DNA of 64,000 bases from an uncultured Brachyspira sp. (GTDB lineage Bacteria > Spirochaetota > Brachyspiria > Brachyspirales > Brachyspiraceae), in assembly GCF_944388875.1 (NCBI RefSeq), contig NZ_CALXKQ010000005.1, positions 1 through 64,000 of the forward strand. Reading direction: 5' to 3'. Every line of letters begins with the position of its first letter. The stretch's first letter is position 1. The position numbers and the translations under genes were made by a program. This document shows positions 1 through 64,000 of this stretch, in pieces. Under the pieces are notes generated by a model. The model was not told where the DNA came from. It ran no database searches and saw only the letters and a program-made list of their open reading frames with translations.

Positions 1-75
1 TGTTGTGTTGTGTTGTGTTGTGTTGTGTTGTGTTGTGTTGTGTTGTGTTGTGTTGTGTTGTGTTGTGTTGTGTTG
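1..75. repeat. Pentanucleotide tandem repeat, 15 x TGTTG
   Basis: Fifteen perfect copies of TGTTG (CAACA on the minus strand) run from the window edge to base 75, so the true copy number may be larger. The unit length is not a multiple of three, so gain or loss of a copy would shift a reading frame. On the minus strand no stop occurs in the tract, and it follows directly after an ATG AAA and a strong promoter. This is the arrangement of a phase-variable contingency locus. The function of the gene beyond the edge is not visible. Confidence 0.95.
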
Positions 76-81
76 TTTCAT
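1..81 (-). CDS. Possible start of a phase-variable gene, runs off left edge
   Basis: On the minus strand an ATG at 79-81 is followed by AAA and then the CAACA repeat, which reads as repeating Gln-His-Asn-Thr-Thr without a stop to the edge of the window. No Shine-Dalgarno sequence precedes the ATG, but a strong promoter (88-116) would place the transcript start at about the A of the ATG. The product would therefore come from a leaderless message. The alternative is that the tract is an untranslated leader and the real start lies further left. Coding status is uncertain because the rest of the gene is outside the window. Confidence 0.35.
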   Translation of the reverse strand, partial: MKQHNTTQHNTTQHNTTQHNTTQHNTT

Positions 82-87
82 ATTAAA

Positions 88-116
88 ATTGTATATTAAA
101 AATAATATTATGTCAA
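88..116 (-). promoter_or_regulatory. Sigma-70 promoter reading into the TGTTG repeat
   Basis: The minus strand shows TTGACA (111-116), a 17-base spacer and TACAAT (88-93). The -35 is a perfect consensus. Expected initiation is near base 81, exactly where the ATG and the repeat tract begin. It faces away from the methyltransferase gene end and serves whatever lies to the left of the window. Confidence 0.7.
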
Positions 117-133
117 ATAAAATAAATTATTCA

Positions 134-1006
134 TCACAAATAGAACCTAGCATATATTCCGCAAGGAAGTATAATATTTGAAGATTCTGTAGGCATGCCG
201 ATTTCTCCGCTTTCAAAAGTTCCATTATGCTTTACCAAAGTTGATAATATATTTTTTAAAGATACATGAGAAAAATTTGCAGTATAGCAATTTATCAAAA
301 AAAGTATAGGTTCATCAGAAAGTAATTTAACGCATTCCTCTGTAAGTCTAGTTAAACTCGTTTCTATCTGCCACAATTCACCATTAGGTCCTCTGCCGTA
401 AACAGGAGGATCCATTATTATAATATCATATTTTCTTTCACGTCTAACTTCTCTTAAAACGAATTTGATAACATCTTCTATAATAAATCTTACCTTCTTG
501 TTCTGAAGATTATTAATTTCAATATTTCTTTTGGCATGTCCTACTATTTTTTTAGAAGCATCAACATGAACAATTTCATCGCAGCCAGCATAAGCACAAG
601 CAACCGTTGCCCCGCCTGTATAGGCAAACAAATTTAAAGCCTTTATTTCTTTATTTTTATGAGAAGACAGCTTTTTTTCTTTTATTTTATCTATAATGAA
701 CTGCCAATTAACAGCCTGCTCTGGAAAAAGCCCTATATGTTTAAAATTTGTAAACTCTATCTGAAATGATAAATCCTGATATTTGATAATAAAATTGTCT
801 TTTGGTTTATTAATATACTGCCAATAACCGCCGCCCTTATCTGAACGATGATATACAGCATCTAAATTATCCCACTTAGCTAATTGTTTAGACCAAATAA
901 CTTGAGAATCCGGACGTGATACTAAAAATCCGCCTATATTCTCAAGTTTTTCGCCTTCACCGCAATCTATAATTTTATAGTCTTTCCATTTATCAGCTAA
1001 TAGCAT
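134..1006 (-). CDS. Class I SAM-dependent methyltransferase, RlmI/RlmK-like
   Basis: A 290-residue protein with the core of the RlmI-type 23S rRNA cytosine-5 methyltransferases. The SAM-binding motif I is visible as NLFAYTGGATV (about 125-135), with an acidic motif II (VHVDAS, about 147-152). The catalytic-site motif DPPVYGRG lies at 199-206. It lacks the N-terminal PUA domain of full RlmI and is shorter than that family, so the substrate could be rRNA or another RNA. It follows motB by 17 bases in the same direction and may be co-transcribed with the flagellar genes. The methyltransferase fold is certain; the target base is inference. Confidence 0.8.
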   Translation of the reverse strand: MLLADKWKDYKIIDCGEGEKLENIGGFLVSRPDSQVIWSKQLAKWDNLDAVYHRSDKGGGYWQYINKPKDNFIIKYQDLSFQIEFTNFKHIGLFPEQAVNWQFIIDKIKEKKLSSHKNKEIKALNLFAYTGGATVACAYAGCDEIVHVDASKKIVGHAKRNIEINNLQNKKVRFIIEDVIKFVLREVRRERKYDIIIMDPPVYGRGPNGELWQIETSLTRLTEECVKLLSDEPILFLINCYTANFSHVSLKNILSTLVKHNGTFESGEIGMPTESSNIILPCGIYARFYL

Positions 1007-1023
1007 ATTAATTTTTAGTTAGG

Positions 1024-1824
1024 TTACCTCTGATTATAATAAGTAACATCATTTCTAACAATTACAATATCAACCCTTCTATTCAATGCACGCCCATCGG
1101 GTAAATCATTAGAAGCTACTGGTCTTGTATCTGCATAGCCTGCAACTGAGTATTTATTTCTATCTAACTTTCCTGCTTGATCATTTTCAAATAATTTTTC
1201 TAATATAACTATAGCTCTGGCAGAAGAAAGTCCCCAGTTGTTTCCAAATTTCTGCTCAGTCAAAGTTCCCGGTATTATAGCTCCAGAATCTGTATGACCT
1301 TCTATTCTAACATCATTAGGAACAGCACTAAGTACTGAAGCAAGTTTAATAAATGTTTCTGTATTATTTTGATTATCAATTAAATTTGTACTTCCAGATT
1401 CAAAATATTGGTCAGCACCTAAACTTATAACGAAACCTCTCTCATCCTCTTCTACCCTTACTTTCTTGCTTTTTATCTCTGCTTCCAATACAGCCATAGC
1501 TTTATCAATACTCTTACCCATAGAATAACCCCTGTCTGTTGAAGGCAAAGTATCAACATTAGCACCGCCGTACACTAATCTGCTTTGTGAAAGAGTAGCA
1601 CCGCCAGGCATAACCCCAAATGATCCTTGGAATGCTGTAGCGATAAGCTGTATAGAAGAATCGTTAACGGAACTAGACATTGTTGCAAGAAGCATTACGA
1701 AGAATGTCAATACCAATGTTACGAAGTCTCCATAAGTTTGAAGCCATAAAGGGGCTGAAGGACCAGGTACCTGAGCCTTATCTCCGACTTTTTTAGCTTT
1801 TTTACCAAATTTAATAGTAGCCAT
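1024..1824 (-). CDS. motB: Flagellar motor stator protein MotB
   Basis: A 266-residue stator subunit that anchors the MotA/MotB ion channel to peptidoglycan in the periplasm. The single membrane helix (about 34-50) is preceded by LWLQTYGDF, in which Asp33 is the conserved ion-carrying aspartate. A C-terminal OmpA-like peptidoglycan-binding domain fills about 130-260, with VRIEGHTDSG and the terminal ALNRRVDIVIV motif. The gene lies 17 bases downstream of motA, in the order flgE-flbD-motA-motB known from other spirochaetes. The residue N-terminal to the helix is a Lys-rich cytoplasmic tail. Start ATG is internal to the operon; no other start is competitive. Confidence 0.97.
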   Translation of the reverse strand: MATIKFGKKAKKVGDKAQVPGPSAPLWLQTYGDFVTLVLTFFVMLLATMSSSVNDSSIQLIATAFQGSFGVMPGGATLSQSRLVYGGANVDTLPSTDRGYSMGKSIDKAMAVLEAEIKSKKVRVEEDERGFVISLGADQYFESGSTNLIDNQNNTETFIKLASVLSAVPNDVRIEGHTDSGAIIPGTLTEQKFGNNWGLSSARAIVILEKLFENDQAGKLDRNKYSVAGYADTRPVASNDLPDGRALNRRVDIVIVRNDVTYYNQR

Positions 1825-1841
1825 TTATTTACCTCTAAAAA

Positions 1842-2633
1842 TTATCTATCTCCAACTTGTTCATTTATTTTCTGACGCTGAGCAGGAGGCAAGAAAGATA
1901 CTAATTTATCTTTTACTATTCTAGGGTTATCGCCTGCTTGTATAGAAAGTATACCTTCAAGCATGATGCTCTGAACTGTAGCTTCTGCAGCGTGTCTTGC
2001 AGCAAGTCTACCAGCTATAGGCAATGCAAAACCGTTAGCTATAACAGAACCGTAGTATGTAGTAATTAACGCTACCGCCATACCAGAACCGATGGCTTCA
2101 ACACCACCGCCGCCTCCCAAGCTTCTTAACATGATTACAAGTCCGATTAATGTACCAATCATACCCCATGCAGGATATAATGAAGCAGCATCTTCAAAAA
2201 CCTTTTTTACTGTATCGTGTCTTGCTTCTACGTTATCTATTTCTGTATTTAATATGTTTTTTACTAATTCAGGGTCTGTACCGTCTACAACAAGCTGCAT
2301 GCCCTTTTTCAAAAACGGATCTGATACTTCCTGTATATCATCTTCCAATACTAATAAACCCTCTCTTCTAGCTTTCTCTGAAAAACTTAGAAGCGTTATG
2401 ATAATTTGAGATTCATCATAATCAGGTTTTTTCAAAAGAACTTTTATAGCTTTAGGAACACCTAATATAGTTCCTAAGTCATTAGCAACTAAAAGCGAAG
2501 TTGTACCTCCCAAACCTGTAACAACTACAGATGCAAAGTCAACCATATGACCTACATTACCGCCTCCTGAAATGATACCGAATAAGTTAATAGCTATAAC
2601 TAATACAACACCTAATGGTACAAATATATCCAT
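1842..2633 (-). CDS. motA: Flagellar motor stator protein MotA
   Basis: A 263-residue inner-membrane protein of the MotA/ExbB-type channel family, at the usual length. Four membrane segments are apparent: two at the N-terminus (about 3-22 and 31-50) and two after a large cytoplasmic loop, beginning with YPAWGMIGTLIGLVIML. The loop contains a charged SEKARREGLLVLEDD segment, equivalent to the region that contacts the rotor protein FliG. With MotB it forms the torque-generating stator. It sits 36 bases downstream of flbD and 17 bases upstream of motB. An antisense open frame on the other strand is only a codon-bias shadow. Confidence 0.97.
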   Translation of the reverse strand: MDIFVPLGVVLVIAINLFGIISGGGNVGHMVDFASVVVTGLGGTTSLLVANDLGTILGVPKAIKVLLKKPDYDESQIIITLLSFSEKARREGLLVLEDDIQEVSDPFLKKGMQLVVDGTDPELVKNILNTEIDNVEARHDTVKKVFEDAASLYPAWGMIGTLIGLVIMLRSLGGGGGVEAIGSGMAVALITTYYGSVIANGFALPIAGRLAARHAAEATVQSIMLEGILSIQAGDNPRIVKDKLVSFLPPAQRQKINEQVGDR

Positions 2634-2669
2634 ATTTTGACCTCTAACTAAAATTTATTTTTTATTTTA

Positions 2670-2894
2670 CTAATCTTCATTACCATAGAATGAAGGTTTT
2701 TTTACACTATTTTCATTAACTATTCTAGTTCTATACTCTATTATCCTATTAAGCACAGTATCAAAACTATCTTTAGTTACTACCTTCCTTCCAGATAACA
2801 TTGTTATTACCAAATCAGGAGTCTCCTCCATGAATTCTATTTGATGCGGATTAACATATAATATACTTCCATCAAATCTTGTTATATGTATCAT
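2670..2894 (-). CDS. flbD: Flagellar protein FlbD
   Basis: A 74-residue protein matching the small FlbD/SwrD family found between flgE and motA in spirochaetes and Firmicutes. The family signature is clear: an N-terminal MIHITRFDG, then NPHQIEFMEETPD, then TMLSGRKVVTKDS. In Bacillus the homologue SwrD raises stator power output; the role in spirochaetes is less studied. It is soluble, with no signal or membrane segment. It is followed after 36 bases by motA and preceded by flgE, which supports operon membership. It should not be confused with the Caulobacter regulator also called FlbD. Confidence 0.93.
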   Translation of the reverse strand: MIHITRFDGSILYVNPHQIEFMEETPDLVITMLSGRKVVTKDSFDTVLNRIIEYRTRIVNENSVKKPSFYGNED

Positions 2895-2955
2895 AATATC
2901 AGAAACTCCTAACTCTATTATACTATAAAATTATAAATAAGTCTAATACCTAAAA

Positions 2956-4281
2956 TTATCTCTTAAGTGCTATAACTTCCTGAAGCATTTGATCTGCTGT
3001 AGTTATAGTTCTGGCATTAGATTGGAAACCTCTTTGAGTTACTATCATATCTGTAAATTGCTCACTCAAGTCAACGTTAGACATCTCTAAAGCACCTGCT
3101 TTGATTGATCCTCTGCCTTCTGCTGCAGCTGGTCCTATGTTAGCAGCACCTGAGTTATTGCTTGCTACAAATAAAGTATCTCCTGCTTTTTCTAAACCGC
3201 CTGCATTATTGAATTTAGCTAAAGCAACCTGTCCTAAAGTTTTTCTGTTTCCATTAGTAAATACGCCTGTTATTACTCCGCTGTCATCAAAACTAAAGCC
3301 TTCAAGCATACCCATAGTATAACCGTCTTGTTCTATAGCTTTAGTAGTTGAAGGTGATTCAAACTGAGTAATACCATTGAATAAACCAACCTCTCCCATT
3401 GTTAAATTAATAGTTTGATTTACTTCGCCTTCAGTTCCCTGATAAGTGAAAGATACATTAGGCATTAACATACCTTCTGTTTGTGTATTAGTACCATCGC
3501 TTACTGATATTAATGAACCAGCATCATTGAATACTAATTGGAAAGTATTGTTTCCGCCGCCTTCTACTGGATCTCCTGCTGATACGCTTACGCTTCCTTC
3601 TGTAGCATCAGGTATATCTATTGTCATATCCCATCTGTTAACATCTGTTCTAGTGAAAGTTGCTCTTAATTGACGAGGTATTCCTGTAGAATCATATATA
3701 GTTAAATCTGACTGATGTGTTTCTCCTGTTTTTTGCAAGTTACAGAAATAATGTGTATTTGCTGTAGCTCTTGCTGGGTCTTTTGAACCTACTGGTATAA
3801 TCAAGTCTTCTACACCAGCTGCAGTATTTAATTCCATTTCACCTGTTTCTGGATTAAGTACAGCATTCCAGCCTTGTACCTTATAACCTATAGAAGGGTT
3901 AACTAAGTAACCATCTCTATCTAAAGAAAAAGCACCGTTTCTTGTATAATAAGAGTTGTTGCCTCTTTTTTCAATAAAGAATCCTTCTCCTTGTATAGCC
4001 AAATCAGTGTTTACACCAGTAACTTGTAAAGCACCTTGAGTATGTATAGTGTCTATAGTTGCAACCATCATACCTAATCCTACTTGCTGAGGATTGATAC
4101 CGCCTCTATCCTCTTGGGGTTTAGCTGCCCCGCTTAAAGATTGGCTTATCATATCCTTAAAAGTAACTCTGCCTCTTTTAAATCCATAAGTATTAACGTT
4201 AGCAATGTTATTTCCAACTACATCCATTCGAGTTTGATGATTTTGTAAACCAGACACGCCGGCAAATAATGAACGCATCAT
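2956..4281 (-). CDS. flgE: Flagellar hook protein FlgE
   Basis: A 441-residue hook subunit. The N-terminal rod/hook signature (SLFAGVSGLQNHQTRMDVVG, then NNIANVNTYGFKRGR) and the C-terminal SNVDLSEQFTDMIVTQRGFQ helix are intact. Lys167 and Cys180 (in SKDPARATANTHYFCN) are 13 residues apart. This matches the pair (Lys165/Cys178 in Treponema denticola) that forms the self-catalysed lysinoalanine cross-link between spirochaete hook subunits. A strong GGAGG lies 10 bases before the first of two adjacent ATG codons, so the first is kept. It is the first gene of the flgE-flbD-motA-motB group, with a sigma-28-like site about 45 bases upstream. Confidence 0.97.
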   Translation of the reverse strand: MMRSLFAGVSGLQNHQTRMDVVGNNIANVNTYGFKRGRVTFKDMISQSLSGAAKPQEDRGGINPQQVGLGMMVATIDTIHTQGALQVTGVNTDLAIQGEGFFIEKRGNNSYYTRNGAFSLDRDGYLVNPSIGYKVQGWNAVLNPETGEMELNTAAGVEDLIIPVGSKDPARATANTHYFCNLQKTGETHQSDLTIYDSTGIPRQLRATFTRTDVNRWDMTIDIPDATEGSVSVSAGDPVEGGGNNTFQLVFNDAGSLISVSDGTNTQTEGMLMPNVSFTYQGTEGEVNQTINLTMGEVGLFNGITQFESPSTTKAIEQDGYTMGMLEGFSFDDSGVITGVFTNGNRKTLGQVALAKFNNAGGLEKAGDTLFVASNNSGAANIGPAAAEGRGSIKAGALEMSNVDLSEQFTDMIVTQRGFQSNARTITTADQMLQEVIALKR

Positions 4282-4323
4282 AAGGCGTATTCCTCCAAAA
4301 ATTTTAATATTTCTTATAAAATA

Positions 4324-4350
4324 TTTTCGGTATAATTAAAATTTGCTTAA
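4324..4350 (-). promoter_or_regulatory. Candidate sigma-28-like promoter of flgE
   Basis: The minus strand carries TTAA (4347-4350), 15 bases, then ACCGAAAA (4324-4331). The flagellar sigma-28 consensus is TAAA-N15-GCCGATAA. The -10 resembles the better site found before the FlgN-like gene (ACCGAGAA), which is the reason for listing it. The -35 match is only partial. Confidence 0.35.
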
Positions 4351-4387
4351 TACTTTTTTAATGCTTAAATAAATATATATTTATCAT

Positions 4388-4422
4388 AAAAGCCTAATAC
4401 GAATAAAACATATTAGACTTTT
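4388..4422 (-). terminator. Terminator after the first TPR gene
   Basis: Arms AAAAGCCTAATA (4388-4399) and TATTAGACTTTT (4411-4422) pair with one mismatch around an 11-base loop. On the minus strand this sits directly after the stop codon of the TPR gene. It separates that gene from the flagellar group. Confidence 0.6.
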
Positions 4423-4423
4423 A

Positions 4424-6694
4424 TTATTTAAATACTGTTTTTGTTTTACAATGCTGTTTGTATTTATTATACGATAATCCGAATATACATGCTGTCTCTA
4501 CTTCTTTTCCTGATTCTATATCTTTTATTTTTTCTTTTGCTTCATTATTATCTTTATCTATTTCTAAAATCCTTTTATATGTTTTTAAAGCATTATCTTT
4601 TTGATTTAATTTTATATAAAGCTGTGCAATAGATTTTAAATAAAATATACTATCTTCATCATCTGTTATATTTTCTTTATATATTTTTATAAGCTCTTCA
4701 TAAATAGGTATGCTTTTATCTGGTTTTGAAACTTTTTGATAGAAAAATGCTAAATATGATAAATCTTCCATATAAGAACTTATTTTATTTTTATCATCAT
4801 TATCTGAAATCGATATTTTTTTATTTTCAAAACTTTTTATCTTTTTAAGGCATACTTCTATAGCTTTATTGTATGTTTCTAATGCACTTTCTTTATCATC
4901 AATTTTCAAATATAAATCTGCCTGTATTTCAAAAAGCTCATAATCATTTTTATTTCTTGATATTTCTTTATTATACTTTTTTATTAAGTCATTATATATT
5001 TCAAATGCTTTTTCTTTATTTCCTATTTTTATATAAATATCTGCTATTTTTTCTAAATATTCTTTTTCGCTTCTCTTATCTTTTTTTATGAGTTCTCTGT
5101 ATTTTTCAATAGATTTTTCATAATATAAATTCCTATTTTTTATATCATTAAGTTTATCATATAAAGAAGCAATCTTTTTTAATATATCAAGTTTACTGCC
5201 ATTTATATATAATATATATTGGTATAGTATATCATCAGCTATTTTAAAATATTCTTTATATGCTTCTATAGCATTATTATATTTTCCAAGCCTTTCATAA
5301 CATTCTGCTAATTTTTCATGATATTTGCATGGCTCATTTAAAATTTCTATAGCTTTATTATAATAATTAACAGCTTCTTCATAGTTTTCTAATTTTTTAT
5401 ATATTTCAGCAATATTAATATAATATTCTGAATTTTCACTGTCAATTTCTATAGCTTTATTGTAATAATCAATAGCCTCATTATAATTTTCTGCCTCTTC
5501 ATAAGTACGTGCAATATCAATATAACAATTCAATGCATTATCAGGATACATTTTTATAATCATTTTATATGTATCTATTGCCTTTTTATAATTTTTGCCT
5601 TCTCTATATGTTTTAGCTATATTTTTATAATTTTCTATAGATATTTGATTATATAATTCTATAGCTTTATCATATTCTCCATATCTTATATAAAGTTCTG
5701 CAAGCATTTCTCGGTATGCTGCAGCTGAATGACAATAATGCCAACTATCATTATATGCCTGAACTATATCATTATAAGTTTCGCTTCCTTTAAAATCCTT
5801 ATCACAAAAAGGTATAATCATAAATGGTGCTGATATATCTTTTTCTATACTATTTTTCAAAGTATATATAGCTTCATCATTTTTACCGAGTTTTTTATAT
5901 AAATCATACAATGATTTTAATGCCTTTAAACAATCATAAAAATAATCATCTAACTCGCTTCTTACATTTATATATAATGCCTTTTCATAACTTTCCAAAG
6001 CTTCATCATACTGTCCGTTTTTTTCATAGCTTAATCCTAAATAATGCCAACAATCAGACGCTTTATAAAAATCATTAAAATAATCTATTGAATCTTTTAT
6101 AGCTTTTTTAAAATTCTCTATAGCCTCTTGGCTTTTTCCTAAATATAAATTTATTTTCCCCAATGTATAATAATAATATTCTTTATAGTTATTAATTGTT
6201 TCTGTATAATTTATTTCAGCTGCTTTTTTATGAAACTCTATAGCTTTATCATAATCTTTTATAACAAAGAAATGTACTTTTCCAAGTAAATACCAATATT
6301 CAGAATCTTTATTATTTAATTCAATAGCATTTTCTAATAATTCAATAATTTCTTTCTGTATTTTTTTATTATCATCATAATCACTGTCATAATAATATGA
6401 TGCTGCTAAATAGTATAATACTTTATCTTTTTTATAATTAAGATTTAAAAGTTTTTTCAATGTTATTCTTAATTTTTTATATCCATCATTAAAATATGAA
6501 CCATCATACTGCACCAGAGCTAATAAAAATAATAATTCTTTATTATTAGGATCATTTTTTAAATGCTTCTTTAATATTTCTTGAGTTTCTTCATAATAAA
6601 TCACATCGTCATCTTCAAGTTCTTCATTATTTATTTTTTTATTTATTAATTCTTTTATTTCTTCTATTGTGTAATTTTTTTTATTATCTTGCAT
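4424..6694 (-). CDS. Tetratricopeptide repeat protein, 756 residues
   Basis: An almost entirely TPR-built protein. Repeats of about 34 residues recur with phrases such as YDKAIELYNQISIENYKNIA and NYNEAIDYYNKAIEIDSEN; more than a dozen repeat-like units are visible. No signal peptide or membrane helix is seen, so it is probably a cytoplasmic scaffold. No catalytic domain is recognisable. The C-terminal 25 residues leave the repeat pattern and contain two cysteines. It lies downstream of a second TPR gene in the same direction, 42 bases away. Partner and function are unknown; Brachyspira-type genomes carry many such proteins. Confidence 0.85.
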   Translation of the reverse strand: MQDNKKNYTIEEIKELINKKINNEELEDDDVIYYEETQEILKKHLKNDPNNKELLFLLALVQYDGSYFNDGYKKLRITLKKLLNLNYKKDKVLYYLAASYYYDSDYDDNKKIQKEIIELLENAIELNNKDSEYWYLLGKVHFFVIKDYDKAIEFHKKAAEINYTETINNYKEYYYYTLGKINLYLGKSQEAIENFKKAIKDSIDYFNDFYKASDCWHYLGLSYEKNGQYDEALESYEKALYINVRSELDDYFYDCLKALKSLYDLYKKLGKNDEAIYTLKNSIEKDISAPFMIIPFCDKDFKGSETYNDIVQAYNDSWHYCHSAAAYREMLAELYIRYGEYDKAIELYNQISIENYKNIAKTYREGKNYKKAIDTYKMIIKMYPDNALNCYIDIARTYEEAENYNEAIDYYNKAIEIDSENSEYYINIAEIYKKLENYEEAVNYYNKAIEILNEPCKYHEKLAECYERLGKYNNAIEAYKEYFKIADDILYQYILYINGSKLDILKKIASLYDKLNDIKNRNLYYEKSIEKYRELIKKDKRSEKEYLEKIADIYIKIGNKEKAFEIYNDLIKKYNKEISRNKNDYELFEIQADLYLKIDDKESALETYNKAIEVCLKKIKSFENKKISISDNDDKNKISSYMEDLSYLAFFYQKVSKPDKSIPIYEELIKIYKENITDDEDSIFYLKSIAQLYIKLNQKDNALKTYKRILEIDKDNNEAKEKIKDIESGKEVETACIFGLSYNKYKQHCKTKTVFK

Positions 6695-6736
6695 TTTATT
6701 CTCCTCTTTTTTCTAAAAAATTAATTTATAACTTTA

Positions 6737-8314
6737 TTACTCATCAAAATTATTTGTATTAATTCCTATATCTTTTGCCATGTTCAATATTTCTTTTGCC
6801 AAATCATCTTTATTTAATTTTTTATAACAGCTGTAAAGTCTATGATAAATGCCTATTTTTTCATCATAAGAATATTTATTTAGAACATCAAAATATATAA
6901 ATAAAGCTTCTTCATACATTTCTAATTCTTCAAATATTTCTCCAATTTCAATAGAAGTTATATAACCATCATTATAATGAAATTTATTCATGTATATTTT
7001 TATATTTTTACTTTCAAAAAAATGTATATCTTTTTTATTATTATCTTTTTCTCTGTATATGTAATCATTAAAAACTTCTTTTATTTTTTGATATTCTTCT
7101 AAATCTTTATAGCTTAATAATGTGTATAATAATTCTTCTTTACTAAGTCTTTCATATTTCCAATCTGTATTATGAAAATTTTCTTTTTCTTCTTCTGTTT
7201 TACAGTACTTATACAGATTTTTATAATAAAAGTTTTTATATATTTCCGATCTGTTTTCAAAATTACTTATTAATTTATTGTATATTTTATAAGCCTTTTT
7301 ATCTTTTCCCTGTTTTTTATAACTTGCTGCAAGATAATATAAAGGAACTCTATAGTCTTTATCTATTTCTAATGCTTCTTTTGCTGCTTCTATTGCTCTG
7401 TCATAATCATTAGATAAAAATCTGTATTTTGATAAATAAGCCCAGTTTATTTCTTCATCAGGATCAATATTAGCCATTTGTTCTCTCATATATGCTGCTT
7501 TAGAATATTTTTTAGAAGCCTCATAAATTTTAGCTAATCTTTCCATATAAGCTAGCATATAAAAATGTTTATCATTATCTTTAGCCAATTTCAGTATTTT
7601 CATTGCTTTTTTACTGTATCCTAAAAATAAATATATATAAGCTAATTTATATCCGTAATCGTTATAATCCATATATATATTTTTTCTGCAAATTTTTGCT
7701 GCTTCTTTGAATTGATTTGTTGAGTATAGATATATATTTAAAAGTGATTTTTCATCATCTAATAATTTATATAACTCTAAAGCATTATCATAACTATGTA
7801 CTGTTTCATAAATATATGCTAATTGTTCAGTTAAAGATTTTGAATAATAGTTTTTGTAAAAATTTTCAAGCAGATTAATAGCTTCATCATATTTGTTTAT
7901 CAAACATAGAATATTTGATATTTCTATTGTCATTTTTTCATCGCTGCTTTTTAATTCAATAGCTTTTTGTATAGTTTTATAGGCATTATCTTTATCATCT
8001 AATTTAATATAAGTTCTTGCTAAATTAGCAAATACTCTTATGTCTTTATCATTAATTTCAAGAGCCTTCAAATAGGCTTTTTCAGCTTCTTTAAAATTAT
8101 TATCATCATTATTCAAGTAATTACCTAATATTTTCCAAGCATTATAATCGTTTTTTTCTATCTCCAAATACTTCTTTAAATATATTTTTGATTTTTTATA
8201 ATCTTCAATTTGCATATATGATGTGTATAGTGTTTTTAATGCTTCTTTATTTTCTGCTTCATTTGATAATATTTCTTTTGCTTCTTTAATTTTTTCTTTT
8301 CTAGTTTTATACAT
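6737..8314 (-). CDS. Tetratricopeptide repeat protein, 525 residues
   Basis: A soluble TPR-repeat protein. Repeats such as EAEKAYLKALEINDKDIRVF, NAYKTIQKAIELKSSDEKM and RAIEAAKEALEIDKDYRVPL are clear in the first two thirds; the last third is less regular. Two ATG codons lie close together. AGGAG is only 3 bases from the first (8320) and 9 bases from the second (8314), so 8314 is the better start (MYKTRKEKIKEA). No signal peptide is present. It probably shares a transcript with the following TPR gene. Its function cannot be read from the sequence. Confidence 0.83.
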   Translation of the reverse strand: MYKTRKEKIKEAKEILSNEAENKEALKTLYTSYMQIEDYKKSKIYLKKYLEIEKNDYNAWKILGNYLNNDDNNFKEAEKAYLKALEINDKDIRVFANLARTYIKLDDKDNAYKTIQKAIELKSSDEKMTIEISNILCLINKYDEAINLLENFYKNYYSKSLTEQLAYIYETVHSYDNALELYKLLDDEKSLLNIYLYSTNQFKEAAKICRKNIYMDYNDYGYKLAYIYLFLGYSKKAMKILKLAKDNDKHFYMLAYMERLAKIYEASKKYSKAAYMREQMANIDPDEEINWAYLSKYRFLSNDYDRAIEAAKEALEIDKDYRVPLYYLAASYKKQGKDKKAYKIYNKLISNFENRSEIYKNFYYKNLYKYCKTEEEKENFHNTDWKYERLSKEELLYTLLSYKDLEEYQKIKEVFNDYIYREKDNNKKDIHFFESKNIKIYMNKFHYNDGYITSIEIGEIFEELEMYEEALFIYFDVLNKYSYDEKIGIYHRLYSCYKKLNKDDLAKEILNMAKDIGINTNNFDE

Positions 8315-8393
8315 AATCATTAGCTCCTATTAACTCTTTATTAATATTATAAAGTAATGCTATGACAAAAACTGTCGCAAAATAATGCAAAAA

Positions 8394-8427
8394 AAGAGGC
8401 TTAAAAATTAATATTTCTAAGCCTCTT
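8394..8427 (-). terminator. Terminator of the ankyrin gene
   Basis: A perfect 10-bp stem, AAGAGGCTTA (8394-8403) and TAAGCCTCTT (8418-8427), with a run of seven T on the minus strand. It lies directly after the ankyrin gene, whose stop is at 8454, and before the TPR gene start. Confidence 0.8.
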
Positions 8428-8453
8428 AATTAATCACAATTATAATATAAAAC

Positions 8454-10418
8454 TTACCACCATTTTTTACTTAAGTCAGGTTTTCTTATATATTCAGGCA
8501 ATACTAATTTAGTATTATTTTCAGGTATATATTCGGTATTGCCTCTTAAATAAGCCGCTATATTATCATATCCGTTATCAGCAGCCAAATCAGCAGCAGT
8601 AAATCCGTCGCTGTCTTTTAATGTCTTATCTGCATTGCATTTTTCAACTAAAGTCATAACAGCATCTATATTTCCATAAGCAGCAGCATAATGAAGAGCA
8701 GTATCCTTAGCTGTATCAGTTGTATTAACATCAGCATTTCCTTTTTGAACTAAAACTACTAAAGCATCAACATTATTTTCCAAAGCAGCATAATGTATAG
8801 GATATATTCCCTCATCATTAGCCATATTCACGCTTGACTTATCAGAAGAAATTATGTTCTCTATAACTTCAGCAGAAGCATACATAGCAGCATAATGCAA
8901 AGCTGTATTTCCGTCAGAGTTCTTTATTTTTGTATCTGCACCGTATTTCAAAAGAAGAGCAACGGTACTAGGCTTATCTTTCATAGAAGCCCAATGCAAA
9001 GGAGTATCTCCTCCGTTATTATCAAGTTCATTAACCAATGTTTTATCTTTTTCCAATAATAATATAACCGCATCATCATTTCCATTAGCTGAAGCTACAT
9101 GTATAGGCATAGATCCGTCTATATCATCTCTTGCCTTGATATCGCATCCTGCATTGATAAGCGTATAAACTATATCAGCATTTCCAATATATGAAGCAAC
9201 TATTAAAGGAGTAGCTCCTCCCAAATACCAGCTGTCTAAAGTAGCCTCGTAAGGAAGTTTTGCCTCTTTGTTTATATCTTTATAAGAAAGTAAAGCTTCA
9301 ACAGAATCAAGACTATTATTAATAACAGCCAAATGAAGAGGATAATATCCATTCTCATCAGCAAAATTAGGATTAACTCCTTCTTTTATTAGATTATTCA
9401 ATGCTATTATATCATTATTTTTTACAGCAACTAAAAGTTCAAGCTGTTTAACATCAAGAGTTTGATTTTCCTGATTTTTAGCATAAGTATCTCCGCCTTC
9501 CTGTATGGATTTATCGGGAACATCTTCTTCAGCCATTTCTTCATCTTCTGCTATTTCTTCTTCAGCCATTTCCTCTTCTGCAGTATTATTATCAGCTAAA
9601 ACAGTTTCTTCTTCCAAATTTTCTTCTTCAGCATCTTCCCTTTTTATATTATCATTTCCAGCTAAATAATTTTTCACATCATCTTGTCTTGCATAGTCCA
9701 TAGGATTGCTTCCGTCTTTTGCCTTACTTTCTTTATCAGCTCCCAAATCAACAAGAGTCTGAACAGTATCAACAGAAGAAAAAGCTGCAGCATAATGAAG
9801 AGGCGTCCATCCGTCAGCATCCTTAGCCTCTATATCTGCACCATTTTCCATTAAAAGCTCGATAGTATCCTTCTTATCCTTCATAGCAGCCCAATGCAAT
9901 GGAGTATTATCTCTATTATCTACTATATTCACTAATTGAGGATCTTTAGCAAGCAAAACTTTTATTACATCATTTCTTCCATTAGCAGCAGCAAGGTGTA
10001 TAGCCATAGCTCCGTCAACGCCATCTCTAGCTCTTATATTAGCCTTATTATCTAATAGCAAAGAAACAATATCAGCATTCCCCATAAATGCAGCCAATAT
10101 CATAGGGGTAGAACCGCCTAAAAACCAATTATCTATACTTACTTTCATATCCAATTTGGAATCTATATTTATATTTCTTACTTTTAAAAGTTCATTTATA
10201 GTATTTATATCACTGTTATAAACTGCTCTATGCAAAGGACTATATCCTTCATTATCTAATATATTAATATCTATATCACTAGAAGCTGATAAAATACTTG
10301 ATACATCGGCGGAATTCTTAGAATTAATAGCCTGAAATAATTTTTCCTCATCTGCTGTTAATGCAAATATAGAATAACTAAGAATTAAAAATACCGCTAA
10401 AAATTTAATATGTTTCAC
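8454..10418 (-). CDS. Secreted ankyrin-repeat protein with internal duplication
   Basis: A 654-residue protein with a cleavable-type signal peptide (MKHIKFLAVFLILSYSIFA) and two ankyrin blocks. Block one (about 25-255) and block two (about 325-640) are alike repeat by repeat: each has a GGxTPxIxAxxxGNADIV unit, an RDxxDGxMxIHxAxANG unit and a DTPLHWAxMKDK unit. The blocks are joined by a very acidic, low-complexity linker (about 262-310). The start is GTG at 10418, supported by GGAG 8 bases upstream; no better ATG exists. A promoter at 10457-10484 and a terminator at 8394-8427 make it a single-gene unit. It is probably periplasmic or surface-located. The binding partner is unknown. Confidence 0.88.
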   Translation of the reverse strand: MKHIKFLAVFLILSYSIFALTADEEKLFQAINSKNSADVSSILSASSDIDINILDNEGYSPLHRAVYNSDINTINELLKVRNINIDSKLDMKVSIDNWFLGGSTPMILAAFMGNADIVSLLLDNKANIRARDGVDGAMAIHLAAANGRNDVIKVLLAKDPQLVNIVDNRDNTPLHWAAMKDKKDTIELLMENGADIEAKDADGWTPLHYAAAFSSVDTVQTLVDLGADKESKAKDGSNPMDYARQDDVKNYLAGNDNIKREDAEEENLEEETVLADNNTAEEEMAEEEIAEDEEMAEEDVPDKSIQEGGDTYAKNQENQTLDVKQLELLVAVKNNDIIALNNLIKEGVNPNFADENGYYPLHLAVINNSLDSVEALLSYKDINKEAKLPYEATLDSWYLGGATPLIVASYIGNADIVYTLINAGCDIKARDDIDGSMPIHVASANGNDDAVILLLEKDKTLVNELDNNGGDTPLHWASMKDKPSTVALLLKYGADTKIKNSDGNTALHYAAMYASAEVIENIISSDKSSVNMANDEGIYPIHYAALENNVDALVVLVQKGNADVNTTDTAKDTALHYAAAYGNIDAVMTLVEKCNADKTLKDSDGFTAADLAADNGYDNIAAYLRGNTEYIPENNTKLVLPEYIRKPDLSKKWW

Positions 10419-10456
10419 CTTTGATACTCCAATCTCAGAAAATAATACTTTTTATA

Positions 10457-10484
10457 AGTATATTAGATAATAAATAAATATCAA
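10457..10484 (-). promoter_or_regulatory. Promoter of the ankyrin gene
   Basis: The minus strand shows TTGATA (10479-10484), a 16-base spacer and TATACT (10457-10462), about 40 bases before the GTG start. Confidence 0.6.
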
Positions 10485-10925
10485 GTACATCAATAAATTT
10501 ATTGTTGAGGTGTATGAGTTTTTATGGATTTTTTAAAACAAAAAAATAATATACTTATTATAGTATTCTTGCTTATAAAATTAAAGTAAGTATACTGCTA
10601 TGAGTAAAAATTATACTTTTGACTTTTCATTATCTATAGTTCAAAATCATTAAAAGATAATAATATTTAACTCTTCTTAAAAGATGTTTATGACACTATA
10701 AAAAATTATTTAAGTTTTACTTATTAGGTATTGTTTCAAAAATAAAATACCAATAAATAATAATACATATTTTCTAAATAGTATATTATCATATTTTACA
10801 GAAAAAAGGTTTGTTTAATAAAGTAAAACTTTTGAATGTATAGAAATATTGTTTTTTTGTTTGAGCATAAAATTATACATTATTAGTGAGATAATTACAT
10901 ATCAATGAAAAAATAGTCAATTTTA
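10485..10925. other. AT-rich gap without a recognisable gene
   Basis: About 440 bases between the ankyrin gene promoter and the end of the MATE gene. Both strands are broken by many stops, and no tRNA, repeat or convincing open frame was seen. A weak hairpin (GGTAT with ATACC, near 10727-10753) may end the MATE transcript but has no T-run of note. Confidence 0.6.
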
Positions 10926-12224
10926 TTATCTTTTATAACTATTAAAATTTATAAAAAATATAAAAGAAAAAATACCAGTTAAAATTTCAGCAGCAGGAAA
11001 AGAAAGCCATACACCTATCATATTAAAGATTGAAGAGAGGATAAATATAGAAGGCATTATAAATATAAAACCTCTAAGCATAGATATTATAAATGAAGGC
11101 TTAGCTTTATCCATAGCAGAAAAATATACGCATGTAATAATGTTATATCCTACAAATATAAAAGCAGTAAAATATAAATAAAGTCCTTCAACTGCTATTC
11201 TTTGAAGCTCCATATCATTATCCTTATTAAATGCACTTGTTATATCATCAGCAAATACAGATGTTATTATATAAACTATTACCGCAATAGATGAAGATAA
11301 AATCAAAGCATATTTATATATTTTATTAATATTTTTTATGTTTCCAAAATTGCTGCTTATTATAGGCTGTATACCTTGTCCTGTTCCAGTAAATATAGCT
11401 ATAATAACCAAGGCAATATTTGCTATTATACCGTAAGCTGCAACACCAATATTACCTGCTATTTTAAGTATTACAATATTAAAAGCTATTATAACAAATC
11501 CTGAAGAAACTTCTGTTATTAAAAATGAAATTCCTAATGAAGCCGTTTCAAAAAATTTTTTAAAATTTATATTAGGCCTTGTAATTGAAAAAGTGTTTTC
11601 CCTTCTTATAAATAAAATTGATAAAATAAACATGCTTACAATAGGAGAAAAACCAGTAGCCAAAGCAGCGCCGAATATTCCCATTTTAAAAGGAAATATA
11701 AAAACATAATCAAATATTATATTAAATAAACTACCCATAATCATTCCAAGCATTGCAAGTTTAGGATGATTATCATTTCTTACAAATCCAAGAAGCAAGT
11801 TATTAAGCATAAACATAGGTGAAAAAAACAATATTACTTTTAAATATATATCAGTCATAATATAAACATTATCCCTAGCCCCTAAAACATAAGCTATTTT
11901 CTGAGTAAAAAAAACGGCTGCAATAATAAAGAATGCAGAGAAAAATATAATATAAATAAAAGCATTAGAAAATATTATATTAGCTTCATTATTTTTATTC
12001 TGTGTTTTTAGTATTGAATATTTAGTAGCAGAACCCATACCAATCATAAGACCGAAACCATTAACGAAATTATAAATAGGTATAGCAATATTTAAAGCAG
12101 CAAGACCTTCAGAACCTGTACCTCTTGCAACAAAAAAAGTATCTGCAAGTATATAGCATGATAAACCAATCATTCCTATTATATTTAAAGATACATACTT
12201 AATAAATAAATTTAATATATTCAT
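10926..12224 (-). CDS. MATE-family multidrug/metabolite exporter
   Basis: A 432-residue polytopic membrane protein with about twelve hydrophobic segments, in the MATE (NorM/DinF/VmrA-like) family. Typical family phrases are visible: ADTFFVARGTGSEGLAALNI near the N-terminus, GMGSATKYSI after it, and GQGIQPIISSNFG in the second half. Such proteins export cations or drugs in exchange for Na+ or H+. The leader holds its own promoter (12353-12381) and an attenuator-like hairpin with a T-run 22 bases before the ATG, so expression is probably controlled by premature termination. GGGG precedes the ATG by 8 bases. The substrate is unknown. Confidence 0.9.
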   Translation of the reverse strand: MNILNLFIKYVSLNIIGMIGLSCYILADTFFVARGTGSEGLAALNIAIPIYNFVNGFGLMIGMGSATKYSILKTQNKNNEANIIFSNAFIYIIFFSAFFIIAAVFFTQKIAYVLGARDNVYIMTDIYLKVILFFSPMFMLNNLLLGFVRNDNHPKLAMLGMIMGSLFNIIFDYVFIFPFKMGIFGAALATGFSPIVSMFILSILFIRRENTFSITRPNINFKKFFETASLGISFLITEVSSGFVIIAFNIVILKIAGNIGVAAYGIIANIALVIIAIFTGTGQGIQPIISSNFGNIKNINKIYKYALILSSSIAVIVYIITSVFADDITSAFNKDNDMELQRIAVEGLYLYFTAFIFVGYNIITCVYFSAMDKAKPSFIISMLRGFIFIMPSIFILSSIFNMIGVWLSFPAAEILTGIFSFIFFINFNSYKR

Positions 12225-12346
12225 AAAAAATACCCCATAATAAAAAAACGTTTGCGTTCATACTTTCTAAGGCCTACGGTATGAATACAAACGTTAAAAA
12301 AAATTTATCCGGCGACAAATTTTATTATTTCTATAAATTATTTAAT
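12225..12346 (-). promoter_or_regulatory. Attenuator-like 5' leader of the MATE gene
   Basis: The predicted leader is about 120 nt. A first small hairpin (arms AAAATTT/AAATTTT, about 12297-12320) has a GC-rich loop. A long hairpin follows at 12247-12295: AACGTTTG plus TTCATAC pair with GTATGAA plus CAAACGTT around a 15-base loop. On the minus strand the second stem runs straight into seven T. The T-run is found only in the minus orientation, and nothing upstream on that strand needs a terminator, so conditional termination of the leader is the natural reading. It matches no riboswitch class I can recall. Confidence 0.55.
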
Positions 12347-12352
12347 AATATT

Positions 12353-12381
12353 ATTATATAACAACAAATAATATAAGTCAA
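12353..12381 (-). promoter_or_regulatory. Promoter of the MATE gene
   Basis: The minus strand shows TTGACT (12376-12381), 17 bases and TATAAT (12353-12358). It is divergent from the trmD promoter, with the two -35 boxes about 22 bases apart. Confidence 0.75.
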
Positions 12382-12403
12382 TTTTTTTTATTATATTGTT
12401 AAC

Positions 12404-12432
12404 TTGCCTAATTAATATTAATTAAGTATAAT
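12404..12432 (+). promoter_or_regulatory. Promoter of trmD, apparently leaderless
   Basis: TTGCCT (12404-12409), 17 bases, TATAAT (12427-12432). The expected transcription start, about 7 bases after the -10, coincides with the A of the trmD ATG at 12439. No Shine-Dalgarno sequence is present between them. Confidence 0.65.
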
Positions 12433-12438
12433 AAGTAA

Positions 12439-13170
12439 ATGATAATAGATATTCTGACACTTTTTCCTAAATTCTATGAAAGCCCTATTTCCGTGGGACT
12501 GATAGGAAGTGCCGTTAAAGAAAATAAAATAAATTTAAATATTATTGACATGAGAGTATATGGCGAAGGCAATTATAAAAGATGCGATGATTATCCTTAC
12601 GGCGGCGGACCTGGAATGATTATGACTTATAATATTTTCAAAAAATACTTTGACAATAATAAAAATGGATATACTTTATTTTTCTCTCCTTCTGGAAAAA
12701 CTCTTACTCAAAAAAAAATAAAAGAGCTTTCTAATAAAGAACATATAACAATGATACTTGGGCATTATGAGGGAATAGATTATAGAGTTGAACATAAATA
12801 CGCTGATGAAGCTTTAAGTATAGGAGATTATGTATTAAGCGGAGGTGAGATACCTGCTTTGCTTATTGTAGATGCAATTTCAAGATATAAGGGAATTTTG
12901 AATAATGATGCATCTGTACCAAGCGACACTTTTGAAGAAAATTCTATGGGACTTTTAGAATATGAACAGTATACAAGACCAGCTGAAATAGATAATATGA
13001 AAGTACCTGAAGTATTAATATCTGGAAATCATAAAAATATAGATGAATATAGAAGAGAGAGAAGTTTGATAAAAACATTTATAAATAGGGCTGATTTGTT
13101 TTCAAAAATAGATTTGAATAAAAAAGATTTAAAAATTATATTTGATTATTTAAAAAATAAAAATATTTAA
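12439..13170 (+). CDS. trmD: tRNA (guanine-N1)-methyltransferase TrmD
   Basis: A 243-residue SPOUT-class enzyme that methylates G37 next to the anticodon of certain tRNAs, preventing +1 frameshifting. The deep-knot SAM site is visible as LGHYEGIDYRV (about 107-117) and SIGDYVLSGGE (about 127-137). The N-terminal DYPYGGGPGM (51-60) is the family's typical signature. Length is standard. It is not in the common rpsP-rimM-trmD-rplS operon here; instead it stands alone with a promoter that leaves no 5' leader. Its product is essential or near-essential in most bacteria. The GNAT gene follows 21 bases later. Confidence 0.97.
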   Translation: MIIDILTLFPKFYESPISVGLIGSAVKENKINLNIIDMRVYGEGNYKRCDDYPYGGGPGMIMTYNIFKKYFDNNKNGYTLFFSPSGKTLTQKKIKELSNKEHITMILGHYEGIDYRVEHKYADEALSIGDYVLSGGEIPALLIVDAISRYKGILNNDASVPSDTFEENSMGLLEYEQYTRPAEIDNMKVPEVLISGNHKNIDEYRRERSLIKTFINRADLFSKIDLNKKDLKIIFDYLKNKNI

Positions 13171-13191
13171 TATCAGGAGCATTATAATTAC

Positions 13192-13683
13192 ATGTTAATA
13201 AGAAAAGCTAATTATGAAGATATTGATAAATTATCAGAAATATTTGAATATGCAAGAAAATTTATGAAAGAAAATAATAATCCAAATCAATGGACTAATG
13301 GATACCCTTCAAAAGATGACATAAAGTCAGATATAGATAAAGGACATAGTTATGTATGTTTGGATGACAGCAATAATATAATATGCACTTTTTGTTTTTA
13401 TATTGGAATAGATAATAATTATAATAATATATACAATGGTGCTTGGCTTAATAATGATAAATATGCTGTTGTACACAGAATAGCATCATTGCATGGAAGA
13501 AAAGGTGCTGCTTCTTTTTGTATAAATTATTGTTTTAATATTCATAATAATATAAGAATAGATACTCATAAAGATAATATACCTATGCAGAAATTTTTGG
13601 AGAAAGAAGGATTCATAAAATGCGGTATAATTAAACTTCAAAGAAATAATGATGAGAGAATAGCATTTCAAAAAGTTAAATAA
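13192..13683 (+). CDS. GNAT-family N-acetyltransferase
   Basis: A 163-residue protein with a GNAT fold: an N-terminal MLIRKANYEDIDKLSEIF, a central YAVVHRIASLHGRKGAASF corresponding to the acetyl-CoA-binding region, and a C-terminal FLEKEGFIKCGIIK with the usual L-E-K-x-G-F pattern. The substrate is unknown. AGGAG lies 12 bases before the ATG, which is long but no better start exists. It follows trmD closely and is ended by a bidirectional terminator. It could be read through from the trmD promoter. Confidence 0.8.
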   Translation: MLIRKANYEDIDKLSEIFEYARKFMKENNNPNQWTNGYPSKDDIKSDIDKGHSYVCLDDSNNIICTFCFYIGIDNNYNNIYNGAWLNNDKYAVVHRIASLHGRKGAASFCINYCFNIHNNIRIDTHKDNIPMQKFLEKEGFIKCGIIKLQRNNDERIAFQKVK

Positions 13684-13697
13684 TTAAATAAAAAAAT

Positions 13698-13727
13698 AAA
13701 CACATAACATAAAAATGCTATGTGTTT
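13698..13727. terminator. Bidirectional terminator
   Basis: AAACACATA (13698-13706) pairs with TATGTGTTT (13719-13727). A runs on the left and T runs on the right allow it to end both the GNAT gene (plus) and the FlgN-like gene (minus). Confidence 0.7.
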
Positions 13728-13751
13728 TTATTAAGATATAAATATTCTATA

Positions 13752-14261
13752 TTAAACTTGCTTATTTACTAATACTGATAATTTTCTATTAACAACATGC
13801 TCTTTGCCTTTATTGTTATATCCCACTTTTTTACTTTCATGCAAAACTTCTTTCATATTTGCAAATAGATCCAAAGCTTCATCAAAAAGTTTAGGAGCTA
13901 ATTTGTTTAAATGTCTTAAACGTGCCATCAATGTTACTAACTCAAGACGCAATGCAGATATTTTTGCAGTTTTATTTAGAGGTATTCTTCTAATGATATC
14001 TGATAATGTTGCGGTTTCTGAAAGATGAGGAAATTTATTCAATACTATTAAATCTATAACACTTTCTCTTAATTTTCTAAGTTCATTAGCCTCTGTCATT
14101 TTTTCATTCTGATGATCGCAGTATAAATGTATATCCTGCAGTCTAGTATTGATGATAGAATTAACCTTCTTTTCTTCATCATCCAATATAATTTTATAAA
14201 CTTCTATTTCTTTAGAAAGAAGTATCTCTATTTTTGTAAGCTCTTCATATAAGTTAAACAT
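13752..14261 (-). CDS. flgN: FlgN-like flagellar export chaperone
   Basis: A 169-residue, fully helical protein. An N-terminal helix (LYEELTKIEILLSKEIEVYK) is followed by the FlgN-like stretch containing EANELRKLRESVIDLI, then long amphipathic helices. FlgN chaperones the hook-associated proteins FlgK and FlgL to the export apparatus. The family is diverse in sequence, so the call rests on length, helical pattern, the LRKLRE segment and an upstream site matching the flagellar sigma-28 promoter. It has no other flagellar gene directly beside it. The assignment is probable, not certain. Confidence 0.6.
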   Translation of the reverse strand: MFNLYEELTKIEILLSKEIEVYKIILDDEEKKVNSIINTRLQDIHLYCDHQNEKMTEANELRKLRESVIDLIVLNKFPHLSETATLSDIIRRIPLNKTAKISALRLELVTLMARLRHLNKLAPKLFDEALDLFANMKEVLHESKKVGYNNKGKEHVVNRKLSVLVNKQV

Positions 14262-14316
14262 AAAATACCACCTTTAAGTTAATAGCCAACCTAATTATTA
14301 GTTAACTATAATAAAA

Positions 14317-14343
14317 TTCTCGGTATTTGTTATGATTACTTTA
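14317..14343 (-). promoter_or_regulatory. Sigma-28-like promoter of the FlgN-like gene
   Basis: The minus strand reads TAAA (14340-14343), exactly 15 bases, then ACCGAGAA (14317-14324), against the consensus TAAA-N15-GCCGATAA. The -35 and spacing are perfect and six of eight -10 bases agree. The start codon lies about 50 bases downstream. Confidence 0.6.
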
Positions 14344-14354
14344 CATAATTTTTC

Positions 14355-15647
14355 TTAATTTTCTATCTCTATTGATTTTATAGCTTCTATACAGATGTCC
14401 CTGTTTTCTTTACCTGAATAAGTAAACCAAGCAAGCAATGCTAGTTTTTTTGTAACAGCAGCAAGAGTAATCATATAATCATCCTCTTCAAGACTCTTCT
14501 CATAAACTAAACTCTCTATATTGCTGCTTTCTATTTTAACATCTATAGCATCGCCTTTATATTCTCCTGCTATATCTATTTGTTTTAATACATATTCCAT
14601 TATAACATCAAGCTCTTCATTGGCAAAAGAATAAACCTGCATGGCTATATATACATTTATATCTTTAAACTCTATTAAAGTTTTATCATTTTTAAATACA
14701 TTCATACGCATAGGAAGTTTTATACTAAATCCTGCTGCTATTGAATAACGTGCCTGTTCAAGTCTAAAACCTATTTCCATATTAGGCTGATGAGTATTTT
14801 TCTTAGATTCTATAAATTTAACCATGTTTTCATCATCTAAATAATTAGCTATACTGATAAGTATGTCCCATGGATATTTTAAATTACTGTCTTTTTTATA
14901 TGCCTCTTGAAAAGAATACATAATCTTTTTATACATGGTTCTTTCTCTGTCATCTATAATTTCTCTAAATGGAAAATAAAGCCAAATCATACTAATAAAA
15001 CTTTTAAACCAAAAATTAGCATTCATCTCTTCAGTATTCCATATAAAGAAATCTTCAGCTAATGTTAATCTGTCTTCTTCATTTGCTTCTATTAAATCTG
15101 TAAACCAACTTTTGCCCCAATATCCCAAAGATGAGAGAGCAAAATACTCTTTTTCTATCATAGGATAATCATAAGGCATTGATATCATAAAATTGCTGAA
15201 GCCGTTGTCATGATGAGCTATAAGCATTTGGGCATAACTTGCTAATGAGTTTATAAAGAATCTTTGCAAGGATTTAAAATCTCTGTCCCTAAAATATCCG
15301 CTAGGGTCTTTATGGGCATCATCTTCTCTAAACTCAATATCAAGTCTTCTTGCTATTCTGTCTAAAACACTTACTATAAATCTATGATATCCAGCACCGA
15401 ATGTACCAGTACTTATTGTTATAAAAATAGTATCATTTTTGAACTCAAAATATATAGGGTCTGATGACGGATGAAAAGAGTATATTAATGTATTGCCATC
15501 CTCTATTATAGAAAACTCTGACAGCATTACTAAAGGGTTTATATTAACTTCATTTAAAGAGGATACTATTGCTCTGAATAATCTGTCTTGCGTAGGAATA
15601 ACCCTTCTATTATCAAATTTAGCCGAAAGTAAAAATTCTATATTCAT
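14355..15647 (-). CDS. Conserved-looking protein of unknown function, 430 residues
   Basis: I do not recognise this protein. It is soluble, with no signal peptide, membrane segment or repeat. The N-terminal third is beta-rich (IEDGNTLIYSFHPSSDPIYF, then FITISTGTFGAGYHRFIVSV); the middle is helical and aromatic. A C-terminal region of about 120 residues again looks mixed alpha/beta. No Shine-Dalgarno sequence is evident before the ATG. A short perfect inverted repeat (15663-15681) lies just upstream. It is 93 bases before the FlgN-like gene on the same strand, but that gene has its own promoter, so a flagellar role is not implied. Confidence 0.75.
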   Translation of the reverse strand: MNIEFLLSAKFDNRRVIPTQDRLFRAIVSSLNEVNINPLVMLSEFSIIEDGNTLIYSFHPSSDPIYFEFKNDTIFITISTGTFGAGYHRFIVSVLDRIARRLDIEFREDDAHKDPSGYFRDRDFKSLQRFFINSLASYAQMLIAHHDNGFSNFMISMPYDYPMIEKEYFALSSLGYWGKSWFTDLIEANEEDRLTLAEDFFIWNTEEMNANFWFKSFISMIWLYFPFREIIDDRERTMYKKIMYSFQEAYKKDSNLKYPWDILISIANYLDDENMVKFIESKKNTHQPNMEIGFRLEQARYSIAAGFSIKLPMRMNVFKNDKTLIEFKDINVYIAMQVYSFANEELDVIMEYVLKQIDIAGEYKGDAIDVKIESSNIESLVYEKSLEEDDYMITLAAVTKKLALLAWFTYSGKENRDICIEAIKSIEIEN

Positions 15648-15662
15648 ATATATATTCTATTT

Positions 15663-15681
15663 TTTTAGTATTTTACTAAAA
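15663..15681. repeat. Short perfect inverted repeat
   Basis: TTTTAGTA (15663-15670) and TACTAAAA (15674-15681) around three T. It lies directly upstream of the unknown 430-residue gene on the minus strand and could be an operator. AT-rich chance occurrence is also possible. Confidence 0.4.
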
Positions 15682-15777
15682 TATAATAACATTTTTTATT
15701 ATTTTAGCAACATTTATTTTATAATTATACCAATTTACAGCATAAAACACAGGAATTTGAAATACTTATATATACCA

Positions 15778-15805
15778 TTGAAAAAACTTTTATATATGTT
15801 ATAAT
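15778..15805 (+). promoter_or_regulatory. Promoter of scpB
   Basis: TTGAAA (15778-15783), 16 bases, TATAAT (15800-15805). The ATG lies about 38 bases downstream. Confidence 0.7.
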
Positions 15806-15843
15806 TTAAAAATACAAAATAAAAAAGGATTTTTGGAAATATT

Positions 15844-16488
15844 ATGGATGATATAAAAGAAACTGCTGAAAATGTTGCTGAAGCTGAAAAAAAAGAAGAT
15901 GCTGCTGTTCAATCAGAAAAAAATACCTTAGAAATAGATGACTCTGTTTTATCCAATAAGGAAGAGCTTGAAAGAGTAATGGAAGCTGTAATATATGTGG
16001 AAGGCAGTATAGATATAGCCAGATTAAGAAATCTTTTTAAATGTGAAAATTCTGATATAATAAATTATATAGAAAATATTAACAAAAAATACAGAAATGC
16101 AGGAAGTGCTATAGAAATACTTGAAGTTGGAAATTCTATTATTATGACTATAATACCTTCAACTTTTGGTACATTATCTGCAATTTATGATAAAAAACGT
16201 AAGAAAAAAATATCTAAAGCAATGCTCCAAACCCTATCAATAATAGCATACAAACAGCCTCTTACAAAAGCTGAGATAGATGATATAAGACAAAGCGACA
16301 GCGGTTATCATTTAAAGGCACTTATGGAAGACGGATTTATAGCTTGGAAGGGAAGAAAGAATTATTTAGATAAAAGACAAACATACGGAACTACTGATAA
16401 ATTCCTTATGCATTTTGGTATAAACAGTTTAGATGATCTTCCTAAATTAAGAGAATTAAAAGATTTAGAATTCAATAAAAATGAATAA
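15844..16488 (+). CDS. scpB: Segregation and condensation protein ScpB
   Basis: A 214-residue kleisin-associated subunit of the SMC-ScpA-ScpB complex that compacts and segregates the chromosome. The two winged-helix domains are visible: LERVMEAVIYVEGSIDIARL (about 39-58) opens the first, and KAMLQTLSIIAYKQPLTKAE opens the second. The family's typical GR-x-Y segment is present as WKGRKNYLDKRQTYGTTDKF. The first 35 residues are an acidic extension outside the family core. scpA is not adjacent, which is unusual because the two often sit together. The gene has its own promoter. Confidence 0.95.
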   Translation: MDDIKETAENVAEAEKKEDAAVQSEKNTLEIDDSVLSNKEELERVMEAVIYVEGSIDIARLRNLFKCENSDIINYIENINKKYRNAGSAIEILEVGNSIIMTIIPSTFGTLSAIYDKKRKKKISKAMLQTLSIIAYKQPLTKAEIDDIRQSDSGYHLKALMEDGFIAWKGRKNYLDKRQTYGTTDKFLMHFGINSLDDLPKLRELKDLEFNKNE

Positions 16489-16538
16489 TTATAGTTTTTA
16501 ATTTAAATAAATTGAAAATATGTTCATAGTTTATTAAA

Positions 16539-16613
16539 CTTGTTTCAAAGCTAGATTAATAGATAAATTATACTATTCTAATTTGGTAATCTTATCAAGT
16601 ACTTTTGAAACAG
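16539..16613. repeat. Long imperfect inverted repeat after scpB
   Basis: CTTGTTTCAAAG (16539-16550) and CTTTTGAAACAG (16602-16613) share the complementary core GTTTCAAA. The inner segments CTAGATTAATAG and CTATTCTAATTT also partly pair. It lies between convergent genes and may be an unusual terminator or a decayed element. There is no strong T-run. Confidence 0.4.
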
Positions 16614-16646
16614 TATATTAAATAAAAAAATATTTACGCATAAAAT

Positions 16647-17690
16647 TTATAAAAACAAATAATACAATGGAGAGTCTTCTTTAACATAAGGTTTTAACTC
16701 ATCAAAAGTAAAACTTATCTCAGTTACACCTGTAGAGTAAGGAGCTATATCATAAGCCTGCCATACAAAATTAATGGAATTTGGAAGTATTCTAAATGTT
16801 GAGCTTTCTAATGTTATAGAATTAAAATCAAAATAATCCTCTTTTGTACTTCCTGTTTTAAGTATTTTATCTCTCATTACAGATATTAAATTAGTATTAT
16901 TAAAGTCTGAAATTAAATCTCTTATTGTAATAAGGTTTGAACTTTCCAAAGAATATACTTCCTGAATATTTGCTTTCTCTCCATGTGCTCCGCCTGTATA
17001 CATTGATGAATAATTATCAAGAGCTATTACTCTGCTGTCTATATAGCCTACATTCACAGTATTATCTATCTCATAAGTTGTATTGGAATTAACTCCGTCT
17101 GCCAAAAGTGTTTTCCATTCATTATAATAATTTTCACATTCTTCCTTAGCATAATTAATAGATGATTCCATATCTAATGAATTATTATCATTGTTTTTAC
17201 TAAATAAAAGCAAAGTTCTATGATAAGAAAATATTGCATTGCCTTCGCTTTCATTTTTATAGTAATCAGCTATATCAGCGGAATATACTGGGATATTTCT
17301 ATTTAGAGAAAATGACATATCTTTTACAGTATTATCTTCATCGTATCTTATTTCAGCATTAAAATCTATATTATCACTCAAACTTCCCTTTATGCTTGCA
17401 TGTATATTATTATTTTCATCTATTTCCTGCAAATTAAGCTTATTATTATTAATTTTTCCTGTAATCATTGCTTTTTTATTTTTTGTATAATAATATCCGC
17501 TTACAGAATTATTATTTTTATTAACATATAAATACATTGAAGCATCTTCGCCTGATATATTGCCAGAAAGCAAATAGAATTTTGATTTTTGTATTTCTGA
17601 TTTATCATCGATTTTAGAAACTGTTTCAGTTTTATTATTGCATGAAATTAAAAACATAATAGCAAATAAATATATAATTTTTTTAGGCAT
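16647..17690 (-). CDS. Lipoprotein with DUF3298/RsiV-like C-terminus
   Basis: A 347-residue exported lipoprotein. The signal peptide ends in the lipobox LISC with the acylated cysteine at 17. A beta-rich N-terminal region follows. The C-terminal half matches the DUF3298 family (RsiV/PdaC-related): YTGGAHGEKANIQEVYSLES, then the DLI region, then FVWQAYDIAPYSTGVTEISF. The upstream TTG at 17696 is only 1 base from AGAGG, while the ATG at 17690 has 7-base spacing, so the ATG is chosen. In RsiV this domain binds lysozyme; whether that applies here is not known. Confidence 0.8.
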   Translation of the reverse strand: MPKKIIYLFAIMFLISCNNKTETVSKIDDKSEIQKSKFYLLSGNISGEDASMYLYVNKNNNSVSGYYYTKNKKAMITGKINNNKLNLQEIDENNNIHASIKGSLSDNIDFNAEIRYDEDNTVKDMSFSLNRNIPVYSADIADYYKNESEGNAIFSYHRTLLLFSKNNDNNSLDMESSINYAKEECENYYNEWKTLLADGVNSNTTYEIDNTVNVGYIDSRVIALDNYSSMYTGGAHGEKANIQEVYSLESSNLITIRDLISDFNNTNLISVMRDKILKTGSTKEDYFDFNSITLESSTFRILPNSINFVWQAYDIAPYSTGVTEISFTFDELKPYVKEDSPLYYLFL

Positions 17691-17766
17691 ATACAAACCT
17701 CTATTTCTTTATAACATTTAATATATAGAATTATACAAAATAATCAATAGCAATTTAAAAAATTCA

Positions 17767-18018
17767 CTATTTATTCAAATATTTTTGAAGATTTTTTTCA
17801 TCTATATTAATAGAAATGAGTTTTTTGCTGTTTTTCTCTCCCTTTAATATTTCAACATCTCTTTTTTTTATATTAAGCTCATCAGCCAAAAAATCTATTA
17901 TAGCCTTATTAGCCTTGCCGTCTATAGCCTTAGCCATAATACGAATGGAATAGGCACCATTCTCGAATTTAAAACTATTGGATTTAGCTCCCGCTGTTAC
18001 TTTAATTTCTATATTCAT
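17767..18018 (-). CDS. YggU/DUF167 (UPF0235) family protein
   Basis: An 83-residue protein of the conserved YggU family, usual length. VTAGAKSNSF near the N-terminus, then RIMAKAIDGKANKAIIDFLA and EILKGEKNSKKL, are the family's signature segments. Its biochemical role is not established. Its ATG overlaps the TGA of the upstream DUF262-DUF1524 gene (ATGA), so it is translationally coupled to a putative restriction-type protein. That arrangement is unexpected for a housekeeping family and may reflect insertion of the cassette upstream of an older gene. Confidence 0.9.
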   Translation of the reverse strand: MNIEIKVTAGAKSNSFKFENGAYSIRIMAKAIDGKANKAIIDFLADELNIKKRDVEILKGEKNSKKLISINIDEKNLQKYLNK

Positions 18019-20051
18019 AATTTTGTATAATAGTCTACATATAAATTAATAACTTCTTCTAAATGTTTTTCACAAGTTTCTTCATTCCATTCTTTATTTG
18101 TAAATATCAACAATGATTTTAATGATTCTATATTTCCTTTATCGAGGATATTAGTTATAAATTTAGCTAACTTCTCATGATATGGTTTATTACTATATTC
18201 TGAATTAAGTCCTTGACTAATAAGAACCAAATTCCCAAAATTATCCAAATATATATCTTCCCATTTTGGTGAGTTTTCAGGATTTTGAGGATATACATGT
18301 TCTATAGAATTTTTAGCTGTAATTCTGAAATTTGGGAGTATATCATTTAATTTATTATTCTTATATTCAAAAAAATCATTATTCTTATTCCAATAATACC
18401 ATAAAATAAATTCTAATTTGTAAAACCAATATCTATAAAATTTTAATCCTTTTGGCATTTTGAGCTCTTCTATTAATAGAGCTTTTATTGTATCAATATT
18501 CTTATTATAGTAGGCATTAATTTTTTCAGAACACATATTTCTAGTTCTTTCACTTAAATTTTTATCACTCTCATAAAAATATAATAAATTATCTAATTTC
18601 ATTAAATATCTATATAAAATATCTTCATTTGTATCGTTATTTAGCATTTTATTTAAAAAAGGTGTTAACCAATACTGTGTTATATATTCCTGTGAATGAT
18701 ACAGCATAGTTTGAAGCATAGTAAATCCATCTGCATTTATATTATGTCTTCTTTGTATTACTTTGGAATTATCATTTTTTACACAATATATTTTACTAAT
18801 ATTTAACACCTCTTTATCATTTATATATACCCATTTAACTACATATTTATCAAATCTTACTCTAACTTTCCATAAAAGCTTTAAAAAATTTTTGATATCT
18901 TTGCTTTTAGTTTTCTTCGTAAATACCTTTCTAAATATATTAATAAGTTCTTTTTCTTTTACATCAATTAACTCATCTGTTATTTTATATTTAAGAACAA
19001 AAATTCTTAAAGTATGTAATAAAAGCATTGGGAAACTTATTATACTTCTTATATTTGGTGCTTCATATTCATTTTCATCATCTTCATTTTTGTCAAAATA
19101 AAAATCATTATTCTTATCTAAAATTTCATATAAATTATAATTATTGGGATTATTATTTATATTACTGCTTTTTATTAAATCTTTCACATATTTTATATTA
19201 TCAGATATATCTTCCTCCCTTTCACTATTTGCCTTAATATTGGAAGTATTAATAATTTTTTGTTTACTATCGATAAACTCCTTCCAAGTAATATTTAGAG
19301 CATCTTTTAAATTCTTTTCAATATAATTATCCATTATAGAACAACAATCCCATATAATAGAATATACATATTTTTTATCTTTTTCAATTTTTTCTAATAA
19401 TTTGGCTTTCAATATTTCATGTTGCTTTAATTGTACACCTCTATTATTAAAAGTTTCAAATAATTTATTAACATCTGTATTTTCAGGCATTTGGGTTATT
19501 ATAAATATTAATTTTGTAGAAATAAAGTCTATAAAGTCATTTAAATTAATATTATTATTTGTATCTTCAAAAAAACCTTTTATTACGTTTATAGCTTGAA
19601 AAAATGGAGATAACAATTCCTTTTCTTCATTGCTGTTGTTTTGATCATCTATATTAACTTTTTTAAAAAAATCATCAGCAAATTTTCTAGCTCTAAATAA
19701 TAATCTAACATTATTTTCTCCATATAAAAAATTATTAATAAATAATAAATTTTTATCATTTATTCTATCTGTAAATATTTCTTTTATAGTTTTAAATAAT
19801 ATAAATATTGTTGTAAAACGCTGCTGTCCATCTATTAAATCATACCTTTTATCATCAGATTTTAATATTATTAAAGATCCTATATAATAATTTTCTTTTT
19901 TATCTTCAATTGCAGTTTTTATATCTTGCAAAAGTTTTAATATTTGCTCTTCTTTCCAAACATATAATCTTTGGTAAATAGGAATTGAAAAATATTGTTT
20001 TTCTTTGATAATTTTATCTAAAGAAAATTGCTCTGAGCTTAATTCATGCAT
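18015..20051 (-). CDS. DUF262-DUF1524 protein, GmrSD/SspE-like putative nuclease
   Basis: A 678-residue protein with both modules of the GmrSD/SspE type. The N-terminal DUF262 (ParB/sulfiredoxin-like NTPase) shows IPIYQRLYVW (23-32), DGQQRFTT (74-81) and FNNRGVQL. The C-terminal DUF1524 HNH-type nuclease shows IEHVYPQ (583-589, His585) followed by GNLVLISQGLN. In known systems DUF262 senses or hydrolyses nucleotide and the HNH domain cleaves modified DNA. GGAG lies 8 bases before the ATG. It follows a second DUF262 gene in one operon and is coupled to the YggU gene. The target is unknown; a defence role is inference from family. Confidence 0.85.
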   Translation of the reverse strand: MHELSSEQFSLDKIIKEKQYFSIPIYQRLYVWKEEQILKLLQDIKTAIEDKKENYYIGSLIILKSDDKRYDLIDGQQRFTTIFILFKTIKEIFTDRINDKNLLFINNFLYGENNVRLLFRARKFADDFFKKVNIDDQNNSNEEKELLSPFFQAINVIKGFFEDTNNNINLNDFIDFISTKLIFIITQMPENTDVNKLFETFNNRGVQLKQHEILKAKLLEKIEKDKKYVYSIIWDCCSIMDNYIEKNLKDALNITWKEFIDSKQKIINTSNIKANSEREEDISDNIKYVKDLIKSSNINNNPNNYNLYEILDKNNDFYFDKNEDDENEYEAPNIRSIISFPMLLLHTLRIFVLKYKITDELIDVKEKELINIFRKVFTKKTKSKDIKNFLKLLWKVRVRFDKYVVKWVYINDKEVLNISKIYCVKNDNSKVIQRRHNINADGFTMLQTMLYHSQEYITQYWLTPFLNKMLNNDTNEDILYRYLMKLDNLLYFYESDKNLSERTRNMCSEKINAYYNKNIDTIKALLIEELKMPKGLKFYRYWFYKLEFILWYYWNKNNDFFEYKNNKLNDILPNFRITAKNSIEHVYPQNPENSPKWEDIYLDNFGNLVLISQGLNSEYSNKPYHEKLAKFITNILDKGNIESLKSLLIFTNKEWNEETCEKHLEEVINLYVDYYTKL

Positions 20052-20075
20052 AAATAATTCTCCATTAATTATAAC

Positions 20076-20279
20076 TTATTTGATACTACTAATGATTGTA
20101 CTAATAATGTTTTCTTTATCTAAATCATTTTCTAAATTTATACCTATATCATTTATAAAATTAATATAACTTTTTCTATACTGCCCTATTACACCTTTAT
20201 CAGTTACTTCTAAGTAATTAGTAATTTTTGGAATATTCTCTTTAATAAAAGATATAATATCTTTTGTGTCAAATGCCAT
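20076..20279 (-). CDS. Small ORF, probably the detached C-terminus of the DUF262 gene
   Basis: A 67-codon open frame with no Shine-Dalgarno sequence before its ATG. Its reading frame stays open upstream across the whole gap and back into the end of the preceding DUF262 gene, as far as the A7 tract at 20347-20353. One extra A in that tract would join the two into a single 482-residue protein ending in this segment. The peptide is charged and helical (KDIISFIKENIPKITNYLEV). I regard it as the missing C-terminus and not an independent gene, though a separate small protein cannot be excluded. Confidence 0.5.
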   Translation of the reverse strand: MAFDTKDIISFIKENIPKITNYLEVTDKGVIGQYRKSYINFINDIGINLENDLDKENIISTIISSIK

Positions 20280-20323
20280 AAATATAACATCTATAATATT
20301 TTCACTGCTGTCTTTTATTATTT

Positions 20324-21523
20324 TTATAATACTTTCTTTATATATCTTTTTTTAATTATACGATGATTTCCTATTAGATAATCACAATATAAAGCAAATT
20401 TTAAAAAATCATTTTCCTTAAATTTATCATAATACACAACACAAAGCATCTCAAAAAAATATTTAAAATAATTACTTATGTTATTTTTATAAACATGATT
20501 ATATAAATTATAAAAGTATTGAAATTGTTTATCATTACTTTCATTAGAATTAAATAGATAATCATGTATAGCATTATATTTATCTGTATATAAGAAAAAG
20601 TTAATACCTTTTACTATAGGCTGTCTTAACATAAAATAATACTCTTTTTCATTATCATTTTTACTAAAATCAGTTATACTATTTTCTACACATAATTTAT
20701 TTTGATTTTTATAAAAATCACACAAATTATTAATTTGATAACAATATCTAATTTTATCATCTCCATAATTTTTATGTGTGTTTTTCTGAAATTCTTTTAA
20801 TATTTCATCTTTACTTTCAAAATAAAGATTATTTCCTTTCCATTTTCTTGCTCTCCATAATATATTATAAAATAATATGTTAAGATTATTATTTTCCCTA
20901 TCATTTTTTATTCTATTGTTTTTATCCCATTTTTGTGCTATGTCATTTAACAAATCTGTATTTTTTATTGCTCTTAAATGATATGCTTTTAAATAATCAA
21001 CAGCTGATAAATTTACCCCCCTGCCATTTTGAGTATCAAAAAAAGTAAAAGCATCATCTTCTGATTTTGTATATATTACTGTAAACACTATTCTATTTAA
21101 AAATTCTTTTGGAAGTATATTTTCAATTTTTTCTGAACATAGATAATTAAAATTATTCTTAATATTTTTTAAAGTAATATTAGCATTAAATTTGGCTGTA
21201 ATTTTAAATTTCTTCTTTTTTAAAATATAAGCAATTATTAATAAACTTATTATTCTTTGCTGCCCATCTATTATATTATATATTCTTTTATTGGTATTTT
21301 TTTTAATTTCTAAATGAAGTAAAATTGTACCTAAATAATATTTATTAAAATCTCCTTTATTATTTTCAAAAAAGTATTTAAAATCATCTATCAGTTCTTT
21401 TATTTTTTCTTTATCCCATACATAAAATCTTTGGTATTCAGGAATAACTAATCTTTTTCTCAATAATTTTTTTAAAGTTACAACATTTACATCAATATCT
21501 TTTTTTATTTTTTCATCATTCAT
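20324..21523 (-). CDS. DUF262 protein without nuclease domain, likely frameshifted
   Basis: A 399-residue DUF262 protein. VIPEYQRFYVW (26-36), DGQQR (86-90) and FDTQNGRGVNL are the family motifs; no DUF1524 nuclease domain follows. It is first in an operon with the DUF262-DUF1524 gene and has a strong promoter at 21554-21582. The last residues follow an A7 tract (20347-20353); one added A would extend the protein through the next small open frame to 482 residues. The pair could be a two-subunit system like GmrS/GmrD with one nuclease-free partner. The frameshift may be real, phase-variable or a sequencing error. Confidence 0.8.
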   Translation of the reverse strand: MNDEKIKKDIDVNVVTLKKLLRKRLVIPEYQRFYVWDKEKIKELIDDFKYFFENNKGDFNKYYLGTILLHLEIKKNTNKRIYNIIDGQQRIISLLIIAYILKKKKFKITAKFNANITLKNIKNNFNYLCSEKIENILPKEFLNRIVFTVIYTKSEDDAFTFFDTQNGRGVNLSAVDYLKAYHLRAIKNTDLLNDIAQKWDKNNRIKNDRENNNLNILFYNILWRARKWKGNNLYFESKDEILKEFQKNTHKNYGDDKIRYCYQINNLCDFYKNQNKLCVENSITDFSKNDNEKEYYFMLRQPIVKGINFFLYTDKYNAIHDYLFNSNESNDKQFQYFYNLYNHVYKNNISNYFKYFFEMLCVVYYDKFKENDFLKFALYCDYLIGNHRIIKKRYIKKVL

Positions 21524-21553
21524 ATATAAAAACCTTTTTAATATAATGCTATA

Positions 21554-21582
21554 AGTATAGTAAATTTTAAGTTTATAGTCAA
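21554..21582 (-). promoter_or_regulatory. Promoter of the DUF262 operon
   Basis: The minus strand shows TTGACT (21577-21582), exactly 17 bases, and TATACT (21554-21559), 31 bases before the ATG. It lies just after the stop of the neighbouring AhpD-like gene, so the cassette is a self-contained unit. Confidence 0.75.
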
Positions 21583-21594
21583 TGTTTTTATGCT

Positions 21595-22212
21595 TTATTT
21601 GTTAATTTTGCATATATTTGTAAACCCAGCAGTAGGCACTCCCAAAGCCCTTATAAGCCTTGCCCAGTAATTTACCTGTGCGGCAGTGGAGGCTAGTATT
21701 AATATTGCACGCTCTGAATACTCTTTTTTTATTTCTGTTATTAACTCTTCTGATATTATTACTGGTGTTTTTGTGATGGCTGAAATATATTTTAAAGCAA
21801 TCTTTTCTTTGCTTGACATTGTAGGACATGAATCTATATCTTTATTTTGTAAATACTTTATTTCTTCTTCAGTTACATTTTCTTTATCGTATTCAAAGCT
21901 GTTCATATCTATACAAAATGGGCAGGCTATGTCTATAGATATTTGTATTCTTATAAGTTTTAAAAGTCTTTTAGGTACTTCCTTATCATCATGTGTAATT
22001 AATGCCTCCATTATGCCAGAGCTTATTGCGGTTTTGGGATTCCAAGCTAAAATCTTTGGAAGAAGCAAATCTTTTTTTACTTTCTTTTTCGCTATCCACA
22101 TTGGAAGTCTTAAAAAGAATGATATTTTTTTAGGCGGTTTAATATATGCATCTATATCGCTTTCAAAATAGTTGTCTTTGTCTTTAATCTTAAAAAATGT
22201 TAAACTCTTCAT
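21595..22212 (-). CDS. Carboxymuconolactone decarboxylase/AhpD-family protein
   Basis: A 205-residue protein of the CMD/AhpD-like fold. The redox motif is present as CPFCIDMNS, where classical AhpD proteins have C-x-x-C-x-x-x-H; the His position is Asn here. The helical core around LILASTAAQVNYWARLIRAL is typical. Members are peroxidase-coupled disulfide reductants or small-molecule lyases. No peroxiredoxin gene is adjacent. The N-terminal 60 residues, with IKPPKKISFFLRLPMWIA-type sequence, are less conserved. An out-of-frame antisense open frame is only a shadow. Substrate unknown. Confidence 0.8.
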   Translation of the reverse strand: MKSLTFFKIKDKDNYFESDIDAYIKPPKKISFFLRLPMWIAKKKVKKDLLLPKILAWNPKTAISSGIMEALITHDDKEVPKRLLKLIRIQISIDIACPFCIDMNSFEYDKENVTEEEIKYLQNKDIDSCPTMSSKEKIALKYISAITKTPVIISEELITEIKKEYSERAILILASTAAQVNYWARLIRALGVPTAGFTNICKINK

Positions 22213-22313
22213 TATTTCTTATCCTAATATGTTTTTCTATACCTAAAATATAACATTTTATTAAAATTATTCTAATATAAATATTTAAACAACATATCAT
22301 ACATATTATTAAG

Positions 22314-22365
22314 TTGTAATTTATACAAAAATTTGTATATTATTAATAATTGTATAAAATTACAA
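22314..22365. promoter_or_regulatory. 52-bp inverted repeat between divergent genes
   Basis: TTGTAATTTATACAA (22314-22328) and TTGTATAAAATTACAA (22350-22365) are complementary apart from one extra base. Inner TTTGTATA and TATACAA-like segments add further symmetry. It lies between the AhpD-like gene and the TPR gene, which are divergent. It could be an operator for a dimeric regulator or a hairpin. Confidence 0.5.
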
Positions 22366-22431
22366 AACTTAAAAGGTTTAAATTTCTAAATAATCATTTA
22401 TAATATAATTTTATTAGATGAAAGTGAGATT

Positions 22432-24195
22432 ATGAAAAATATTAATAAATATCTGCAAGAAATAGATGAATTTATAAATGATAAAAATTATGATGATGCA
22501 TTTACCTTATGCAATAATGTTTTAGATAATATCGATTCTAATAATATAGAAGCTATATTTAAAGCAGGATACTGCTGTTATAAATTGCAGAAATATGATA
22601 CAGCAATGATGAACTTTACAAAAGTTCTATATTTAGAAAAAAATTCTAGAAACAAAGCTATATACAAATACTATATAGGAAGATGCTATGATATATTTCA
22701 CTCACATAAAGAAGCATTAGAATGTTTTATAGAGGCATATAATTTGGATTCCTCCAACAAATATTATACATTATGGCTAGGCATCACTTATGCTAAAAAT
22801 GCTGATTATAATAATGCTTTAATATATTTGTCAATGTCATTAGGTTCAGAAGATTATCTAGTATACGGATATTTGGGATACTGCCATATAAAATTGAAGA
22901 ATTATGATGCAGCTGTTATGCATTTAGAAAAATCTGTTTCATTAAAAGATGATGATTATCTTATAAGATATTATCTAGGTTCAGCTTATTTTCTTCTTCA
23001 AATATATGACAAAGCATTAAAACATTTAAATGAATCTATAAGATTGAAGGATGATGAATTTGATACTTGGTTTACTATAGGAGAACTTTATCAGGTTATA
23101 GAAGATGACACTCTATCAAAAGAATGCTTTGAAAAAGCAAGAAATATTGCTCTAGAATATGAAGATATAGAAAAAGCAGCTGAATGTTTTACAAGACTTA
23201 TGGAAGTACAAGAAAATGAGTACTTAAATCATTTATATCTTGGTATTTGCTATGCAAGATTAGAAAGCTATAAGGATGCTGTACATCATCTTTTGGAATC
23301 AATAGATATAAATGAGAAAAATGATAATGAAAACAATTATTTAGCATTTTACTGGATTGGATATATTAATTATATAGACAGCGAATATGAAGAGGCTATA
23401 AAATACTTAGAAAAATCAATAAAATTGAATGATGACAAAGATAATTATTTAAATAGGCTATGGCTAGGAAATTCCTATTTTAAATTAGGAAATCATAAAA
23501 AAGCATTATTTAATTTAAATAGATCCATAGACCTAAAATATGATGAAGCAGAAACTCATAAATCAATAGCAAAAATATATATGTCCATTGGTCAAAAAGA
23601 TAAATACAACGAATATATAAATATATATAAGAAATTATTAAAGCAGGAAAAGCAAGATAGAAAAAATTACGATGATTTTAAAAAAATTGATTCCGAATCT
23701 GAAAGCAGTATTATATTTAATAATGAAAATGTAAGTCATAATAACCCTTCTTCAGAATTTATTAACAGCATAATGTCATTCAATGAAACAAAAAAAATAG
23801 ATATAATATACTTTATAAATTTTTTATTTCAAAGAATAGAAGATTCTGATTTATACAATTTGTATTCTTCAAACACAGAAAAAAAAGATTATATAAATTT
23901 TGATGATTTCAATATAGATAATTTTCTATCTTATAAAAATATTATAGAAAATACTCTAAATGAAAATTTCACAAATGATAATAAAATAAGTATTATAAAA
24001 AATATCACTCCGAACTTTTATGATGATTATAAAATAAAATCTAATGAAAAGCATATAAAAGAAACTATAAAAAACATAGAAGAATTATTCCAATATATAT
24101 CAGAGTGTATATTAAATTCTATGCAGAATTATTATAATAAATATGATATAGAACTTTATTATATACTTATGAATTTAATAACAACTCATCTATAA
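22432..24195 (+). CDS. Tetratricopeptide repeat protein, 587 residues
   Basis: About eleven TPR units fill residues 1-400, with phrases such as YDAAVMHLEKSVSLKDDDYL and YEEAIKYLEKSIKLNDDKDN. From about 400 the protein leaves the repeat pattern for a polar, Asn/Asp/Lys-rich region of about 185 residues without a recognised domain. No signal peptide is present. The 3' end overlaps the convergent cdaR-like gene by 10 bases. The function is unknown; the conserved repeat architecture suggests a scaffold. Confidence 0.83.
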   Translation: MKNINKYLQEIDEFINDKNYDDAFTLCNNVLDNIDSNNIEAIFKAGYCCYKLQKYDTAMMNFTKVLYLEKNSRNKAIYKYYIGRCYDIFHSHKEALECFIEAYNLDSSNKYYTLWLGITYAKNADYNNALIYLSMSLGSEDYLVYGYLGYCHIKLKNYDAAVMHLEKSVSLKDDDYLIRYYLGSAYFLLQIYDKALKHLNESIRLKDDEFDTWFTIGELYQVIEDDTLSKECFEKARNIALEYEDIEKAAECFTRLMEVQENEYLNHLYLGICYARLESYKDAVHHLLESIDINEKNDNENNYLAFYWIGYINYIDSEYEEAIKYLEKSIKLNDDKDNYLNRLWLGNSYFKLGNHKKALFNLNRSIDLKYDEAETHKSIAKIYMSIGQKDKYNEYINIYKKLLKQEKQDRKNYDDFKKIDSESESSIIFNNENVSHNNPSSEFINSIMSFNETKKIDIIYFINFLFQRIEDSDLYNLYSSNTEKKDYINFDDFNIDNFLSYKNIIENTLNENFTNDNKISIIKNITPNFYDDYKIKSNEKHIKETIKNIEELFQYISECILNSMQNYYNKYDIELYYILMNLITTHL

Positions 24196-25298
24196 TTATT
24201 ATTTTTCAAGATAGTAGCTATTATATAAAATTTAATTCTATCTAAATGATTATTAATAGGATCCATATTCAATACATCCTTAATCTTTTTCATCCTATAA
24301 AGAATAGTATTCCTATGAACGGCTAGTTTTTCACAAGTTTTATTTATATTCATATCAAATTTACTCATAGTTATTATAGTTTCTTTTAATGTCATATTTT
24401 TATTTATAATATTTAATATATTTCTTAATATCATACTAGAACTAAAATATCCCTCATTTAAAATAATATACTCCAAAACATAATCCTCTATAAAATAAAT
24501 CTTATTATTTGTTTGTTCTATATAGTTAAATAGAAAATTAGCCTGTTCAAAACTATCATGTATCCCTTCCAAGTCATTTACTATACATCCGCACATAACA
24601 GAAAATTTAATATCTATTTTTACAGCTTCTTTAAGACTCTTAAAAAATGAAATAATTATCTTTTTTTTATCATGTATTTTCTCTTTATCATTGAAACTTT
24701 TTATTATAATAAATTGTCTATTTCCAATATATGTTATAATATCTTGTTTATAAAAATATTTTATAACTTGAAGTTTATTTATTATATATTCTGATATTTT
24801 GTACATATCATATTTATCATTTTTTTCAATTTTTATTAAACATACAGTTCTATCTATAGAAAATGAATAGTTATTATTTTCAGCCCAAATATTGATAGAA
24901 GATATATAATTATGACTTTCCTTTGAAATAATTTTATATATATAATTATTTAAAGTGGTTTGTTTTAATATCTGCTTATCTATATCTATTTCCCTTTCTA
25001 TCAATATTTCAGTAATCATTTTAACCATATTTGCTATTAATCTAATTTCTTTTGGATTTCCAGTAACACCTACAACACCAATAATTTCACCATTTATAAA
25101 CAATGGTATATTAACACCTGGCTTGCTGCTTTCTGTATCATTATCTATATAATCAAAATACTCCATACTTTTAGAATTCTTTATCACCTCTAATGCCCCC
25201 AAATGTATTTTGCCTATTCTCTTTTCATCTCCGCTTGCTATAATTTCCCCATATTCATTCATAATATTAATATTTACCTCATAATTAATATTATCCAT
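24186..25298 (-). CDS. cdaR: CdaR-like sugar-diacid regulator, N-terminus displaced by frameshift
   Basis: A 370-residue open frame of the CdaR family, activators of glucarate/galactarate genes. The diacid-recognition domain has MNEYGEIIASGDEKRIGKIH (about 13-32) and PLFINGEIIGVVGVTG; the C-terminus has the PucR-type helix-turn-helix (CEKLAVHRNTILYRMKKIKD). The first 14-15 family residues are missing but are encoded immediately upstream in another frame (25298-25342), with a proper Shine-Dalgarno sequence. An A7 tract at 25301-25307 separates them. One extra A gives 385 residues, the length of E. coli CdaR. It is divergent from the aldarate cluster it presumably controls. Confidence 0.85.
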   Translation of the reverse strand: MDNINYEVNINIMNEYGEIIASGDEKRIGKIHLGALEVIKNSKSMEYFDYIDNDTESSKPGVNIPLFINGEIIGVVGVTGNPKEIRLIANMVKMITEILIEREIDIDKQILKQTTLNNYIYKIISKESHNYISSINIWAENNNYSFSIDRTVCLIKIEKNDKYDMYKISEYIINKLQVIKYFYKQDIITYIGNRQFIIIKSFNDKEKIHDKKKIIISFFKSLKEAVKIDIKFSVMCGCIVNDLEGIHDSFEQANFLFNYIEQTNNKIYFIEDYVLEYIILNEGYFSSSMILRNILNIINKNMTLKETIITMSKFDMNINKTCEKLAVHRNTILYRMKKIKDVLNMDPINNHLDRIKFYIIATILKNNNYR

Positions 25299-25342
25299 TA
25301 TTTTTTTAATAATCTTTGTGCTATTTTTATATCAATAGACAT
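25298..25342 (-). pseudogene. Displaced N-terminal segment of the cdaR-like gene
   Basis: ATG at 25342 follows AAGGAA with 8-base spacing and encodes 14 residues (MSIDIKIAQRLLKK) before a TAA at 25300-25298. The TAA overlaps the ATG of the main frame as TAATG. The peptide aligns with the start of CdaR-family proteins (an acidic-hydrophobic helix ending in AQ-x-hydrophobic). An eighth A in the tract would remove the stop. As it stands, the main frame could be reached by reinitiation at TAATG or by slippage at A7. Confidence 0.65.
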
Positions 25343-25454
25343 AATAATTGTTCCTTATAATCGATTTTATATATAGACATTCCTTATAAAATATAACCAG
25401 TCATTATAATAAAAAAGAAAAATACATATTATTATTATGTAATTTTATCTTAAT

Positions 25455-25502
25455 TTGTATATATCATACAAAAAACACTTCAATTATTATATACAATGTA
25501 TA
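25455..25502. promoter_or_regulatory. Two short palindromes in the cdaR-aldarate divergent region
   Basis: TTGTAT-N5-ATACAA (25455-25471) and TATAC-AAT-GTATA (25490-25502) lie between the divergent cdaR-like gene and the hydroxyacid dehydrogenase gene. A separate direct repeat TTCCTTATAA occurs at 25351 and 25380. These are candidate sites for CdaR or another regulator. The assignment is positional only. Confidence 0.4.
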
Positions 25503-25568
25503 AAGATAATATGTCCGATTTGAATATAATTAAAATTATAAAATTAAGATTTTTTAATGGACATAAAA

Positions 25569-26564
25569 ATGAAAATAATAGCTTATTCCGTTCGTGAAGA
25601 AGAAATAGAAATATTTAATTCAATTTCTTCCAAATTAAATTTAGAAATAAAACTGGTAACAGATCATTTAAATGAAAATAGTATTAATGCTTCAAAAGGA
25701 TTTGATGCTGTAATATTTACAGGCTCAGGAAATGTAAATAGAAACGTAATAGAATGTATGCATGATTTTAATATAAAATTTGCTGCAACAAAATCTGCTG
25801 GTACTGACAATATAGATTTGAAATCGGCAAAAGAATTTGGTATAAGATTTGCTAATGTTCCAAGCTATTCTCCTAATTCTGTAAGTGAGTACGCTGTTTT
25901 ATGTGTTCTTTCTTTACTTAGAAATTATAACAAATACATATTGAGAGTTCAAAATCAGGATTTCACAATAAAAAATTTATTAGCAAAAGAAATAAGAAAT
26001 CAGGTTATAGGTGTTGTAGGTGCAGGAAAGATAGGCTCTCTTACTGTAAAAACTTTAAGCGGATTTTCTCCCAAAAAAATATTTATAAACGATGCATTTG
26101 AAAAAGATGAATTAAAATCAATAGCTCAATATGTATCATTAGATGAATTATACAATAATAGCGATGTGATAATTTATCATGTTCCATTATTAAAAGAAAC
26201 TAAATATTTAATTAACTCTGATTCTATATCAAAAATGAAAGACGGAGTATTTATAGTAAATCTTTCAAGAGGTGAAATATTAAATACTAAAGATGCTTTT
26301 AATGCCATAGAAAGCGGAAAAATAGCAGGTATGGCATTGGATGTTTATGAGAATGAAAATAAATATTTTAGATTCGATTACAGAGAAAAATACATAGAAG
26401 ATGATATTTTCTCAAAACTCTTAAGACATCCTAATATTATTGTAACACCGCATATTGGATTTTTTACAGATGAGGCTGTAAGAAATCAAATAGAAACTTC
26501 ATTAAATAATGTTTTAGCATTTTTAAAAACAGATAACTGCCAAAATGAAATAATTATTAAATAA
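25569..26564 (+). CDS. D-2-hydroxyacid dehydrogenase, D-lactate dehydrogenase-like
   Basis: A 331-residue NAD-dependent dehydrogenase of the D-2-hydroxyacid family. The dinucleotide motif GVVGAGKIGSLTVKTL, the catalytic-arginine segment NLSRGEILN and the catalytic-histidine segment TPHIGFFTDEA are all visible. The upstream ATG at 25557 has no Shine-Dalgarno sequence; the ATG at 25569 has a weak GGA 7 bases away and gives the usual family start (MKIIAYSVREEE). It is first in the aldarate cluster. A role in disposing of the pyruvate released by the pathway, or in reducing another hydroxyacid, is inference. Confidence 0.85.
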   Translation: MKIIAYSVREEEIEIFNSISSKLNLEIKLVTDHLNENSINASKGFDAVIFTGSGNVNRNVIECMHDFNIKFAATKSAGTDNIDLKSAKEFGIRFANVPSYSPNSVSEYAVLCVLSLLRNYNKYILRVQNQDFTIKNLLAKEIRNQVIGVVGAGKIGSLTVKTLSGFSPKKIFINDAFEKDELKSIAQYVSLDELYNNSDVIIYHVPLLKETKYLINSDSISKMKDGVFIVNLSRGEILNTKDAFNAIESGKIAGMALDVYENENKYFRFDYREKYIEDDIFSKLLRHPNIIVTPHIGFFTDEAVRNQIETSLNNVLAFLKTDNCQNEIIIK

Positions 26565-26591
26565 AAAAAATAAATAAAAAAGGAGTACAAA

Positions 26592-27476
26592 ATGAAAATA
26601 GGATTTATAGGACTAGGAATCATGGGAAAACCTATGAGCAAAAATTTAATAAAAGCAGGACATGAACTTGTTGTCTATAACAGATCAAAAGCATCTATGG
26701 ATGAGCTTGCTAAAGAAGGAGCAAAAACAGCTAATAATCCTTCTGAAGTTGCTAAGGAATGCGAAATCATAATAACTATGCTTCCAAACTCACCTCAAGT
26801 TAGAGAAGTTTGTTTAGCTGAAAATGGAATTATAGAAGGAGCTAAAAACGGAACTATAGTTATAGATATGAGTTCAATAGACCCAGTAGAATCAAAAGCT
26901 ATAGGGGCAGAACTTGCTAAAAAAGGCATAGAACTTTTAGATGCACCAGTATCTGGCGGAGAACCTAAAGCTATAGACGGAACTTTATCTGTTATGGTTG
27001 GCGGTAAAAAAGAAATATTTGATAAAGTTGAAAGTTTAATAAAACCTATGGCTGCATCTGTTGTTTATGTTGGTGATTTAGGTTCTGGTAATGTTGCTAA
27101 ATTAGCTAATCAGGTTGTAGTTGCCATCAATATTTCAGCTGTTTCAGAAGCATTAATATTAGCTAAAAAATTAGGTGCTGATCCTGAATTAGTTTATAAA
27201 GCTATAAGAGGCGGACTTGCTGGTTCTACAGTAATGGATGCTAAAGCTCCTATGATGCTTGAATATAATTTTAAACCTGGTTTTAGAATTGAACTTCATA
27301 TAAAAGATTTAAATAATGCTTTAAATGCTTCTCATGCTGTGAATTCTTATTCGCCTTTAACTGCTCAAGTTATGGAAATAATGCAGTATTTAAAATCTGA
27401 CGGCTGTGCTGCTGATGACCATAGTGCCATATTAAAATACTATGAAAAAATAACAAATGTTTCTTTAAAAAAATAA
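26592..27476 (+). CDS. garR: Tartronate semialdehyde reductase GarR
   Basis: A 294-residue member of the beta-hydroxyacid dehydrogenase family, usual length. It should reduce tartronate semialdehyde to D-glycerate with NAD(P)H. The Rossmann motif GFIGLGIMGKPM (4-15), the substrate-binding DAPVSGGEPKA (117-127) and the catalytic lysine 170 in GSGNVAKLANQ are intact. AGGAG precedes the ATG by 6 bases. It stands between the hydroxyacid dehydrogenase and gudD in a tightly spaced operon. GarR is favoured over 3-hydroxyisobutyrate dehydrogenase because of the aldarate context. Confidence 0.92.
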   Translation: MKIGFIGLGIMGKPMSKNLIKAGHELVVYNRSKASMDELAKEGAKTANNPSEVAKECEIIITMLPNSPQVREVCLAENGIIEGAKNGTIVIDMSSIDPVESKAIGAELAKKGIELLDAPVSGGEPKAIDGTLSVMVGGKKEIFDKVESLIKPMAASVVYVGDLGSGNVAKLANQVVVAINISAVSEALILAKKLGADPELVYKAIRGGLAGSTVMDAKAPMMLEYNFKPGFRIELHIKDLNNALNASHAVNSYSPLTAQVMEIMQYLKSDGCAADDHSAILKYYEKITNVSLKK

Positions 27477-27504
27477 ATAAAAAAGTTTAGGGGGATAAAA
27501 TATT

Positions 27505-28833
27505 ATGAGTATTGATATAAAAATTGAAAAAATGGATATATACCCTGTAGCTGGTAAAGACAGTATGCTTTTAAACCTAAGCGGTGCTCATGCTCCATAT
27601 TTTACAAGAAATGTAGTTATACTAAAAGACAGCGAAGGTAAAATAGGTGTTGGTGAAGTTCCAGGCGGAGAAAAAATCACTAAGGGACTTGAAAGCATAA
27701 AATCAATAGTTGAAGGAAGCCGTATAGGAGAATATAAAAATACTCTTATAAAAATACAAAATTCTTTAAAAGATGAAAATGATGTAAGAGGAGCACAGAC
27801 ATTTGATTTAAGAACAGGTGTTCATGTTATGACAGCCGTAGAAGCTCCTTTATTAGATTTATTAGGTCAGACATTAGGAGTTCCTGTTGCCTCTCTTTTG
27901 GGAAACGGACAATTAAGAGATAAAGTATTAATGTTAGGCTACTTATTTTATGTAGGCGACAGAAAGAAAACAGATTTAGAATATTATCATAATGAAAGTG
28001 CTGCTAACAAATGGTATAAAATCAGACATGAAGAAGCTCTTACACCTGAAGCTATAGTAGAATTAGCTAAAGCCTCAAAGGAATTATACGGCTTTAATGA
28101 TTTCAAATTAAAAGGCGGTGTTTTAGAAGGCAAAGAAGAGATAAAAGCTATAAAAGCATTAAAAAAAGCATATCCTGATGCAAGAATTACATTAGACCCT
28201 AACGGCGGATGGCTTTTAAAAGAAGCTATAGAAATATGTAAAGATATGCATGGAATATTAACATACTGTGAAGATCCCTGCGGAGCTGAAGGCGTATTTT
28301 CAGCAAGAGAAATAATGGCAGAGTTTAGAAAAGCAACAGGTCTTCCTACAGCTACTAATATGATAGCTACAGACTGGAGAGAGATGAGCCACTCTATTAT
28401 ACTTCAGTCAGTAGACATTCCTTTGGCAGATCCTCATTTCTGGACTATGTCTGGTTCTGTAAGAGTAGGTCAGCTTTGCCATGATTTCGGCTTGACTTGG
28501 GGATCGCATTCAAACAACCACTTTGATATTTCTCTAGCTATGTTCTCTCATACTGCAGCTGCTGTACCTGGAAATATTAATGCTATAGATACTCATTGGA
28601 TATGGCAGGAAGGTATAGAAAGACTTACAAAAGAACCTTTAAAAATAGAAAACGGATATGTGAATATACCTAAAAAACCTGGTTTAGGAATAGAACCAGA
28701 TATGGATCAAATATTAAAAGCAAATGAACTATATAAAGAAAAATGCTTAGGTGCTAGAGATGATTCTATAGGAATGCAGTATTTAATTCCTAATTGGAAA
28801 TTCAACCCTAAAAAACCTTGCTTAGTAAGATAA
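27505..28833 (+). CDS. gudD: D-glucarate dehydratase GudD
   Basis: A 442-residue enolase-superfamily enzyme of the mandelate-racemase subgroup, usual length. It dehydrates D-glucarate to 5-keto-4-deoxyglucarate. The catalytic Lys segment FKLKGGV, the metal-binding DPNGGWLL and the CEDPCG segment are visible. Downstream [11 protein letters not shown] and [15 protein letters not shown] supply the other catalytic residues. Its product is also the product of galactarate dehydratase (garD, same cluster). It is preceded by GGGGG 10 bases from the ATG. The relative GudX cannot be excluded, but complete motifs favour an active dehydratase. Confidence 0.93.
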
Positions 28834-28878
28834 AAACTAATTAATAAAAAACTAATAAATTATTAAAGAGGTATTAAT

Positions 28879-30291
28879 ATGGATGAAGCAACAAGAATGA
28901 TATTAGGTCTTATACTAGGTGTAGGCATAATGATATTTTTGGTAATGTGCACAAAAATACATACATTCATAGCTTTATTAATAGCAGCTATGATAACAGG
29001 TATAATAGGAGGCATGCCTATAACTGATATGACAAATGCCGACGGCAAAAAAATAACAGGATTAATAACAGCTATACAATCTGGTTTTGGAAGTACTTTA
29101 TCCAGCACAGGAATCATTATAGGTTTAGGTGTTATGATGGGAGGTATATTAGAAAAATCAGGAGGAGCTGAAAGGCTTGCATTTACATTTATAAAATTTA
29201 TCGGAAAGAAAAAAGAAGAATGGGCTTTAGGTATTACAGGATTAATAGTATCTATACCAGTATTTGCTGATTCAGCACTTTTAATTTTTACACCTTTATT
29301 AAAGGGTATGTCGCAGGTTACTGGAAAATCAGTTGTAGGTTTAGCACTTTCATTGGCTGCTGGACTTCAATTATCACATTCTTTAATACCGCCTACACCA
29401 GGACCTCTTACAGCAGCAGGACTCCTTAATGTAGATATGGGAGCTATGATACTTACAGGTATTATAGTATCTATTGTTCCTCTTATTGCTGCTATATTTT
29501 ATACAAAATGGCTTGGTACAAAAATATATCAAGTTCCAAATGAACAAGGCGGATTTGACAGAAAAGAATTCAAAGCAGAATATATACGTTCTATGTCAGA
29601 ACTTGAAAAACTAATGGGAACTAAACAATTACCTCCTTTTATTATGTCATTAGCTCCTATAGTAGTGCCTTTAATATTAATTTTTGCTAAAACTATCTTT
29701 GATGTAGCAAATATAGAAGCAGGTGTTTTAAATAGTATTATAGATTTTTTAGGAAGTCCTATAGTAGCTTTGATGATAGGAACTCTTATAGCTATTTATG
29801 GGCTTGCTTTTAAATACAGTAAAAAAGATGTATTAAAAGTTTTGGAAGATTCAGTAAAATCCACTGGTATGATAATGCTTATTACAGGAGCAGGCGGATG
29901 TTTAGGTAATGTAATAAAAGTAAGCGGATTAGGAGATGTATTGGGAGATGCTGTAGTTAATATGCCAATACCTGCTTTATTAATACCTTTTGTAATAGCA
30001 GCATTAATGAGAATAGCTTTAGGATCTGCAACCGTTGCAATTACAACTGCAGCTACTCTAACAGCACCTTTAATGTCTAGTTTAGGAGCTTCTCCTATAC
30101 TATTGGCTCAGGCTTGCTGTGCTGGTGCTATATCTTTCTCATATTTTAATGACAGCGGTTTCTGGGTATTTAATGGTATGTTTGGTATAAATGAATTAAA
30201 AGATCAAGTTATGTGTAAATTTGCTGTATCTATGATAATGTCAATATTAGCTTTGGCAGTATTATTCATAATGCAGATATTTGTTAAATAA
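28879..30291 (+). CDS. GntP-family aldarate/gluconate permease
   Basis: A 470-residue integral membrane protein with about twelve hydrophobic segments in the GntP/gluconate:H+ symporter family. The family-typical loop GLQLSHSLIPPTPGPLTAAG is intact, and IPVFADSALLIFTPLLKG and SGFWVFNGMFG are also characteristic. In this cluster it most probably imports glucarate, galactarate or both. Enterobacteria use a major-facilitator transporter (GudP/GarP) for this step, so a GntP protein is a different solution. AGAGG lies 7 bases before the ATG. Operon position between gudD and the lyase is consistent. Confidence 0.9.
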   Translation: MDEATRMILGLILGVGIMIFLVMCTKIHTFIALLIAAMITGIIGGMPITDMTNADGKKITGLITAIQSGFGSTLSSTGIIIGLGVMMGGILEKSGGAERLAFTFIKFIGKKKEEWALGITGLIVSIPVFADSALLIFTPLLKGMSQVTGKSVVGLALSLAAGLQLSHSLIPPTPGPLTAAGLLNVDMGAMILTGIIVSIVPLIAAIFYTKWLGTKIYQVPNEQGGFDRKEFKAEYIRSMSELEKLMGTKQLPPFIMSLAPIVVPLILIFAKTIFDVANIEAGVLNSIIDFLGSPIVALMIGTLIAIYGLAFKYSKKDVLKVLEDSVKSTGMIMLITGAGGCLGNVIKVSGLGDVLGDAVVNMPIPALLIPFVIAALMRIALGSATVAITTAATLTAPLMSSLGASPILLAQACCAGAISFSYFNDSGFWVFNGMFGINELKDQVMCKFAVSMIMSILALAVLFIMQIFVK

Positions 30292-30314
30292 AAAATTATT
30301 CGGAGGATATAATT

Positions 30315-31208
30315 ATGAGTTTTGAACCAAAAGGAATTATTCCGCCTATAGTAACTCCTATAGACGATAATGGAAATATTAATTATAAAGTTTTAGAAGA
30401 ATTATCTGATCACTTAATAAAAGAAGGTGTTCATGGTCTATTCCCTATGGGAACTACAGGAGAGTTTTATGCTGTTGATGAAGAAGAATATAGAAAAGTT
30501 TTGGAAACTGTAAAAAAAGCAGCGGCTGGAAGAGTACCTGTTTACGGCGGGGTTAATAGCATATCTACAAGGGGTGCTTTAAGATTATTAAAAATATGTG
30601 AAGATGTAGGTATGGATGCCATTTCTGTACTAACACCTATGTTTATATCTCAAACACAAGATGAATTATATCAGCATTATAAAACTATAGCTTCTCATTC
30701 TTCATTGCCTATAGTAATGTATAATAATAAACCTAAAACCAATATTACTATAGAGCCTAGTACAGTTGTTAAACTTGCTAAAATAGAAAATATAGTAGGT
30801 GTAAAAGATAGTACTGGGGATATGACTAATACAACAGAATATATACGTTTAACTAGAGATAATGAGAATTTCAGTGTTCTTTTAGGAAGAGATACTTTAA
30901 TATATGCTGGATTATGCTGCGGAGCTAAAGGTGCTATAGCTTCATGTGCTAATGTTGCTCCTAGACTAACTGCTGATATATATGATAAGTTTATGGCAGG
31001 AGATTTAAAAGGCTCTTTGGATGCTCAGTTTGCTCTTGCTCCTATCAGAATAATAAGCAATATGGGTACTTTCCCTGCTGTTATAAAAGAAGGTCTTGTA
31101 CAGCAAGGAATAAATGTTGGAAAATGTTTAGACCCTATACAAAGACTTAAAGATGATGAGATAGAAAAATTAAGAGCTGTATTAAGAGAAGCAGGATTAA
31201 TAAAATAA
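30315..31208 (+). CDS. DapA-family lyase, probable ketodeoxyglucarate aldolase
   Basis: A 297-residue class I (Schiff-base) aldolase of the DHDPS/N-acetylneuraminate lyase family. GLFPMGTTGEFYAVDEEEY gives the GTTGE carboxylate-binding motif; VMYNNKPKTNI holds the catalytic-type tyrosine, with the usual proline of YNxP displaced. The Schiff-base lysine lies in IVGVKDSTGDM. The cluster has GarR and glycerate kinase but no HpcH-type GarL, so this protein is the natural candidate to cleave ketodeoxyglucarate into pyruvate and tartronate semialdehyde. The alternative is 5-dehydro-4-deoxyglucarate dehydratase activity giving 2-oxoglutarate semialdehyde, which fits the neighbours less well. Confidence 0.8.
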   Translation: MSFEPKGIIPPIVTPIDDNGNINYKVLEELSDHLIKEGVHGLFPMGTTGEFYAVDEEEYRKVLETVKKAAAGRVPVYGGVNSISTRGALRLLKICEDVGMDAISVLTPMFISQTQDELYQHYKTIASHSSLPIVMYNNKPKTNITIEPSTVVKLAKIENIVGVKDSTGDMTNTTEYIRLTRDNENFSVLLGRDTLIYAGLCCGAKGAIASCANVAPRLTADIYDKFMAGDLKGSLDAQFALAPIRIISNMGTFPAVIKEGLVQQGINVGKCLDPIQRLKDDEIEKLRAVLREAGLIK

Positions 31209-31243
31209 TTATTATTAAATTGATTTATTAAAAGAGGGCGATA

Positions 31244-32758
31244 ATGAAAAAGTCTTTTATAAAAATTAATGAAAATGATAATGTAGTTGTAGCAATTAAG
31301 GATTTGAAAAAAGATTCTTATATAGATGACGGCTTTAAGATTAACGATGATATACCTCAGTCCCATAAAATAGCTTTGAGAGATATAAAAAAAGATGAGC
31401 CTATTATAAGATATGGTATTTGTATTGGCTATGCTTTAAAAGACATAAATAAAGGTGATTGGGTAAATGAACATATATTGAGGCTTCCTTCTGCACCTAA
31501 ATTAGATGATTTAGTATTTGCCAAAAATATTATTACTCAATTGCCTAAGCCTTCAAGAACTACATTTTATGGTTATGATAATGGTGATGACAGATTCGCA
31601 GGTACTAGGAATATACTTGCTATAAGTACTACAGTGCAGTGCGTTGCTGGAGTATTGAATGCTGCTTTGAAAGAGATTAAAGAGAAACTTCTTCCTAAGT
31701 ATAAAAATGTTGATGATGTTGTAGCTATTAATCATGCTTATGGATGCGGTGTAGCAATAAATGCCAAAAACTCAGATATTCCTATAAGATCTTTAAGAAA
31801 TTTAGTAAAAAATCCTAATTTTGGTTCTGAAGTTATGGTAATAGGATTAGGCTGTGAAAAGCTTACTGTAGATAAGTTATTAGATGAAAAATTGATAAAT
31901 GATGATAATGTTATTATACTTCAGGATAAAAAAGGTTTTCATAGTATGATGAACTCTATTATGGAAATGGCAGAAAAGAAACTTGATAGATTAAATCAAA
32001 GAAAGCGAACATCTTTGCCTTTATCTAAACTTTGCATAGGTATGCAATGCGGGGGAAGTGATGCTTTTTCTGGAATAAGTGCTAATCCTTCAGCAGGTTA
32101 TGCTTCGGATATGCTTGTATCTGGAGGTGCTACTGTTATGTTTTCAGAAGTTACAGAAGCAAGAGATGGTGTTCATATATTGGCGGAAAGATGTATAAAT
32201 GATGAGGTAGGAAAAAAATTAGCTTCAGAGATGAAATGGTATGATGAATATTTATCTGTTGGAGAAGCAGATAGAAGTGCAAACCCAACACCAGGAAATA
32301 AAAAGGGAGGGCTTGCAAATATTGTTGAAAAGGCTATAGGTTCTATTGCTAAATCTGGAACTGCTCCTATAATTGAAGTTCTTTCTCCTGGTGAAGTTCC
32401 TACCAAGCATGGTTTAATATACGCTGCTACTCCTTCAAGCGATATAGTATGCGGTCCTTCTCAGTTGGCTTCTGGAATTACATTACAGGTATTTATGACT
32501 GGAAGAGGTACTCCATACGGATTGGCTGAAGCTCCTGTTATAAAAGTATCTTCAAGAAATGATTTGAGAGATATGTGGAGCGACTTAATAGATTTTAGTG
32601 CTGGAGATATTGTTACTGGAGATGCTGATATAAAAGAAGTTGGAGAGAAGCTGTTTAATGAAATAATAGATGTGGCAAGCGGAACAAAGAAGACATTTGC
32701 TGAAAAATATCATCTTTCTAATGATATGTGTATATTTAATCCTGCACCTATAACTTAA
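31244..32758 (+). CDS. garD: Galactarate dehydratase GarD
   Basis: A 504-residue protein of the UxaA/GarD family, close to the length of E. coli GarD (523). It dehydrates galactarate (meso-galactarate) to 5-keto-4-deoxyglucarate. Long stretches follow GarD rather than altronate dehydratase: HAYGCGVAINA, VMVIGLGCEKL, GMQCGGSDAFSGISANPSAG, and SANPTPGNKKGGLANIVEKA. The N-terminal SAF-like domain (about 1-90) is included, so both halves of the enzyme are in one chain. GAGGG precedes the ATG. It is the last gene before a strong terminator. Confidence 0.93.
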   Translation: MKKSFIKINENDNVVVAIKDLKKDSYIDDGFKINDDIPQSHKIALRDIKKDEPIIRYGICIGYALKDINKGDWVNEHILRLPSAPKLDDLVFAKNIITQLPKPSRTTFYGYDNGDDRFAGTRNILAISTTVQCVAGVLNAALKEIKEKLLPKYKNVDDVVAINHAYGCGVAINAKNSDIPIRSLRNLVKNPNFGSEVMVIGLGCEKLTVDKLLDEKLINDDNVIILQDKKGFHSMMNSIMEMAEKKLDRLNQRKRTSLPLSKLCIGMQCGGSDAFSGISANPSAGYASDMLVSGGATVMFSEVTEARDGVHILAERCINDEVGKKLASEMKWYDEYLSVGEADRSANPTPGNKKGGLANIVEKAIGSIAKSGTAPIIEVLSPGEVPTKHGLIYAATPSSDIVCGPSQLASGITLQVFMTGRGTPYGLAEAPVIKVSSRNDLRDMWSDLIDFSAGDIVTGDADIKEVGEKLFNEIIDVASGTKKTFAEKYHLSNDMCIFNPAPIT

Positions 32759-32776
32759 TTAATATTGAAGTTTAAT

Positions 32777-32824
32777 AAGACTTGTTTCATAATTATGATA
32801 TCTTAATTAGTATGAAACAAGTCT
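32777..32824 (+). terminator. Terminator after garD
   Basis: AGACTTGTTTCATA (32778-32791) and TATGAAACAAGTCT (32811-32824) form a perfect 14-bp stem around a 19-base loop. The downstream T-run is weak. It separates the dehydratase operon from the glycerate kinase gene. Confidence 0.65.
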
Positions 32825-32914
32825 ATTTATAATAAATTTTATTCTAATATTATGAAAAAATAAAACTTATGATAAAATAATAGTGATTATTAATTATAAT
32901 TAAGAGGAAATATA

Positions 32915-34042
32915 ATGAAAAAGATAATAATAATACCAGATTCATTTAAAGGAAGTGCAAGCAGCATGGAAGTTTGCGATTGTATAGAAAGAGGTATATT
33001 AAAGGTGTTTAATGATGCCAATATAAAAAAAATACCTGTTGCAGACGGAGGTGAAGGCACAGTTGACTCAATACTTTATGCTGCAGGAGGAAATATAAGA
33101 AAAATAAAAGTAAAAAATCCTGAAGGAAAAATTGTAGAAGCTAAATATGGTATTATTAATAAAGATAAGGCTGTTATAGAAATGGCTGAAGCATCAGGTA
33201 TTACTTTGGTTGATGATAAAAACAGAGAACCTTTAAAATATTCTACTTATGGTACTGGTGAGCTTATAAAGGATGCTATTAATAATAATATAAAAGAAAT
33301 ATTAATAGGAATAGGCGGAAGTGCCACTAATGACTGCGGAATCGGAATGGCTAATGCTTTGGGCTATAGATTTTTAGATAAGGATAACAATGAACTTGAT
33401 GCTATTGCTGAAAATATGATAAAAGTTTCTGCTATAGATGACAGCAATGTAGATAAAAGAATATTTGATATAAAAATAAGTGCTGCATGCGATGTTAAAA
33501 ATCCTCTTTACGGAGAAAACGGAGCTACTGCAATATATGGCAAGCAAAAAGGAGTTACTGAAGCGAGTTTTGATATACTTGATAATGGTCTTAAAAATAT
33601 AGCTAGAGTTGTAAAAGAAAAATATGGTAAAGAAATAGATTATATAGAAGGGGCAGGTGCTGCAGGAGGACTTGGAGGCGGACTTTTAGCTTTCTGCAAT
33701 GCTGAGTTAAAAAGCGGTATAGATGCTGTACTTGATATTATAGATTTTGAGGATCAAATAAAAGATGCTTCTCTTATTATAACTGGAGAGGGTGCTATTG
33801 ACGGACAAACTAAAAAAGGAAAAGTTCCTGTAGGTGTTGCCAGAAGAGCCAATGGAATACCAGTAATTGCTATAGTAGGAGATATAAGGGACGGTGCTGA
33901 AGCTGTTTATAATATGGGTATTGCTTCAATTATGCCTGCTTTAAAAAGAGCTATGCCATTGGAAGAAGCTATAAAAAATTCTAAACTTTTAATAGAAGAT
34001 GCCGCAGAAAGAGCATGCCGATTTATATCTATAAATATATAA
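32915..34042 (+). CDS. garK: Glycerate 2-kinase GarK
   Basis: A 375-residue type II glycerate kinase of the GarK/GlxK family, usual length. It phosphorylates D-glycerate to 2-phosphoglycerate and feeds the aldarate pathway into glycolysis. IPDSFKGSASSMEVCDCIE at the N-terminus, the VADGGEGTVDS phosphate-binding segment, EILIGIGGSATNDCGIGMAN and GAGAAGGLGGGL are characteristic. It follows the terminator of the garD operon, so a separate promoter is likely though none is obvious. AGAGG precedes the ATG. Confidence 0.93.
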   Translation: MKKIIIIPDSFKGSASSMEVCDCIERGILKVFNDANIKKIPVADGGEGTVDSILYAAGGNIRKIKVKNPEGKIVEAKYGIINKDKAVIEMAEASGITLVDDKNREPLKYSTYGTGELIKDAINNNIKEILIGIGGSATNDCGIGMANALGYRFLDKDNNELDAIAENMIKVSAIDDSNVDKRIFDIKISAACDVKNPLYGENGATAIYGKQKGVTEASFDILDNGLKNIARVVKEKYGKEIDYIEGAGAAGGLGGGLLAFCNAELKSGIDAVLDIIDFEDQIKDASLIITGEGAIDGQTKKGKVPVGVARRANGIPVIAIVGDIRDGAEAVYNMGIASIMPALKRAMPLEEAIKNSKLLIEDAAERACRFISINI

Positions 34043-34069
34043 TTGACAAAATATATTTTATAATATAAT
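34043..34069 (+). promoter_or_regulatory. Promoter of the agmatinase-family gene
   Basis: TTGACA (34043-34048), 15 bases, TATAAT (34064-34069). The boxes are perfect but the spacer is short. It begins directly after the glycerate kinase stop codon, so the agmatinase-family gene can be transcribed separately. Confidence 0.6.
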
Positions 34070-34107
34070 TTTATTTCTATAATTACTTTCATTTTAAGGA
34101 CGTTTTT

Positions 34108-35055
34108 ATGGAAAATAAACCATTAAGTGCATTAAGTTCTCCTAGATTCTGCAATACAGGAAACTTTATGAGACTTCCTAAAGCTTCTGATTTAAGCAGT
34201 TTAGATTTTGCTATAATAGGCATACCTTTTGATACTGCATGCTCATACAGAACAGGAGCAAGATTCGGTCCTAGTGCTATAAGGCAAATATCAACAATGA
34301 TTAAGCCCAATAATGTTATATTTGAAGTTAACGTTTTAAAAGAATTAAATGGTGCTGATTATGGTGATATTAATATAATACCTGGATACATTTTAGAAAC
34401 TTATAAAAATATAGAATCCGAAATGGATGAAATATTGAAAAATGATGTTATACCTATTTCACTCGGAGGAGATCACTGCATTACTTTGGCAGAATTAAGG
34501 TCTATAGCTAAAAAACATGGTCCTGTATCATTAATACATTTTGATTCTCATGCTGATATAAATGATTTGGTATTCGGACAGAAATATAATCATGGAACAC
34601 CTTTTAGACGTGCTATAGAAGAAAATTTAATAGATCCTCATAAATCTATACAAATAGGAATGAGAGGTTCTTTGTATGATCCTGATGAGTTTAAAAAGGC
34701 CGCTGAACTTGGTTTAAAACTCATACCAGCACATAAAGTAAGAGAAATGGGATTTGAAAAATTAAATGAGGAAATACTAAACAGAGTAAGAAATAATAAA
34801 ACTTTCTTAACATTTGATATAGATTTTGTTGATCCTGCTTATGCCCCAGGTACTGGAACTCCTGAAGTTGGAGGATTTACTTCTTATGAAACTTTAACTA
34901 TGATAAGAGCTTTATCAAATGTTAATTATGTGGGATTTGATGTAGTAGAAGTTGCTCCTTGTTATGACAGTTCTGAAATAACTTCTTATTTAGCAGCCAA
35001 TATAGCTTTTGAGTTTATTTCAATACTTGCTTTGAAGAAAAAAACTAAATCTTAA
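34108..35055 (+). CDS. Agmatinase/ureohydrolase-family protein
   Basis: A 315-residue binuclear-manganese ureohydrolase. All metal motifs are visible: GGDHCIT (first His), FDSHADIND (D-x-H-x-D) and TFDIDFVDPAYAPGTGTPE (D-x-D). RTGARFGPSAIR is a shared N-terminal signature. The agmatinase subgroup is favoured over arginase by the N-terminal region, but guanidinobutyrase or guanidinopropionase cannot be excluded. It has its own promoter. AAGGA lies 7 bases before the ATG. The link to the upstream aldarate genes may be accidental. Confidence 0.85.
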   Translation: MENKPLSALSSPRFCNTGNFMRLPKASDLSSLDFAIIGIPFDTACSYRTGARFGPSAIRQISTMIKPNNVIFEVNVLKELNGADYGDINIIPGYILETYKNIESEMDEILKNDVIPISLGGDHCITLAELRSIAKKHGPVSLIHFDSHADINDLVFGQKYNHGTPFRRAIEENLIDPHKSIQIGMRGSLYDPDEFKKAAELGLKLIPAHKVREMGFEKLNEEILNRVRNNKTFLTFDIDFVDPAYAPGTGTPEVGGFTSYETLTMIRALSNVNYVGFDVVEVAPCYDSSEITSYLAANIAFEFISILALKKKTKS

Positions 35056-35060
35056 ATTAC

Positions 35061-35094
35061 AGCTGATAGCTTTATTTTTTATAAGTTATCAGCT
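35061..35094. terminator. Bidirectional terminator
   Basis: AGCTGATAGCTT (35061-35072) pairs with AAGTTATCAGCT (35083-35094), one mismatch. It lies between the convergent agmatinase-family gene and the small unknown gene. Confidence 0.65.
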
Positions 35095-35095
35095 A

Positions 35096-35551
35096 TTAAT
35101 TATTTTTCAAATTATCTGTAAAACCGTATATATTAAAGTATCTAACTTCAATATCTTCTATATCATCATCTATATTCCTTAATGTAAATTTTAAATTAAG
35201 TCCCATTAAATAATTATTATTTAAGGCAATATATCTCTCTTTTTTATTATCATCCTTACTTGAATAATCATATATAATCATATTAACATCTATATGAACA
35301 TCTGAAATAACATAACCTTCTTCAAAAATTTCTGTTGTAATAAGAGTATAATCGCTTAAATATTCATATTCTGCAGATGCCGTACTAGGATAAAGCTGCT
35401 TCATTATAGAGTCCAAATAATTTTCTACACCATCTTTTATAGCAATCTCAATATTTTTATCTTTATAAACTTTATCCCTAACCTGCTCCTTAGTCATTCT
35501 TGAATTGTAATTTCCTAAATCATGTACATTAAAATTTTCTAAAGTTCCCAT
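35096..35551 (-). CDS. Protein of unknown function, 151 residues
   Basis: I do not recognise this protein. It is soluble and acidic, without signal peptide or membrane segment. The middle is beta-rich (YTLITTEIFEEGYVISDVHI, then DVNMIIYDYSS) and the end is hydrophilic. AGGAG lies 6 bases before the ATG, so it is probably a real gene. It is convergent with the agmatinase-family gene and divergent from hisB. Confidence 0.7.
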   Translation of the reverse strand: MGTLENFNVHDLGNYNSRMTKEQVRDKVYKDKNIEIAIKDGVENYLDSIMKQLYPSTASAEYEYLSDYTLITTEIFEEGYVISDVHIDVNMIIYDYSSKDDNKKERYIALNNNYLMGLNLKFTLRNIDDDIEDIEVRYFNIYGFTDNLKNN

Positions 35552-35608
35552 TATTAACTCCTAATATAATAATTATATATCAAATCTATAAAACTTTATA
35601 TATAGATA

Positions 35609-35637
35609 TTGAAAAAAAATTAAAGCATCATTATATT
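35609..35637 (+). promoter_or_regulatory. Promoter of hisB
   Basis: TTGAAA (35609-35614), 17 bases, TATATT (35632-35637). Confidence 0.6.
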
Positions 35638-35675
35638 ATATAATAAATAATATTATTTTAGGAGATTAAAATAAA

Positions 35676-36272
35676 ATGAGAACTTCACATATTGAAAGAG
35701 ATACAAAAGAAACAAAAATCAAAATTGAATTAAATATAGATGGAACAGGTAAATATGAGAATAATACACATATCGGTTTTTTTAATCACATGCTTGATTT
35801 ATTTGCAAAACATGGAAGATTCGATTTAAATACGGAATGCTTTGGAGATATAGAGGTGGATTATCATCATTCTGTTGAGGATGTGGGAATAGTTTTGGGA
35901 AAATGTTTTTCTGAGGCTTTAGGAGATATGAAAGGTATAAAAAGATACGGCAATTTCTGCATGCCTATGTGTGAGGCTTTAACATTGGCTGCTGTTGATA
36001 TATGCGGCAGAAGTCATTTAGTTTTTGAAAGCGATTTAAAACATGAAAAAGTCGGAGATTTTGATACGGAGCTTGTAAAAGAATTTTTTACTGCTTTTGT
36101 AAACTCTATGAATATAACTTTGCATATAAAAACTTTTCATGGAGAAAATACTCACCATATAATAGAATCTATTTTTAAAGGAGTGGCACGTGCTTTGGCT
36201 CAGGCTTGTGAAATAGATGAAAGATATAAGGATGAAGTATTATCAACAAAAGGAATGATTGAAAATAATTAA
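35676..36272 (+). CDS. hisB: Imidazoleglycerol-phosphate dehydratase HisB
   Basis: A 198-residue monofunctional HisB that carries out the sixth step of histidine biosynthesis. The two metal-binding motifs are visible: VDYHHSVEDVGI in the middle and GENTHHIIESIFKG near the C-terminus. GFFNHMLDLFAKHGRFDL is another conserved segment. It lacks the phosphatase domain of the E. coli fusion. Length is standard. AGGAG lies 11 bases before the ATG. hisH follows 73 bases later from its own promoter. The other his genes are not in this window. Confidence 0.96.
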   Translation: MRTSHIERDTKETKIKIELNIDGTGKYENNTHIGFFNHMLDLFAKHGRFDLNTECFGDIEVDYHHSVEDVGIVLGKCFSEALGDMKGIKRYGNFCMPMCEALTLAAVDICGRSHLVFESDLKHEKVGDFDTELVKEFFTAFVNSMNITLHIKTFHGENTHHIIESIFKGVARALAQACEIDERYKDEVLSTKGMIENN

Positions 36273-36278
36273 TAGATT

Positions 36279-36307
36279 TTGACTTTTATATTTTATTTCA
36301 GTATAAT
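36279..36307 (+). promoter_or_regulatory. Promoter of hisH
   Basis: TTGACT (36279-36284), exactly 17 bases, TATAAT (36302-36307). It lies just after the hisB stop codon. Confidence 0.75.
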
Positions 36308-36345
36308 AGCTTAAATAGATTTTAATTAACAATTAGGACATTAAT

Positions 36346-36969
36346 ATGACAGCTATAATAGATTACGGAGTTGGAAATTTATTTTCACTTATGTCATCAC
36401 TTGAATATGTTGGAATAAATACCAAACTTACAGATGATGAAAAAATTATAAAAAATGCTGATTCAATTATACTTCCTGGGGTAGGAGCTTTCAGGGATGC
36501 CATAGAAAAATTAGAGAAAAGAAATAACGGAGTTCTTAAAAACACTATAATAGATGAAGCTAAAAATGGAAAATTAATTCTAGGTATATGTTTAGGTATG
36601 CAGATGTTTTTTGATAAAAGCTATGAATATGGTGAATATAACGGACTTGGTTTAATAAAAGGAAGCATTTGTCCTATAGATAAGGATTTAAAAAATAAAT
36701 CTCTAAAAGTGCCTCATATGGGATGGAATAATTTAAATATCAAAAAAGAAGATAAATTATTCAAATACATTAATAGTATGGAATACGTTTATTTCGTTCA
36801 TTCATATTATGGAAAATACTGTGAAGAAAGCATAATAGCAGACAGCGAATATGAAATAAATATACCTGCTGTAGTAAAAAATGATAATGTATACGGCATA
36901 CAATTCCACCCTGAAAAAAGCGGAAGTACTGGTCTTAATATATTAAAAGGCTTTAAAGAATTAATATAA
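36346..36969 (+). CDS. hisH: Imidazole glycerol phosphate synthase subunit HisH
   Basis: A 207-residue class I glutamine amidotransferase that supplies ammonia to HisF. The nucleophile cysteine sits in GICLGMQMFF; the histidine and glutamate of the triad are in GIQFHPEKSGSTG. The N-terminal AIIDYGVGNLFSL is typical. GGAC lies 6 bases before the ATG. The gene has a strong promoter of its own and a terminator directly after it. hisF, its obligate partner, is not adjacent and must lie elsewhere. Confidence 0.96.
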   Translation: MTAIIDYGVGNLFSLMSSLEYVGINTKLTDDEKIIKNADSIILPGVGAFRDAIEKLEKRNNGVLKNTIIDEAKNGKLILGICLGMQMFFDKSYEYGEYNGLGLIKGSICPIDKDLKNKSLKVPHMGWNNLNIKKEDKLFKYINSMEYVYFVHSYYGKYCEESIIADSEYEINIPAVVKNDNVYGIQFHPEKSGSTGLNILKGFKELI

Positions 36970-36980
36970 TAAAATAATAA

Positions 36981-37011
36981 AAAAGAGCAGAGATTATAAT
37001 TCTGCTCTTTT
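36981..37011. terminator. Bidirectional terminator
   Basis: AAAAGAGCAGA (36981-36991) and TCTGCTCTTTT (37001-37011), perfect 11-bp stem with A and T runs on the two sides. It serves hisH (plus) and the GlpA/D-like gene (minus). Confidence 0.85.
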
Positions 37012-37026
37012 ATAGTTTTTATAATA

Positions 37027-38577
37027 TTAAAATAGTGAAACTCTAGCCCTCTTTATTTCTGTTCTGTATCTTTTTATTTCCCATTCAAGTCTTTCTTTAC
37101 TCCAGCCTAAAATATTAGCCATCTCTTCTGCAATATGTTCAGCTATCAATGTTCCGCAGTCATTTTCAGTCAATATAAATCTTAATCTTCTCATCATAAT
37201 ATCATCTAAATGAACAGCATGTTCAACTTCTACAAAATACTTTATTAACCCCCTATTGATTCTATAATCAAGACCAACTTCAACAAGTAAAGAAGAATCA
37301 TTTTTGCAAAAATCATTAAGGCGTAACACCAAATCAACAGAGCCGTAATAATCTATTAAAAATTTCACAATGCCGTCATTAAGCACCCATTCAATGTTCC
37401 TTTCTAATTTATTTGTCATTATTTTTTGATTGCTGAACCATTTATAAGGCTTTCCGTACATCTTTATTAAAGTCTTAACTGCAACTAAAGACGAAGTTGT
37501 AAAATTACCGCCTTCAACCAAAAATAACCTATAATTAGGGTGAGCATGTATTCTTATATCTGAAGGATTTACAGGCATCATACCAGACTGAGTGGTTACT
37601 ATATGATTTTTATTAACTATAGAACTAAAATACGTATTATAAACATCAAGCAAATACTCAGCCTCATCGCTTGCCGCATATATGCAGTCCAAATCTGAAT
37701 TATATTTTTTTATAGTAGGACCTATTATCGTTGTATTTTTCCAACGCATTAAAAAAACATTAGGTCTTGATTTTATCTTAGGAAGCACAACTGCCTTATT
37801 AATATGAATAGCATCGCTGTCAATAATTAAATGAGTACCTTTGACATAAGAAACCCTATTCTCAAAATATCCATTAGGAACTAAAGAGCTAATCTTATTT
37901 CCCCAAGCTCCAGCAGCTATAAGTATAGTTTTAGCAGAAGCAGTATAAATTTTTTTAGTAACATTATCACTGAATACAACATTTTGTATCTCTTTTTGAT
38001 TATATTCAAATGCTTTTACCTCTGCATAATTCAGTATATCAGCACCATAACTCTCAGCCTTTAAAAGTATTTCCATAACATATCTAGAATCATCTAGTAA
38101 ACCTTCGTTATACTCTATAGAAGCTATTACATCATTATTAATTAAGTCTGGCAGACATTCTAAAGTGGAATTTCTGCTGTGAGAAACATGCCTTTTGGTT
38201 TTTCCGAATAATGATAATACATCATATAAGGAAGCTTTAATTTCTTCTCTAAATATTCCGCTTCCTCCATGATCATATATAGGATTTACAATTCCAAATG
38301 AACCAAAAGAACTTTTATACATTAGATTATTTCTTTCTTTAACTTTAAAAGCGGTAGATATAATATTCCTGCTGTTCATATCATTGAATCCGCCCGTAAG
38401 CATCTTAGAAGTACGCGAAGAAGCACCGTAAGAAAAGTCATGTTTTTCTAAAAGAAGTGTTGAAATTCCTACACGTGATGTTTTTAATGCCACTGTAGCA
38501 CCTATAACACCTCCGCCTATAATAATGATATCGTAATTTTTATCATTATGGAGTATATCAGACCTTGTTCTTGCCAT
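37027..38577 (-). CDS. FAD-dependent glycerol-3-phosphate dehydrogenase, GlpA/GlpD-like
   Basis: A 516-residue flavoprotein of the GlpA/GlpD family that oxidises glycerol-3-phosphate to dihydroxyacetone phosphate at the membrane. The FAD-binding motif DIIIIGGGVIGATVALKTSR is at the N-terminus, followed by LLEKHDFSYGASSRTSKML, which is typical of the family. The C-terminal domain carries a helical region (EHIAEEMANILGWSKERLEW). The longest frame starts at 38607, but AGGAG lies 8 bases before ATG 38577, which gives MARTRSD; that start is used. It has its own promoter and follows the NuoG/F/E-like genes. Confidence 0.85.
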   Translation of the reverse strand: MARTRSDILHNDKNYDIIIIGGGVIGATVALKTSRVGISTLLLEKHDFSYGASSRTSKMLTGGFNDMNSRNIISTAFKVKERNNLMYKSSFGSFGIVNPIYDHGGSGIFREEIKASLYDVLSLFGKTKRHVSHSRNSTLECLPDLINNDVIASIEYNEGLLDDSRYVMEILLKAESYGADILNYAEVKAFEYNQKEIQNVVFSDNVTKKIYTASAKTILIAAGAWGNKISSLVPNGYFENRVSYVKGTHLIIDSDAIHINKAVVLPKIKSRPNVFLMRWKNTTIIGPTIKKYNSDLDCIYAASDEAEYLLDVYNTYFSSIVNKNHIVTTQSGMMPVNPSDIRIHAHPNYRLFLVEGGNFTTSSLVAVKTLIKMYGKPYKWFSNQKIMTNKLERNIEWVLNDGIVKFLIDYYGSVDLVLRLNDFCKNDSSLLVEVGLDYRINRGLIKYFVEVEHAVHLDDIMMRRLRFILTENDCGTLIAEHIAEEMANILGWSKERLEWEIKRYRTEIKRARVSLF

Positions 38578-38645
38578 AAATGAATCTCCTTTTATATAAA
38601 AACACAATAAAATTAATCTAATATATCATAAACCTTCTAGTATAT

Positions 38646-38674
38646 AGTATAGAACAAAATTTTTATAAATACAA
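38646..38674 (-). promoter_or_regulatory. Promoter of the GlpA/D-like gene
   Basis: The minus strand shows TTGTAT (38669-38674), exactly 17 bases, and TATACT (38646-38651). The -35 overlaps the end of the NuoG-like gene. Confidence 0.6.
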
Positions 38675-40045
38675 ATATTTTAACAAATCTCTTAAATTTA
38701 ATCTATTTTTATTAATCTTCAAAAATGAAGGCATTTCTTTTTTCTTTCCATGCCTGTCTATATAATGTCCGCTAAACTCTCCTAAACCTGATATTGGAAA
38801 AGCTAAATATGCATTATACGCCAATACAGAAAAACATGGACTAAATACTATATAATTTCCTTTATGCTTCTTGGAAAAAGATATTATTTCATCATTATTA
38901 TCATCCAAAACATCTCCTAGTATTATATATTTACTGTATTTATCATCATTAATATTAGCATCATAATCCTTATTTTTTAACTCTTTGATAGAAAAATCAT
39001 TAATATTTGTATAATTATCTCTTATAACTTCAGAATTTGTAGCCATTCTATTTTTTTTACAAATAATATTAAGTATACCGTTAGAATAAATCAATTCATC
39101 AAAAGCCTTAATATCCTCTATAGGATACATGCTCGAATATATACCCAAACATGAATCAATATCTATATCCTCCATAAATTTTAGGTACATATCTTTAGCA
39201 TCTTTAAAATTACACTGAATACCATTATTTAAAGGAAGCTCAAATGTATTATTTGAATAATAATCCATTTTTCTTCCGTAATCGCATAATCCGTACTTTT
39301 TACCAAAAGGAGAAGAAATATCCTTTATACTGTTATTAATATATATATAATCGGCATCGCATAAACTATTGCATCCTATACAAAAACTTCTTATGCTTTT
39401 AGGTTTGCTTAAATCATCTTTTATTTTATCGTCTATAGGTCTTACTGCATAAAATACATGAGTAGGACAAAAATCTGCTATCATAGAACTATAACCGCAT
39501 ATAGTTTTATAATCTTCGCATATTCCGCAGCTGATACATCTGTCATAATCTGCCTTAATATATTCAGGCAAACCTATATTTGATATAATACTTTTTATTT
39601 CATCTATATTGATATTATCAGCAGATGCATTTTCTGATGCTTCTATAGAAATATTATAAATATCTAAATATTTTTTTAATCTGCAAATATAATCAGCATC
39701 GCAGCTTTCACATATAGGCTTATGCATATAAAGTATTGAATTTAATAATGCCGTTCTGTATTTTATTATATCCTCATCATTATTATTTAATACGCTCATG
39801 CCGTTTTCAACTATCTCATTGCATGCATATTTTAAACTATAGCTTTCCTCATTCTTTTTTTTTACCTTAACAACACATAATCTGCATCTAAGCAAATTAT
39901 TTTTTTCTTCAAAAGTATTAGTGCTGTTTATCTTGTATGAACATAAATGCGGTACATCTATATTGGCGTATGATAAAGCCTGTAATATAGTATATCCTCT
40001 TTGGGCAGAAACTGTTTTTCCATCTGCAGTAAATTTTATTATCAT
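38663..40045 (-). CDS. NuoG-like iron-sulfur protein
   Basis: A 460-residue protein resembling the front part of NuoG/HoxU and NAD-reducing hydrogenase subunits. A [2Fe-2S] domain (about 1-90) has cysteines at the HLC, CRLC and YAC positions. A His-Cys motif follows (HKPICESCDADYICRLKKY), then a CISCGIC cluster with later cysteines. A NuoG-type CIGCNSLCDADYIYI segment ends in GLCDYGR. The C-terminal 180 residues resemble only weakly the molybdopterin-like domain of NuoG. GGGGA precedes the ATG by 7 bases. Electron transfer between the partner genes is inferred; partner enzyme unknown. Confidence 0.75.
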   Translation of the reverse strand: MIIKFTADGKTVSAQRGYTILQALSYANIDVPHLCSYKINSTNTFEEKNNLLRCRLCVVKVKKKNEESYSLKYACNEIVENGMSVLNNNDEDIIKYRTALLNSILYMHKPICESCDADYICRLKKYLDIYNISIEASENASADNINIDEIKSIISNIGLPEYIKADYDRCISCGICEDYKTICGYSSMIADFCPTHVFYAVRPIDDKIKDDLSKPKSIRSFCIGCNSLCDADYIYINNSIKDISSPFGKKYGLCDYGRKMDYYSNNTFELPLNNGIQCNFKDAKDMYLKFMEDIDIDSCLGIYSSMYPIEDIKAFDELIYSNGILNIICKKNRMATNSEVIRDNYTNINDFSIKELKNKDYDANINDDKYSKYIILGDVLDDNNDEIISFSKKHKGNYIVFSPCFSVLAYNAYLAFPISGLGEFSGHYIDRHGKKKEMPSFLKINKNRLNLRDLLKYLYL

Positions 40046-40072
40046 AATAAAATCCCCAAAAATAATGATTTT

Positions 40073-41212
40073 TTATATAAAACTATACAAAGTTATCTTA
40101 TTTTCTACGGCATAAAGAAATTCATCTTTAAACATTTCTATAGTTGATAATATACAATGAGCTAAAGATTTTATATATAAACATGATGACATATTATGTA
40201 TCATTGCAGCAGTATCTTTTAAATTTGAATAATCACTAAAAATAGATTTCCCTAAAAGTATTCTATTGATATAATACTCGCATAAATCAAAACCATAATT
40301 ACAAGGCATGCATTTGCCGCATGATATACTTTTGGCAAATTTAACTATCTTTAATACAACCCTTATCATGCATCTGTCCTCTCTTATAAAGCATATACCG
40401 CCATTTCCAATAATTGTATTAAAGCTATAGTCTAAATTCATTTTTAAAAATGTATCAATATCCATAGGAGGATTTAAAAAACCATTTGTAAATACGCACT
40501 TTATACTGTAATCTTTATCAAAATTTCCTGCAGTTTTTACTATATCCTTAAATGATCTGCCAATTTCAAATTCATATATATCTGGTTCTTTAATATCTCC
40601 TGATAAAGACAGTATATATGTTCCTTTTATATCAGAAGAACCGCTCAGTTCTCCTATATGTGCTAAATATGTAAATTGAGCTATAGTTTCTAAATCAAAT
40701 ACATATTTTTTGCTTTCTAAATATGAAGGTGTTATTCTGATTTTTTTATCTTTATAATATGAATCTTCATCATATATAGAAATATTTATTTTATATTTAA
40801 AATCTGCATCTTCAAATTCAGCAATAGCCTTTAATAATATATCTTTTTCTTCTAAATAATAATCTTTTAATACTATATCTAAATTGCTTATATTAAGCAT
40901 CTTAGCTATGAATACTGAACCGTCTAAAATAAGATGAGGATTATTTTTTATTAAAAACTTATCTTTAAAAACTAAATAATCAAATGAACAGGCATTTATT
41001 AAAATATTATCTTCTTTTTTGCTGCCATTATCTTTTATTAATATTTCATATAGAGAATTCTGAAAAATATCCCTAGTAAATATAGGATAATTCTCAAGGT
41101 CTTTCAATATGCTTTCAACAAGCACTTCATTTATCAAATAATCCCCAAAATGATCTTTGTATAAACTAATATTATTGATACAATTTCGGGTATGCAGTAC
41201 AAACTCTTTCAT
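40073..41212 (-). CDS. Degenerate NuoF-like protein lacking NADH/FMN motifs
   Basis: A 379-residue protein alignable to NuoF/HoxF. The C-terminal [4Fe-4S] domain is intact (SISCGKCMPCNYGFDLCEYY, then a fourth Cys in NMSSCLY), and a central SLBB-like segment is present (LSLSGDIKEPDIYEFEIG). The N-terminal FMN/NADH domain is eroded: the GRGGAGFPTG loop is absent, and the NADEGEPG motif appears only as NACSFDYL, still followed by FKDKFLIKNNPHLILDG. It probably cannot bind NADH or FMN in the usual way. Its ATG overlaps the stop of the NuoE-like gene. The true function is unclear. Confidence 0.7.
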   Translation of the reverse strand: MKEFVLHTRNCINNISLYKDHFGDYLINEVLVESILKDLENYPIFTRDIFQNSLYEILIKDNGSKKEDNILINACSFDYLVFKDKFLIKNNPHLILDGSVFIAKMLNISNLDIVLKDYYLEEKDILLKAIAEFEDADFKYKINISIYDEDSYYKDKKIRITPSYLESKKYVFDLETIAQFTYLAHIGELSGSSDIKGTYILSLSGDIKEPDIYEFEIGRSFKDIVKTAGNFDKDYSIKCVFTNGFLNPPMDIDTFLKMNLDYSFNTIIGNGGICFIREDRCMIRVVLKIVKFAKSISCGKCMPCNYGFDLCEYYINRILLGKSIFSDYSNLKDTAAMIHNMSSCLYIKSLAHCILSTIEMFKDEFLYAVENKITLYSFI

Positions 41213-41478
41213 CTTTTTCTTACATGTACAGCTTCTATATACTTTATAATACTTTTATAAGACGATTTTGTACATTCCATACCATTAACAAGTACAGGCA
41301 CGGCATTACGGCAATCATGCATACATTCCATCTCTTTAAGCAGCATACCATCGGAAGACGGCACGCCTATTTCTAAGTCATAATGAGAACGAATAGCCTC
41401 TAAAAGAGCATAAGCACCATTCATAGAGCAATGAAGCCCCACACATACTTCTATAACAGTATTTACATTAACTGCCAT
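41209..41478 (-). CDS. NuoE-like thioredoxin-fold [2Fe-2S] protein
   Basis: An 89-residue protein equivalent to the C-terminal thioredoxin-like [2Fe-2S] domain of NuoE. The four cysteines appear as EVCVGLHC and ECMHDC, followed by NAVPVLVNGM. The N-terminal helical part of NuoE is missing. A TTG at 41493 lengthens the frame, but GGGAA lies properly before the ATG at 41478 (MAVNVNTVIEVC), so that start is used. It overlaps the NuoF-like gene by 4 bases (ATGA), so the two are coupled. It is the first of three genes of a reduced NuoEFG-like set. Confidence 0.8.
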   Translation of the reverse strand: MAVNVNTVIEVCVGLHCSMNGAYALLEAIRSHYDLEIGVPSSDGMLLKEMECMHDCRNAVPVLVNGMECTKSSYKSIIKYIEAVHVRKR

Positions 41479-41555
41479 AATATTCTTTCCCAATAAATAA
41501 CTATAAATTCAAGAGATGAAAACATTATATTGAGTATAATGTTATATAAAATATA

Positions 41556-41645
41556 TTATTTCTTTTTATGCCTATTTTTGCGTAAACGTTTTTTGCGTTT
41601 ATGCGTAGCCATCTTTTGACGAAGTCTTTTTCTTCCTGAAGGCAT
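41556..41645 (-). CDS. bS22/mS38-like (AURKAIP1/COX24) small basic ribosomal protein
   Basis: A 29-codon gene. The product begins MPSGRKRLRQKMATHKRKKR and continues as a Lys/Arg/His-rich tail, with no acidic residue. It matches the pattern of the short AURKAIP1/COX24 domain found in mitochondrial mS38 and in bacterial bS22-type small-subunit peptides. GGGAG lies 5 bases before the ATG, and a near-consensus promoter (41679-41707) drives it. The TAA is at 41556. It is too short for most open-frame screens. Ribosomal localisation is inferred from the family. Confidence 0.8.
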   Translation of the reverse strand: MPSGRKRLRQKMATHKRKKRLRKNRHKKK

Positions 41646-41678
41646 ATACACTCCCATTTTTATCTAATTTGAACATTC

Positions 41679-41707
41679 ATTATAACATTTTACATAAATA
41701 ATTTCAA
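41679..41707 (-). promoter_or_regulatory. Promoter of the bS22-like gene
   Basis: The minus strand shows TTGAAA (41702-41707), exactly 17 bases, and TATAAT (41679-41684). The -35 box lies inside the 20-bp palindrome shared with the divergent acetyltransferase promoter. Confidence 0.8.
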
Positions 41708-41721
41708 GTTTAAACTTGAAA
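41702..41721. promoter_or_regulatory. Perfect 20-bp palindrome covering two divergent -35 boxes
   Basis: TTTCAAGTTT (41702-41711) is followed immediately by its exact reverse complement (41712-41721). The left end is the -35 of the bS22-like promoter on the minus strand, and the right end is the -35 of the acetyltransferase promoter on the plus strand. A protein bound here would contact both promoters. It could be a regulator operator or simply two symmetric -35 elements. Confidence 0.65.
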
Positions 41722-41743
41722 AACTAATTTTTATTTTTATAAT
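41716..41743 (+). promoter_or_regulatory. Promoter of the O-acetyltransferase gene
   Basis: TTGAAA (41716-41721), 16 bases, TATAAT (41738-41743). AGGAGG follows about 10 bases before the ATG at 41767. Confidence 0.75.
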
Positions 41744-41766
41744 TATTATTAGGAGGGCAAATAGAA

Positions 41767-42366
41767 ATGAAAGAATTAGAAAAAATGATTAAAGGAATGG
41801 AGTATTACAGCTCAGATAAAGATTTAGAAAAAATGAGGAACAAGGCTAAGGATTTATGTCTTGAATATAATTTTTTAAAATCAAATCAGTCAAAGGAAAG
41901 AGAAGATATTATAAGAAAGTTATTCGGTAAAATAGGAAAAGATTTTTTTATTACAGCACCTTTTTATTGTGATTATGGATTTAATATAGAAACAGGAAAT
42001 AACTTTTATGTTAATCATAATTGTGTAATATTAGATTGTGCAAATGTGAAATTCGGAGATAATATTTTTATAGCACCAAACTGCGGTTTTTATACAGCAG
42101 GTCATCCTTTAGATATAGAAAGAAGAAACAGCTATATAGAATATGCTTACCCTATAACTATTGGGAATGATGTATGGATTGGTGCTAATACTATTGTTTT
42201 GGGCGGGGTAAAAATAGGAAACGGTGCTGTAATTGGTGCTGGAAGTGTTGTTGTAAAAGATATACCTGATAATGTAGTTGCTTTTGGAAATCCTTGCAAG
42301 GTGATTAGGGATATAACTGATAAAGATAGAGAAAAAAGCTTAAATTGGGAAAATATAAAAAAATAA
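41767..42366 (+). CDS. Maltose/galactoside O-acetyltransferase family
   Basis: A 199-residue left-handed beta-helix acetyltransferase of the LacA/Maa group. It transfers acetyl from acetyl-CoA to a sugar hydroxyl. The N-terminal helical segment (KELEKMIKGMEYYSSDKDLE) is family-typical. Hexapeptide repeats start near GNNFYVNHNCVILD and include NVWIG-like NDVWIGANTIVLGGVKIGNG; the catalytic histidine is in YTAGHPLD. AGGAGG gives a strong ribosome site. The substrate sugar is unknown. It is divergent from the bS22-like gene through the shared palindrome. Confidence 0.92.
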   Translation: MKELEKMIKGMEYYSSDKDLEKMRNKAKDLCLEYNFLKSNQSKEREDIIRKLFGKIGKDFFITAPFYCDYGFNIETGNNFYVNHNCVILDCANVKFGDNIFIAPNCGFYTAGHPLDIERRNSYIEYAYPITIGNDVWIGANTIVLGGVKIGNGAVIGAGSVVVKDIPDNVVAFGNPCKVIRDITDKDREKSLNWENIKK

Positions 42367-42400
42367 TCATAACAAATTGATTATGCTATGATTATTTTTT
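42362..42400 (+). terminator. Terminator after the acetyltransferase gene
   Basis: AATAATCATA (42362-42371) and TATGATTATT (42387-42396) form a stem that includes the stop codon and is followed by T residues. Confidence 0.6.
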
Positions 42401-42429
42401 AAAAAATTAAAATATATTTTGTTATTTAA

Positions 42430-43905
42430 TTAAAATTTATCTATATCAACAAGTTTTTCTACTGTTTTAGCAAGAAGATAAACCCCAACACCTGTACCGC
42501 CTTTTGTAATATATTTGTTTGATGCATTACTGTATGATGTGCATGCTATATCCAAATGTGCCCATCTTGAACCTTCTGTAAAATATGATAAGAATTGTGC
42601 TGCTGTAATAGTTCCAGCCTCTCTTCCGCCTGTATTTTTTATATCTGCTATATCCGATTTGATTTGTTCTTTATACTCATCAAACATAGGAAGTTCCCAA
42701 ACTCTTTCATAAGTATCATCGCCTGCTTCTTTTATAGCATTTGCCAAAGCTTTATCATTAGACATTAAACCTGTGGCATGCTTACCTAAAGCTATGGAGC
42801 AAGCACCTGTTAAAGTAGCTATATCTATAACAAAGTCTGGATTATATTTTTTTATTCCATAAGATAAAGCATCAGCAAGTATTAGTCTTCCCTCAGCATC
42901 TGTATTTACAACCTCTACAGTTACGCCATTATGCATTTTTAATATATCTCCAGGATTTATTGCTCCGCTTCCTGTTTTATTGTCAGTTAAAGGACATATA
43001 ACAGTAACATTGGCATCCAATCCCATATCTGATATTAAAAATAATGCCCCGCATACAGCAGCAGCTCCAGACATATCGTCCTTCATTCCAAGCATACTAT
43101 CAGCAGGTTTTAATGACATTCCGCCTGTATCGAAAGTTATTCCCTTTCCAACCAATAAAATATTTCTTTTTGCTTTAGCTTTTTTATATTGTGCTATAAA
43201 TACTCTAGGAGGATTCTTACTTCCAGCATTAACGCCTAATATTCCATTCATATTTGCAGATTTTAATTCTTTTTCTGTTAATATCGTTGTTGTAATTTTT
43301 CTGCTTTCAGCCTGCTTTTTAGCTCTGTCTGCGAATGTTAATGAGTTTATAACATTGCTTGGTTCATTAATCATATCTCTAGCCCAGAATATATTATCTG
43401 CTATCTGACTTGCCTTAGCTATTGCATTTTCAGTATCTTTTTTATGTTCAGAAACCAAAAGAATATTTTTTATAGGAGTCTGCTCTTTTAATCTTTTATC
43501 ACCTAGGTAATTATCAAAACTATATGAAGAAAGTATAATTCCTAAACAAAACTGTATATAAGATTCCTCAGAAGCTATTTCAGAAAACAATTCAGCCATA
43601 TCAACTTCTATATCATCAATATGCAAATCTTTCATTATTTTTATTAAAGAAGCTCCCGCATTTTTCCAAGTTTCATACATATAATTTTTTACTTCCTTAT
43701 ATGTAATAAAAATAACTCTAGTATTGCTTGCAAAAGCGAAAGCAAAAGGAGTAGAAGTTGTATAATATTTATCTTTCACCAAACTATTAAATAACTTTAT
43801 ATATTCTTCATTGAATGTACATACTTTAGGTTCCTCTTTTTCAACTTTTACAAAAACAGCTACAGTATGTTTTTTAATAAAATTGATTGTATGTTTGAGT
43901 TTCAT
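42430..43905 (-). CDS. pepA: Leucyl aminopeptidase, PepA family
   Basis: A 491-residue M17 metallo-aminopeptidase that releases N-terminal residues from peptides in the cytoplasm. The zinc-ligand and catalytic region is clear: VGKGITFDTGGMSLKP with a catalytic lysine, KDDMSGAAAV, and the family signature NTDAEGRLILADALSYG. The N-terminal domain (about 1-160) is divergent, as usual. AAGGA lies before the ATG with about 6 bases. No signal peptide. It is monocistronic here. Confidence 0.95.
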   Translation of the reverse strand: MKLKHTINFIKKHTVAVFVKVEKEEPKVCTFNEEYIKLFNSLVKDKYYTTSTPFAFAFASNTRVIFITYKEVKNYMYETWKNAGASLIKIMKDLHIDDIEVDMAELFSEIASEESYIQFCLGIILSSYSFDNYLGDKRLKEQTPIKNILLVSEHKKDTENAIAKASQIADNIFWARDMINEPSNVINSLTFADRAKKQAESRKITTTILTEKELKSANMNGILGVNAGSKNPPRVFIAQYKKAKAKRNILLVGKGITFDTGGMSLKPADSMLGMKDDMSGAAAVCGALFLISDMGLDANVTVICPLTDNKTGSGAINPGDILKMHNGVTVEVVNTDAEGRLILADALSYGIKKYNPDFVIDIATLTGACSIALGKHATGLMSNDKALANAIKEAGDDTYERVWELPMFDEYKEQIKSDIADIKNTGGREAGTITAAQFLSYFTEGSRWAHLDIACTSYSNASNKYITKGGTGVGVYLLAKTVEKLVDIDKF

Positions 43906-44003
43906 TTTAGATCCTTGATTTTAAATAAGATAATATTAGTTAATAATTATATATAATGTTTATTTTATGTCAATTATAATCTTAAAAATTCTAATAAACC
44001 ATA

Positions 44004-44031
44004 TTGAAATATGATATTAAAAATATATAAT
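44004..44031 (+). promoter_or_regulatory. Promoter of the first LPP20-like gene
   Basis: TTGAAA (44004-44009), 16 bases, TATAAT (44026-44031). It matches the elements at 44674 and 45333 in 26 of 32 positions over the surrounding segment. Confidence 0.65.
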
Positions 44032-44085
44032 TTACATAATTTAAAGATTAATTATACATATAATCTTAATAAATAGGAGATACTT

Positions 44086-44580
44086 ATGATAAAAAAAATA
44101 TTAATTATAATCTTTATTTCTTCATTATTATTTATAACTTCATGCGGAACTGGTATCAGTAAAAACAATCCAGAAGGCTGGATAAATAATGATACTTTCA
44201 GAGTAATGGGTATGGGTTCTCCTTCAAAAGATATATCAGACAAATTCAGAAGAGAAGTAAATGCTAAACAGGCAGCTGAATTAGACGGAAAAAACAAAAT
44301 AGCAGCCAAAATAGTAGGCTCTTATATAGAATCATTAAGTTCAACTGAAAAAGGCATGATAGATGAATATGTTATACAGGAAAGAGTCGCAGGAAGGGTA
44401 AGAGGATTATCAGTTATAGAAAGCAAATGGGATTATCAGCAAAACTGTACTGTTATTATGGAATTGTATTCTAAAGGTCTTAAAAACAAGATGGATGAGT
44501 TGGTTTCTCAATATCTTAATGAAGTTGGAATGCAGTATACGGCTCAGGATGTTGCTGGTATGGTTAGAACTTATGAGTAA
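44086..44580 (+). CDS. LPP20-like lipoprotein, copy 1
   Basis: A 164-residue lipoprotein. The signal ends in the lipobox FITSC with the acylated Cys at 20, followed by GTGISKNNPEGWIN. The mature part resembles LPP20/FlgP-type small lipoproteins: RVMGMGSPS, then an alanine-rich helix (KQAAELDGKNKIAAKIVGSY). About 80% of its residues are shared with the next gene, so the two form a tandem duplication. AGGAG precedes the ATG by 6 bases. Location is probably the outer membrane or periplasm. Function unknown. Confidence 0.82.
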   Translation: MIKKILIIIFISSLLFITSCGTGISKNNPEGWINNDTFRVMGMGSPSKDISDKFRREVNAKQAAELDGKNKIAAKIVGSYIESLSSTEKGMIDEYVIQERVAGRVRGLSVIESKWDYQQNCTVIMELYSKGLKNKMDELVSQYLNEVGMQYTAQDVAGMVRTYE

Positions 44581-44673
44581 TAGCAAATAATAATCTTTTA
44601 TAAATAAATTTAAAATAATCCGATAAATAATGCATATTTATATTATACTATAGATATTAATTTGTAATTACTA

Positions 44674-44701
44674 TTGCAATATAATATTCATAATATATAA
44701 T
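44674..44701 (+). promoter_or_regulatory. Promoter of the second LPP20-like gene
   Basis: TTGCAA (44674-44679), 16 bases, TATAAT (44696-44701). The 32-bp segment 44671-44702 matches 45330-45361 with 3 mismatches. Confidence 0.7.
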
Positions 44702-44738
44702 ATATATAATAATATAGTTTTGAGAAAGGAGGAGTTTT

Positions 44739-45242
44739 ATGAAAAAACATATAAAATACTATATTACTGCCCTAGCACTATCATTATTTATAATGTCATG
44801 CGGAACAGGAATAAGCAAAAGCAGCCCTGAAGGATGGATTAATGATGATACATTTAGAGTAATGGGAATGGGTTCTCCTGCTGCTGATATAGAATCAACT
44901 GATAAGTTTAGAAGAGAATTAACTTCTAAACAGGCTGCTGAATTGGATGCAAAAAATAAAATAGTAGCTAAGATAGTAGGTTCTTATGTAGAATCATTAA
45001 GCTCCACAGAAAAAGGTATGATAGATGAATATGTTATACAGGAAAGAGTGGGCGGAAGAATAAGAGGAGCTTCTGTTGTAGAAAGCAAATGGGATTCTCA
45101 GCAGAACTGTACTGTAGTTATGGAATTGTATTCTAAAGGACTTAAAAGTCAAATGGATGCTTTGGTTTCTAAATACCTAAATGAAGTTGGAATGCAGTAC
45201 ACAGCTCAGGATGTTGCAGGCATGGTTAGAACTTATGAATAA
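44739..45242 (+). CDS. LPP20-like lipoprotein, copy 2
   Basis: A 167-residue lipoprotein, paralogue of the preceding gene. The lipobox FIMSC puts the acylated cysteine at 21. SSTEKGMIDEYVIQERV and QYTAQDVAGMVRTYE are identical in both copies. Differences cluster in the signal peptide and at AADIESTD near residue 50. AAGGAGGAG before the ATG is a strong ribosome site, stronger than that of copy 1, so this copy may be the more abundant. A perfect terminator follows. Confidence 0.82.
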   Translation: MKKHIKYYITALALSLFIMSCGTGISKSSPEGWINDDTFRVMGMGSPAADIESTDKFRRELTSKQAAELDAKNKIVAKIVGSYVESLSSTEKGMIDEYVIQERVGGRIRGASVVESKWDSQQNCTVVMELYSKGLKSQMDALVSKYLNEVGMQYTAQDVAGMVRTYE

Positions 45243-45270
45243 TAATAATCATTACTATGTATAAAAATAC

Positions 45271-45303
45271 AAGGGATATATTTATAAAAATATATCCCTT
45301 TTT
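45271..45303 (+). terminator. Terminator after the LPP20-like pair
   Basis: AAGGGATATATTT (45271-45283) and AAATATATCCCTT (45288-45300) form a perfect 13-bp stem followed by T residues. Confidence 0.88.
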
Positions 45304-45332
45304 GTTTAATAAAAAATATTTTTTATATGCTA

Positions 45333-45360
45333 TTGCAATATAGCATTCAAAATATATAAT
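45333..45360 (+). promoter_or_regulatory. Promoter of the SDR gene
   Basis: TTGCAA (45333-45338), 16 bases, TATAAT (45355-45360). The element is nearly identical to that before the second LPP20-like gene. Its -35 lies in a palindrome (ATGCTAT-N6-ATAGCAT) at 45328-45347. Confidence 0.7.
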
Positions 45361-45405
45361 ACTGCAAATAATTATTAAATTTATAGTAAAAATTGGGAGT
45401 CATAA

Positions 45406-46185
45406 ATGTATACAGAAAATATAAGCGGAAGATTAGCGTTTGTATCAGGTGCTAGTGCGGGTATTGGAAAGGCTGTTGCTAAAATGCTTGCTTCTAATGG
45501 TGTTAATCTAATTTTAACTGCTAGAAGAATAGAAAAACTTAATGAATTAAAATCATCATTTGAAAAAAATTATAATATAAAAGTAAAAGTAATAAAGATT
45601 GACTATTCAAAAACAGATGAAATAATTAATGCTGTGAACAATCTTGAAGATGAGTGGAAAAATATTGACATACTTATAAATAATGCTGGATTAGCTTTAG
45701 GAAAAGATGTATATTCTAATAATAGTATGGAAGATGTTTTACAGATGATAAGAGTTAATTGCGAAGGCTTTGCAGTATTAACTAGAATGCTTCTTCCTTT
45801 CATAATAAAAAGCAAACATGGACATATAGTAAATTTATCATCTACTGCTGCCGATGAAGGTTACAGCGGAGGAGCTATATATTGTGCTACAAAGTCATTT
45901 GTCGAGATGTTTGGAGATAGTATAAGAGTTGAATTAATAGATAAACCTGTAAAAGTAACAAATATTAAGCCTGGTGCCGTTAATACAGAATTTTCTACTG
46001 TAAGATTTAAGGGTGATAAAGAAAAAGCAGATAATGTGTATAAAGGATTTAATCCTTTATATGCTGAAGATATAGCCGATAATATAGAGTATGTATTAAC
46101 TCGCAAAAGTCATGTTCAAATATCAAGCATGACTATTATGGCAGAAAACCAAGGTACTGCTACTATAATACATAGAGAAAAATAA
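45406..46185 (+). CDS. Short-chain dehydrogenase/reductase, YdfG-like
   Basis: A 259-residue SDR enzyme, NAD(P)-dependent. The cofactor motif SGASAGIGKAV (about 14-24), NNAGLALG (about 90-97), the catalytic Ser in NLSSTAADEG and the Tyr/Lys pair YCATKSF are all present. Overall pattern is close to YdfG-type 3-hydroxyacid/serine dehydrogenases. GGGAG lies 6 bases before the ATG. Its promoter resembles that of the preceding lipoprotein gene. Substrate unknown. Confidence 0.88.
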   Translation: MYTENISGRLAFVSGASAGIGKAVAKMLASNGVNLILTARRIEKLNELKSSFEKNYNIKVKVIKIDYSKTDEIINAVNNLEDEWKNIDILINNAGLALGKDVYSNNSMEDVLQMIRVNCEGFAVLTRMLLPFIIKSKHGHIVNLSSTAADEGYSGGAIYCATKSFVEMFGDSIRVELIDKPVKVTNIKPGAVNTEFSTVRFKGDKEKADNVYKGFNPLYAEDIADNIEYVLTRKSHVQISSMTIMAENQGTATIIHREK

Positions 46186-46219
46186 AATATAATTTATTAA
46201 TAAAGGGAGCTATTTTTCT

Positions 46220-48172
46220 ATGGGTGATATAGACAATACTAGAGATAGATTAAAATTAGATAATCTTGAACAAAATACAAGAAAAGACTTGTTTAATAAA
46301 TTTGTCGATGCAGGCGGTGAGGTAATAGCAGATAAAAAGAAAGTAAATACAGGGGTAGTAGGAGGCTCAAGAAGAAGAAGCAGTACTTCATCAGATTCAA
46401 GAGGAAAATCGGATTCATCTTCTAATAATAGATCTTTGCCTTCTGATAATAAAGCAAAAACAAAAACATCTGCTTCTAATAATACTATTACTCTTAAAAA
46501 AGATAACGGCGTATTTTATAATATGAAATTATGGTTCAATGCTCTTAGTGCAGGTGTTATTACATTTGTAGGAGGAAATGTTAATCCTAAATTTCTAAAC
46601 TTTATAGATAAAAATGTAATAGCTGCTTTACTTGAAATGGATACCCTAATTTTTAATGCTTTAAATCCTGTTGAATCTTCAAATATAGATTCTAAGATTA
46701 AGCATGATAAAATAGTATCTCAGTTTGCCAAAGATTTGGAAGATTTAGAGCTTTTGGAGAGAATAAAAGATCAATATGATGAAAAACTTTATAAAGATTT
46801 TTTAAGACCATATAAAGAACTAAATACTAATGTTATGGCTGAAAGTTATGTAAAAGAAATAAAAGCTATGTTCAGACCATTATATGTACTTCATACTTAT
46901 TCTTCAAGAATGAAGATAGCTGGGGAAAAGGCAATGTTTGCTTATGCTATGGTTGATAATATCAGCAAAGGAATAGTAAATTCAAGAATATCAGCATTCA
47001 AAAGAGCTGTTGAGCTTATATATTCAAAATATTATCCTAAGTTATTTGCTTTATTACAATATGCGTCTAAAGAAAAACTTGAAACTATAAATGATTTTAA
47101 CCGATTTTTTAATATTACTGAAGCTGATATATTAGGATATCACACAAAATTGAAAAAAGATAAAGAAAAACTTCAGGAAATAAAAATAGAAGAAGCAAAA
47201 GAAAACATAGGAAAAAATAAAGAAGGTTCAGAAGAAGATAAATTAAGCAAAGTTGAATCTATAGGTGTTAAACTTATCAATAAATGCGTATCTTTCAAGA
47301 AAGAAGACAATGGAATAGAATATGAAGCAGACCCTTTCTTTGTTGTTTCTACTAAAGATAAAATTTACAGAATAAAAGTATTAATAGATTTCTTGGACAG
47401 AGAATATTCTGCTGTATTTGTATCTAATAAGGTTAGATATAATTTAGTGTATGATAATCAGGTTAGAACAGATTATAAAAATGATTTTAATAATATATTC
47501 TTGTCATTATCAGATACTAATTCTAGATTAAATGAATACAGTGAACTTTGCAAAACAATAGAAAAAGTAGAAGCTGATAAAACTATGCGTTTTGAGCAAA
47601 GAGTATCAATGCTTTCAGATAAAAATGGTCAGCGTTCATATTTAGCTAAAAATCTAAGAAATACTTTTGTTTCTATAATAACACCGTTCAAGAAAAAATT
47701 AGATAAACTTTTATTAGATAAAGAGGAAAGAGAAAGAATAATAGAAAATCCTAATGATATATTAACTTTCTCTGCTGATATAGGTAAAAGCAAAAAAAGA
47801 ATACAAGGCTATAATGTTATGAAAGCATTAACTGAAGCCTATTACTTTATATCTGGTTTTAATTACTTAATCACTCAGGGAGAATTATCTGGAGCTGGGA
47901 TATTAATTGAGGGAGCTGATGAAGAAGAGCCTATAATTGGATCTATAACAGATGAGCCTATAAAAGATGATTCTGTAAAAGAAGAAAATTCTGCAAATAC
48001 AGAAACTATTAAAGAAGAAAAAGAAGCAGAAGAAAATGACAATAGTAATAATGAAGAAGAAATTAAAACAGAAGATAATGATGATAATAAAGACACAGAA
48101 AATAATAATGAAGAACAGATAAAAGATGAACCAGGGGATGGATTTGATGAAAGTGAAGAAGATAAAAAATAA
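46220..48172 (+). CDS. Large acidic-tailed protein of unknown function, 650 residues
   Basis: I cannot assign a function. The N-terminal 90 residues are Ser/Lys-rich and look disordered (SRRRSSTSSDSRGKSDSS). A long helical body (about 95-585) follows, with one moderately hydrophobic segment (NALSAGVITFVGGNVNP). The final 60 residues are Glu/Asp/Asn-rich. No signal peptide. It may belong to a spirochaete-specific family (DUF5312-type proteins come to mind) but this is unverified. GGGAG precedes the ATG. The acyltransferase gene follows 25 bases later, so the two are probably co-transcribed. Confidence 0.75.
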   Translation: MGDIDNTRDRLKLDNLEQNTRKDLFNKFVDAGGEVIADKKKVNTGVVGGSRRRSSTSSDSRGKSDSSSNNRSLPSDNKAKTKTSASNNTITLKKDNGVFYNMKLWFNALSAGVITFVGGNVNPKFLNFIDKNVIAALLEMDTLIFNALNPVESSNIDSKIKHDKIVSQFAKDLEDLELLERIKDQYDEKLYKDFLRPYKELNTNVMAESYVKEIKAMFRPLYVLHTYSSRMKIAGEKAMFAYAMVDNISKGIVNSRISAFKRAVELIYSKYYPKLFALLQYASKEKLETINDFNRFFNITEADILGYHTKLKKDKEKLQEIKIEEAKENIGKNKEGSEEDKLSKVESIGVKLINKCVSFKKEDNGIEYEADPFFVVSTKDKIYRIKVLIDFLDREYSAVFVSNKVRYNLVYDNQVRTDYKNDFNNIFLSLSDTNSRLNEYSELCKTIEKVEADKTMRFEQRVSMLSDKNGQRSYLAKNLRNTFVSIITPFKKKLDKLLLDKEERERIIENPNDILTFSADIGKSKKRIQGYNVMKALTEAYYFISGFNYLITQGELSGAGILIEGADEEEPIIGSITDEPIKDDSVKEENSANTETIKEEKEAEENDNSNNEEEIKTEDNDDNKDTENNNEEQIKDEPGDGFDESEEDKK

Positions 48173-48197
48173 TTTCGTGCTGATGTGAGGTTTTATT

Positions 48198-49130
48198 TTG
48201 GCTTATAAATCACCAAAAGTTATTATGCTTGAATATGTTCCATTACGCATACTAATGGAAATAATATCATTTATGCCTTATATAATTGTTGTATTATTTG
48301 CTAAATTAATGGGCATATTAATGTATATTTTTGCTTTTAAAAGCAGAAAGGTAGCTTTAATAAATTTGAAGCAGGCATTTCCTGAAAAAAGTTTTCATGA
48401 AAGAAAAAGAATTGCAAAGCGTTCTATGGAATCAATGCTTATGACTTTTGCCGAATTTATAAAAGCATCAAGAATGTCTAATGAGCAGATTTTAAAACGT
48501 ATAAAGATAGAAGGTCAGGATATTTTTGATAAAGCTATGCATGAAAAGAATAGAGGAATCATAGCTATTACAGGTCATATTGGAAATTGGGAATATATAG
48601 CATTTTATTTTGCAATACATGGATATGATCCAAGTGTTATAGTAAGACCTCTTGATAATCCTAAATTAGATGCCTATATGAAATCATGGAGAGAAAAAAG
48701 AGGCATGACATGCATATCAAGATGGGGAGATTTAAGAGATATATTTCATGCCTTAAACAAAAATACTCCTGTAGCTTTTTTATCTGATCAAAATTATACA
48801 CAAGGAATATTTGTAGACTTCTTTGGATATCCATGTGCAACAGCTGTTGGACCTGTTGCAATAGCCATGAAAACAAAACTTCCTATGGCTATACTTTATG
48901 ATTTGCCAGACAGATACGGACATCATAAAATTATAGTTTATGATATTATGTATATAGAAGAAAAAGAAACAAAAGAAGAAACATTAAGACATAATGTGCA
49001 AAGATACACAAAAAAGCTGGAAGAAATTATTGCTAAGCATCCTGAAAATTGGCTTTGGGTTCATACTAGGTGGAATACAAGACCAAAAGGCGAACCTGAA
49101 ATATTTTATGATAATAATAATTATAAATAA
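48198..49130 (+). CDS. LpxL/HtrB-like lysophospholipid acyltransferase
   Basis: A 310-residue membrane-bound acyltransferase of the lauroyl/myristoyl transferase family. The catalytic motif is GHIGNWEY, and a second motif is FLSDQNYTQGIFVDFFG. A membrane anchor is at about 12-45. The start is TTG at 48198, with GAGG 7 bases upstream; the next in-frame ATG is ten codons further and lacks a ribosome site. It probably adds a fatty acid to a glycolipid. Whether the organism makes lipid A-type LPS or a variant is not shown here. Confidence 0.85.
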   Translation: MAYKSPKVIMLEYVPLRILMEIISFMPYIIVVLFAKLMGILMYIFAFKSRKVALINLKQAFPEKSFHERKRIAKRSMESMLMTFAEFIKASRMSNEQILKRIKIEGQDIFDKAMHEKNRGIIAITGHIGNWEYIAFYFAIHGYDPSVIVRPLDNPKLDAYMKSWREKRGMTCISRWGDLRDIFHALNKNTPVAFLSDQNYTQGIFVDFFGYPCATAVGPVAIAMKTKLPMAILYDLPDRYGHHKIIVYDIMYIEEKETKEETLRHNVQRYTKKLEEIIAKHPENWLWVHTRWNTRPKGEPEIFYDNNNYK

Positions 49131-49262
49131 TATTTTTACCTTGTTTTTTTGATTTAGGTTTATATTATATACTAAAACTGATATGATTGTCATTATTTTG
49201 TTTCTTAGGGGATTACATTTCATATAATTTTTTTATAAATATTAATTTTAACTGTTATAAAT

Positions 49263-49291
49263 TTGACAATTCATATAATTTTTAGTAATTT
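49263..49291 (+). promoter_or_regulatory. Promoter of htrA
   Basis: TTGACA (49263-49268), 17 bases, TAATTT (49286-49291). The -35 is perfect and the -10 weak. A second TATA-like segment follows near 49310. Confidence 0.5.
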
Positions 49292-49336
49292 AAAAAAGGT
49301 TAATATATATTATATATTTATGGAGGTTATGCATAT

Positions 49337-50848
49337 ATGGAGCAAAAAAAACGTTCTTTTATGTTCTTTTTAAATCTTGGACTTACTTTTACTTTAGTTG
49401 GAATCATAATTTCATTCTTTATTTTTTCTTATGAAAAAAATTATAAGAAAGATGAATTCTTGGTTCATGCACAGGCAGCACCTGAAAAAACAGCTTTTTC
49501 TGGTTCATTAGATGGAGCTTTAGAAGTTGAAAGTGCTATAAGAGATGTAGTTGATAGAAATATGCCTGCTGTTGTTAATATATCCACAGAAATTGAAGCA
49601 GGTCAGACTGAACAAGACAGATATGCTGATGATTTCTTTAGATTCTTCTTTGGAGATCAGGTACCTAGACAAAGAAGAAGCCAAAAATCTTTAGGAAGCG
49701 GTTTTATAATTAATGAAGATGGTTATGTGCTTTCTAATTATCATGTAGTTAAAGGTGCTACTAAAATAATGATAACTCTTTATGGAGAGGACGGAGAGCT
49801 TCCTGCACAGTTAATAGGGTATGATGAAGCTTATGATTTAGCTTTATTAAAAATAGAAGCTGATAACAGAACTTTCCCTTATGTTGCTTTAGGCGACAGC
49901 GACGCTATAGAGCCAGGTGAGTTTGCCATTGCTATTGGAAACCCTTATGGTCTTAATAATACTGTAACATTCGGTATTGTAAGTGCTAAAGGAAGAAGCG
50001 ATGTAGGAGCTAACAAATACCAAAGATATATACAGACTGATGTTGCTATAAACCCTGGTAATTCAGGAGGACCTTTATTTAATATTCATGGTCAGGTTAT
50101 AGGAATTAATACTTTAATATACTCTACTTCAGGCGGAAGTATTGGTATAGGTTTCGCTACCCCTATTAATCTTGCCACTTCTGTTATGACAGATTTAAAA
50201 GAAAACGGAAAAGTAACTAGAGGATATTTAGGTATATACCTTCAGGATATTGATGAAAATCTATCAAGAGGACTTAATGTTAAGCAAAACAGCGGTGTTT
50301 ATGTAAGCGAAGTTATACCTGATTCTCCTGCTTCTAAAGGCGGTTTGGAAGACGGTGATATAATTATAGAATTTGACGGCGAAAAAATGACTAGATCAGG
50401 TGATTTATTCAATAAAGTAGCAACTACAAAAGTAGGAAAAGAGGTTACTGTTAAATATTTAAGAAACGGCAGAGAAAGATCAACTAAAGTAACTATTGAA
50501 GCTAGAGTTGATGATGAAGCAGTTGTTCCTAACAGAACTTTGCAAAATAACGGACAAGGCAATGCACGTTCTTGGATGGGATTAGATGTTTCTGATATAA
50601 CTCCTGAAATATCTCAAAGACTTCAAATTAGAAGCAATGAAAGAGGTGTTGTTGTACTTAATATGACTCAAAACTCTAAAGCATATCAGTCTGGACTTAG
50701 ACCAGGTGATGTTATTAAAGCTATAAATGGAATAACAATATCTAATACTAATGATTATAATGAGTTTGTTAAATCTTACGGCAATGATAAGTCTTTCACT
50801 ATAACAATTAAACGTGCTAGAATGACTTATGTAATAATAATAGAATAG
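49337..50848 (+). CDS. HtrA/DegQ-family serine protease with two PDZ domains
   Basis: A 503-residue periplasmic quality-control protease. An N-terminal membrane segment (about 9-31) anchors it. The trypsin-like domain has the triad His136 (LSNYHVV), Asp167 (YDLALLKI) and Ser243 (NPGNSGGPL). Two PDZ domains follow (about 285-385 and 410-500), with GYLGIYLQDID and RSWMGLDVSDI at their starts. The 50-residue linker after the membrane helix is short. Length and layout match DegQ/HtrA. It is monocistronic with a strong terminator. Confidence 0.95.
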   Translation: MEQKKRSFMFFLNLGLTFTLVGIIISFFIFSYEKNYKKDEFLVHAQAAPEKTAFSGSLDGALEVESAIRDVVDRNMPAVVNISTEIEAGQTEQDRYADDFFRFFFGDQVPRQRRSQKSLGSGFIINEDGYVLSNYHVVKGATKIMITLYGEDGELPAQLIGYDEAYDLALLKIEADNRTFPYVALGDSDAIEPGEFAIAIGNPYGLNNTVTFGIVSAKGRSDVGANKYQRYIQTDVAINPGNSGGPLFNIHGQVIGINTLIYSTSGGSIGIGFATPINLATSVMTDLKENGKVTRGYLGIYLQDIDENLSRGLNVKQNSGVYVSEVIPDSPASKGGLEDGDIIIEFDGEKMTRSGDLFNKVATTKVGKEVTVKYLRNGRERSTKVTIEARVDDEAVVPNRTLQNNGQGNARSWMGLDVSDITPEISQRLQIRSNERGVVVLNMTQNSKAYQSGLRPGDVIKAINGITISNTNDYNEFVKSYGNDKSFTITIKRARMTYVIIIE

Positions 50849-50868
50849 TTATTAAATTAATATAATAA

Positions 50869-50910
50869 AAAAGGGATTTGCTAATTTTATAATAAGTAAA
50901 TCCCTTTTCT
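50869..50910 (+). terminator. Terminator after htrA
   Basis: AAAAGGGATTT (50869-50879) and AAATCCCTTTT (50898-50908) form a perfect 11-bp stem followed by T. Confidence 0.85.
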
Positions 50911-51255
50911 TATGTTTTTACTTTTATTAGTAAATGTTTAATAATTATATATATATGAATTATTAGGCGTTCATATGTAATTTAAATTTTTTAAAATTAT
51001 TTAAGTATGATTTTTTATTAATAGAGTTAATATTTAAATAAAAAATAGAAATAAATTTTTAATTATGAAATATAACTAAATAGTACTTCAATGTGTATTT
51101 AAGAAATCTATTTTATATGCAAAAGAAAATGAAAAATATTAATATCTGCTGCTCGTTGACAAATATATATTATTTATTTATAATTACAAAGTAAATTTGT
51201 TATAATTAAGTTTTTAGAATCGCAGTAAATGATATATTTATAAATGCAAAGTTTA
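50911..51255. other. AT-rich gap without a recognisable gene
   Basis: About 345 bases between the htrA terminator and the glycosyltransferase promoter. No open frame with a ribosome site, no tRNA and no repeat was seen on either strand. Confidence 0.6.
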
Positions 51256-51283
51256 TTGTTATGAAAAATATATAGGCTATAAT
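51256..51283 (+). promoter_or_regulatory. Promoter of the glycosyltransferase gene
   Basis: TTGTTA (51256-51261), 16 bases, TATAAT (51278-51283). CGGAG follows 7 bases before the ATG. Confidence 0.7.
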
Positions 51284-51297
51284 ATCGGAGTTCTTAT

Positions 51298-51888
51298 ATG
51301 AATAAACCTGTGCTTTTTTTAATTTTTAATAGAGAGGAATTAACTAATAGAGTTTTTGAAGCTATAAGAGAAGCAAAACCTCCTCGCTTATACGTAGTAG
51401 CCGATGGTCCTAGAAATAATGTAGAAAATGAATATGAAAAGTGTATGGCTACTAGGAAAATTATTGAAAAAGTTGATTGGGATTGTGAAGTAAAAACTTT
51501 ATTTAGAGATGTTAATATAGGCTGCCGCAGATCTATATCAGAAGGTATTAATTGGTTTTTTGAAAATGAAGAAGATGGAATAATACTTGAAGATGATTGT
51601 CTGCCTAGTCAGTCTTTTTTTTATTTTTGCGAAGAACTTTTAGATTATTATAAAGATAATGAAAGAATTATGAGTATAGGAGGATTTCATTATGGAGAGC
51701 CTTGTTCAGAATATACTTATTATTTTTCATCTATAATGCAGTGCTGGGGCTGGGCTACTTGGAGAAGAGCTTGGAAACATTATGATACAAATTTAGATAA
51801 ATATAGTTATGAAGATATATGCAAAAAAATAGATAATATTTATAAAGATGCATATATGAGAATGTACTGGAAAGATAAGTTTATATGA
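51298..51888 (+). CDS. Glycosyltransferase, N-terminal part of a split gene
   Basis: A 196-residue N-terminal part of a nucleotide-sugar glycosyltransferase (HlpA-like group). PVLFLIFNREELTNRVFEAI opens the Rossmann-like fold; YVVADGPRNN, DVNIGCRRSISEGINWFF and the acidic GIILEDDCLPSQSFF segment with its DD pair follow. CWGWATWRRAW is also typical. The reading frame ends at a TGA at 51886-51888. The missing C-terminal part is encoded directly afterwards, overlapping ATGA, in a frame one base away. One extra base in 51879-51885 would join them. Confidence 0.78.
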   Translation: MNKPVLFLIFNREELTNRVFEAIREAKPPRLYVVADGPRNNVENEYEKCMATRKIIEKVDWDCEVKTLFRDVNIGCRRSISEGINWFFENEEDGIILEDDCLPSQSFFYFCEELLDYYKDNERIMSIGGFHYGEPCSEYTYYFSSIMQCWGWATWRRAWKHYDTNLDKYSYEDICKKIDNIYKDAYMRMYWKDKFI

Positions 51889-52325
51889 TGAAACATCCTG
51901 AAGTACAAAAAGAGAGAAAAATTGACAGTTGGTCATATACTTGGACTATTTCAATAATTCAAGATGACGGTATATGTATAGATCCTAATATTAATTTAGT
52001 AAGTAATATAGGTTGGGGAATAGATAGTGTTCATTGCAAATATAAAGATCATTATTTAGGTAATACTGAAACCTATAATATAGATACAATAAATCATCCA
52101 AAAGTGATAGAAACTAATACAGATATAGATGAATATGTATGTTATTATAGATTTAGTTTAAAAAATGCTGATGAGTATATAACATATTTAGAGGATATAA
52201 AGAATAATTTTGATAAATCTTCTAAAAAAATAAAAGAAATAATAAATAAAATATGTTGGTATATTCCTATTAGAAAATTAAGAGATAAATTTAGGGATAA
52301 TTTATATAAAAAGATTGGATTATGA
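51885..52325 (+). CDS. Glycosyltransferase, C-terminal part of a split gene
   Basis: A 146-residue open frame continuing the glycosyltransferase family after the frame change. IDSWSYTWTISIIQDDGICI and NINLVSNIGWG are the family's conserved C-terminal motifs. The rest is a helical tail rich in Lys and Asn. Its ATG overlaps the upstream TGA, so it might be translated by coupling, but neither half alone is a complete transferase. I treat the pair as one interrupted gene; a functional two-subunit form is unlikely but possible. Confidence 0.65.
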   Translation: MMKHPEVQKERKIDSWSYTWTISIIQDDGICIDPNINLVSNIGWGIDSVHCKYKDHYLGNTETYNIDTINHPKVIETNTDIDEYVCYYRFSLKNADEYITYLEDIKNNFDKSSKKIKEIINKICWYIPIRKLRDKFRDNLYKKIGL

Positions 52326-52402
52326 AATTCATATTTTGTAATATAAAAAAAATTATATATTAGTTTAAAGAAATCATTATGAAACGAGTATTAATTGTAT
52401 AT

Positions 52403-52438
52403 AAAGAGCTTTGCAATGTATTTTGTGAAGCTCTTTTT
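52403..52438 (+). terminator. Terminator after the split glycosyltransferase
   Basis: AAAGAGCTT (52403-52411) and AAGCTCTTT (52428-52436) form a perfect 9-bp stem followed by a T-run. Confidence 0.82.
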
Positions 52439-52573
52439 AATTAGTAATCAAAAAATTATGTTAACTATTTTTAGCTTTTTACTTGCATTCATAATTAATT
52501 TAGTATATTATTAATAGGAAATTAATATATAAAAACATTATTATAGTGTTCATATAATGGGGAGAATTAAAAT

Positions 52574-55177
52574 ATGACACATTTAGAATTAAGAGAAAAA
52601 TTTAAAGAGTTTTTTAAAAGTAAAAATCATGCTATAGAAAAATCATCTTCATTAATACCAATAGATGACCCTAGTCTTTTATTTACAACTGCAGGAATGC
52701 TTCAATTTAAGCCGTACTATGCTGGGATAAAAAAAGCTCCTTATTCAAGGGTTGCTACTATACAAAAATGCTTCAGACTTTCTGATTTAGAAAATATAGG
52801 AAAAACTGCAAGACATCATACATTTTTTGAGATGTTTGGTAATTTCTGCTTTATGGGAGATTATTTCAAAAAAGAGGCTATTGAATTTGCTTGGGAATTT
52901 TCTACTCAGGTTATAAAACTTCCTATAGAAAAAATATATGTTTCAATTTATGAAAAGGATGATGATGCTTTTAAGATTTGGAATGAGCATATAGGAGTTC
53001 CTAAAGAAAAAATAGTAAGACTTGGCAAAAAAGATAATTTCTGGGGACCTGCTGGGGATTCTGGAGCTTGCGGACCTTGCAGTGAGCTTTACATTGATAT
53101 GGGTGAAGAGAAAGGATGCGGAAAACCTGATTGTTTTGTTGGATGCGATTGTGAGAGATATTTGGAGTTTTGGAATTTGGTATTTAACGAGTTTTTCCAA
53201 GATGTTGATGGAAACTTATCGCCTCTTCCAAATGTAGGTATAGATACTGGAATGGGACTTGAAAGACTTTGCTATATAACGCAGGGAGTAGAAAGCAATT
53301 ATCAAACTGATGTAATGAAGCCTATAGTTGATGCTATAGTAAAAAAATTAAATGTTAAATATGATGATAAAAATAAAACTAAAATTAATTTAATAGCTGA
53401 TCATTTAAGAGCATTGGTTTTTGTAATAGCTGAAGGATGCACTCCGTCCAATGAAGGCAGAGGATATGTATTAAGAAGACTTTTAAGAAGAGCTTTAAAA
53501 ACGGCTAATGATTTTGGTTATAAGTCTGATTTTTTGAATGAGCTTACTGGTTCTGTTGTCGGAGTATACGGAACTATATATGATAATCTTCCTAAAGAAG
53601 AAGAAAATGTGAAAAGAATATTAAAAGAAGAAGAAAATAAATTTATAAATACAATATCTGCTGGAATGAATAAACTTTATGCTGTAATGGAAGAAAATAA
53701 AGAGAGTAAAATAATAAAAGGCTCTGATGCATTTATGCTTTTTGACACCTATGGACTTCCTCTTGATATAACAGAAGAAGAGGCTTCAGATCATGGTTTT
53801 ACTGTAGATAAAGCTGGCTTTGAAGAGGCTATGGAAGAGCAGAAAAAAAGAAGCAGAGGTGCAGACAGCGATAAAAAATCTAAATTTGGATATGTAGAAA
53901 AAATCGAAACCAAATATGTAGGCGAAGATTATCAGGCTATGATTAAAGGTATCAATGCCAAAATAGAAGCAATATATGAAGAAGGAAATAAGAAGGACAG
54001 TACTTCAAGTTCTAAAGCTGTTATAATTACAGATGTATCTCCTTTCTACGGAGAAATGGGAGGACAGGTTGGAGATAACGGATATATAGAAAACTCTAAA
54101 GGAGAAATATCAAAAGTTGTAGATACACAGAAAAAAGAAAACACTGTTATAATGATAGTTGATTGCGATAATCATACTTTGAAAGTAGGAGAAGAAGTAA
54201 AGCTGTTCGTTAATATAGACAGAAGAAACTCTATAAGAAAGAATCATACAGCAACACATATATTACAGAAAGTTCTTGAACTTACTCTTGGAAGCCATGT
54301 AAATCAGGCTGGAAGTTTTGTATGCGAGGATTATCTAAGATTCGACTTTACTCATCCAGACTCCATATCAGAAGATACATTAATGATCATAGAAAATCAG
54401 GTTAATGATGTAGTATTTAAATCAATGCCTGCTGTTATAAAATACATGCCTAAAGAGGAAGCTATTTCATGCGGTGCTAAGGCATTATTCGGAGAAAAAT
54501 ATCCTGATACTGTAAGAATACTCAATATTGGAGATGGTTTTTCAGTTGAGCTTTGCGGAGGAAGTCATTTGACAAATACATCCGAAGTTGGTTATTTCCA
54601 TATAGTCAGCGAGGGTTCTGTGGCAAGCGGAGTAAGACGTATAGAAGCTATAACTGGGCTTAAGGCAGCAAGAGAAGCTACAAAATTATTTAATAAAGTA
54701 AAAGGATTAACTCATATACTTGGTGCTACTAAAGTAGATGAACTCAGCATAAGAGCTGAAAACTTACAAAATGAAGTAAAAAAACTTCAAAAAGAAAATA
54801 AGCAGTTAAAAACTTCAGGAGCTTCTGCTGTTTCATTTATGGAGAATTTTGAAGATTTAAATGGAATTAGATTCTATAACTTGGAGTTTAATGAAGATAT
54901 AAAAGGTGTAAGACTTTATGCTGATACTATAAAAGAAAGGGTAAAAGATGGTATTAGTATAATGATAAGCAAAACTGATTCATCTAACTCTATACTTGTA
55001 CAGGTTACTGGAAAAGCTTTAAAAGAAAAAAATATATCAGCAAATAATATAATAAAAGATATTATTGCTGCTGCAGGCGGACGCGGAGGCGGAAAAGATA
55101 CATTTGCACAAGGTTCTATAGAGAATGTACAAAAAGCTAAAGATGAGATTAACAAAATAAAAAGTAAATGGTTATAA
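52574..55177 (+). CDS. alaS: Alanyl-tRNA synthetase AlaS
   Basis: An 867-residue class II synthetase that charges tRNA-Ala. The catalytic core has LFTTAGMLQFKPYYAG, RHHTFFEMFGNFCFMGDYF and GIDTGMGLERLCYI. The editing domain is intact, with the zinc-binding NHTATHILQKVL and the ELCGGSHLTNTSEVG motif. The C-terminal oligomerisation/DHHA1 region ends in AAGGRGGGKDTFAQGS. Length is standard. A GGGGAG precedes the ATG by about 9 bases. The lipoprotein gene 55185 follows after 7 bases with no separate ribosome site. Confidence 0.97.
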   Translation: MTHLELREKFKEFFKSKNHAIEKSSSLIPIDDPSLLFTTAGMLQFKPYYAGIKKAPYSRVATIQKCFRLSDLENIGKTARHHTFFEMFGNFCFMGDYFKKEAIEFAWEFSTQVIKLPIEKIYVSIYEKDDDAFKIWNEHIGVPKEKIVRLGKKDNFWGPAGDSGACGPCSELYIDMGEEKGCGKPDCFVGCDCERYLEFWNLVFNEFFQDVDGNLSPLPNVGIDTGMGLERLCYITQGVESNYQTDVMKPIVDAIVKKLNVKYDDKNKTKINLIADHLRALVFVIAEGCTPSNEGRGYVLRRLLRRALKTANDFGYKSDFLNELTGSVVGVYGTIYDNLPKEEENVKRILKEEENKFINTISAGMNKLYAVMEENKESKIIKGSDAFMLFDTYGLPLDITEEEASDHGFTVDKAGFEEAMEEQKKRSRGADSDKKSKFGYVEKIETKYVGEDYQAMIKGINAKIEAIYEEGNKKDSTSSSKAVIITDVSPFYGEMGGQVGDNGYIENSKGEISKVVDTQKKENTVIMIVDCDNHTLKVGEEVKLFVNIDRRNSIRKNHTATHILQKVLELTLGSHVNQAGSFVCEDYLRFDFTHPDSISEDTLMIIENQVNDVVFKSMPAVIKYMPKEEAISCGAKALFGEKYPDTVRILNIGDGFSVELCGGSHLTNTSEVGYFHIVSEGSVASGVRRIEAITGLKAAREATKLFNKVKGLTHILGATKVDELSIRAENLQNEVKKLQKENKQLKTSGASAVSFMENFEDLNGIRFYNLEFNEDIKGVRLYADTIKERVKDGISIMISKTDSSNSILVQVTGKALKEKNISANNIIKDIIAAAGGRGGGKDTFAQGSIENVQKAKDEINKIKSKWL

Positions 55178-55184
55178 AATATAG

Positions 55185-55829
55185 ATGATTATAAATAAGA
55201 ATTTAAGTATTTTAATTTTCATAATAGCTTCTATGCTGTTATTATCATGTTCTGAAAAGGATGTTACTTTAAGAAGGCTTGATGATGTTCATAAGGCGGA
55301 GAAAAAACTTGCTAAAAACCCAAATGATGAAGAGGTTATATTAGAAGTTATTAATGCTGCACAAAATGGCGGGAGAGAGGTGCGTGCTGAGGCTGTATGG
55401 CTTTTAGGAAATATAGAGGCTGATATTGCTTATAGTGATTTTCTGCGTGCAAGTGTTGAAGACCCTGATTTTAATGTAAGATGCTTAGCTGTGCTTGGGC
55501 TTGGAAAATTAGATGCTAAAAATGCTGAGGCTATAGATAGGATAAAGAGAGCGATTTCTGATACAGATTTGCAGGTACAAATAGAGGGATTAAAAGTTGC
55601 AGGACGTTTGCAGGCTAATGAGCTTTTAAACCCAATACTTGAAAGTTTATCAAGTAAAAATAAATGGGTTAGAATGGCTGCTATTGAAGCTTTGAAAGAT
55701 TATGATGATGCCAGAGTTGACAGATCTCTTAATTTGCTGTCTTCTACTGATCAGGATATAGCTGTTAGAGCTCTAATAAAACAGGTTATAAGCTATAGAG
55801 AAGAAAATAATAATAACGCAGAGGAATAG
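55185..55829 (+). CDS. HEAT-repeat lipoprotein
   Basis: A 214-residue lipoprotein. The signal ends in the lipobox LLSC with Cys at 22. The rest is built of HEAT/PBS-type repeats: VRAEAVWLLGNIEADIA, VRCLAVLGLGKLDAKNA, VQIEGLKVAGRLQ and VRMAAIEALKDYDDARV. Such proteins act as protein-binding scaffolds. It follows alaS by 7 bases without a clear Shine-Dalgarno sequence, so it may be translated by coupling. Two further small genes follow closely. The binding partner is unknown. Confidence 0.82.
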   Translation: MIINKNLSILIFIIASMLLLSCSEKDVTLRRLDDVHKAEKKLAKNPNDEEVILEVINAAQNGGREVRAEAVWLLGNIEADIAYSDFLRASVEDPDFNVRCLAVLGLGKLDAKNAEAIDRIKRAISDTDLQVQIEGLKVAGRLQANELLNPILESLSSKNKWVRMAAIEALKDYDDARVDRSLNLLSSTDQDIAVRALIKQVISYREENNNNAEE

Positions 55830-55842
55830 GAAATAATAAGAA

Positions 55843-56619
55843 ATGAAGATAAAAATTTATATATTAGCTATAACAGCATTATTTATATTTGTTTCATGTG
55901 CCAGCAAATATTCTTATGTGAGAGTTGATGAGATTATAAATAAACAAAGAACAATTGCAGTTGCATCTTTTACATTTCCAAAAAGCATGACAAATCAGTA
56001 TTATGACAGACTTAAATATTTAAACACAGAAATTTATACAGATTTTGTATTAAACAGTTTCATAAGCAATTTTAATTCTCAAAATGAAATGGTTAAACTT
56101 GTAACCTTAAAAGAGGCTATAGGAGATGATGAATTTGCATCTCTTCCTAGTGATTATTATTATGTATTAGGGTCTGATTATGTGGCGGCTACTGGAACGC
56201 TTGCAGTTGACGGCGATGTTTTTTCACTTTTAAAAGAAAAAAATATTGACGGTCTAATGTATGCTCATGCTTCTATGTCTTTTTGGTCCCAGAAGGTTAA
56301 TATAGATTTTGAGATTTATGATAATGAGGGTAACTATTTATGGATAGATTACTTGGATGGAGATTCATATCATATTATAGGCGACACAGGAGCTCCTACA
56401 AGGCAGACGGCTTATGAAATAGTTATTGCAGATGTAATGAAATATCAGCAAAGACATGCCGAAGAGCTATATATCATTATAGATCAAGCTATATCGAATG
56501 GTGTAAGCAAACTCAAAGGCAAAACACCGTATGCATTTAACACCAATGATATTTTATTTACACAAAAAACATTTAGTTTAACCAATGAAGATTATGCAAA
56601 AAAGGCAGGTATAAATTAA
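55843..56619 (+). CDS. Lipoprotein of unknown function, 258 residues
   Basis: A lipoprotein whose signal ends in the lipobox FVSC with Cys at 19. The mature chain has a mixed alpha/beta pattern, beginning IAVASFTFPKSMTNQYY and containing LMYAHASMSFWSQKVNIDFE and NYLWIDYLDGDSYH. This pattern resembles GNA1162/LPP-type lipoproteins that adopt a TolB-like N-terminal fold, but I cannot name a family with confidence. The stop TAA overlaps the next ATG (TAATG), so translation is coupled. Function unknown. Confidence 0.78.
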   Translation: MKIKIYILAITALFIFVSCASKYSYVRVDEIINKQRTIAVASFTFPKSMTNQYYDRLKYLNTEIYTDFVLNSFISNFNSQNEMVKLVTLKEAIGDDEFASLPSDYYYVLGSDYVAATGTLAVDGDVFSLLKEKNIDGLMYAHASMSFWSQKVNIDFEIYDNEGNYLWIDYLDGDSYHIIGDTGAPTRQTAYEIVIADVMKYQQRHAEELYIIIDQAISNGVSKLKGKTPYAFNTNDILFTQKTFSLTNEDYAKKAGIN

Positions 56620-56909
56620 TGGCACAAAAACAAAAAGTTGAATTAAACTTCAGCGATGTAGATGATTTTCATTTTAAAGCTCCTTTAAAAGGATATATAA
56701 CTAAAATAGCTGACGATCACTTTGTTATTAATAATGATGACTTGGCTATAAAGGGAAACGGAAAAACTCCTAAAGAGGCGGCAGAAATGCTAAAGGAACA
56801 ATTTATAGTACTTGCTAATGATGTTATGTACAAATCAAAATATGCTCCTTTAAGTGAAAGAGAAAGAAAGAAGGTTAATATTATAAAGTCTATATGCGAT
56901 ATTTTATAA
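56619..56909 (+). CDS. Small protein of unknown function, 96 residues
   Basis: I do not recognise this protein. It is soluble and hydrophilic. A short beta-rich region (GYITKIADDHFVINNDDLAI) is followed by a helix (KTPKEAAEMLKEQFIVLAND) with a HicB-like layout, but the match is not strong. Its ATG overlaps the stop codon of the lipoprotein gene by one base, so it is co-translated. A cytoplasmic partner of the two lipoproteins is improbable. Its role is unknown. Confidence 0.7.
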   Translation: MAQKQKVELNFSDVDDFHFKAPLKGYITKIADDHFVINNDDLAIKGNGKTPKEAAEMLKEQFIVLANDVMYKSKYAPLSERERKKVNIIKSICDIL

Positions 56910-56987
56910 TATTAACTTTATTTTTATAATTAATATTGCCGAAAATTCTAAAATTAATATATAATAATTTTTTATGGTATAAAAAAT

Positions 56988-58253
56988 ATGGTAAAAAGAC
57001 TTACACTTAAAAACGGTATCAGGGTTGTTCTTGAGAGAATGCCTATGCTTGACACCGTATCAATAGGATTCGTATTCCTAACAGGCAGTGCTAATGAATC
57101 TAAAGATGAAAATGGATATACTCATTTTATAGAGCATATGCTATTTAAAGGAACTCATGATCTTACAGCTAAAGATATAATAAGACATATAGAAGGCGTA
57201 GGCGGAATATTTAATGCTTTTACCTCAAGACATTTAACAACATTCTATATAAATATAATATCTAAATATTTTAACAGAGCCATAGATACATTGGAAAATG
57301 TTATAATGAACTCAGCATTTAGAGAAGATGATATAGAAAAAGAAAAAAAAGTAATTATAGAAGAATTAAAAATGTCAAATGATACTCCTGAGGAAATAAC
57401 AGCAAATCAATTTTTTGCAAATGCCTATAAAGGAACATCTATGAGTTTTCCTATAGGAGGAAATATAAGCAATATAAAAAAAATAAGCAGAGATAAAGTA
57501 TACAGTTATTTTAAAGAACATTTTAATTCAAATAATTTGATAATATCAGTAGCTGGAAATTTTGATGTAGAATATGCTGTAAAAAGATTATCAAAAATAC
57601 AGTTAGAAAAAAAATCTAAAACGCTTAATGAAAGTCTGCCTTTTTACTATAAAACAATAACTAAAGAAAAAAAAGAGCTTCATCAGGTTTATTTTTCATT
57701 GGTAAAGCCTTCATACAATGCATGCGATAGCAAAAAAAGATATGCCATGAACATAGTTAATGATATATTTGGAGGAAGTGCTTATTCAAGACTGTTTCAG
57801 GCTATAAGGGAAAATAAAGGTCTATGCTACAGTATATACAGCTATAATTCAAGCTTCATAAATGGCGGTACTTTTGAGATACATGGCTCTACCAGCTTAG
57901 ACAGATACAAAGAAACTATAGAAAGCATTTATTATGAGGTAGAAAAACTTCTTAGTGAAAGAATATCAGAAGAAGAACTTGAAGAGGCTAAAGAAAGCTA
58001 TAAAAGTTCTATGGCATTTAGCAAATTTAATGCAGAATCTATAATGAATAAAAATGCCAGAAATGAATTGTACGCTTCTAAATATATTTCATTTAAAGAT
58101 ATTTATAAATATATAGACAGTGTAAATCTAAAATTGGTTAATGAAGTTATAGATGAAAAATTATCAGATAAAAAATTCTTTTTAACATCAGTAGGCGAAT
58201 CAGGAACTAAAGATATAAGCAATAAATTAACTAAAAAATTAAAGCTTAATTAA
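56988..58253 (+). CDS. M16-family zinc peptidase
   Basis: A 421-residue pitrilysin/processing-peptidase-like protein. The inverted zinc motif H-x-x-E-H is visible as HFIEH (46-50), and the downstream glutamate lies in the EKEKKVIIEELKMS segment. The C-terminal half keeps the family pattern FGGSAYSRLFQAIRENKGLC. Bacterial homologues process short peptides in the cytoplasm. No Shine-Dalgarno sequence is seen before the ATG; a TTGCCG-N18-TATAAT pair (56936-56965) would start transcription about 16 bases upstream. It is convergent with rarA, 3 bases apart. Confidence 0.92.
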   Translation: MVKRLTLKNGIRVVLERMPMLDTVSIGFVFLTGSANESKDENGYTHFIEHMLFKGTHDLTAKDIIRHIEGVGGIFNAFTSRHLTTFYINIISKYFNRAIDTLENVIMNSAFREDDIEKEKKVIIEELKMSNDTPEEITANQFFANAYKGTSMSFPIGGNISNIKKISRDKVYSYFKEHFNSNNLIISVAGNFDVEYAVKRLSKIQLEKKSKTLNESLPFYYKTITKEKKELHQVYFSLVKPSYNACDSKKRYAMNIVNDIFGGSAYSRLFQAIRENKGLCYSIYSYNSSFINGGTFEIHGSTSLDRYKETIESIYYEVEKLLSERISEEELEEAKESYKSSMAFSKFNAESIMNKNARNELYASKYISFKDIYKYIDSVNLKLVNEVIDEKLSDKKFFLTSVGESGTKDISNKLTKKLKLN

Positions 58254-58256
58254 TTT

Positions 58257-59564
58257 TCATATATGCTTTTCAATCCATTCATATCGTTTTTTAAGCTCAC
58301 GCTCCTCGCCTATATCAACAGGATCATAATAATTTTTCTTTATGCCTTTTTCTAAATAATCCTGCTTTACTATATGATAAGGAAAATCATGAGGATATTT
58401 ATATTCTTCATCGCTTTTTTTATCGAATGATGCCGAATGATTATCCTTTAAATAATTTGGAATAGAATATAACTCACCATTTCTTATATCTCTCATAGCC
58501 TTATTAATAGCATTATAAGCAGAGTTTGATTTTGGGCATAATGCCAAATATATTGTAACTTCTGCCAGAGGTATTCTTCCTTCAGGCATTCCTATAAAAT
58601 CAATAATGCTCACAAGAGAAGCAGCAATATTCATAGCATTAGGTTCAGCCAAACCTATATCTTCCGAAGCTAATATGCATAAACGTCTTGCTATATATCT
58701 AGGGTCTTCTCCTGATTCAAGCATTCTAGCCAAATAATAAACGGCAGCATTAACATCGCTTCCCCTTACACTTTTTATAAAAGCACTTATCGTATTATAA
58801 TGCTCATCCTCATCAAATGTTAATGACTGCTTGCTTGTAACATCTTTTACTATCTCTTCAGTAATAGTAAGTCTTTCTTTGGTTTCATCTATCTGAGTTG
58901 CTAAATATGAAGCCTCAAGATATGTAAAAGCCTTTCTAACATCCCCATGAGAATAGCGTACTATTAAATTTACAGCTTCCTCTTCAATATCAACATCCGA
59001 CTCCCCTAACCCTCTTTTATCTTTAACAGCTTTTTCTATGGCTTCTCTAATATCATTATCATCCAAATTTTTAAACTCGAAAAGCATTATACGTGAAAGC
59101 AGAGCATTATTAAGATAAAAATACGGGTTTTGAGTTGTGCTTCCTATAAGTATTACAGAACCATTTTCAACAGCTGGAAGAAGAGCATCCTGCTGACTCT
59201 TATTAAATCTGTGTATCTCATCTATAAAAAGAATGGTCTTTTTTCTATTTTCTAAATTCTTTTCTGCCTTTTTAATAGCCTCTCTTATTTCAGATACATT
59301 TGAAAGCACAGCATTAAGTTTTATATATTCGCTTTTAGTTTTTTTTGCTATTATTGAAGCTACAGTTGATTTCCCTACACCTGGAGGACCGAAGAAAACC
59401 ATAGATGTAATTTTATCTTTATCTATCATTTTCCTTAAAGTTTTATCAGGAGCTAATATATGTTTCTGACCGAAAACTTCTTCTATTGAAAGAGGACGCA
59501 TTCTCTCAGCCATAGGCTTAAAAGAATTATCGCTTTCTTCAAAATCAAACATTGAGTTTTTCAA
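58257..59564 (-). CDS. rarA: Replication-associated recombination protein RarA (MgsA)
   Basis: A 435-residue AAA+ ATPase of the RarA/MgsA/WRNIP1 family, which acts at stalled forks. Walker A is FFGPPGVGKST, Walker B is ILFIDEIHRFNKSQQDALLP, and the sensor motif GSTTQNPYF follows. The C-terminal tetramerisation domain keeps DPRYIARRLCILASEDIGLA. The start is a TTG at 59564, with GAGG 6 bases upstream; the next ATG (59552) is too far from that site. It overlaps the upstream unknown gene by 20 bases, so the two are one transcript. Confidence 0.95.
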   Translation of the reverse strand: MKNSMFDFEESDNSFKPMAERMRPLSIEEVFGQKHILAPDKTLRKMIDKDKITSMVFFGPPGVGKSTVASIIAKKTKSEYIKLNAVLSNVSEIREAIKKAEKNLENRKKTILFIDEIHRFNKSQQDALLPAVENGSVILIGSTTQNPYFYLNNALLSRIMLFEFKNLDDNDIREAIEKAVKDKRGLGESDVDIEEEAVNLIVRYSHGDVRKAFTYLEASYLATQIDETKERLTITEEIVKDVTSKQSLTFDEDEHYNTISAFIKSVRGSDVNAAVYYLARMLESGEDPRYIARRLCILASEDIGLAEPNAMNIAASLVSIIDFIGMPEGRIPLAEVTIYLALCPKSNSAYNAINKAMRDIRNGELYSIPNYLKDNHSASFDKKSDEEYKYPHDFPYHIVKQDYLEKGIKKNYYDPVDIGEERELKKRYEWIEKHI

Positions 59565-60543
59565 TATGTTCCTCTACAAGCGGTATATAATTCATTATAT
59601 TTTCTATTCTTTCTTTTATTTCATATTCAAGTAAATCTGCTATTGATATATAATCTTCATTAGCAAATGCTTCTAAAACATTATTCATCATATCATTAAA
59701 ATCACTTATAGCATCAGAAAGAGTAACAGAATTCAAAGAAATCTGAGAATAATCTATTGAATAGATAGCAGCTGCTGTTGAAAGTATGCTGAATGAAAAA
59801 CTTACTATACGTGAAAATTTTTCTGCATATATAAAGGCATCCTTATCATTTCCAGACTGAAGTTTATTAACAATAGATTCTAATATATCCAATATCAAAG
59901 GAAGAAATTTAGGAAGACTTCCAATTTTATATAATGCATTGCTGCTTGTAATATTGCTTGCAAATAAAGCTATAGTATTTATTTTAGCCTCTTCTATAAC
60001 AAGCTCCATAGCAGGAATCATTTTTTCTTTCAAAAACGGCTTGAACTCCTCATTAAAGAACTCTATGTTTTTTTCTAAATTATCAGATAAAGAATTAAAT
60101 CTTTCCAATTTCACTTCAAGCATTTTTATTAAATGTATAATTCCGTAAGACTCCAAACTCATATTAAATAAGAATATGGCTCTAGGCACTGAATCAAGTA
60201 TCCAAGATATTCCGTCTTTTAATGCTTCAATATCTTTCTGAGTTAAAGACTCGCCCGCTGTATTGCATACATTTTCAATATATTCCATTATTGACATAAT
60301 AGAATAAAGAGAATACTCAGCATGACTTAATGCTTCAACTTCTATTTTTTCTATTCCATCTATAGGTATTGTTTCATATTCTTCATCTATATATGGCTGA
60401 AGCTCCCTTTCATCTATAATAACCTTGTTAATAAGAAAATCATTAGAATTACACCATTCTTCTATTGGCTTTAATATTTCATAAGCATTTTCTTCATTTT
60501 CTAACATTACTGATAATTCTTTGCCGTTTATAAATATTTTCAT
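59545..60543 (-). CDS. Protein of unknown function, 332 residues
   Basis: I do not recognise this protein. The first 75 residues are alpha/beta (MKIFINGKELSVM, then VIIDERELQPYIDEEYE); the remaining 255 are helical, with no signal peptide. Segments such as SLESYGIIHLIKMLEVKLER suggest a coiled or helical-bundle structure. No ribosome site is visible before the ATG. It overlaps rarA by 20 bases, so they are co-transcribed; a role with RarA is possible but nothing in the sequence shows one. Confidence 0.7.
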   Translation of the reverse strand: MKIFINGKELSVMLENEENAYEILKPIEEWCNSNDFLINKVIIDERELQPYIDEEYETIPIDGIEKIEVEALSHAEYSLYSIMSIMEYIENVCNTAGESLTQKDIEALKDGISWILDSVPRAIFLFNMSLESYGIIHLIKMLEVKLERFNSLSDNLEKNIEFFNEEFKPFLKEKMIPAMELVIEEAKINTIALFASNITSSNALYKIGSLPKFLPLILDILESIVNKLQSGNDKDAFIYAEKFSRIVSFSFSILSTAAAIYSIDYSQISLNSVTLSDAISDFNDMMNNVLEAFANEDYISIADLLEYEIKERIENIMNYIPLVEEHIEKLNV

Positions 60544-60838
60544 CTTGGTACCATAAAATTAAATTTTTTTATCATAATAAATTTCGGATTTTTTAAACTT
60601 ATCAATAATTATTTTTAAATTTATATAAGAAATTAAAGAATATAAAAATAAAAATTAACTTTACTAAACTTAATATACATTACATTTTTTTATACAAAAA
60701 CATATAACCTGCTATAGTTTTTTTACAAATATTAGTCAAAATTCAGACAATATAAAAAAGTTATTGAAAATATAAAAATAATTATTAGATTATAGTTCGA
60801 TAAATATGAAAATATTGAATATGGGAGCGGATTGACTT

Positions 60839-62689
60839 ATGAAACATTTTAACAGCTTAGCAGTGAAGGTACCAGTTATTCTATGCATTGTTACAACTAT
60901 ATTAATAACAATACTTCTAATAATTTCTCTTACCATAGCTGGAAACGGAATATCAAAAAGCAGATTTGAAGGATTTGAAACAACAGTAAGAGGATACTCA
61001 TCCGTATTTGATGCTTGGTTTAGAACGCAGTCTTATATACTTGAAACTTATGCTTCTATACCTATAGTAGGAGAATATCTAGTAAATCAAGACCCAACTA
61101 GAACAGCAAGAGTAAATACAACATTAAAAACCTTCAGAGAAAAAAATGCATGTGCCATACATGTAGGAATGGTTGATAAAAATGGAATTATAATTACAGA
61201 CAGTGATTATCCTCAGGCTATAGGTACAAAATTTAATGAAAGCAATCCATATATATGGAGCAAGCTTAAAAACAAAGAATATGGTTATGGAAGTGTGAGC
61301 TACGGAGATGGTCTTAGTACTTCATCTGTTAATGGGGAATTATCATTTATGTTTGCTACACCAGTAAAATACGGCAATAAAGAATTTGGGTATTTATATA
61401 CTGTTTTTAATTGGAGAGAATTTTATAAAAACTATATAGAAGGCATACAGTTAGGAAAAACAGGAGGATTGGATGTAATTGCTCCTAATTTGAAAGTACT
61501 TATGAACACAGATTATAATAAAGTTAATAGCGATGCTCCTCTAGCATACAAAGAAGCATTTGATAAAAATTTATCTAAAGGTGTTGTTGCTTATATGGCT
61601 AACAATCATAAAATGATGGGGTCTTATACTAAAATGAAATATGTTCCTTGGATTACTTCTATGACTATGACTTCAGAAGAAATATATGCTGAAAATAGAA
61701 AAGCTGTTTTAAGCGGCATAATACTAGGAATAATAACTATAATATCTATAGCAATATTCATAAATATATTTATACGCTCTATAACAAAACCTTTATCTAT
61801 AGTTGTTCATGAGGCACAAAAAATAGAAAAAGGAGATTTAACTTCAAGCGAAAATAAAATAAAAAATAGAAACGATGAAATAGGAATATTATCCAATTCA
61901 TTTATGAACATGAGAAATAAATTAGTAGAAACTATAAAAGAAGTTAATGATGCTTCTATATGTATTATGAATGCTTCGCAAAAATTAGCTAAAGGAAATG
62001 TAGAATTATCAAGAAGAACAGAAGCTCAGGCTGCTAGCTTACAGCAGACAGCTGCATCTATGGAGCAAATGGCTTCTACGATAAAATCATCTACAGAATA
62101 TTCTATTAATGGAAATAATATGATGATAGCTTCTAAAGAATCAATAGATGATGCAGGAGATATAATCATACAGACAACAGAAAATATAGAAGAAGTTTAT
62201 CAGGCAAGCACAAAAATAAAAAATATTACTAAGATTATTGAAGATATAGCTTTTCAAACAAATATACTTGCTCTTAATGCTGCCGTTGAAGCTGCACGTG
62301 CAGGAGATATGGGTAAAGGTTTTGCTGTGGTTGCAAGCGAGGTTAGAAATTTGGCTCAAACTACTCAGTCATCAGTTAAAGACATTACAGATTTGGTGGA
62401 CAATGCTTATAAAAAAATTAACAAAGCAACAGAAACAGCTCATCAGTCGCAGGAGATATTTGTTGAATTAAGAGGAAAAATAGATGAAACAGCTAATATA
62501 ATGAAAGGCATAAGTTCAGCAGCAGTAGAACAGCAGGCTGGAGTAGAACAGGTTAATAAAGCCGTATCAGAAATGGATGGTGCTACTCAGTTAAATAATG
62601 CTTTAGTAAATGATGCAGAAACTGCTTCAAAAGATTTAGTAGTTCAGGCTCATTCTTTACAGGAAGCTATGAGTTTCTTTAAGTTTTAA
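60839..62689 (+). CDS. Methyl-accepting chemotaxis protein
   Basis: A 616-residue transmembrane receptor. TM1 is about 12-34, then a periplasmic sensor domain (about 37-280) of Cache type, TM2 (about 285-305), a HAMP domain and a signalling hairpin. The hairpin tip is intact (AFQTNILALNAAVEAARAGD, then GKGFAVVASEVRNLAQ). No C-terminal receptor-modification pentapeptide is seen. GGAG lies 11 bases before the ATG. The 295-base upstream region is AT-rich and holds no gene; a TTCGATAA (60796-60803) resembles a sigma-28 -10 but lacks a matching -35. The ligand is unknown. Confidence 0.95.
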   Translation: MKHFNSLAVKVPVILCIVTTILITILLIISLTIAGNGISKSRFEGFETTVRGYSSVFDAWFRTQSYILETYASIPIVGEYLVNQDPTRTARVNTTLKTFREKNACAIHVGMVDKNGIIITDSDYPQAIGTKFNESNPYIWSKLKNKEYGYGSVSYGDGLSTSSVNGELSFMFATPVKYGNKEFGYLYTVFNWREFYKNYIEGIQLGKTGGLDVIAPNLKVLMNTDYNKVNSDAPLAYKEAFDKNLSKGVVAYMANNHKMMGSYTKMKYVPWITSMTMTSEEIYAENRKAVLSGIILGIITIISIAIFINIFIRSITKPLSIVVHEAQKIEKGDLTSSENKIKNRNDEIGILSNSFMNMRNKLVETIKEVNDASICIMNASQKLAKGNVELSRRTEAQAASLQQTAASMEQMASTIKSSTEYSINGNNMMIASKESIDDAGDIIIQTTENIEEVYQASTKIKNITKIIEDIAFQTNILALNAAVEAARAGDMGKGFAVVASEVRNLAQTTQSSVKDITDLVDNAYKKINKATETAHQSQEIFVELRGKIDETANIMKGISSAAVEQQAGVEQVNKAVSEMDGATQLNNALVNDAETASKDLVVQAHSLQEAMSFFKF

Positions 62690-62707
62690 TTATATTTATA
62701 AATTAAG

Positions 62708-62737
62708 AAAGGATATGTATAATCATATCCTTTTTTT
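62708..62737 (+). terminator. Terminator after the chemotaxis receptor gene
   Basis: AAAGGATATG (62708-62717) and CATATCCTTT (62724-62733), perfect 10-bp stem followed by a seven-T run. Confidence 0.88.
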
Positions 62738-62888
62738 ATTTTTAAAATAAAGTTCTATTTTCTTTTATTATTTAATTTATTTATGTGAAAAAAGTATAAA
62801 AAAAATTCTATACAAAGTATTGATATTTTTATTTTTTCATATATTATGCAAGATTAACAAATAGAAAATCAAAAAGAGGAGATGAAAG

Positions 62889-64000
62889 ATGAGTCATCAT
62901 CATCACAGGGGACAGTGGGGAACAAGAGCAGGCTTTATATTAGCTGCTATTGGCTCTGCTGTAGGTTTAGGTAATATATGGCGTTTCCCATATATGGTAG
63001 CATCCAATGGAGGCGGAGCTTTTATGATAGTATTCCTTTTGGCTATGCTTACAGCAGGAATACCTATAATGATATTGGAATTCTCTATAGGTCATAAAAC
63101 ACATAAAAGTGCACCAGGTGCTTTAAAAGCTTTGAATCCTTCTTGGGAATGGTTAGGCTGGCTTCAGGTATTTACATGTTTTGCAATAGTTGTTTATTAT
63201 TCTGTCATTATTGCTTGGTCATTATCTTATGGACTATTTTCTATTCAAGGCTTAAAATGGGGAACTGATACAGCGGGATTTTTTACTAACGAATATTTAA
63301 AACTTCAAAGCGGTTTTTCACTAAGTAATTTTAATATTGGTGTTGCTATACCTTTAATTATTGTTTGGGCTATAATACTTATTTCTGTTATTGGCGGTGT
63401 TAAAGATGGTATAGAAAAAGCTAATAAAATATTTATGCCTTTATTAGCCATTTTAGTAGTAATTATTCTTATAAGAGGAATCACTTTACCTGGTGCTTTG
63501 GCTGGGCTTGATTATATGTTTAAACCTGATTTTTCTAAACTTACTAATCCAAAAATTTGGATAGATGCCTATGGTCAGGTATTTTACAGTATGTCTGTAG
63601 CTTTTGGTATAATGATAACATATTCAAGCTATCTTCCAGATGATTCTGATATAGCAAATAATGCATTTATGACTGGTTTTGCTGATACTAGTTTTAGTTT
63701 ATTTGCAGGTATTACAGTATTTAGTATAATAGGTTATATGGCTCATTCTCAGGGAAAAGAGGTTGCTGAAGTAGCTGGAAACGGCGGTATAGGTTTGGCA
63801 TTTATGGTATTCCCTGAAGCTATAAACTCTCTTCCTGGTTTAAATGGAATATTTGGATTAGTATTTTTCTTAGTTCTTGCATTTGCAGGTCTTACTTCTG
63901 CTATATCGCTTGCTGAAGTTGTTATATCTTCATTTATAGATAAATTCCACTTCAATAGAAAGAAAGTAAGTATTATTATTATTGTAATACAAGGTGCTAT
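62889..64000 (+). CDS. NSS-family sodium-dependent transporter, 3' end outside window
   Basis: A partial membrane protein of at least 370 residues in the neurotransmitter:sodium symporter family (LeuT fold). The open frame has no stop up to the window edge. The TM1 signature GSAVGLGNIWRFPYMVASNG, with the unwound substrate-binding region, is exact; NGGGAF follows. The N-terminus is MSHHHHRGQWGTRAGF, and the QWGTR segment is family-typical. AGGAG lies 7 bases before the ATG. Substrate is probably an amino acid; the binding pocket cannot be fully read because the gene is cut. Confidence 0.93.
   Translation, partial: MSHHHHRGQWGTRAGFILAAIGSAVGLGNIWRFPYMVASNGGGAFMIVFLLAMLTAGIPIMILEFSIGHKTHKSAPGALKALNPSWEWLGWLQVFTCFAIVVYYSVIIAWSLSYGLFSIQGLKWGTDTAGFFTNEYLKLQSGFSLSNFNIGVAIPLIIVWAIILISVIGGVKDGIEKANKIFMPLLAILVVIILIRGITLPGALAGLDYMFKPDFSKLTNPKIWIDAYGQVFYSMSVAFGIMITYSSYLPDDSDIANNAFMTGFADTSFSLFAGITVFSIIGYMAHSQGKEVAEVAGNGGIGLAFMVFPEAINSLPGLNGIFGLVFFLVLAFAGLTSAISLAEVVISSFIDKFHFNRKKVSIIIIVIQGA

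Follow-up and report, generated by a model that had tools for sequence, protein, structure and literature searches.

A cdaR-family gene one base short of its relatives beside a Brachyspira glucarate/galactarate operon

Introduction

Has a regulator of oxidised-sugar use been damaged in this strain by the loss of a single base, is it switched or recoded at the site of the break, or is one base simply missing from the sequence? The question arises in the window (the whole 64-kb stretch of DNA that was analysed), where a cdaR gene on the minus strand, divergent to genes for glucarate and galactarate use, is split close to its 5′ end. The use of oxidised sugars has been linked to the inflamed gut (PMC11775122).

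Results

The 5′ end of cdaR is split at an A7 tract

Read on the minus strand from position 25342, the sequence is ATG TCT ATT GAT ATA AAA ATA GCA CAA AGA TTA TTA AAA AAA TAA. This frame of an ATG and 14 codons in all (25299–25342, minus strand; MSIDIKIAQRLLKK) has a Shine-Dalgarno-like AAGGA (25351–25355, minus strand) 8 nt upstream of its ATG, and it ends in a TAA lying directly 3′ of an A7 tract (25307–25301, minus strand). The TAA overlaps, as TAATG, the ATG at 25298 of a 370-amino-acid open reading frame (ORF) (24186–25298, minus strand), in front of which inspection of the sequence revealed no Shine-Dalgarno sequence or motif comparable to AAGGA. The tract is one A short of a continuous frame, as reading it as A8 (TTA AAA AAA ATA ATG) joins both parts into 385 amino acids, and it also forms an A AAA AAA heptamer in the register for −1 slippage. 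These observations agree with a preliminary description of the locus, which had placed a 14-residue family start with a Shine-Dalgarno sequence at 25342, followed by a TAA after A7 and the TAATG overlap, and had noted that one added A would give a continuous 385-residue protein.

Neither the length of the tract nor the overlap is distinctive. The window contains 107 A/T runs of 7–9 (81 of length 7, 24 of 8 and 2 of 9), so that an A7 is ordinary for this genome. Nearly all relatives carry ATA ATG (Ile-Met) at the TAATG site, and as any one-base loss just upstream of this conserved ATA ATG creates TAATG, the overlap gives no extra evidence.

The 370-residue frame belongs to the CdaR family

The 370-amino-acid ORF contains Diacid_rec (PF05651; 114 bits, E 4e-33, profile positions 18–132 of 134), GGDEF_2 (PF17853) and a C-terminal PucR-type helix-turn-helix, HTH_30 (PF13556; 42 bits), with a conserved recognition helix, HRNTILYRMKK. 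All three domains scored above the Pfam cut-offs, supporting the CdaR-family identity given earlier. The best NCBIfam model was CdaR itself (NF008550), scoring 130 bits where the equivalog cut-off stands at 612, and on these matches the protein is best described as a member of the CdaR family rather than a proven ortholog of E. coli CdaR. The glucarate/galactarate/glycerate genes garR, gudD, garD and glycerate kinase stand beside it, as they would for a regulator of the CdaR/SdaR type.

The first 15 residues of the protein, and with them the first 17 Diacid_rec profile positions, are gone with the frameshift. A full-length relative matched the profile over positions 1–132 (121 bits), and the same protein when truncated matched over 18–132 (111 bits), so the lost N-terminal residues are part of the sensing domain. 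Among homologs from outside Brachyspira, 58/73 aligned from query residue 1–3 (counted by hand from the match table). No solved structure covering the sensing domain was found.

The frame is continuous in all intact relatives

The gene was compared across 26 Brachyspira genomes, in which the window's genome is G000. Of the 26, 15 carry it, including one labelled B. pilosicoli PC5538III-hc as well as B. hampsonii 30446. In all 12 intact homologs whose 5′ end could be read, the frame ran uninterrupted across the break site, and the leader MSIDIKIAQRLLKK fits their conserved N-terminus, M.IDN.IAQ.LL.KIM. As the frames of the relatives are continuous here, the window is one base short. At the site the window has TTATTAAAAAAATAATGGAT, as against CTATTAAAAGAGATAATGGAT in the nearest relative (G014, 85% identical) and sequences similar to TTATTAGATAAAATAATGAAG in most of the others. 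The run of A is not itself conserved, being TTAAAAGAGATAATG in the nearest relative and TTAGATAAAATAATG in most, and none of the intact relatives aligned had the same short frame or an alternative tract length. Judged by its relatives, then, the frame break is real in this sequence, and a frame intact in relatives and broken in the window is the pattern of a frameshift pseudogene or hypomorph. The proposal that the frame is split at A7 with one base missing therefore holds against every intact relative; the two outcomes that had been foreseen among relatives, a shared A8 or a shared A7 with the same short frame, were both absent, the relatives being continuous without a conserved A run.

The rest of cdaR is under normal selection

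Over 370 codons, dN/dS between the window and G014 was 0.077; with outgroups as the reference, 10 derived residues fell on the branch of the window and 12 on that of G014. Neither dN/dS nor the branch counts for this pair gave any sign of relaxed selection or acceleration in the 370-amino-acid frame, and by these measures the rest of cdaR is under normal purifying selection. The lesion would therefore be recent or tolerated, or function would continue despite it, or the sequence would be wrong. Another genome, G018, has a cdaR copy with multiple lesions (L150 on contig C28, at about 2400–3600, minus strand), namely stops, frameshifts and a deletion. As this copy decayed independently while the neighboring glxK and gntP stayed intact, loss of the regulator is tolerated in Brachyspira.

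cdaR faces a rare aldarate operon

A divergent promoter region (25343–25556) separates cdaR from an operon on the plus strand. In order, this encodes a D-2-hydroxyacid dehydrogenase (25557–26564; 82% identical in G014), the tartronate semialdehyde reductase GarR (26592–27476; NF008592 and TIGR01505, both above cut-off), the glucarate dehydratase GudD (27505–28833; TIGR03247, 754 bits, below the 828.7 cut-off), a GntP-family transporter (28879–30291; TIGR00791 above cut-off), a DapA-like aldolase (30315–31208), the galactarate dehydratase GarD (31244–32758; TIGR03248 above cut-off) and the glycerate kinase GlxK/GarK (32915–34042; TIGR00045 above cut-off). The AT-rich stretch separating cdaR from the operon shows partial conservation in G014, and no operator could be defined in it from these two sequences. 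A GudL-type 5-keto-4-deoxyglucarate (5-KDG) aldolase was described in 2025, with Met110 and Lys194 as its signature (PMC11775122). The DapA-like protein has Met109 (TPMF) but Arg192 (LGRD) at the corresponding positions, the numbering offset being inferred, and from its sequence it is probably a GudL-type 5-KDG aldolase in a spirochaete.

Only two of the 26 genomes have gudD, G000 and G014, and only in this pair do aldarate genes (25557–32758, plus strand) lie between cdaR and glxK, from which we infer that they were gained by insertion between the two. The GudD proteins of the pair are 97% identical, compared with 82–85% for the neighboring cdaR and D-2-hydroxyacid dehydrogenase; strong constraint or recent transfer may lie behind this uneven identity. 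In most other genomes cdaR adjoins glycerate kinase without gudD, and in many cases the GntP transporter there is another one, sharing about 34% identity with that of the window. This arrangement suggests that the older role of cdaR in the genus was probably glycerate sensing, in agreement with the CdaR of E. coli and Salmonella, which answers to glycerate plus two diacids (PMC11077982). The name given to the gene earlier, regulator of the aldarate cluster, is probably apt here by position, but does not carry over to the genus, where the usual partner of the regulator is glycerate kinase and not the aldarate genes.

A second A7 break lies 5 kb away

The window had also been said to hold a second A7 break, and this was found at 20353–20347 (minus strand) in a GmrSD_N/DUF7834 restriction-like gene (20324–21523, with an ORF at 20076–20279, minus strand), the B. 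hampsonii (G006) homolog of which has A8 and a full frame. The gene is one of two adjacent GmrSD-type genes on the minus strand, of which the other (18015–20051) has both N and C domains intact. The copy in a further genome, G009, also appears to be split. Two one-base shortfalls in 64 kb exceed the number predicted from the rate sampled below. Such a pair could stem from relaxation of selection on a defence gene plus a single lesion in the regulator, or from a local weakness of sequencing.

Homopolymer frameshifts are otherwise absent from the orthologs scanned

Homopolymer frameshifts were sought at the DNA level by setting the window's genome (about 1.66 Mb of it) against G014 (0.92 Mb), with filters for isolation and flank identity against noise from alternative start codons. 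The scan took in 88,114 codons from 251 orthologous ORFs, among which lay 343 A/T runs of at least 7, including 74 of at least 8. That in cdaR was the only homopolymer frameshift, the few other isolated frameshift events falling outside runs of this length. With 0/342 other runs shifted (95% bound about 0.9% per run), the assembly, a draft of 48 contigs, is not systematically short at homopolymers.

Discussion

Our preferred reading, held with little more than even confidence, is that a recent strain-level deletion of one base has left a weak or dead regulator, hypomorphic or null, above an intact glucarate/galactarate operon. An A8 to A7 deletion in the sequenced strain would break the frame at codons 13–15 of an otherwise normal, selected CdaR/SdaR-type regulator, and ribosomes setting out from the native start would stop 14 codons later. 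Reinitiation at TAATG by some of them, plausible from the layout, may yield a 370-residue protein that would be missing the initial part of the ligand-sensing domain, and a few may slip into the −1 frame on A AAA AAA and complete the full-length protein. We infer that the deletion is present in cells and that its net effect would be low or absent regulator activity above the aldarate/glycerate operon. Two points weigh against this reading: a pair of A8 to A7 breaks within 5 kb would also be expected if sequencing were weak in this region, and normal selection on the 370-residue frame fits a recoded full-length protein or a misread intact gene equally well.

The last of these, an error of sequencing or assembly in a strain that truly has A8 and a normal 385-residue CdaR, is a possibility to be taken seriously, though on balance we doubt it. 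It would account for the lack of decay elsewhere in cdaR and for the second shortfall nearby, and it suits a draft in 48 contigs from a genus in which frequent long homopolymers make sequencing harder (PMC8845278); against it, the clean record of the other runs in the 251 orthologous genes puts the error per run below about 1%. The preliminary description had offered truncation and assembly error side by side, and both are fair readings, with the proviso that any error is not a systematic one. It had also suggested that slippage might turn the regulator on and off. Phase-variable loci usually look like this, with an A-run frameshift close to the 5′ end of a regulator, and two A7 breaks in one window would suit reversible A7/A8 slippage between clones. 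We nevertheless consider such a contingency locus improbable: cdaR has no unusually long or conserved simple repeat, the tract being absent from most relatives and of a length common in this window, and no intact relative shows an alternative tract length or the short frame. Among the titles and abstracts found, none stood out as dealing with phase-variable metabolic regulators in Brachyspira. A mutator background was dropped as an explanation, mutS and mutL being intact in the genome, which also counts against the switch, and A7 is below the length for slippage, E. coli RNA polymerase showing no detectable slippage on fewer than 8 A (PMC6260861).

The same threshold bears on rescue by recoding, in which −1 ribosomal frameshifting on A AAA AAA beside the UAA, or transcriptional slippage, would supply useful amounts of full-length regulator. 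The heptamer does stand in the exact register (TTA AAA AAA TAA), a −1 shift there would continue into IMDNINYEV, and rescue of a broken gene by poly-A transcriptional slippage is documented for an A11 tract in Citrobacter tssM (PMC4256274). In E. coli, however, A_AAA_AAA is far less prone to shifting than A_AAA_AAG (PMC5009743), and a stimulatory downstream RNA structure was discarded here (z −0.59; 45/200 shuffles folded as well), nor was a Shine-Dalgarno-like stimulator evident. Loss of one A in this register by itself creates the heptamer, and the shift site is not conserved, all aligned relatives being continuous without it. We judge useful rescue of this kind to be as improbable as the switch. 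TAATG overlaps offer good geometry for reinitiation, and all named domains of the 370-residue form stay above the Pfam cut-offs, so that it might be an active shortened regulator, with the leader turned into a small attenuating frame. This seems to us the faintest of the readings, as the leader still reads as the family N-terminus rather than a free leader, the ATG at 25298 has no Shine-Dalgarno sequence and the residues lost belong to the sensing domain. There is likewise only a slim chance of the broader idea that a reversible A7/A8 switch, or an A AAA AAA–UAA–AUG device combining recoding and reinitiation to give two forms of the regulator, makes aldarate use vary between cells of one Brachyspira population.

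If the recent deletion is real, a strain with a rare and apparently gained glucarate/galactarate operon (2/26 Brachyspira) has a damaged regulator, and it would be unsafe to generalize from its growth or induction phenotypes to the species. If the sequence is in error, cdaR should not be annotated as a pseudogene.

Comparison with known systems

The closest counterpart is E. coli CdaR (SdaR), the common activator of the galactarate, glucarate and glycerate operons. The window's protein shares its domain order of Diacid_rec, GGDEF-like and PucR-type helix-turn-helix, matches NF008550 (PRK11477, 385 positions) across positions 23–380, and like it is encoded next to gud/gar/glycerate-kinase genes. 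Unlike E. coli CdaR, it is without its first 15 residues through the frameshift, and the aldolase of its operon is DapA-like, not GarL. Like the frameshifted tssM1 of Citrobacter rodentium, rescued by transcriptional slippage at A11 (PMC4256274), cdaR is an otherwise maintained gene in which a poly-A run is followed by a premature stop; its own run, however, is an A7, below the length at which slippage of E. coli RNA polymerase on A is detectable. The −1 programmed frameshift of E. coli dnaX (A AAA AAG) has its slippery heptamer in the same register, but that of the window ends in A instead of G, which makes it weaker, has no stem-loop and is not conserved in relatives.
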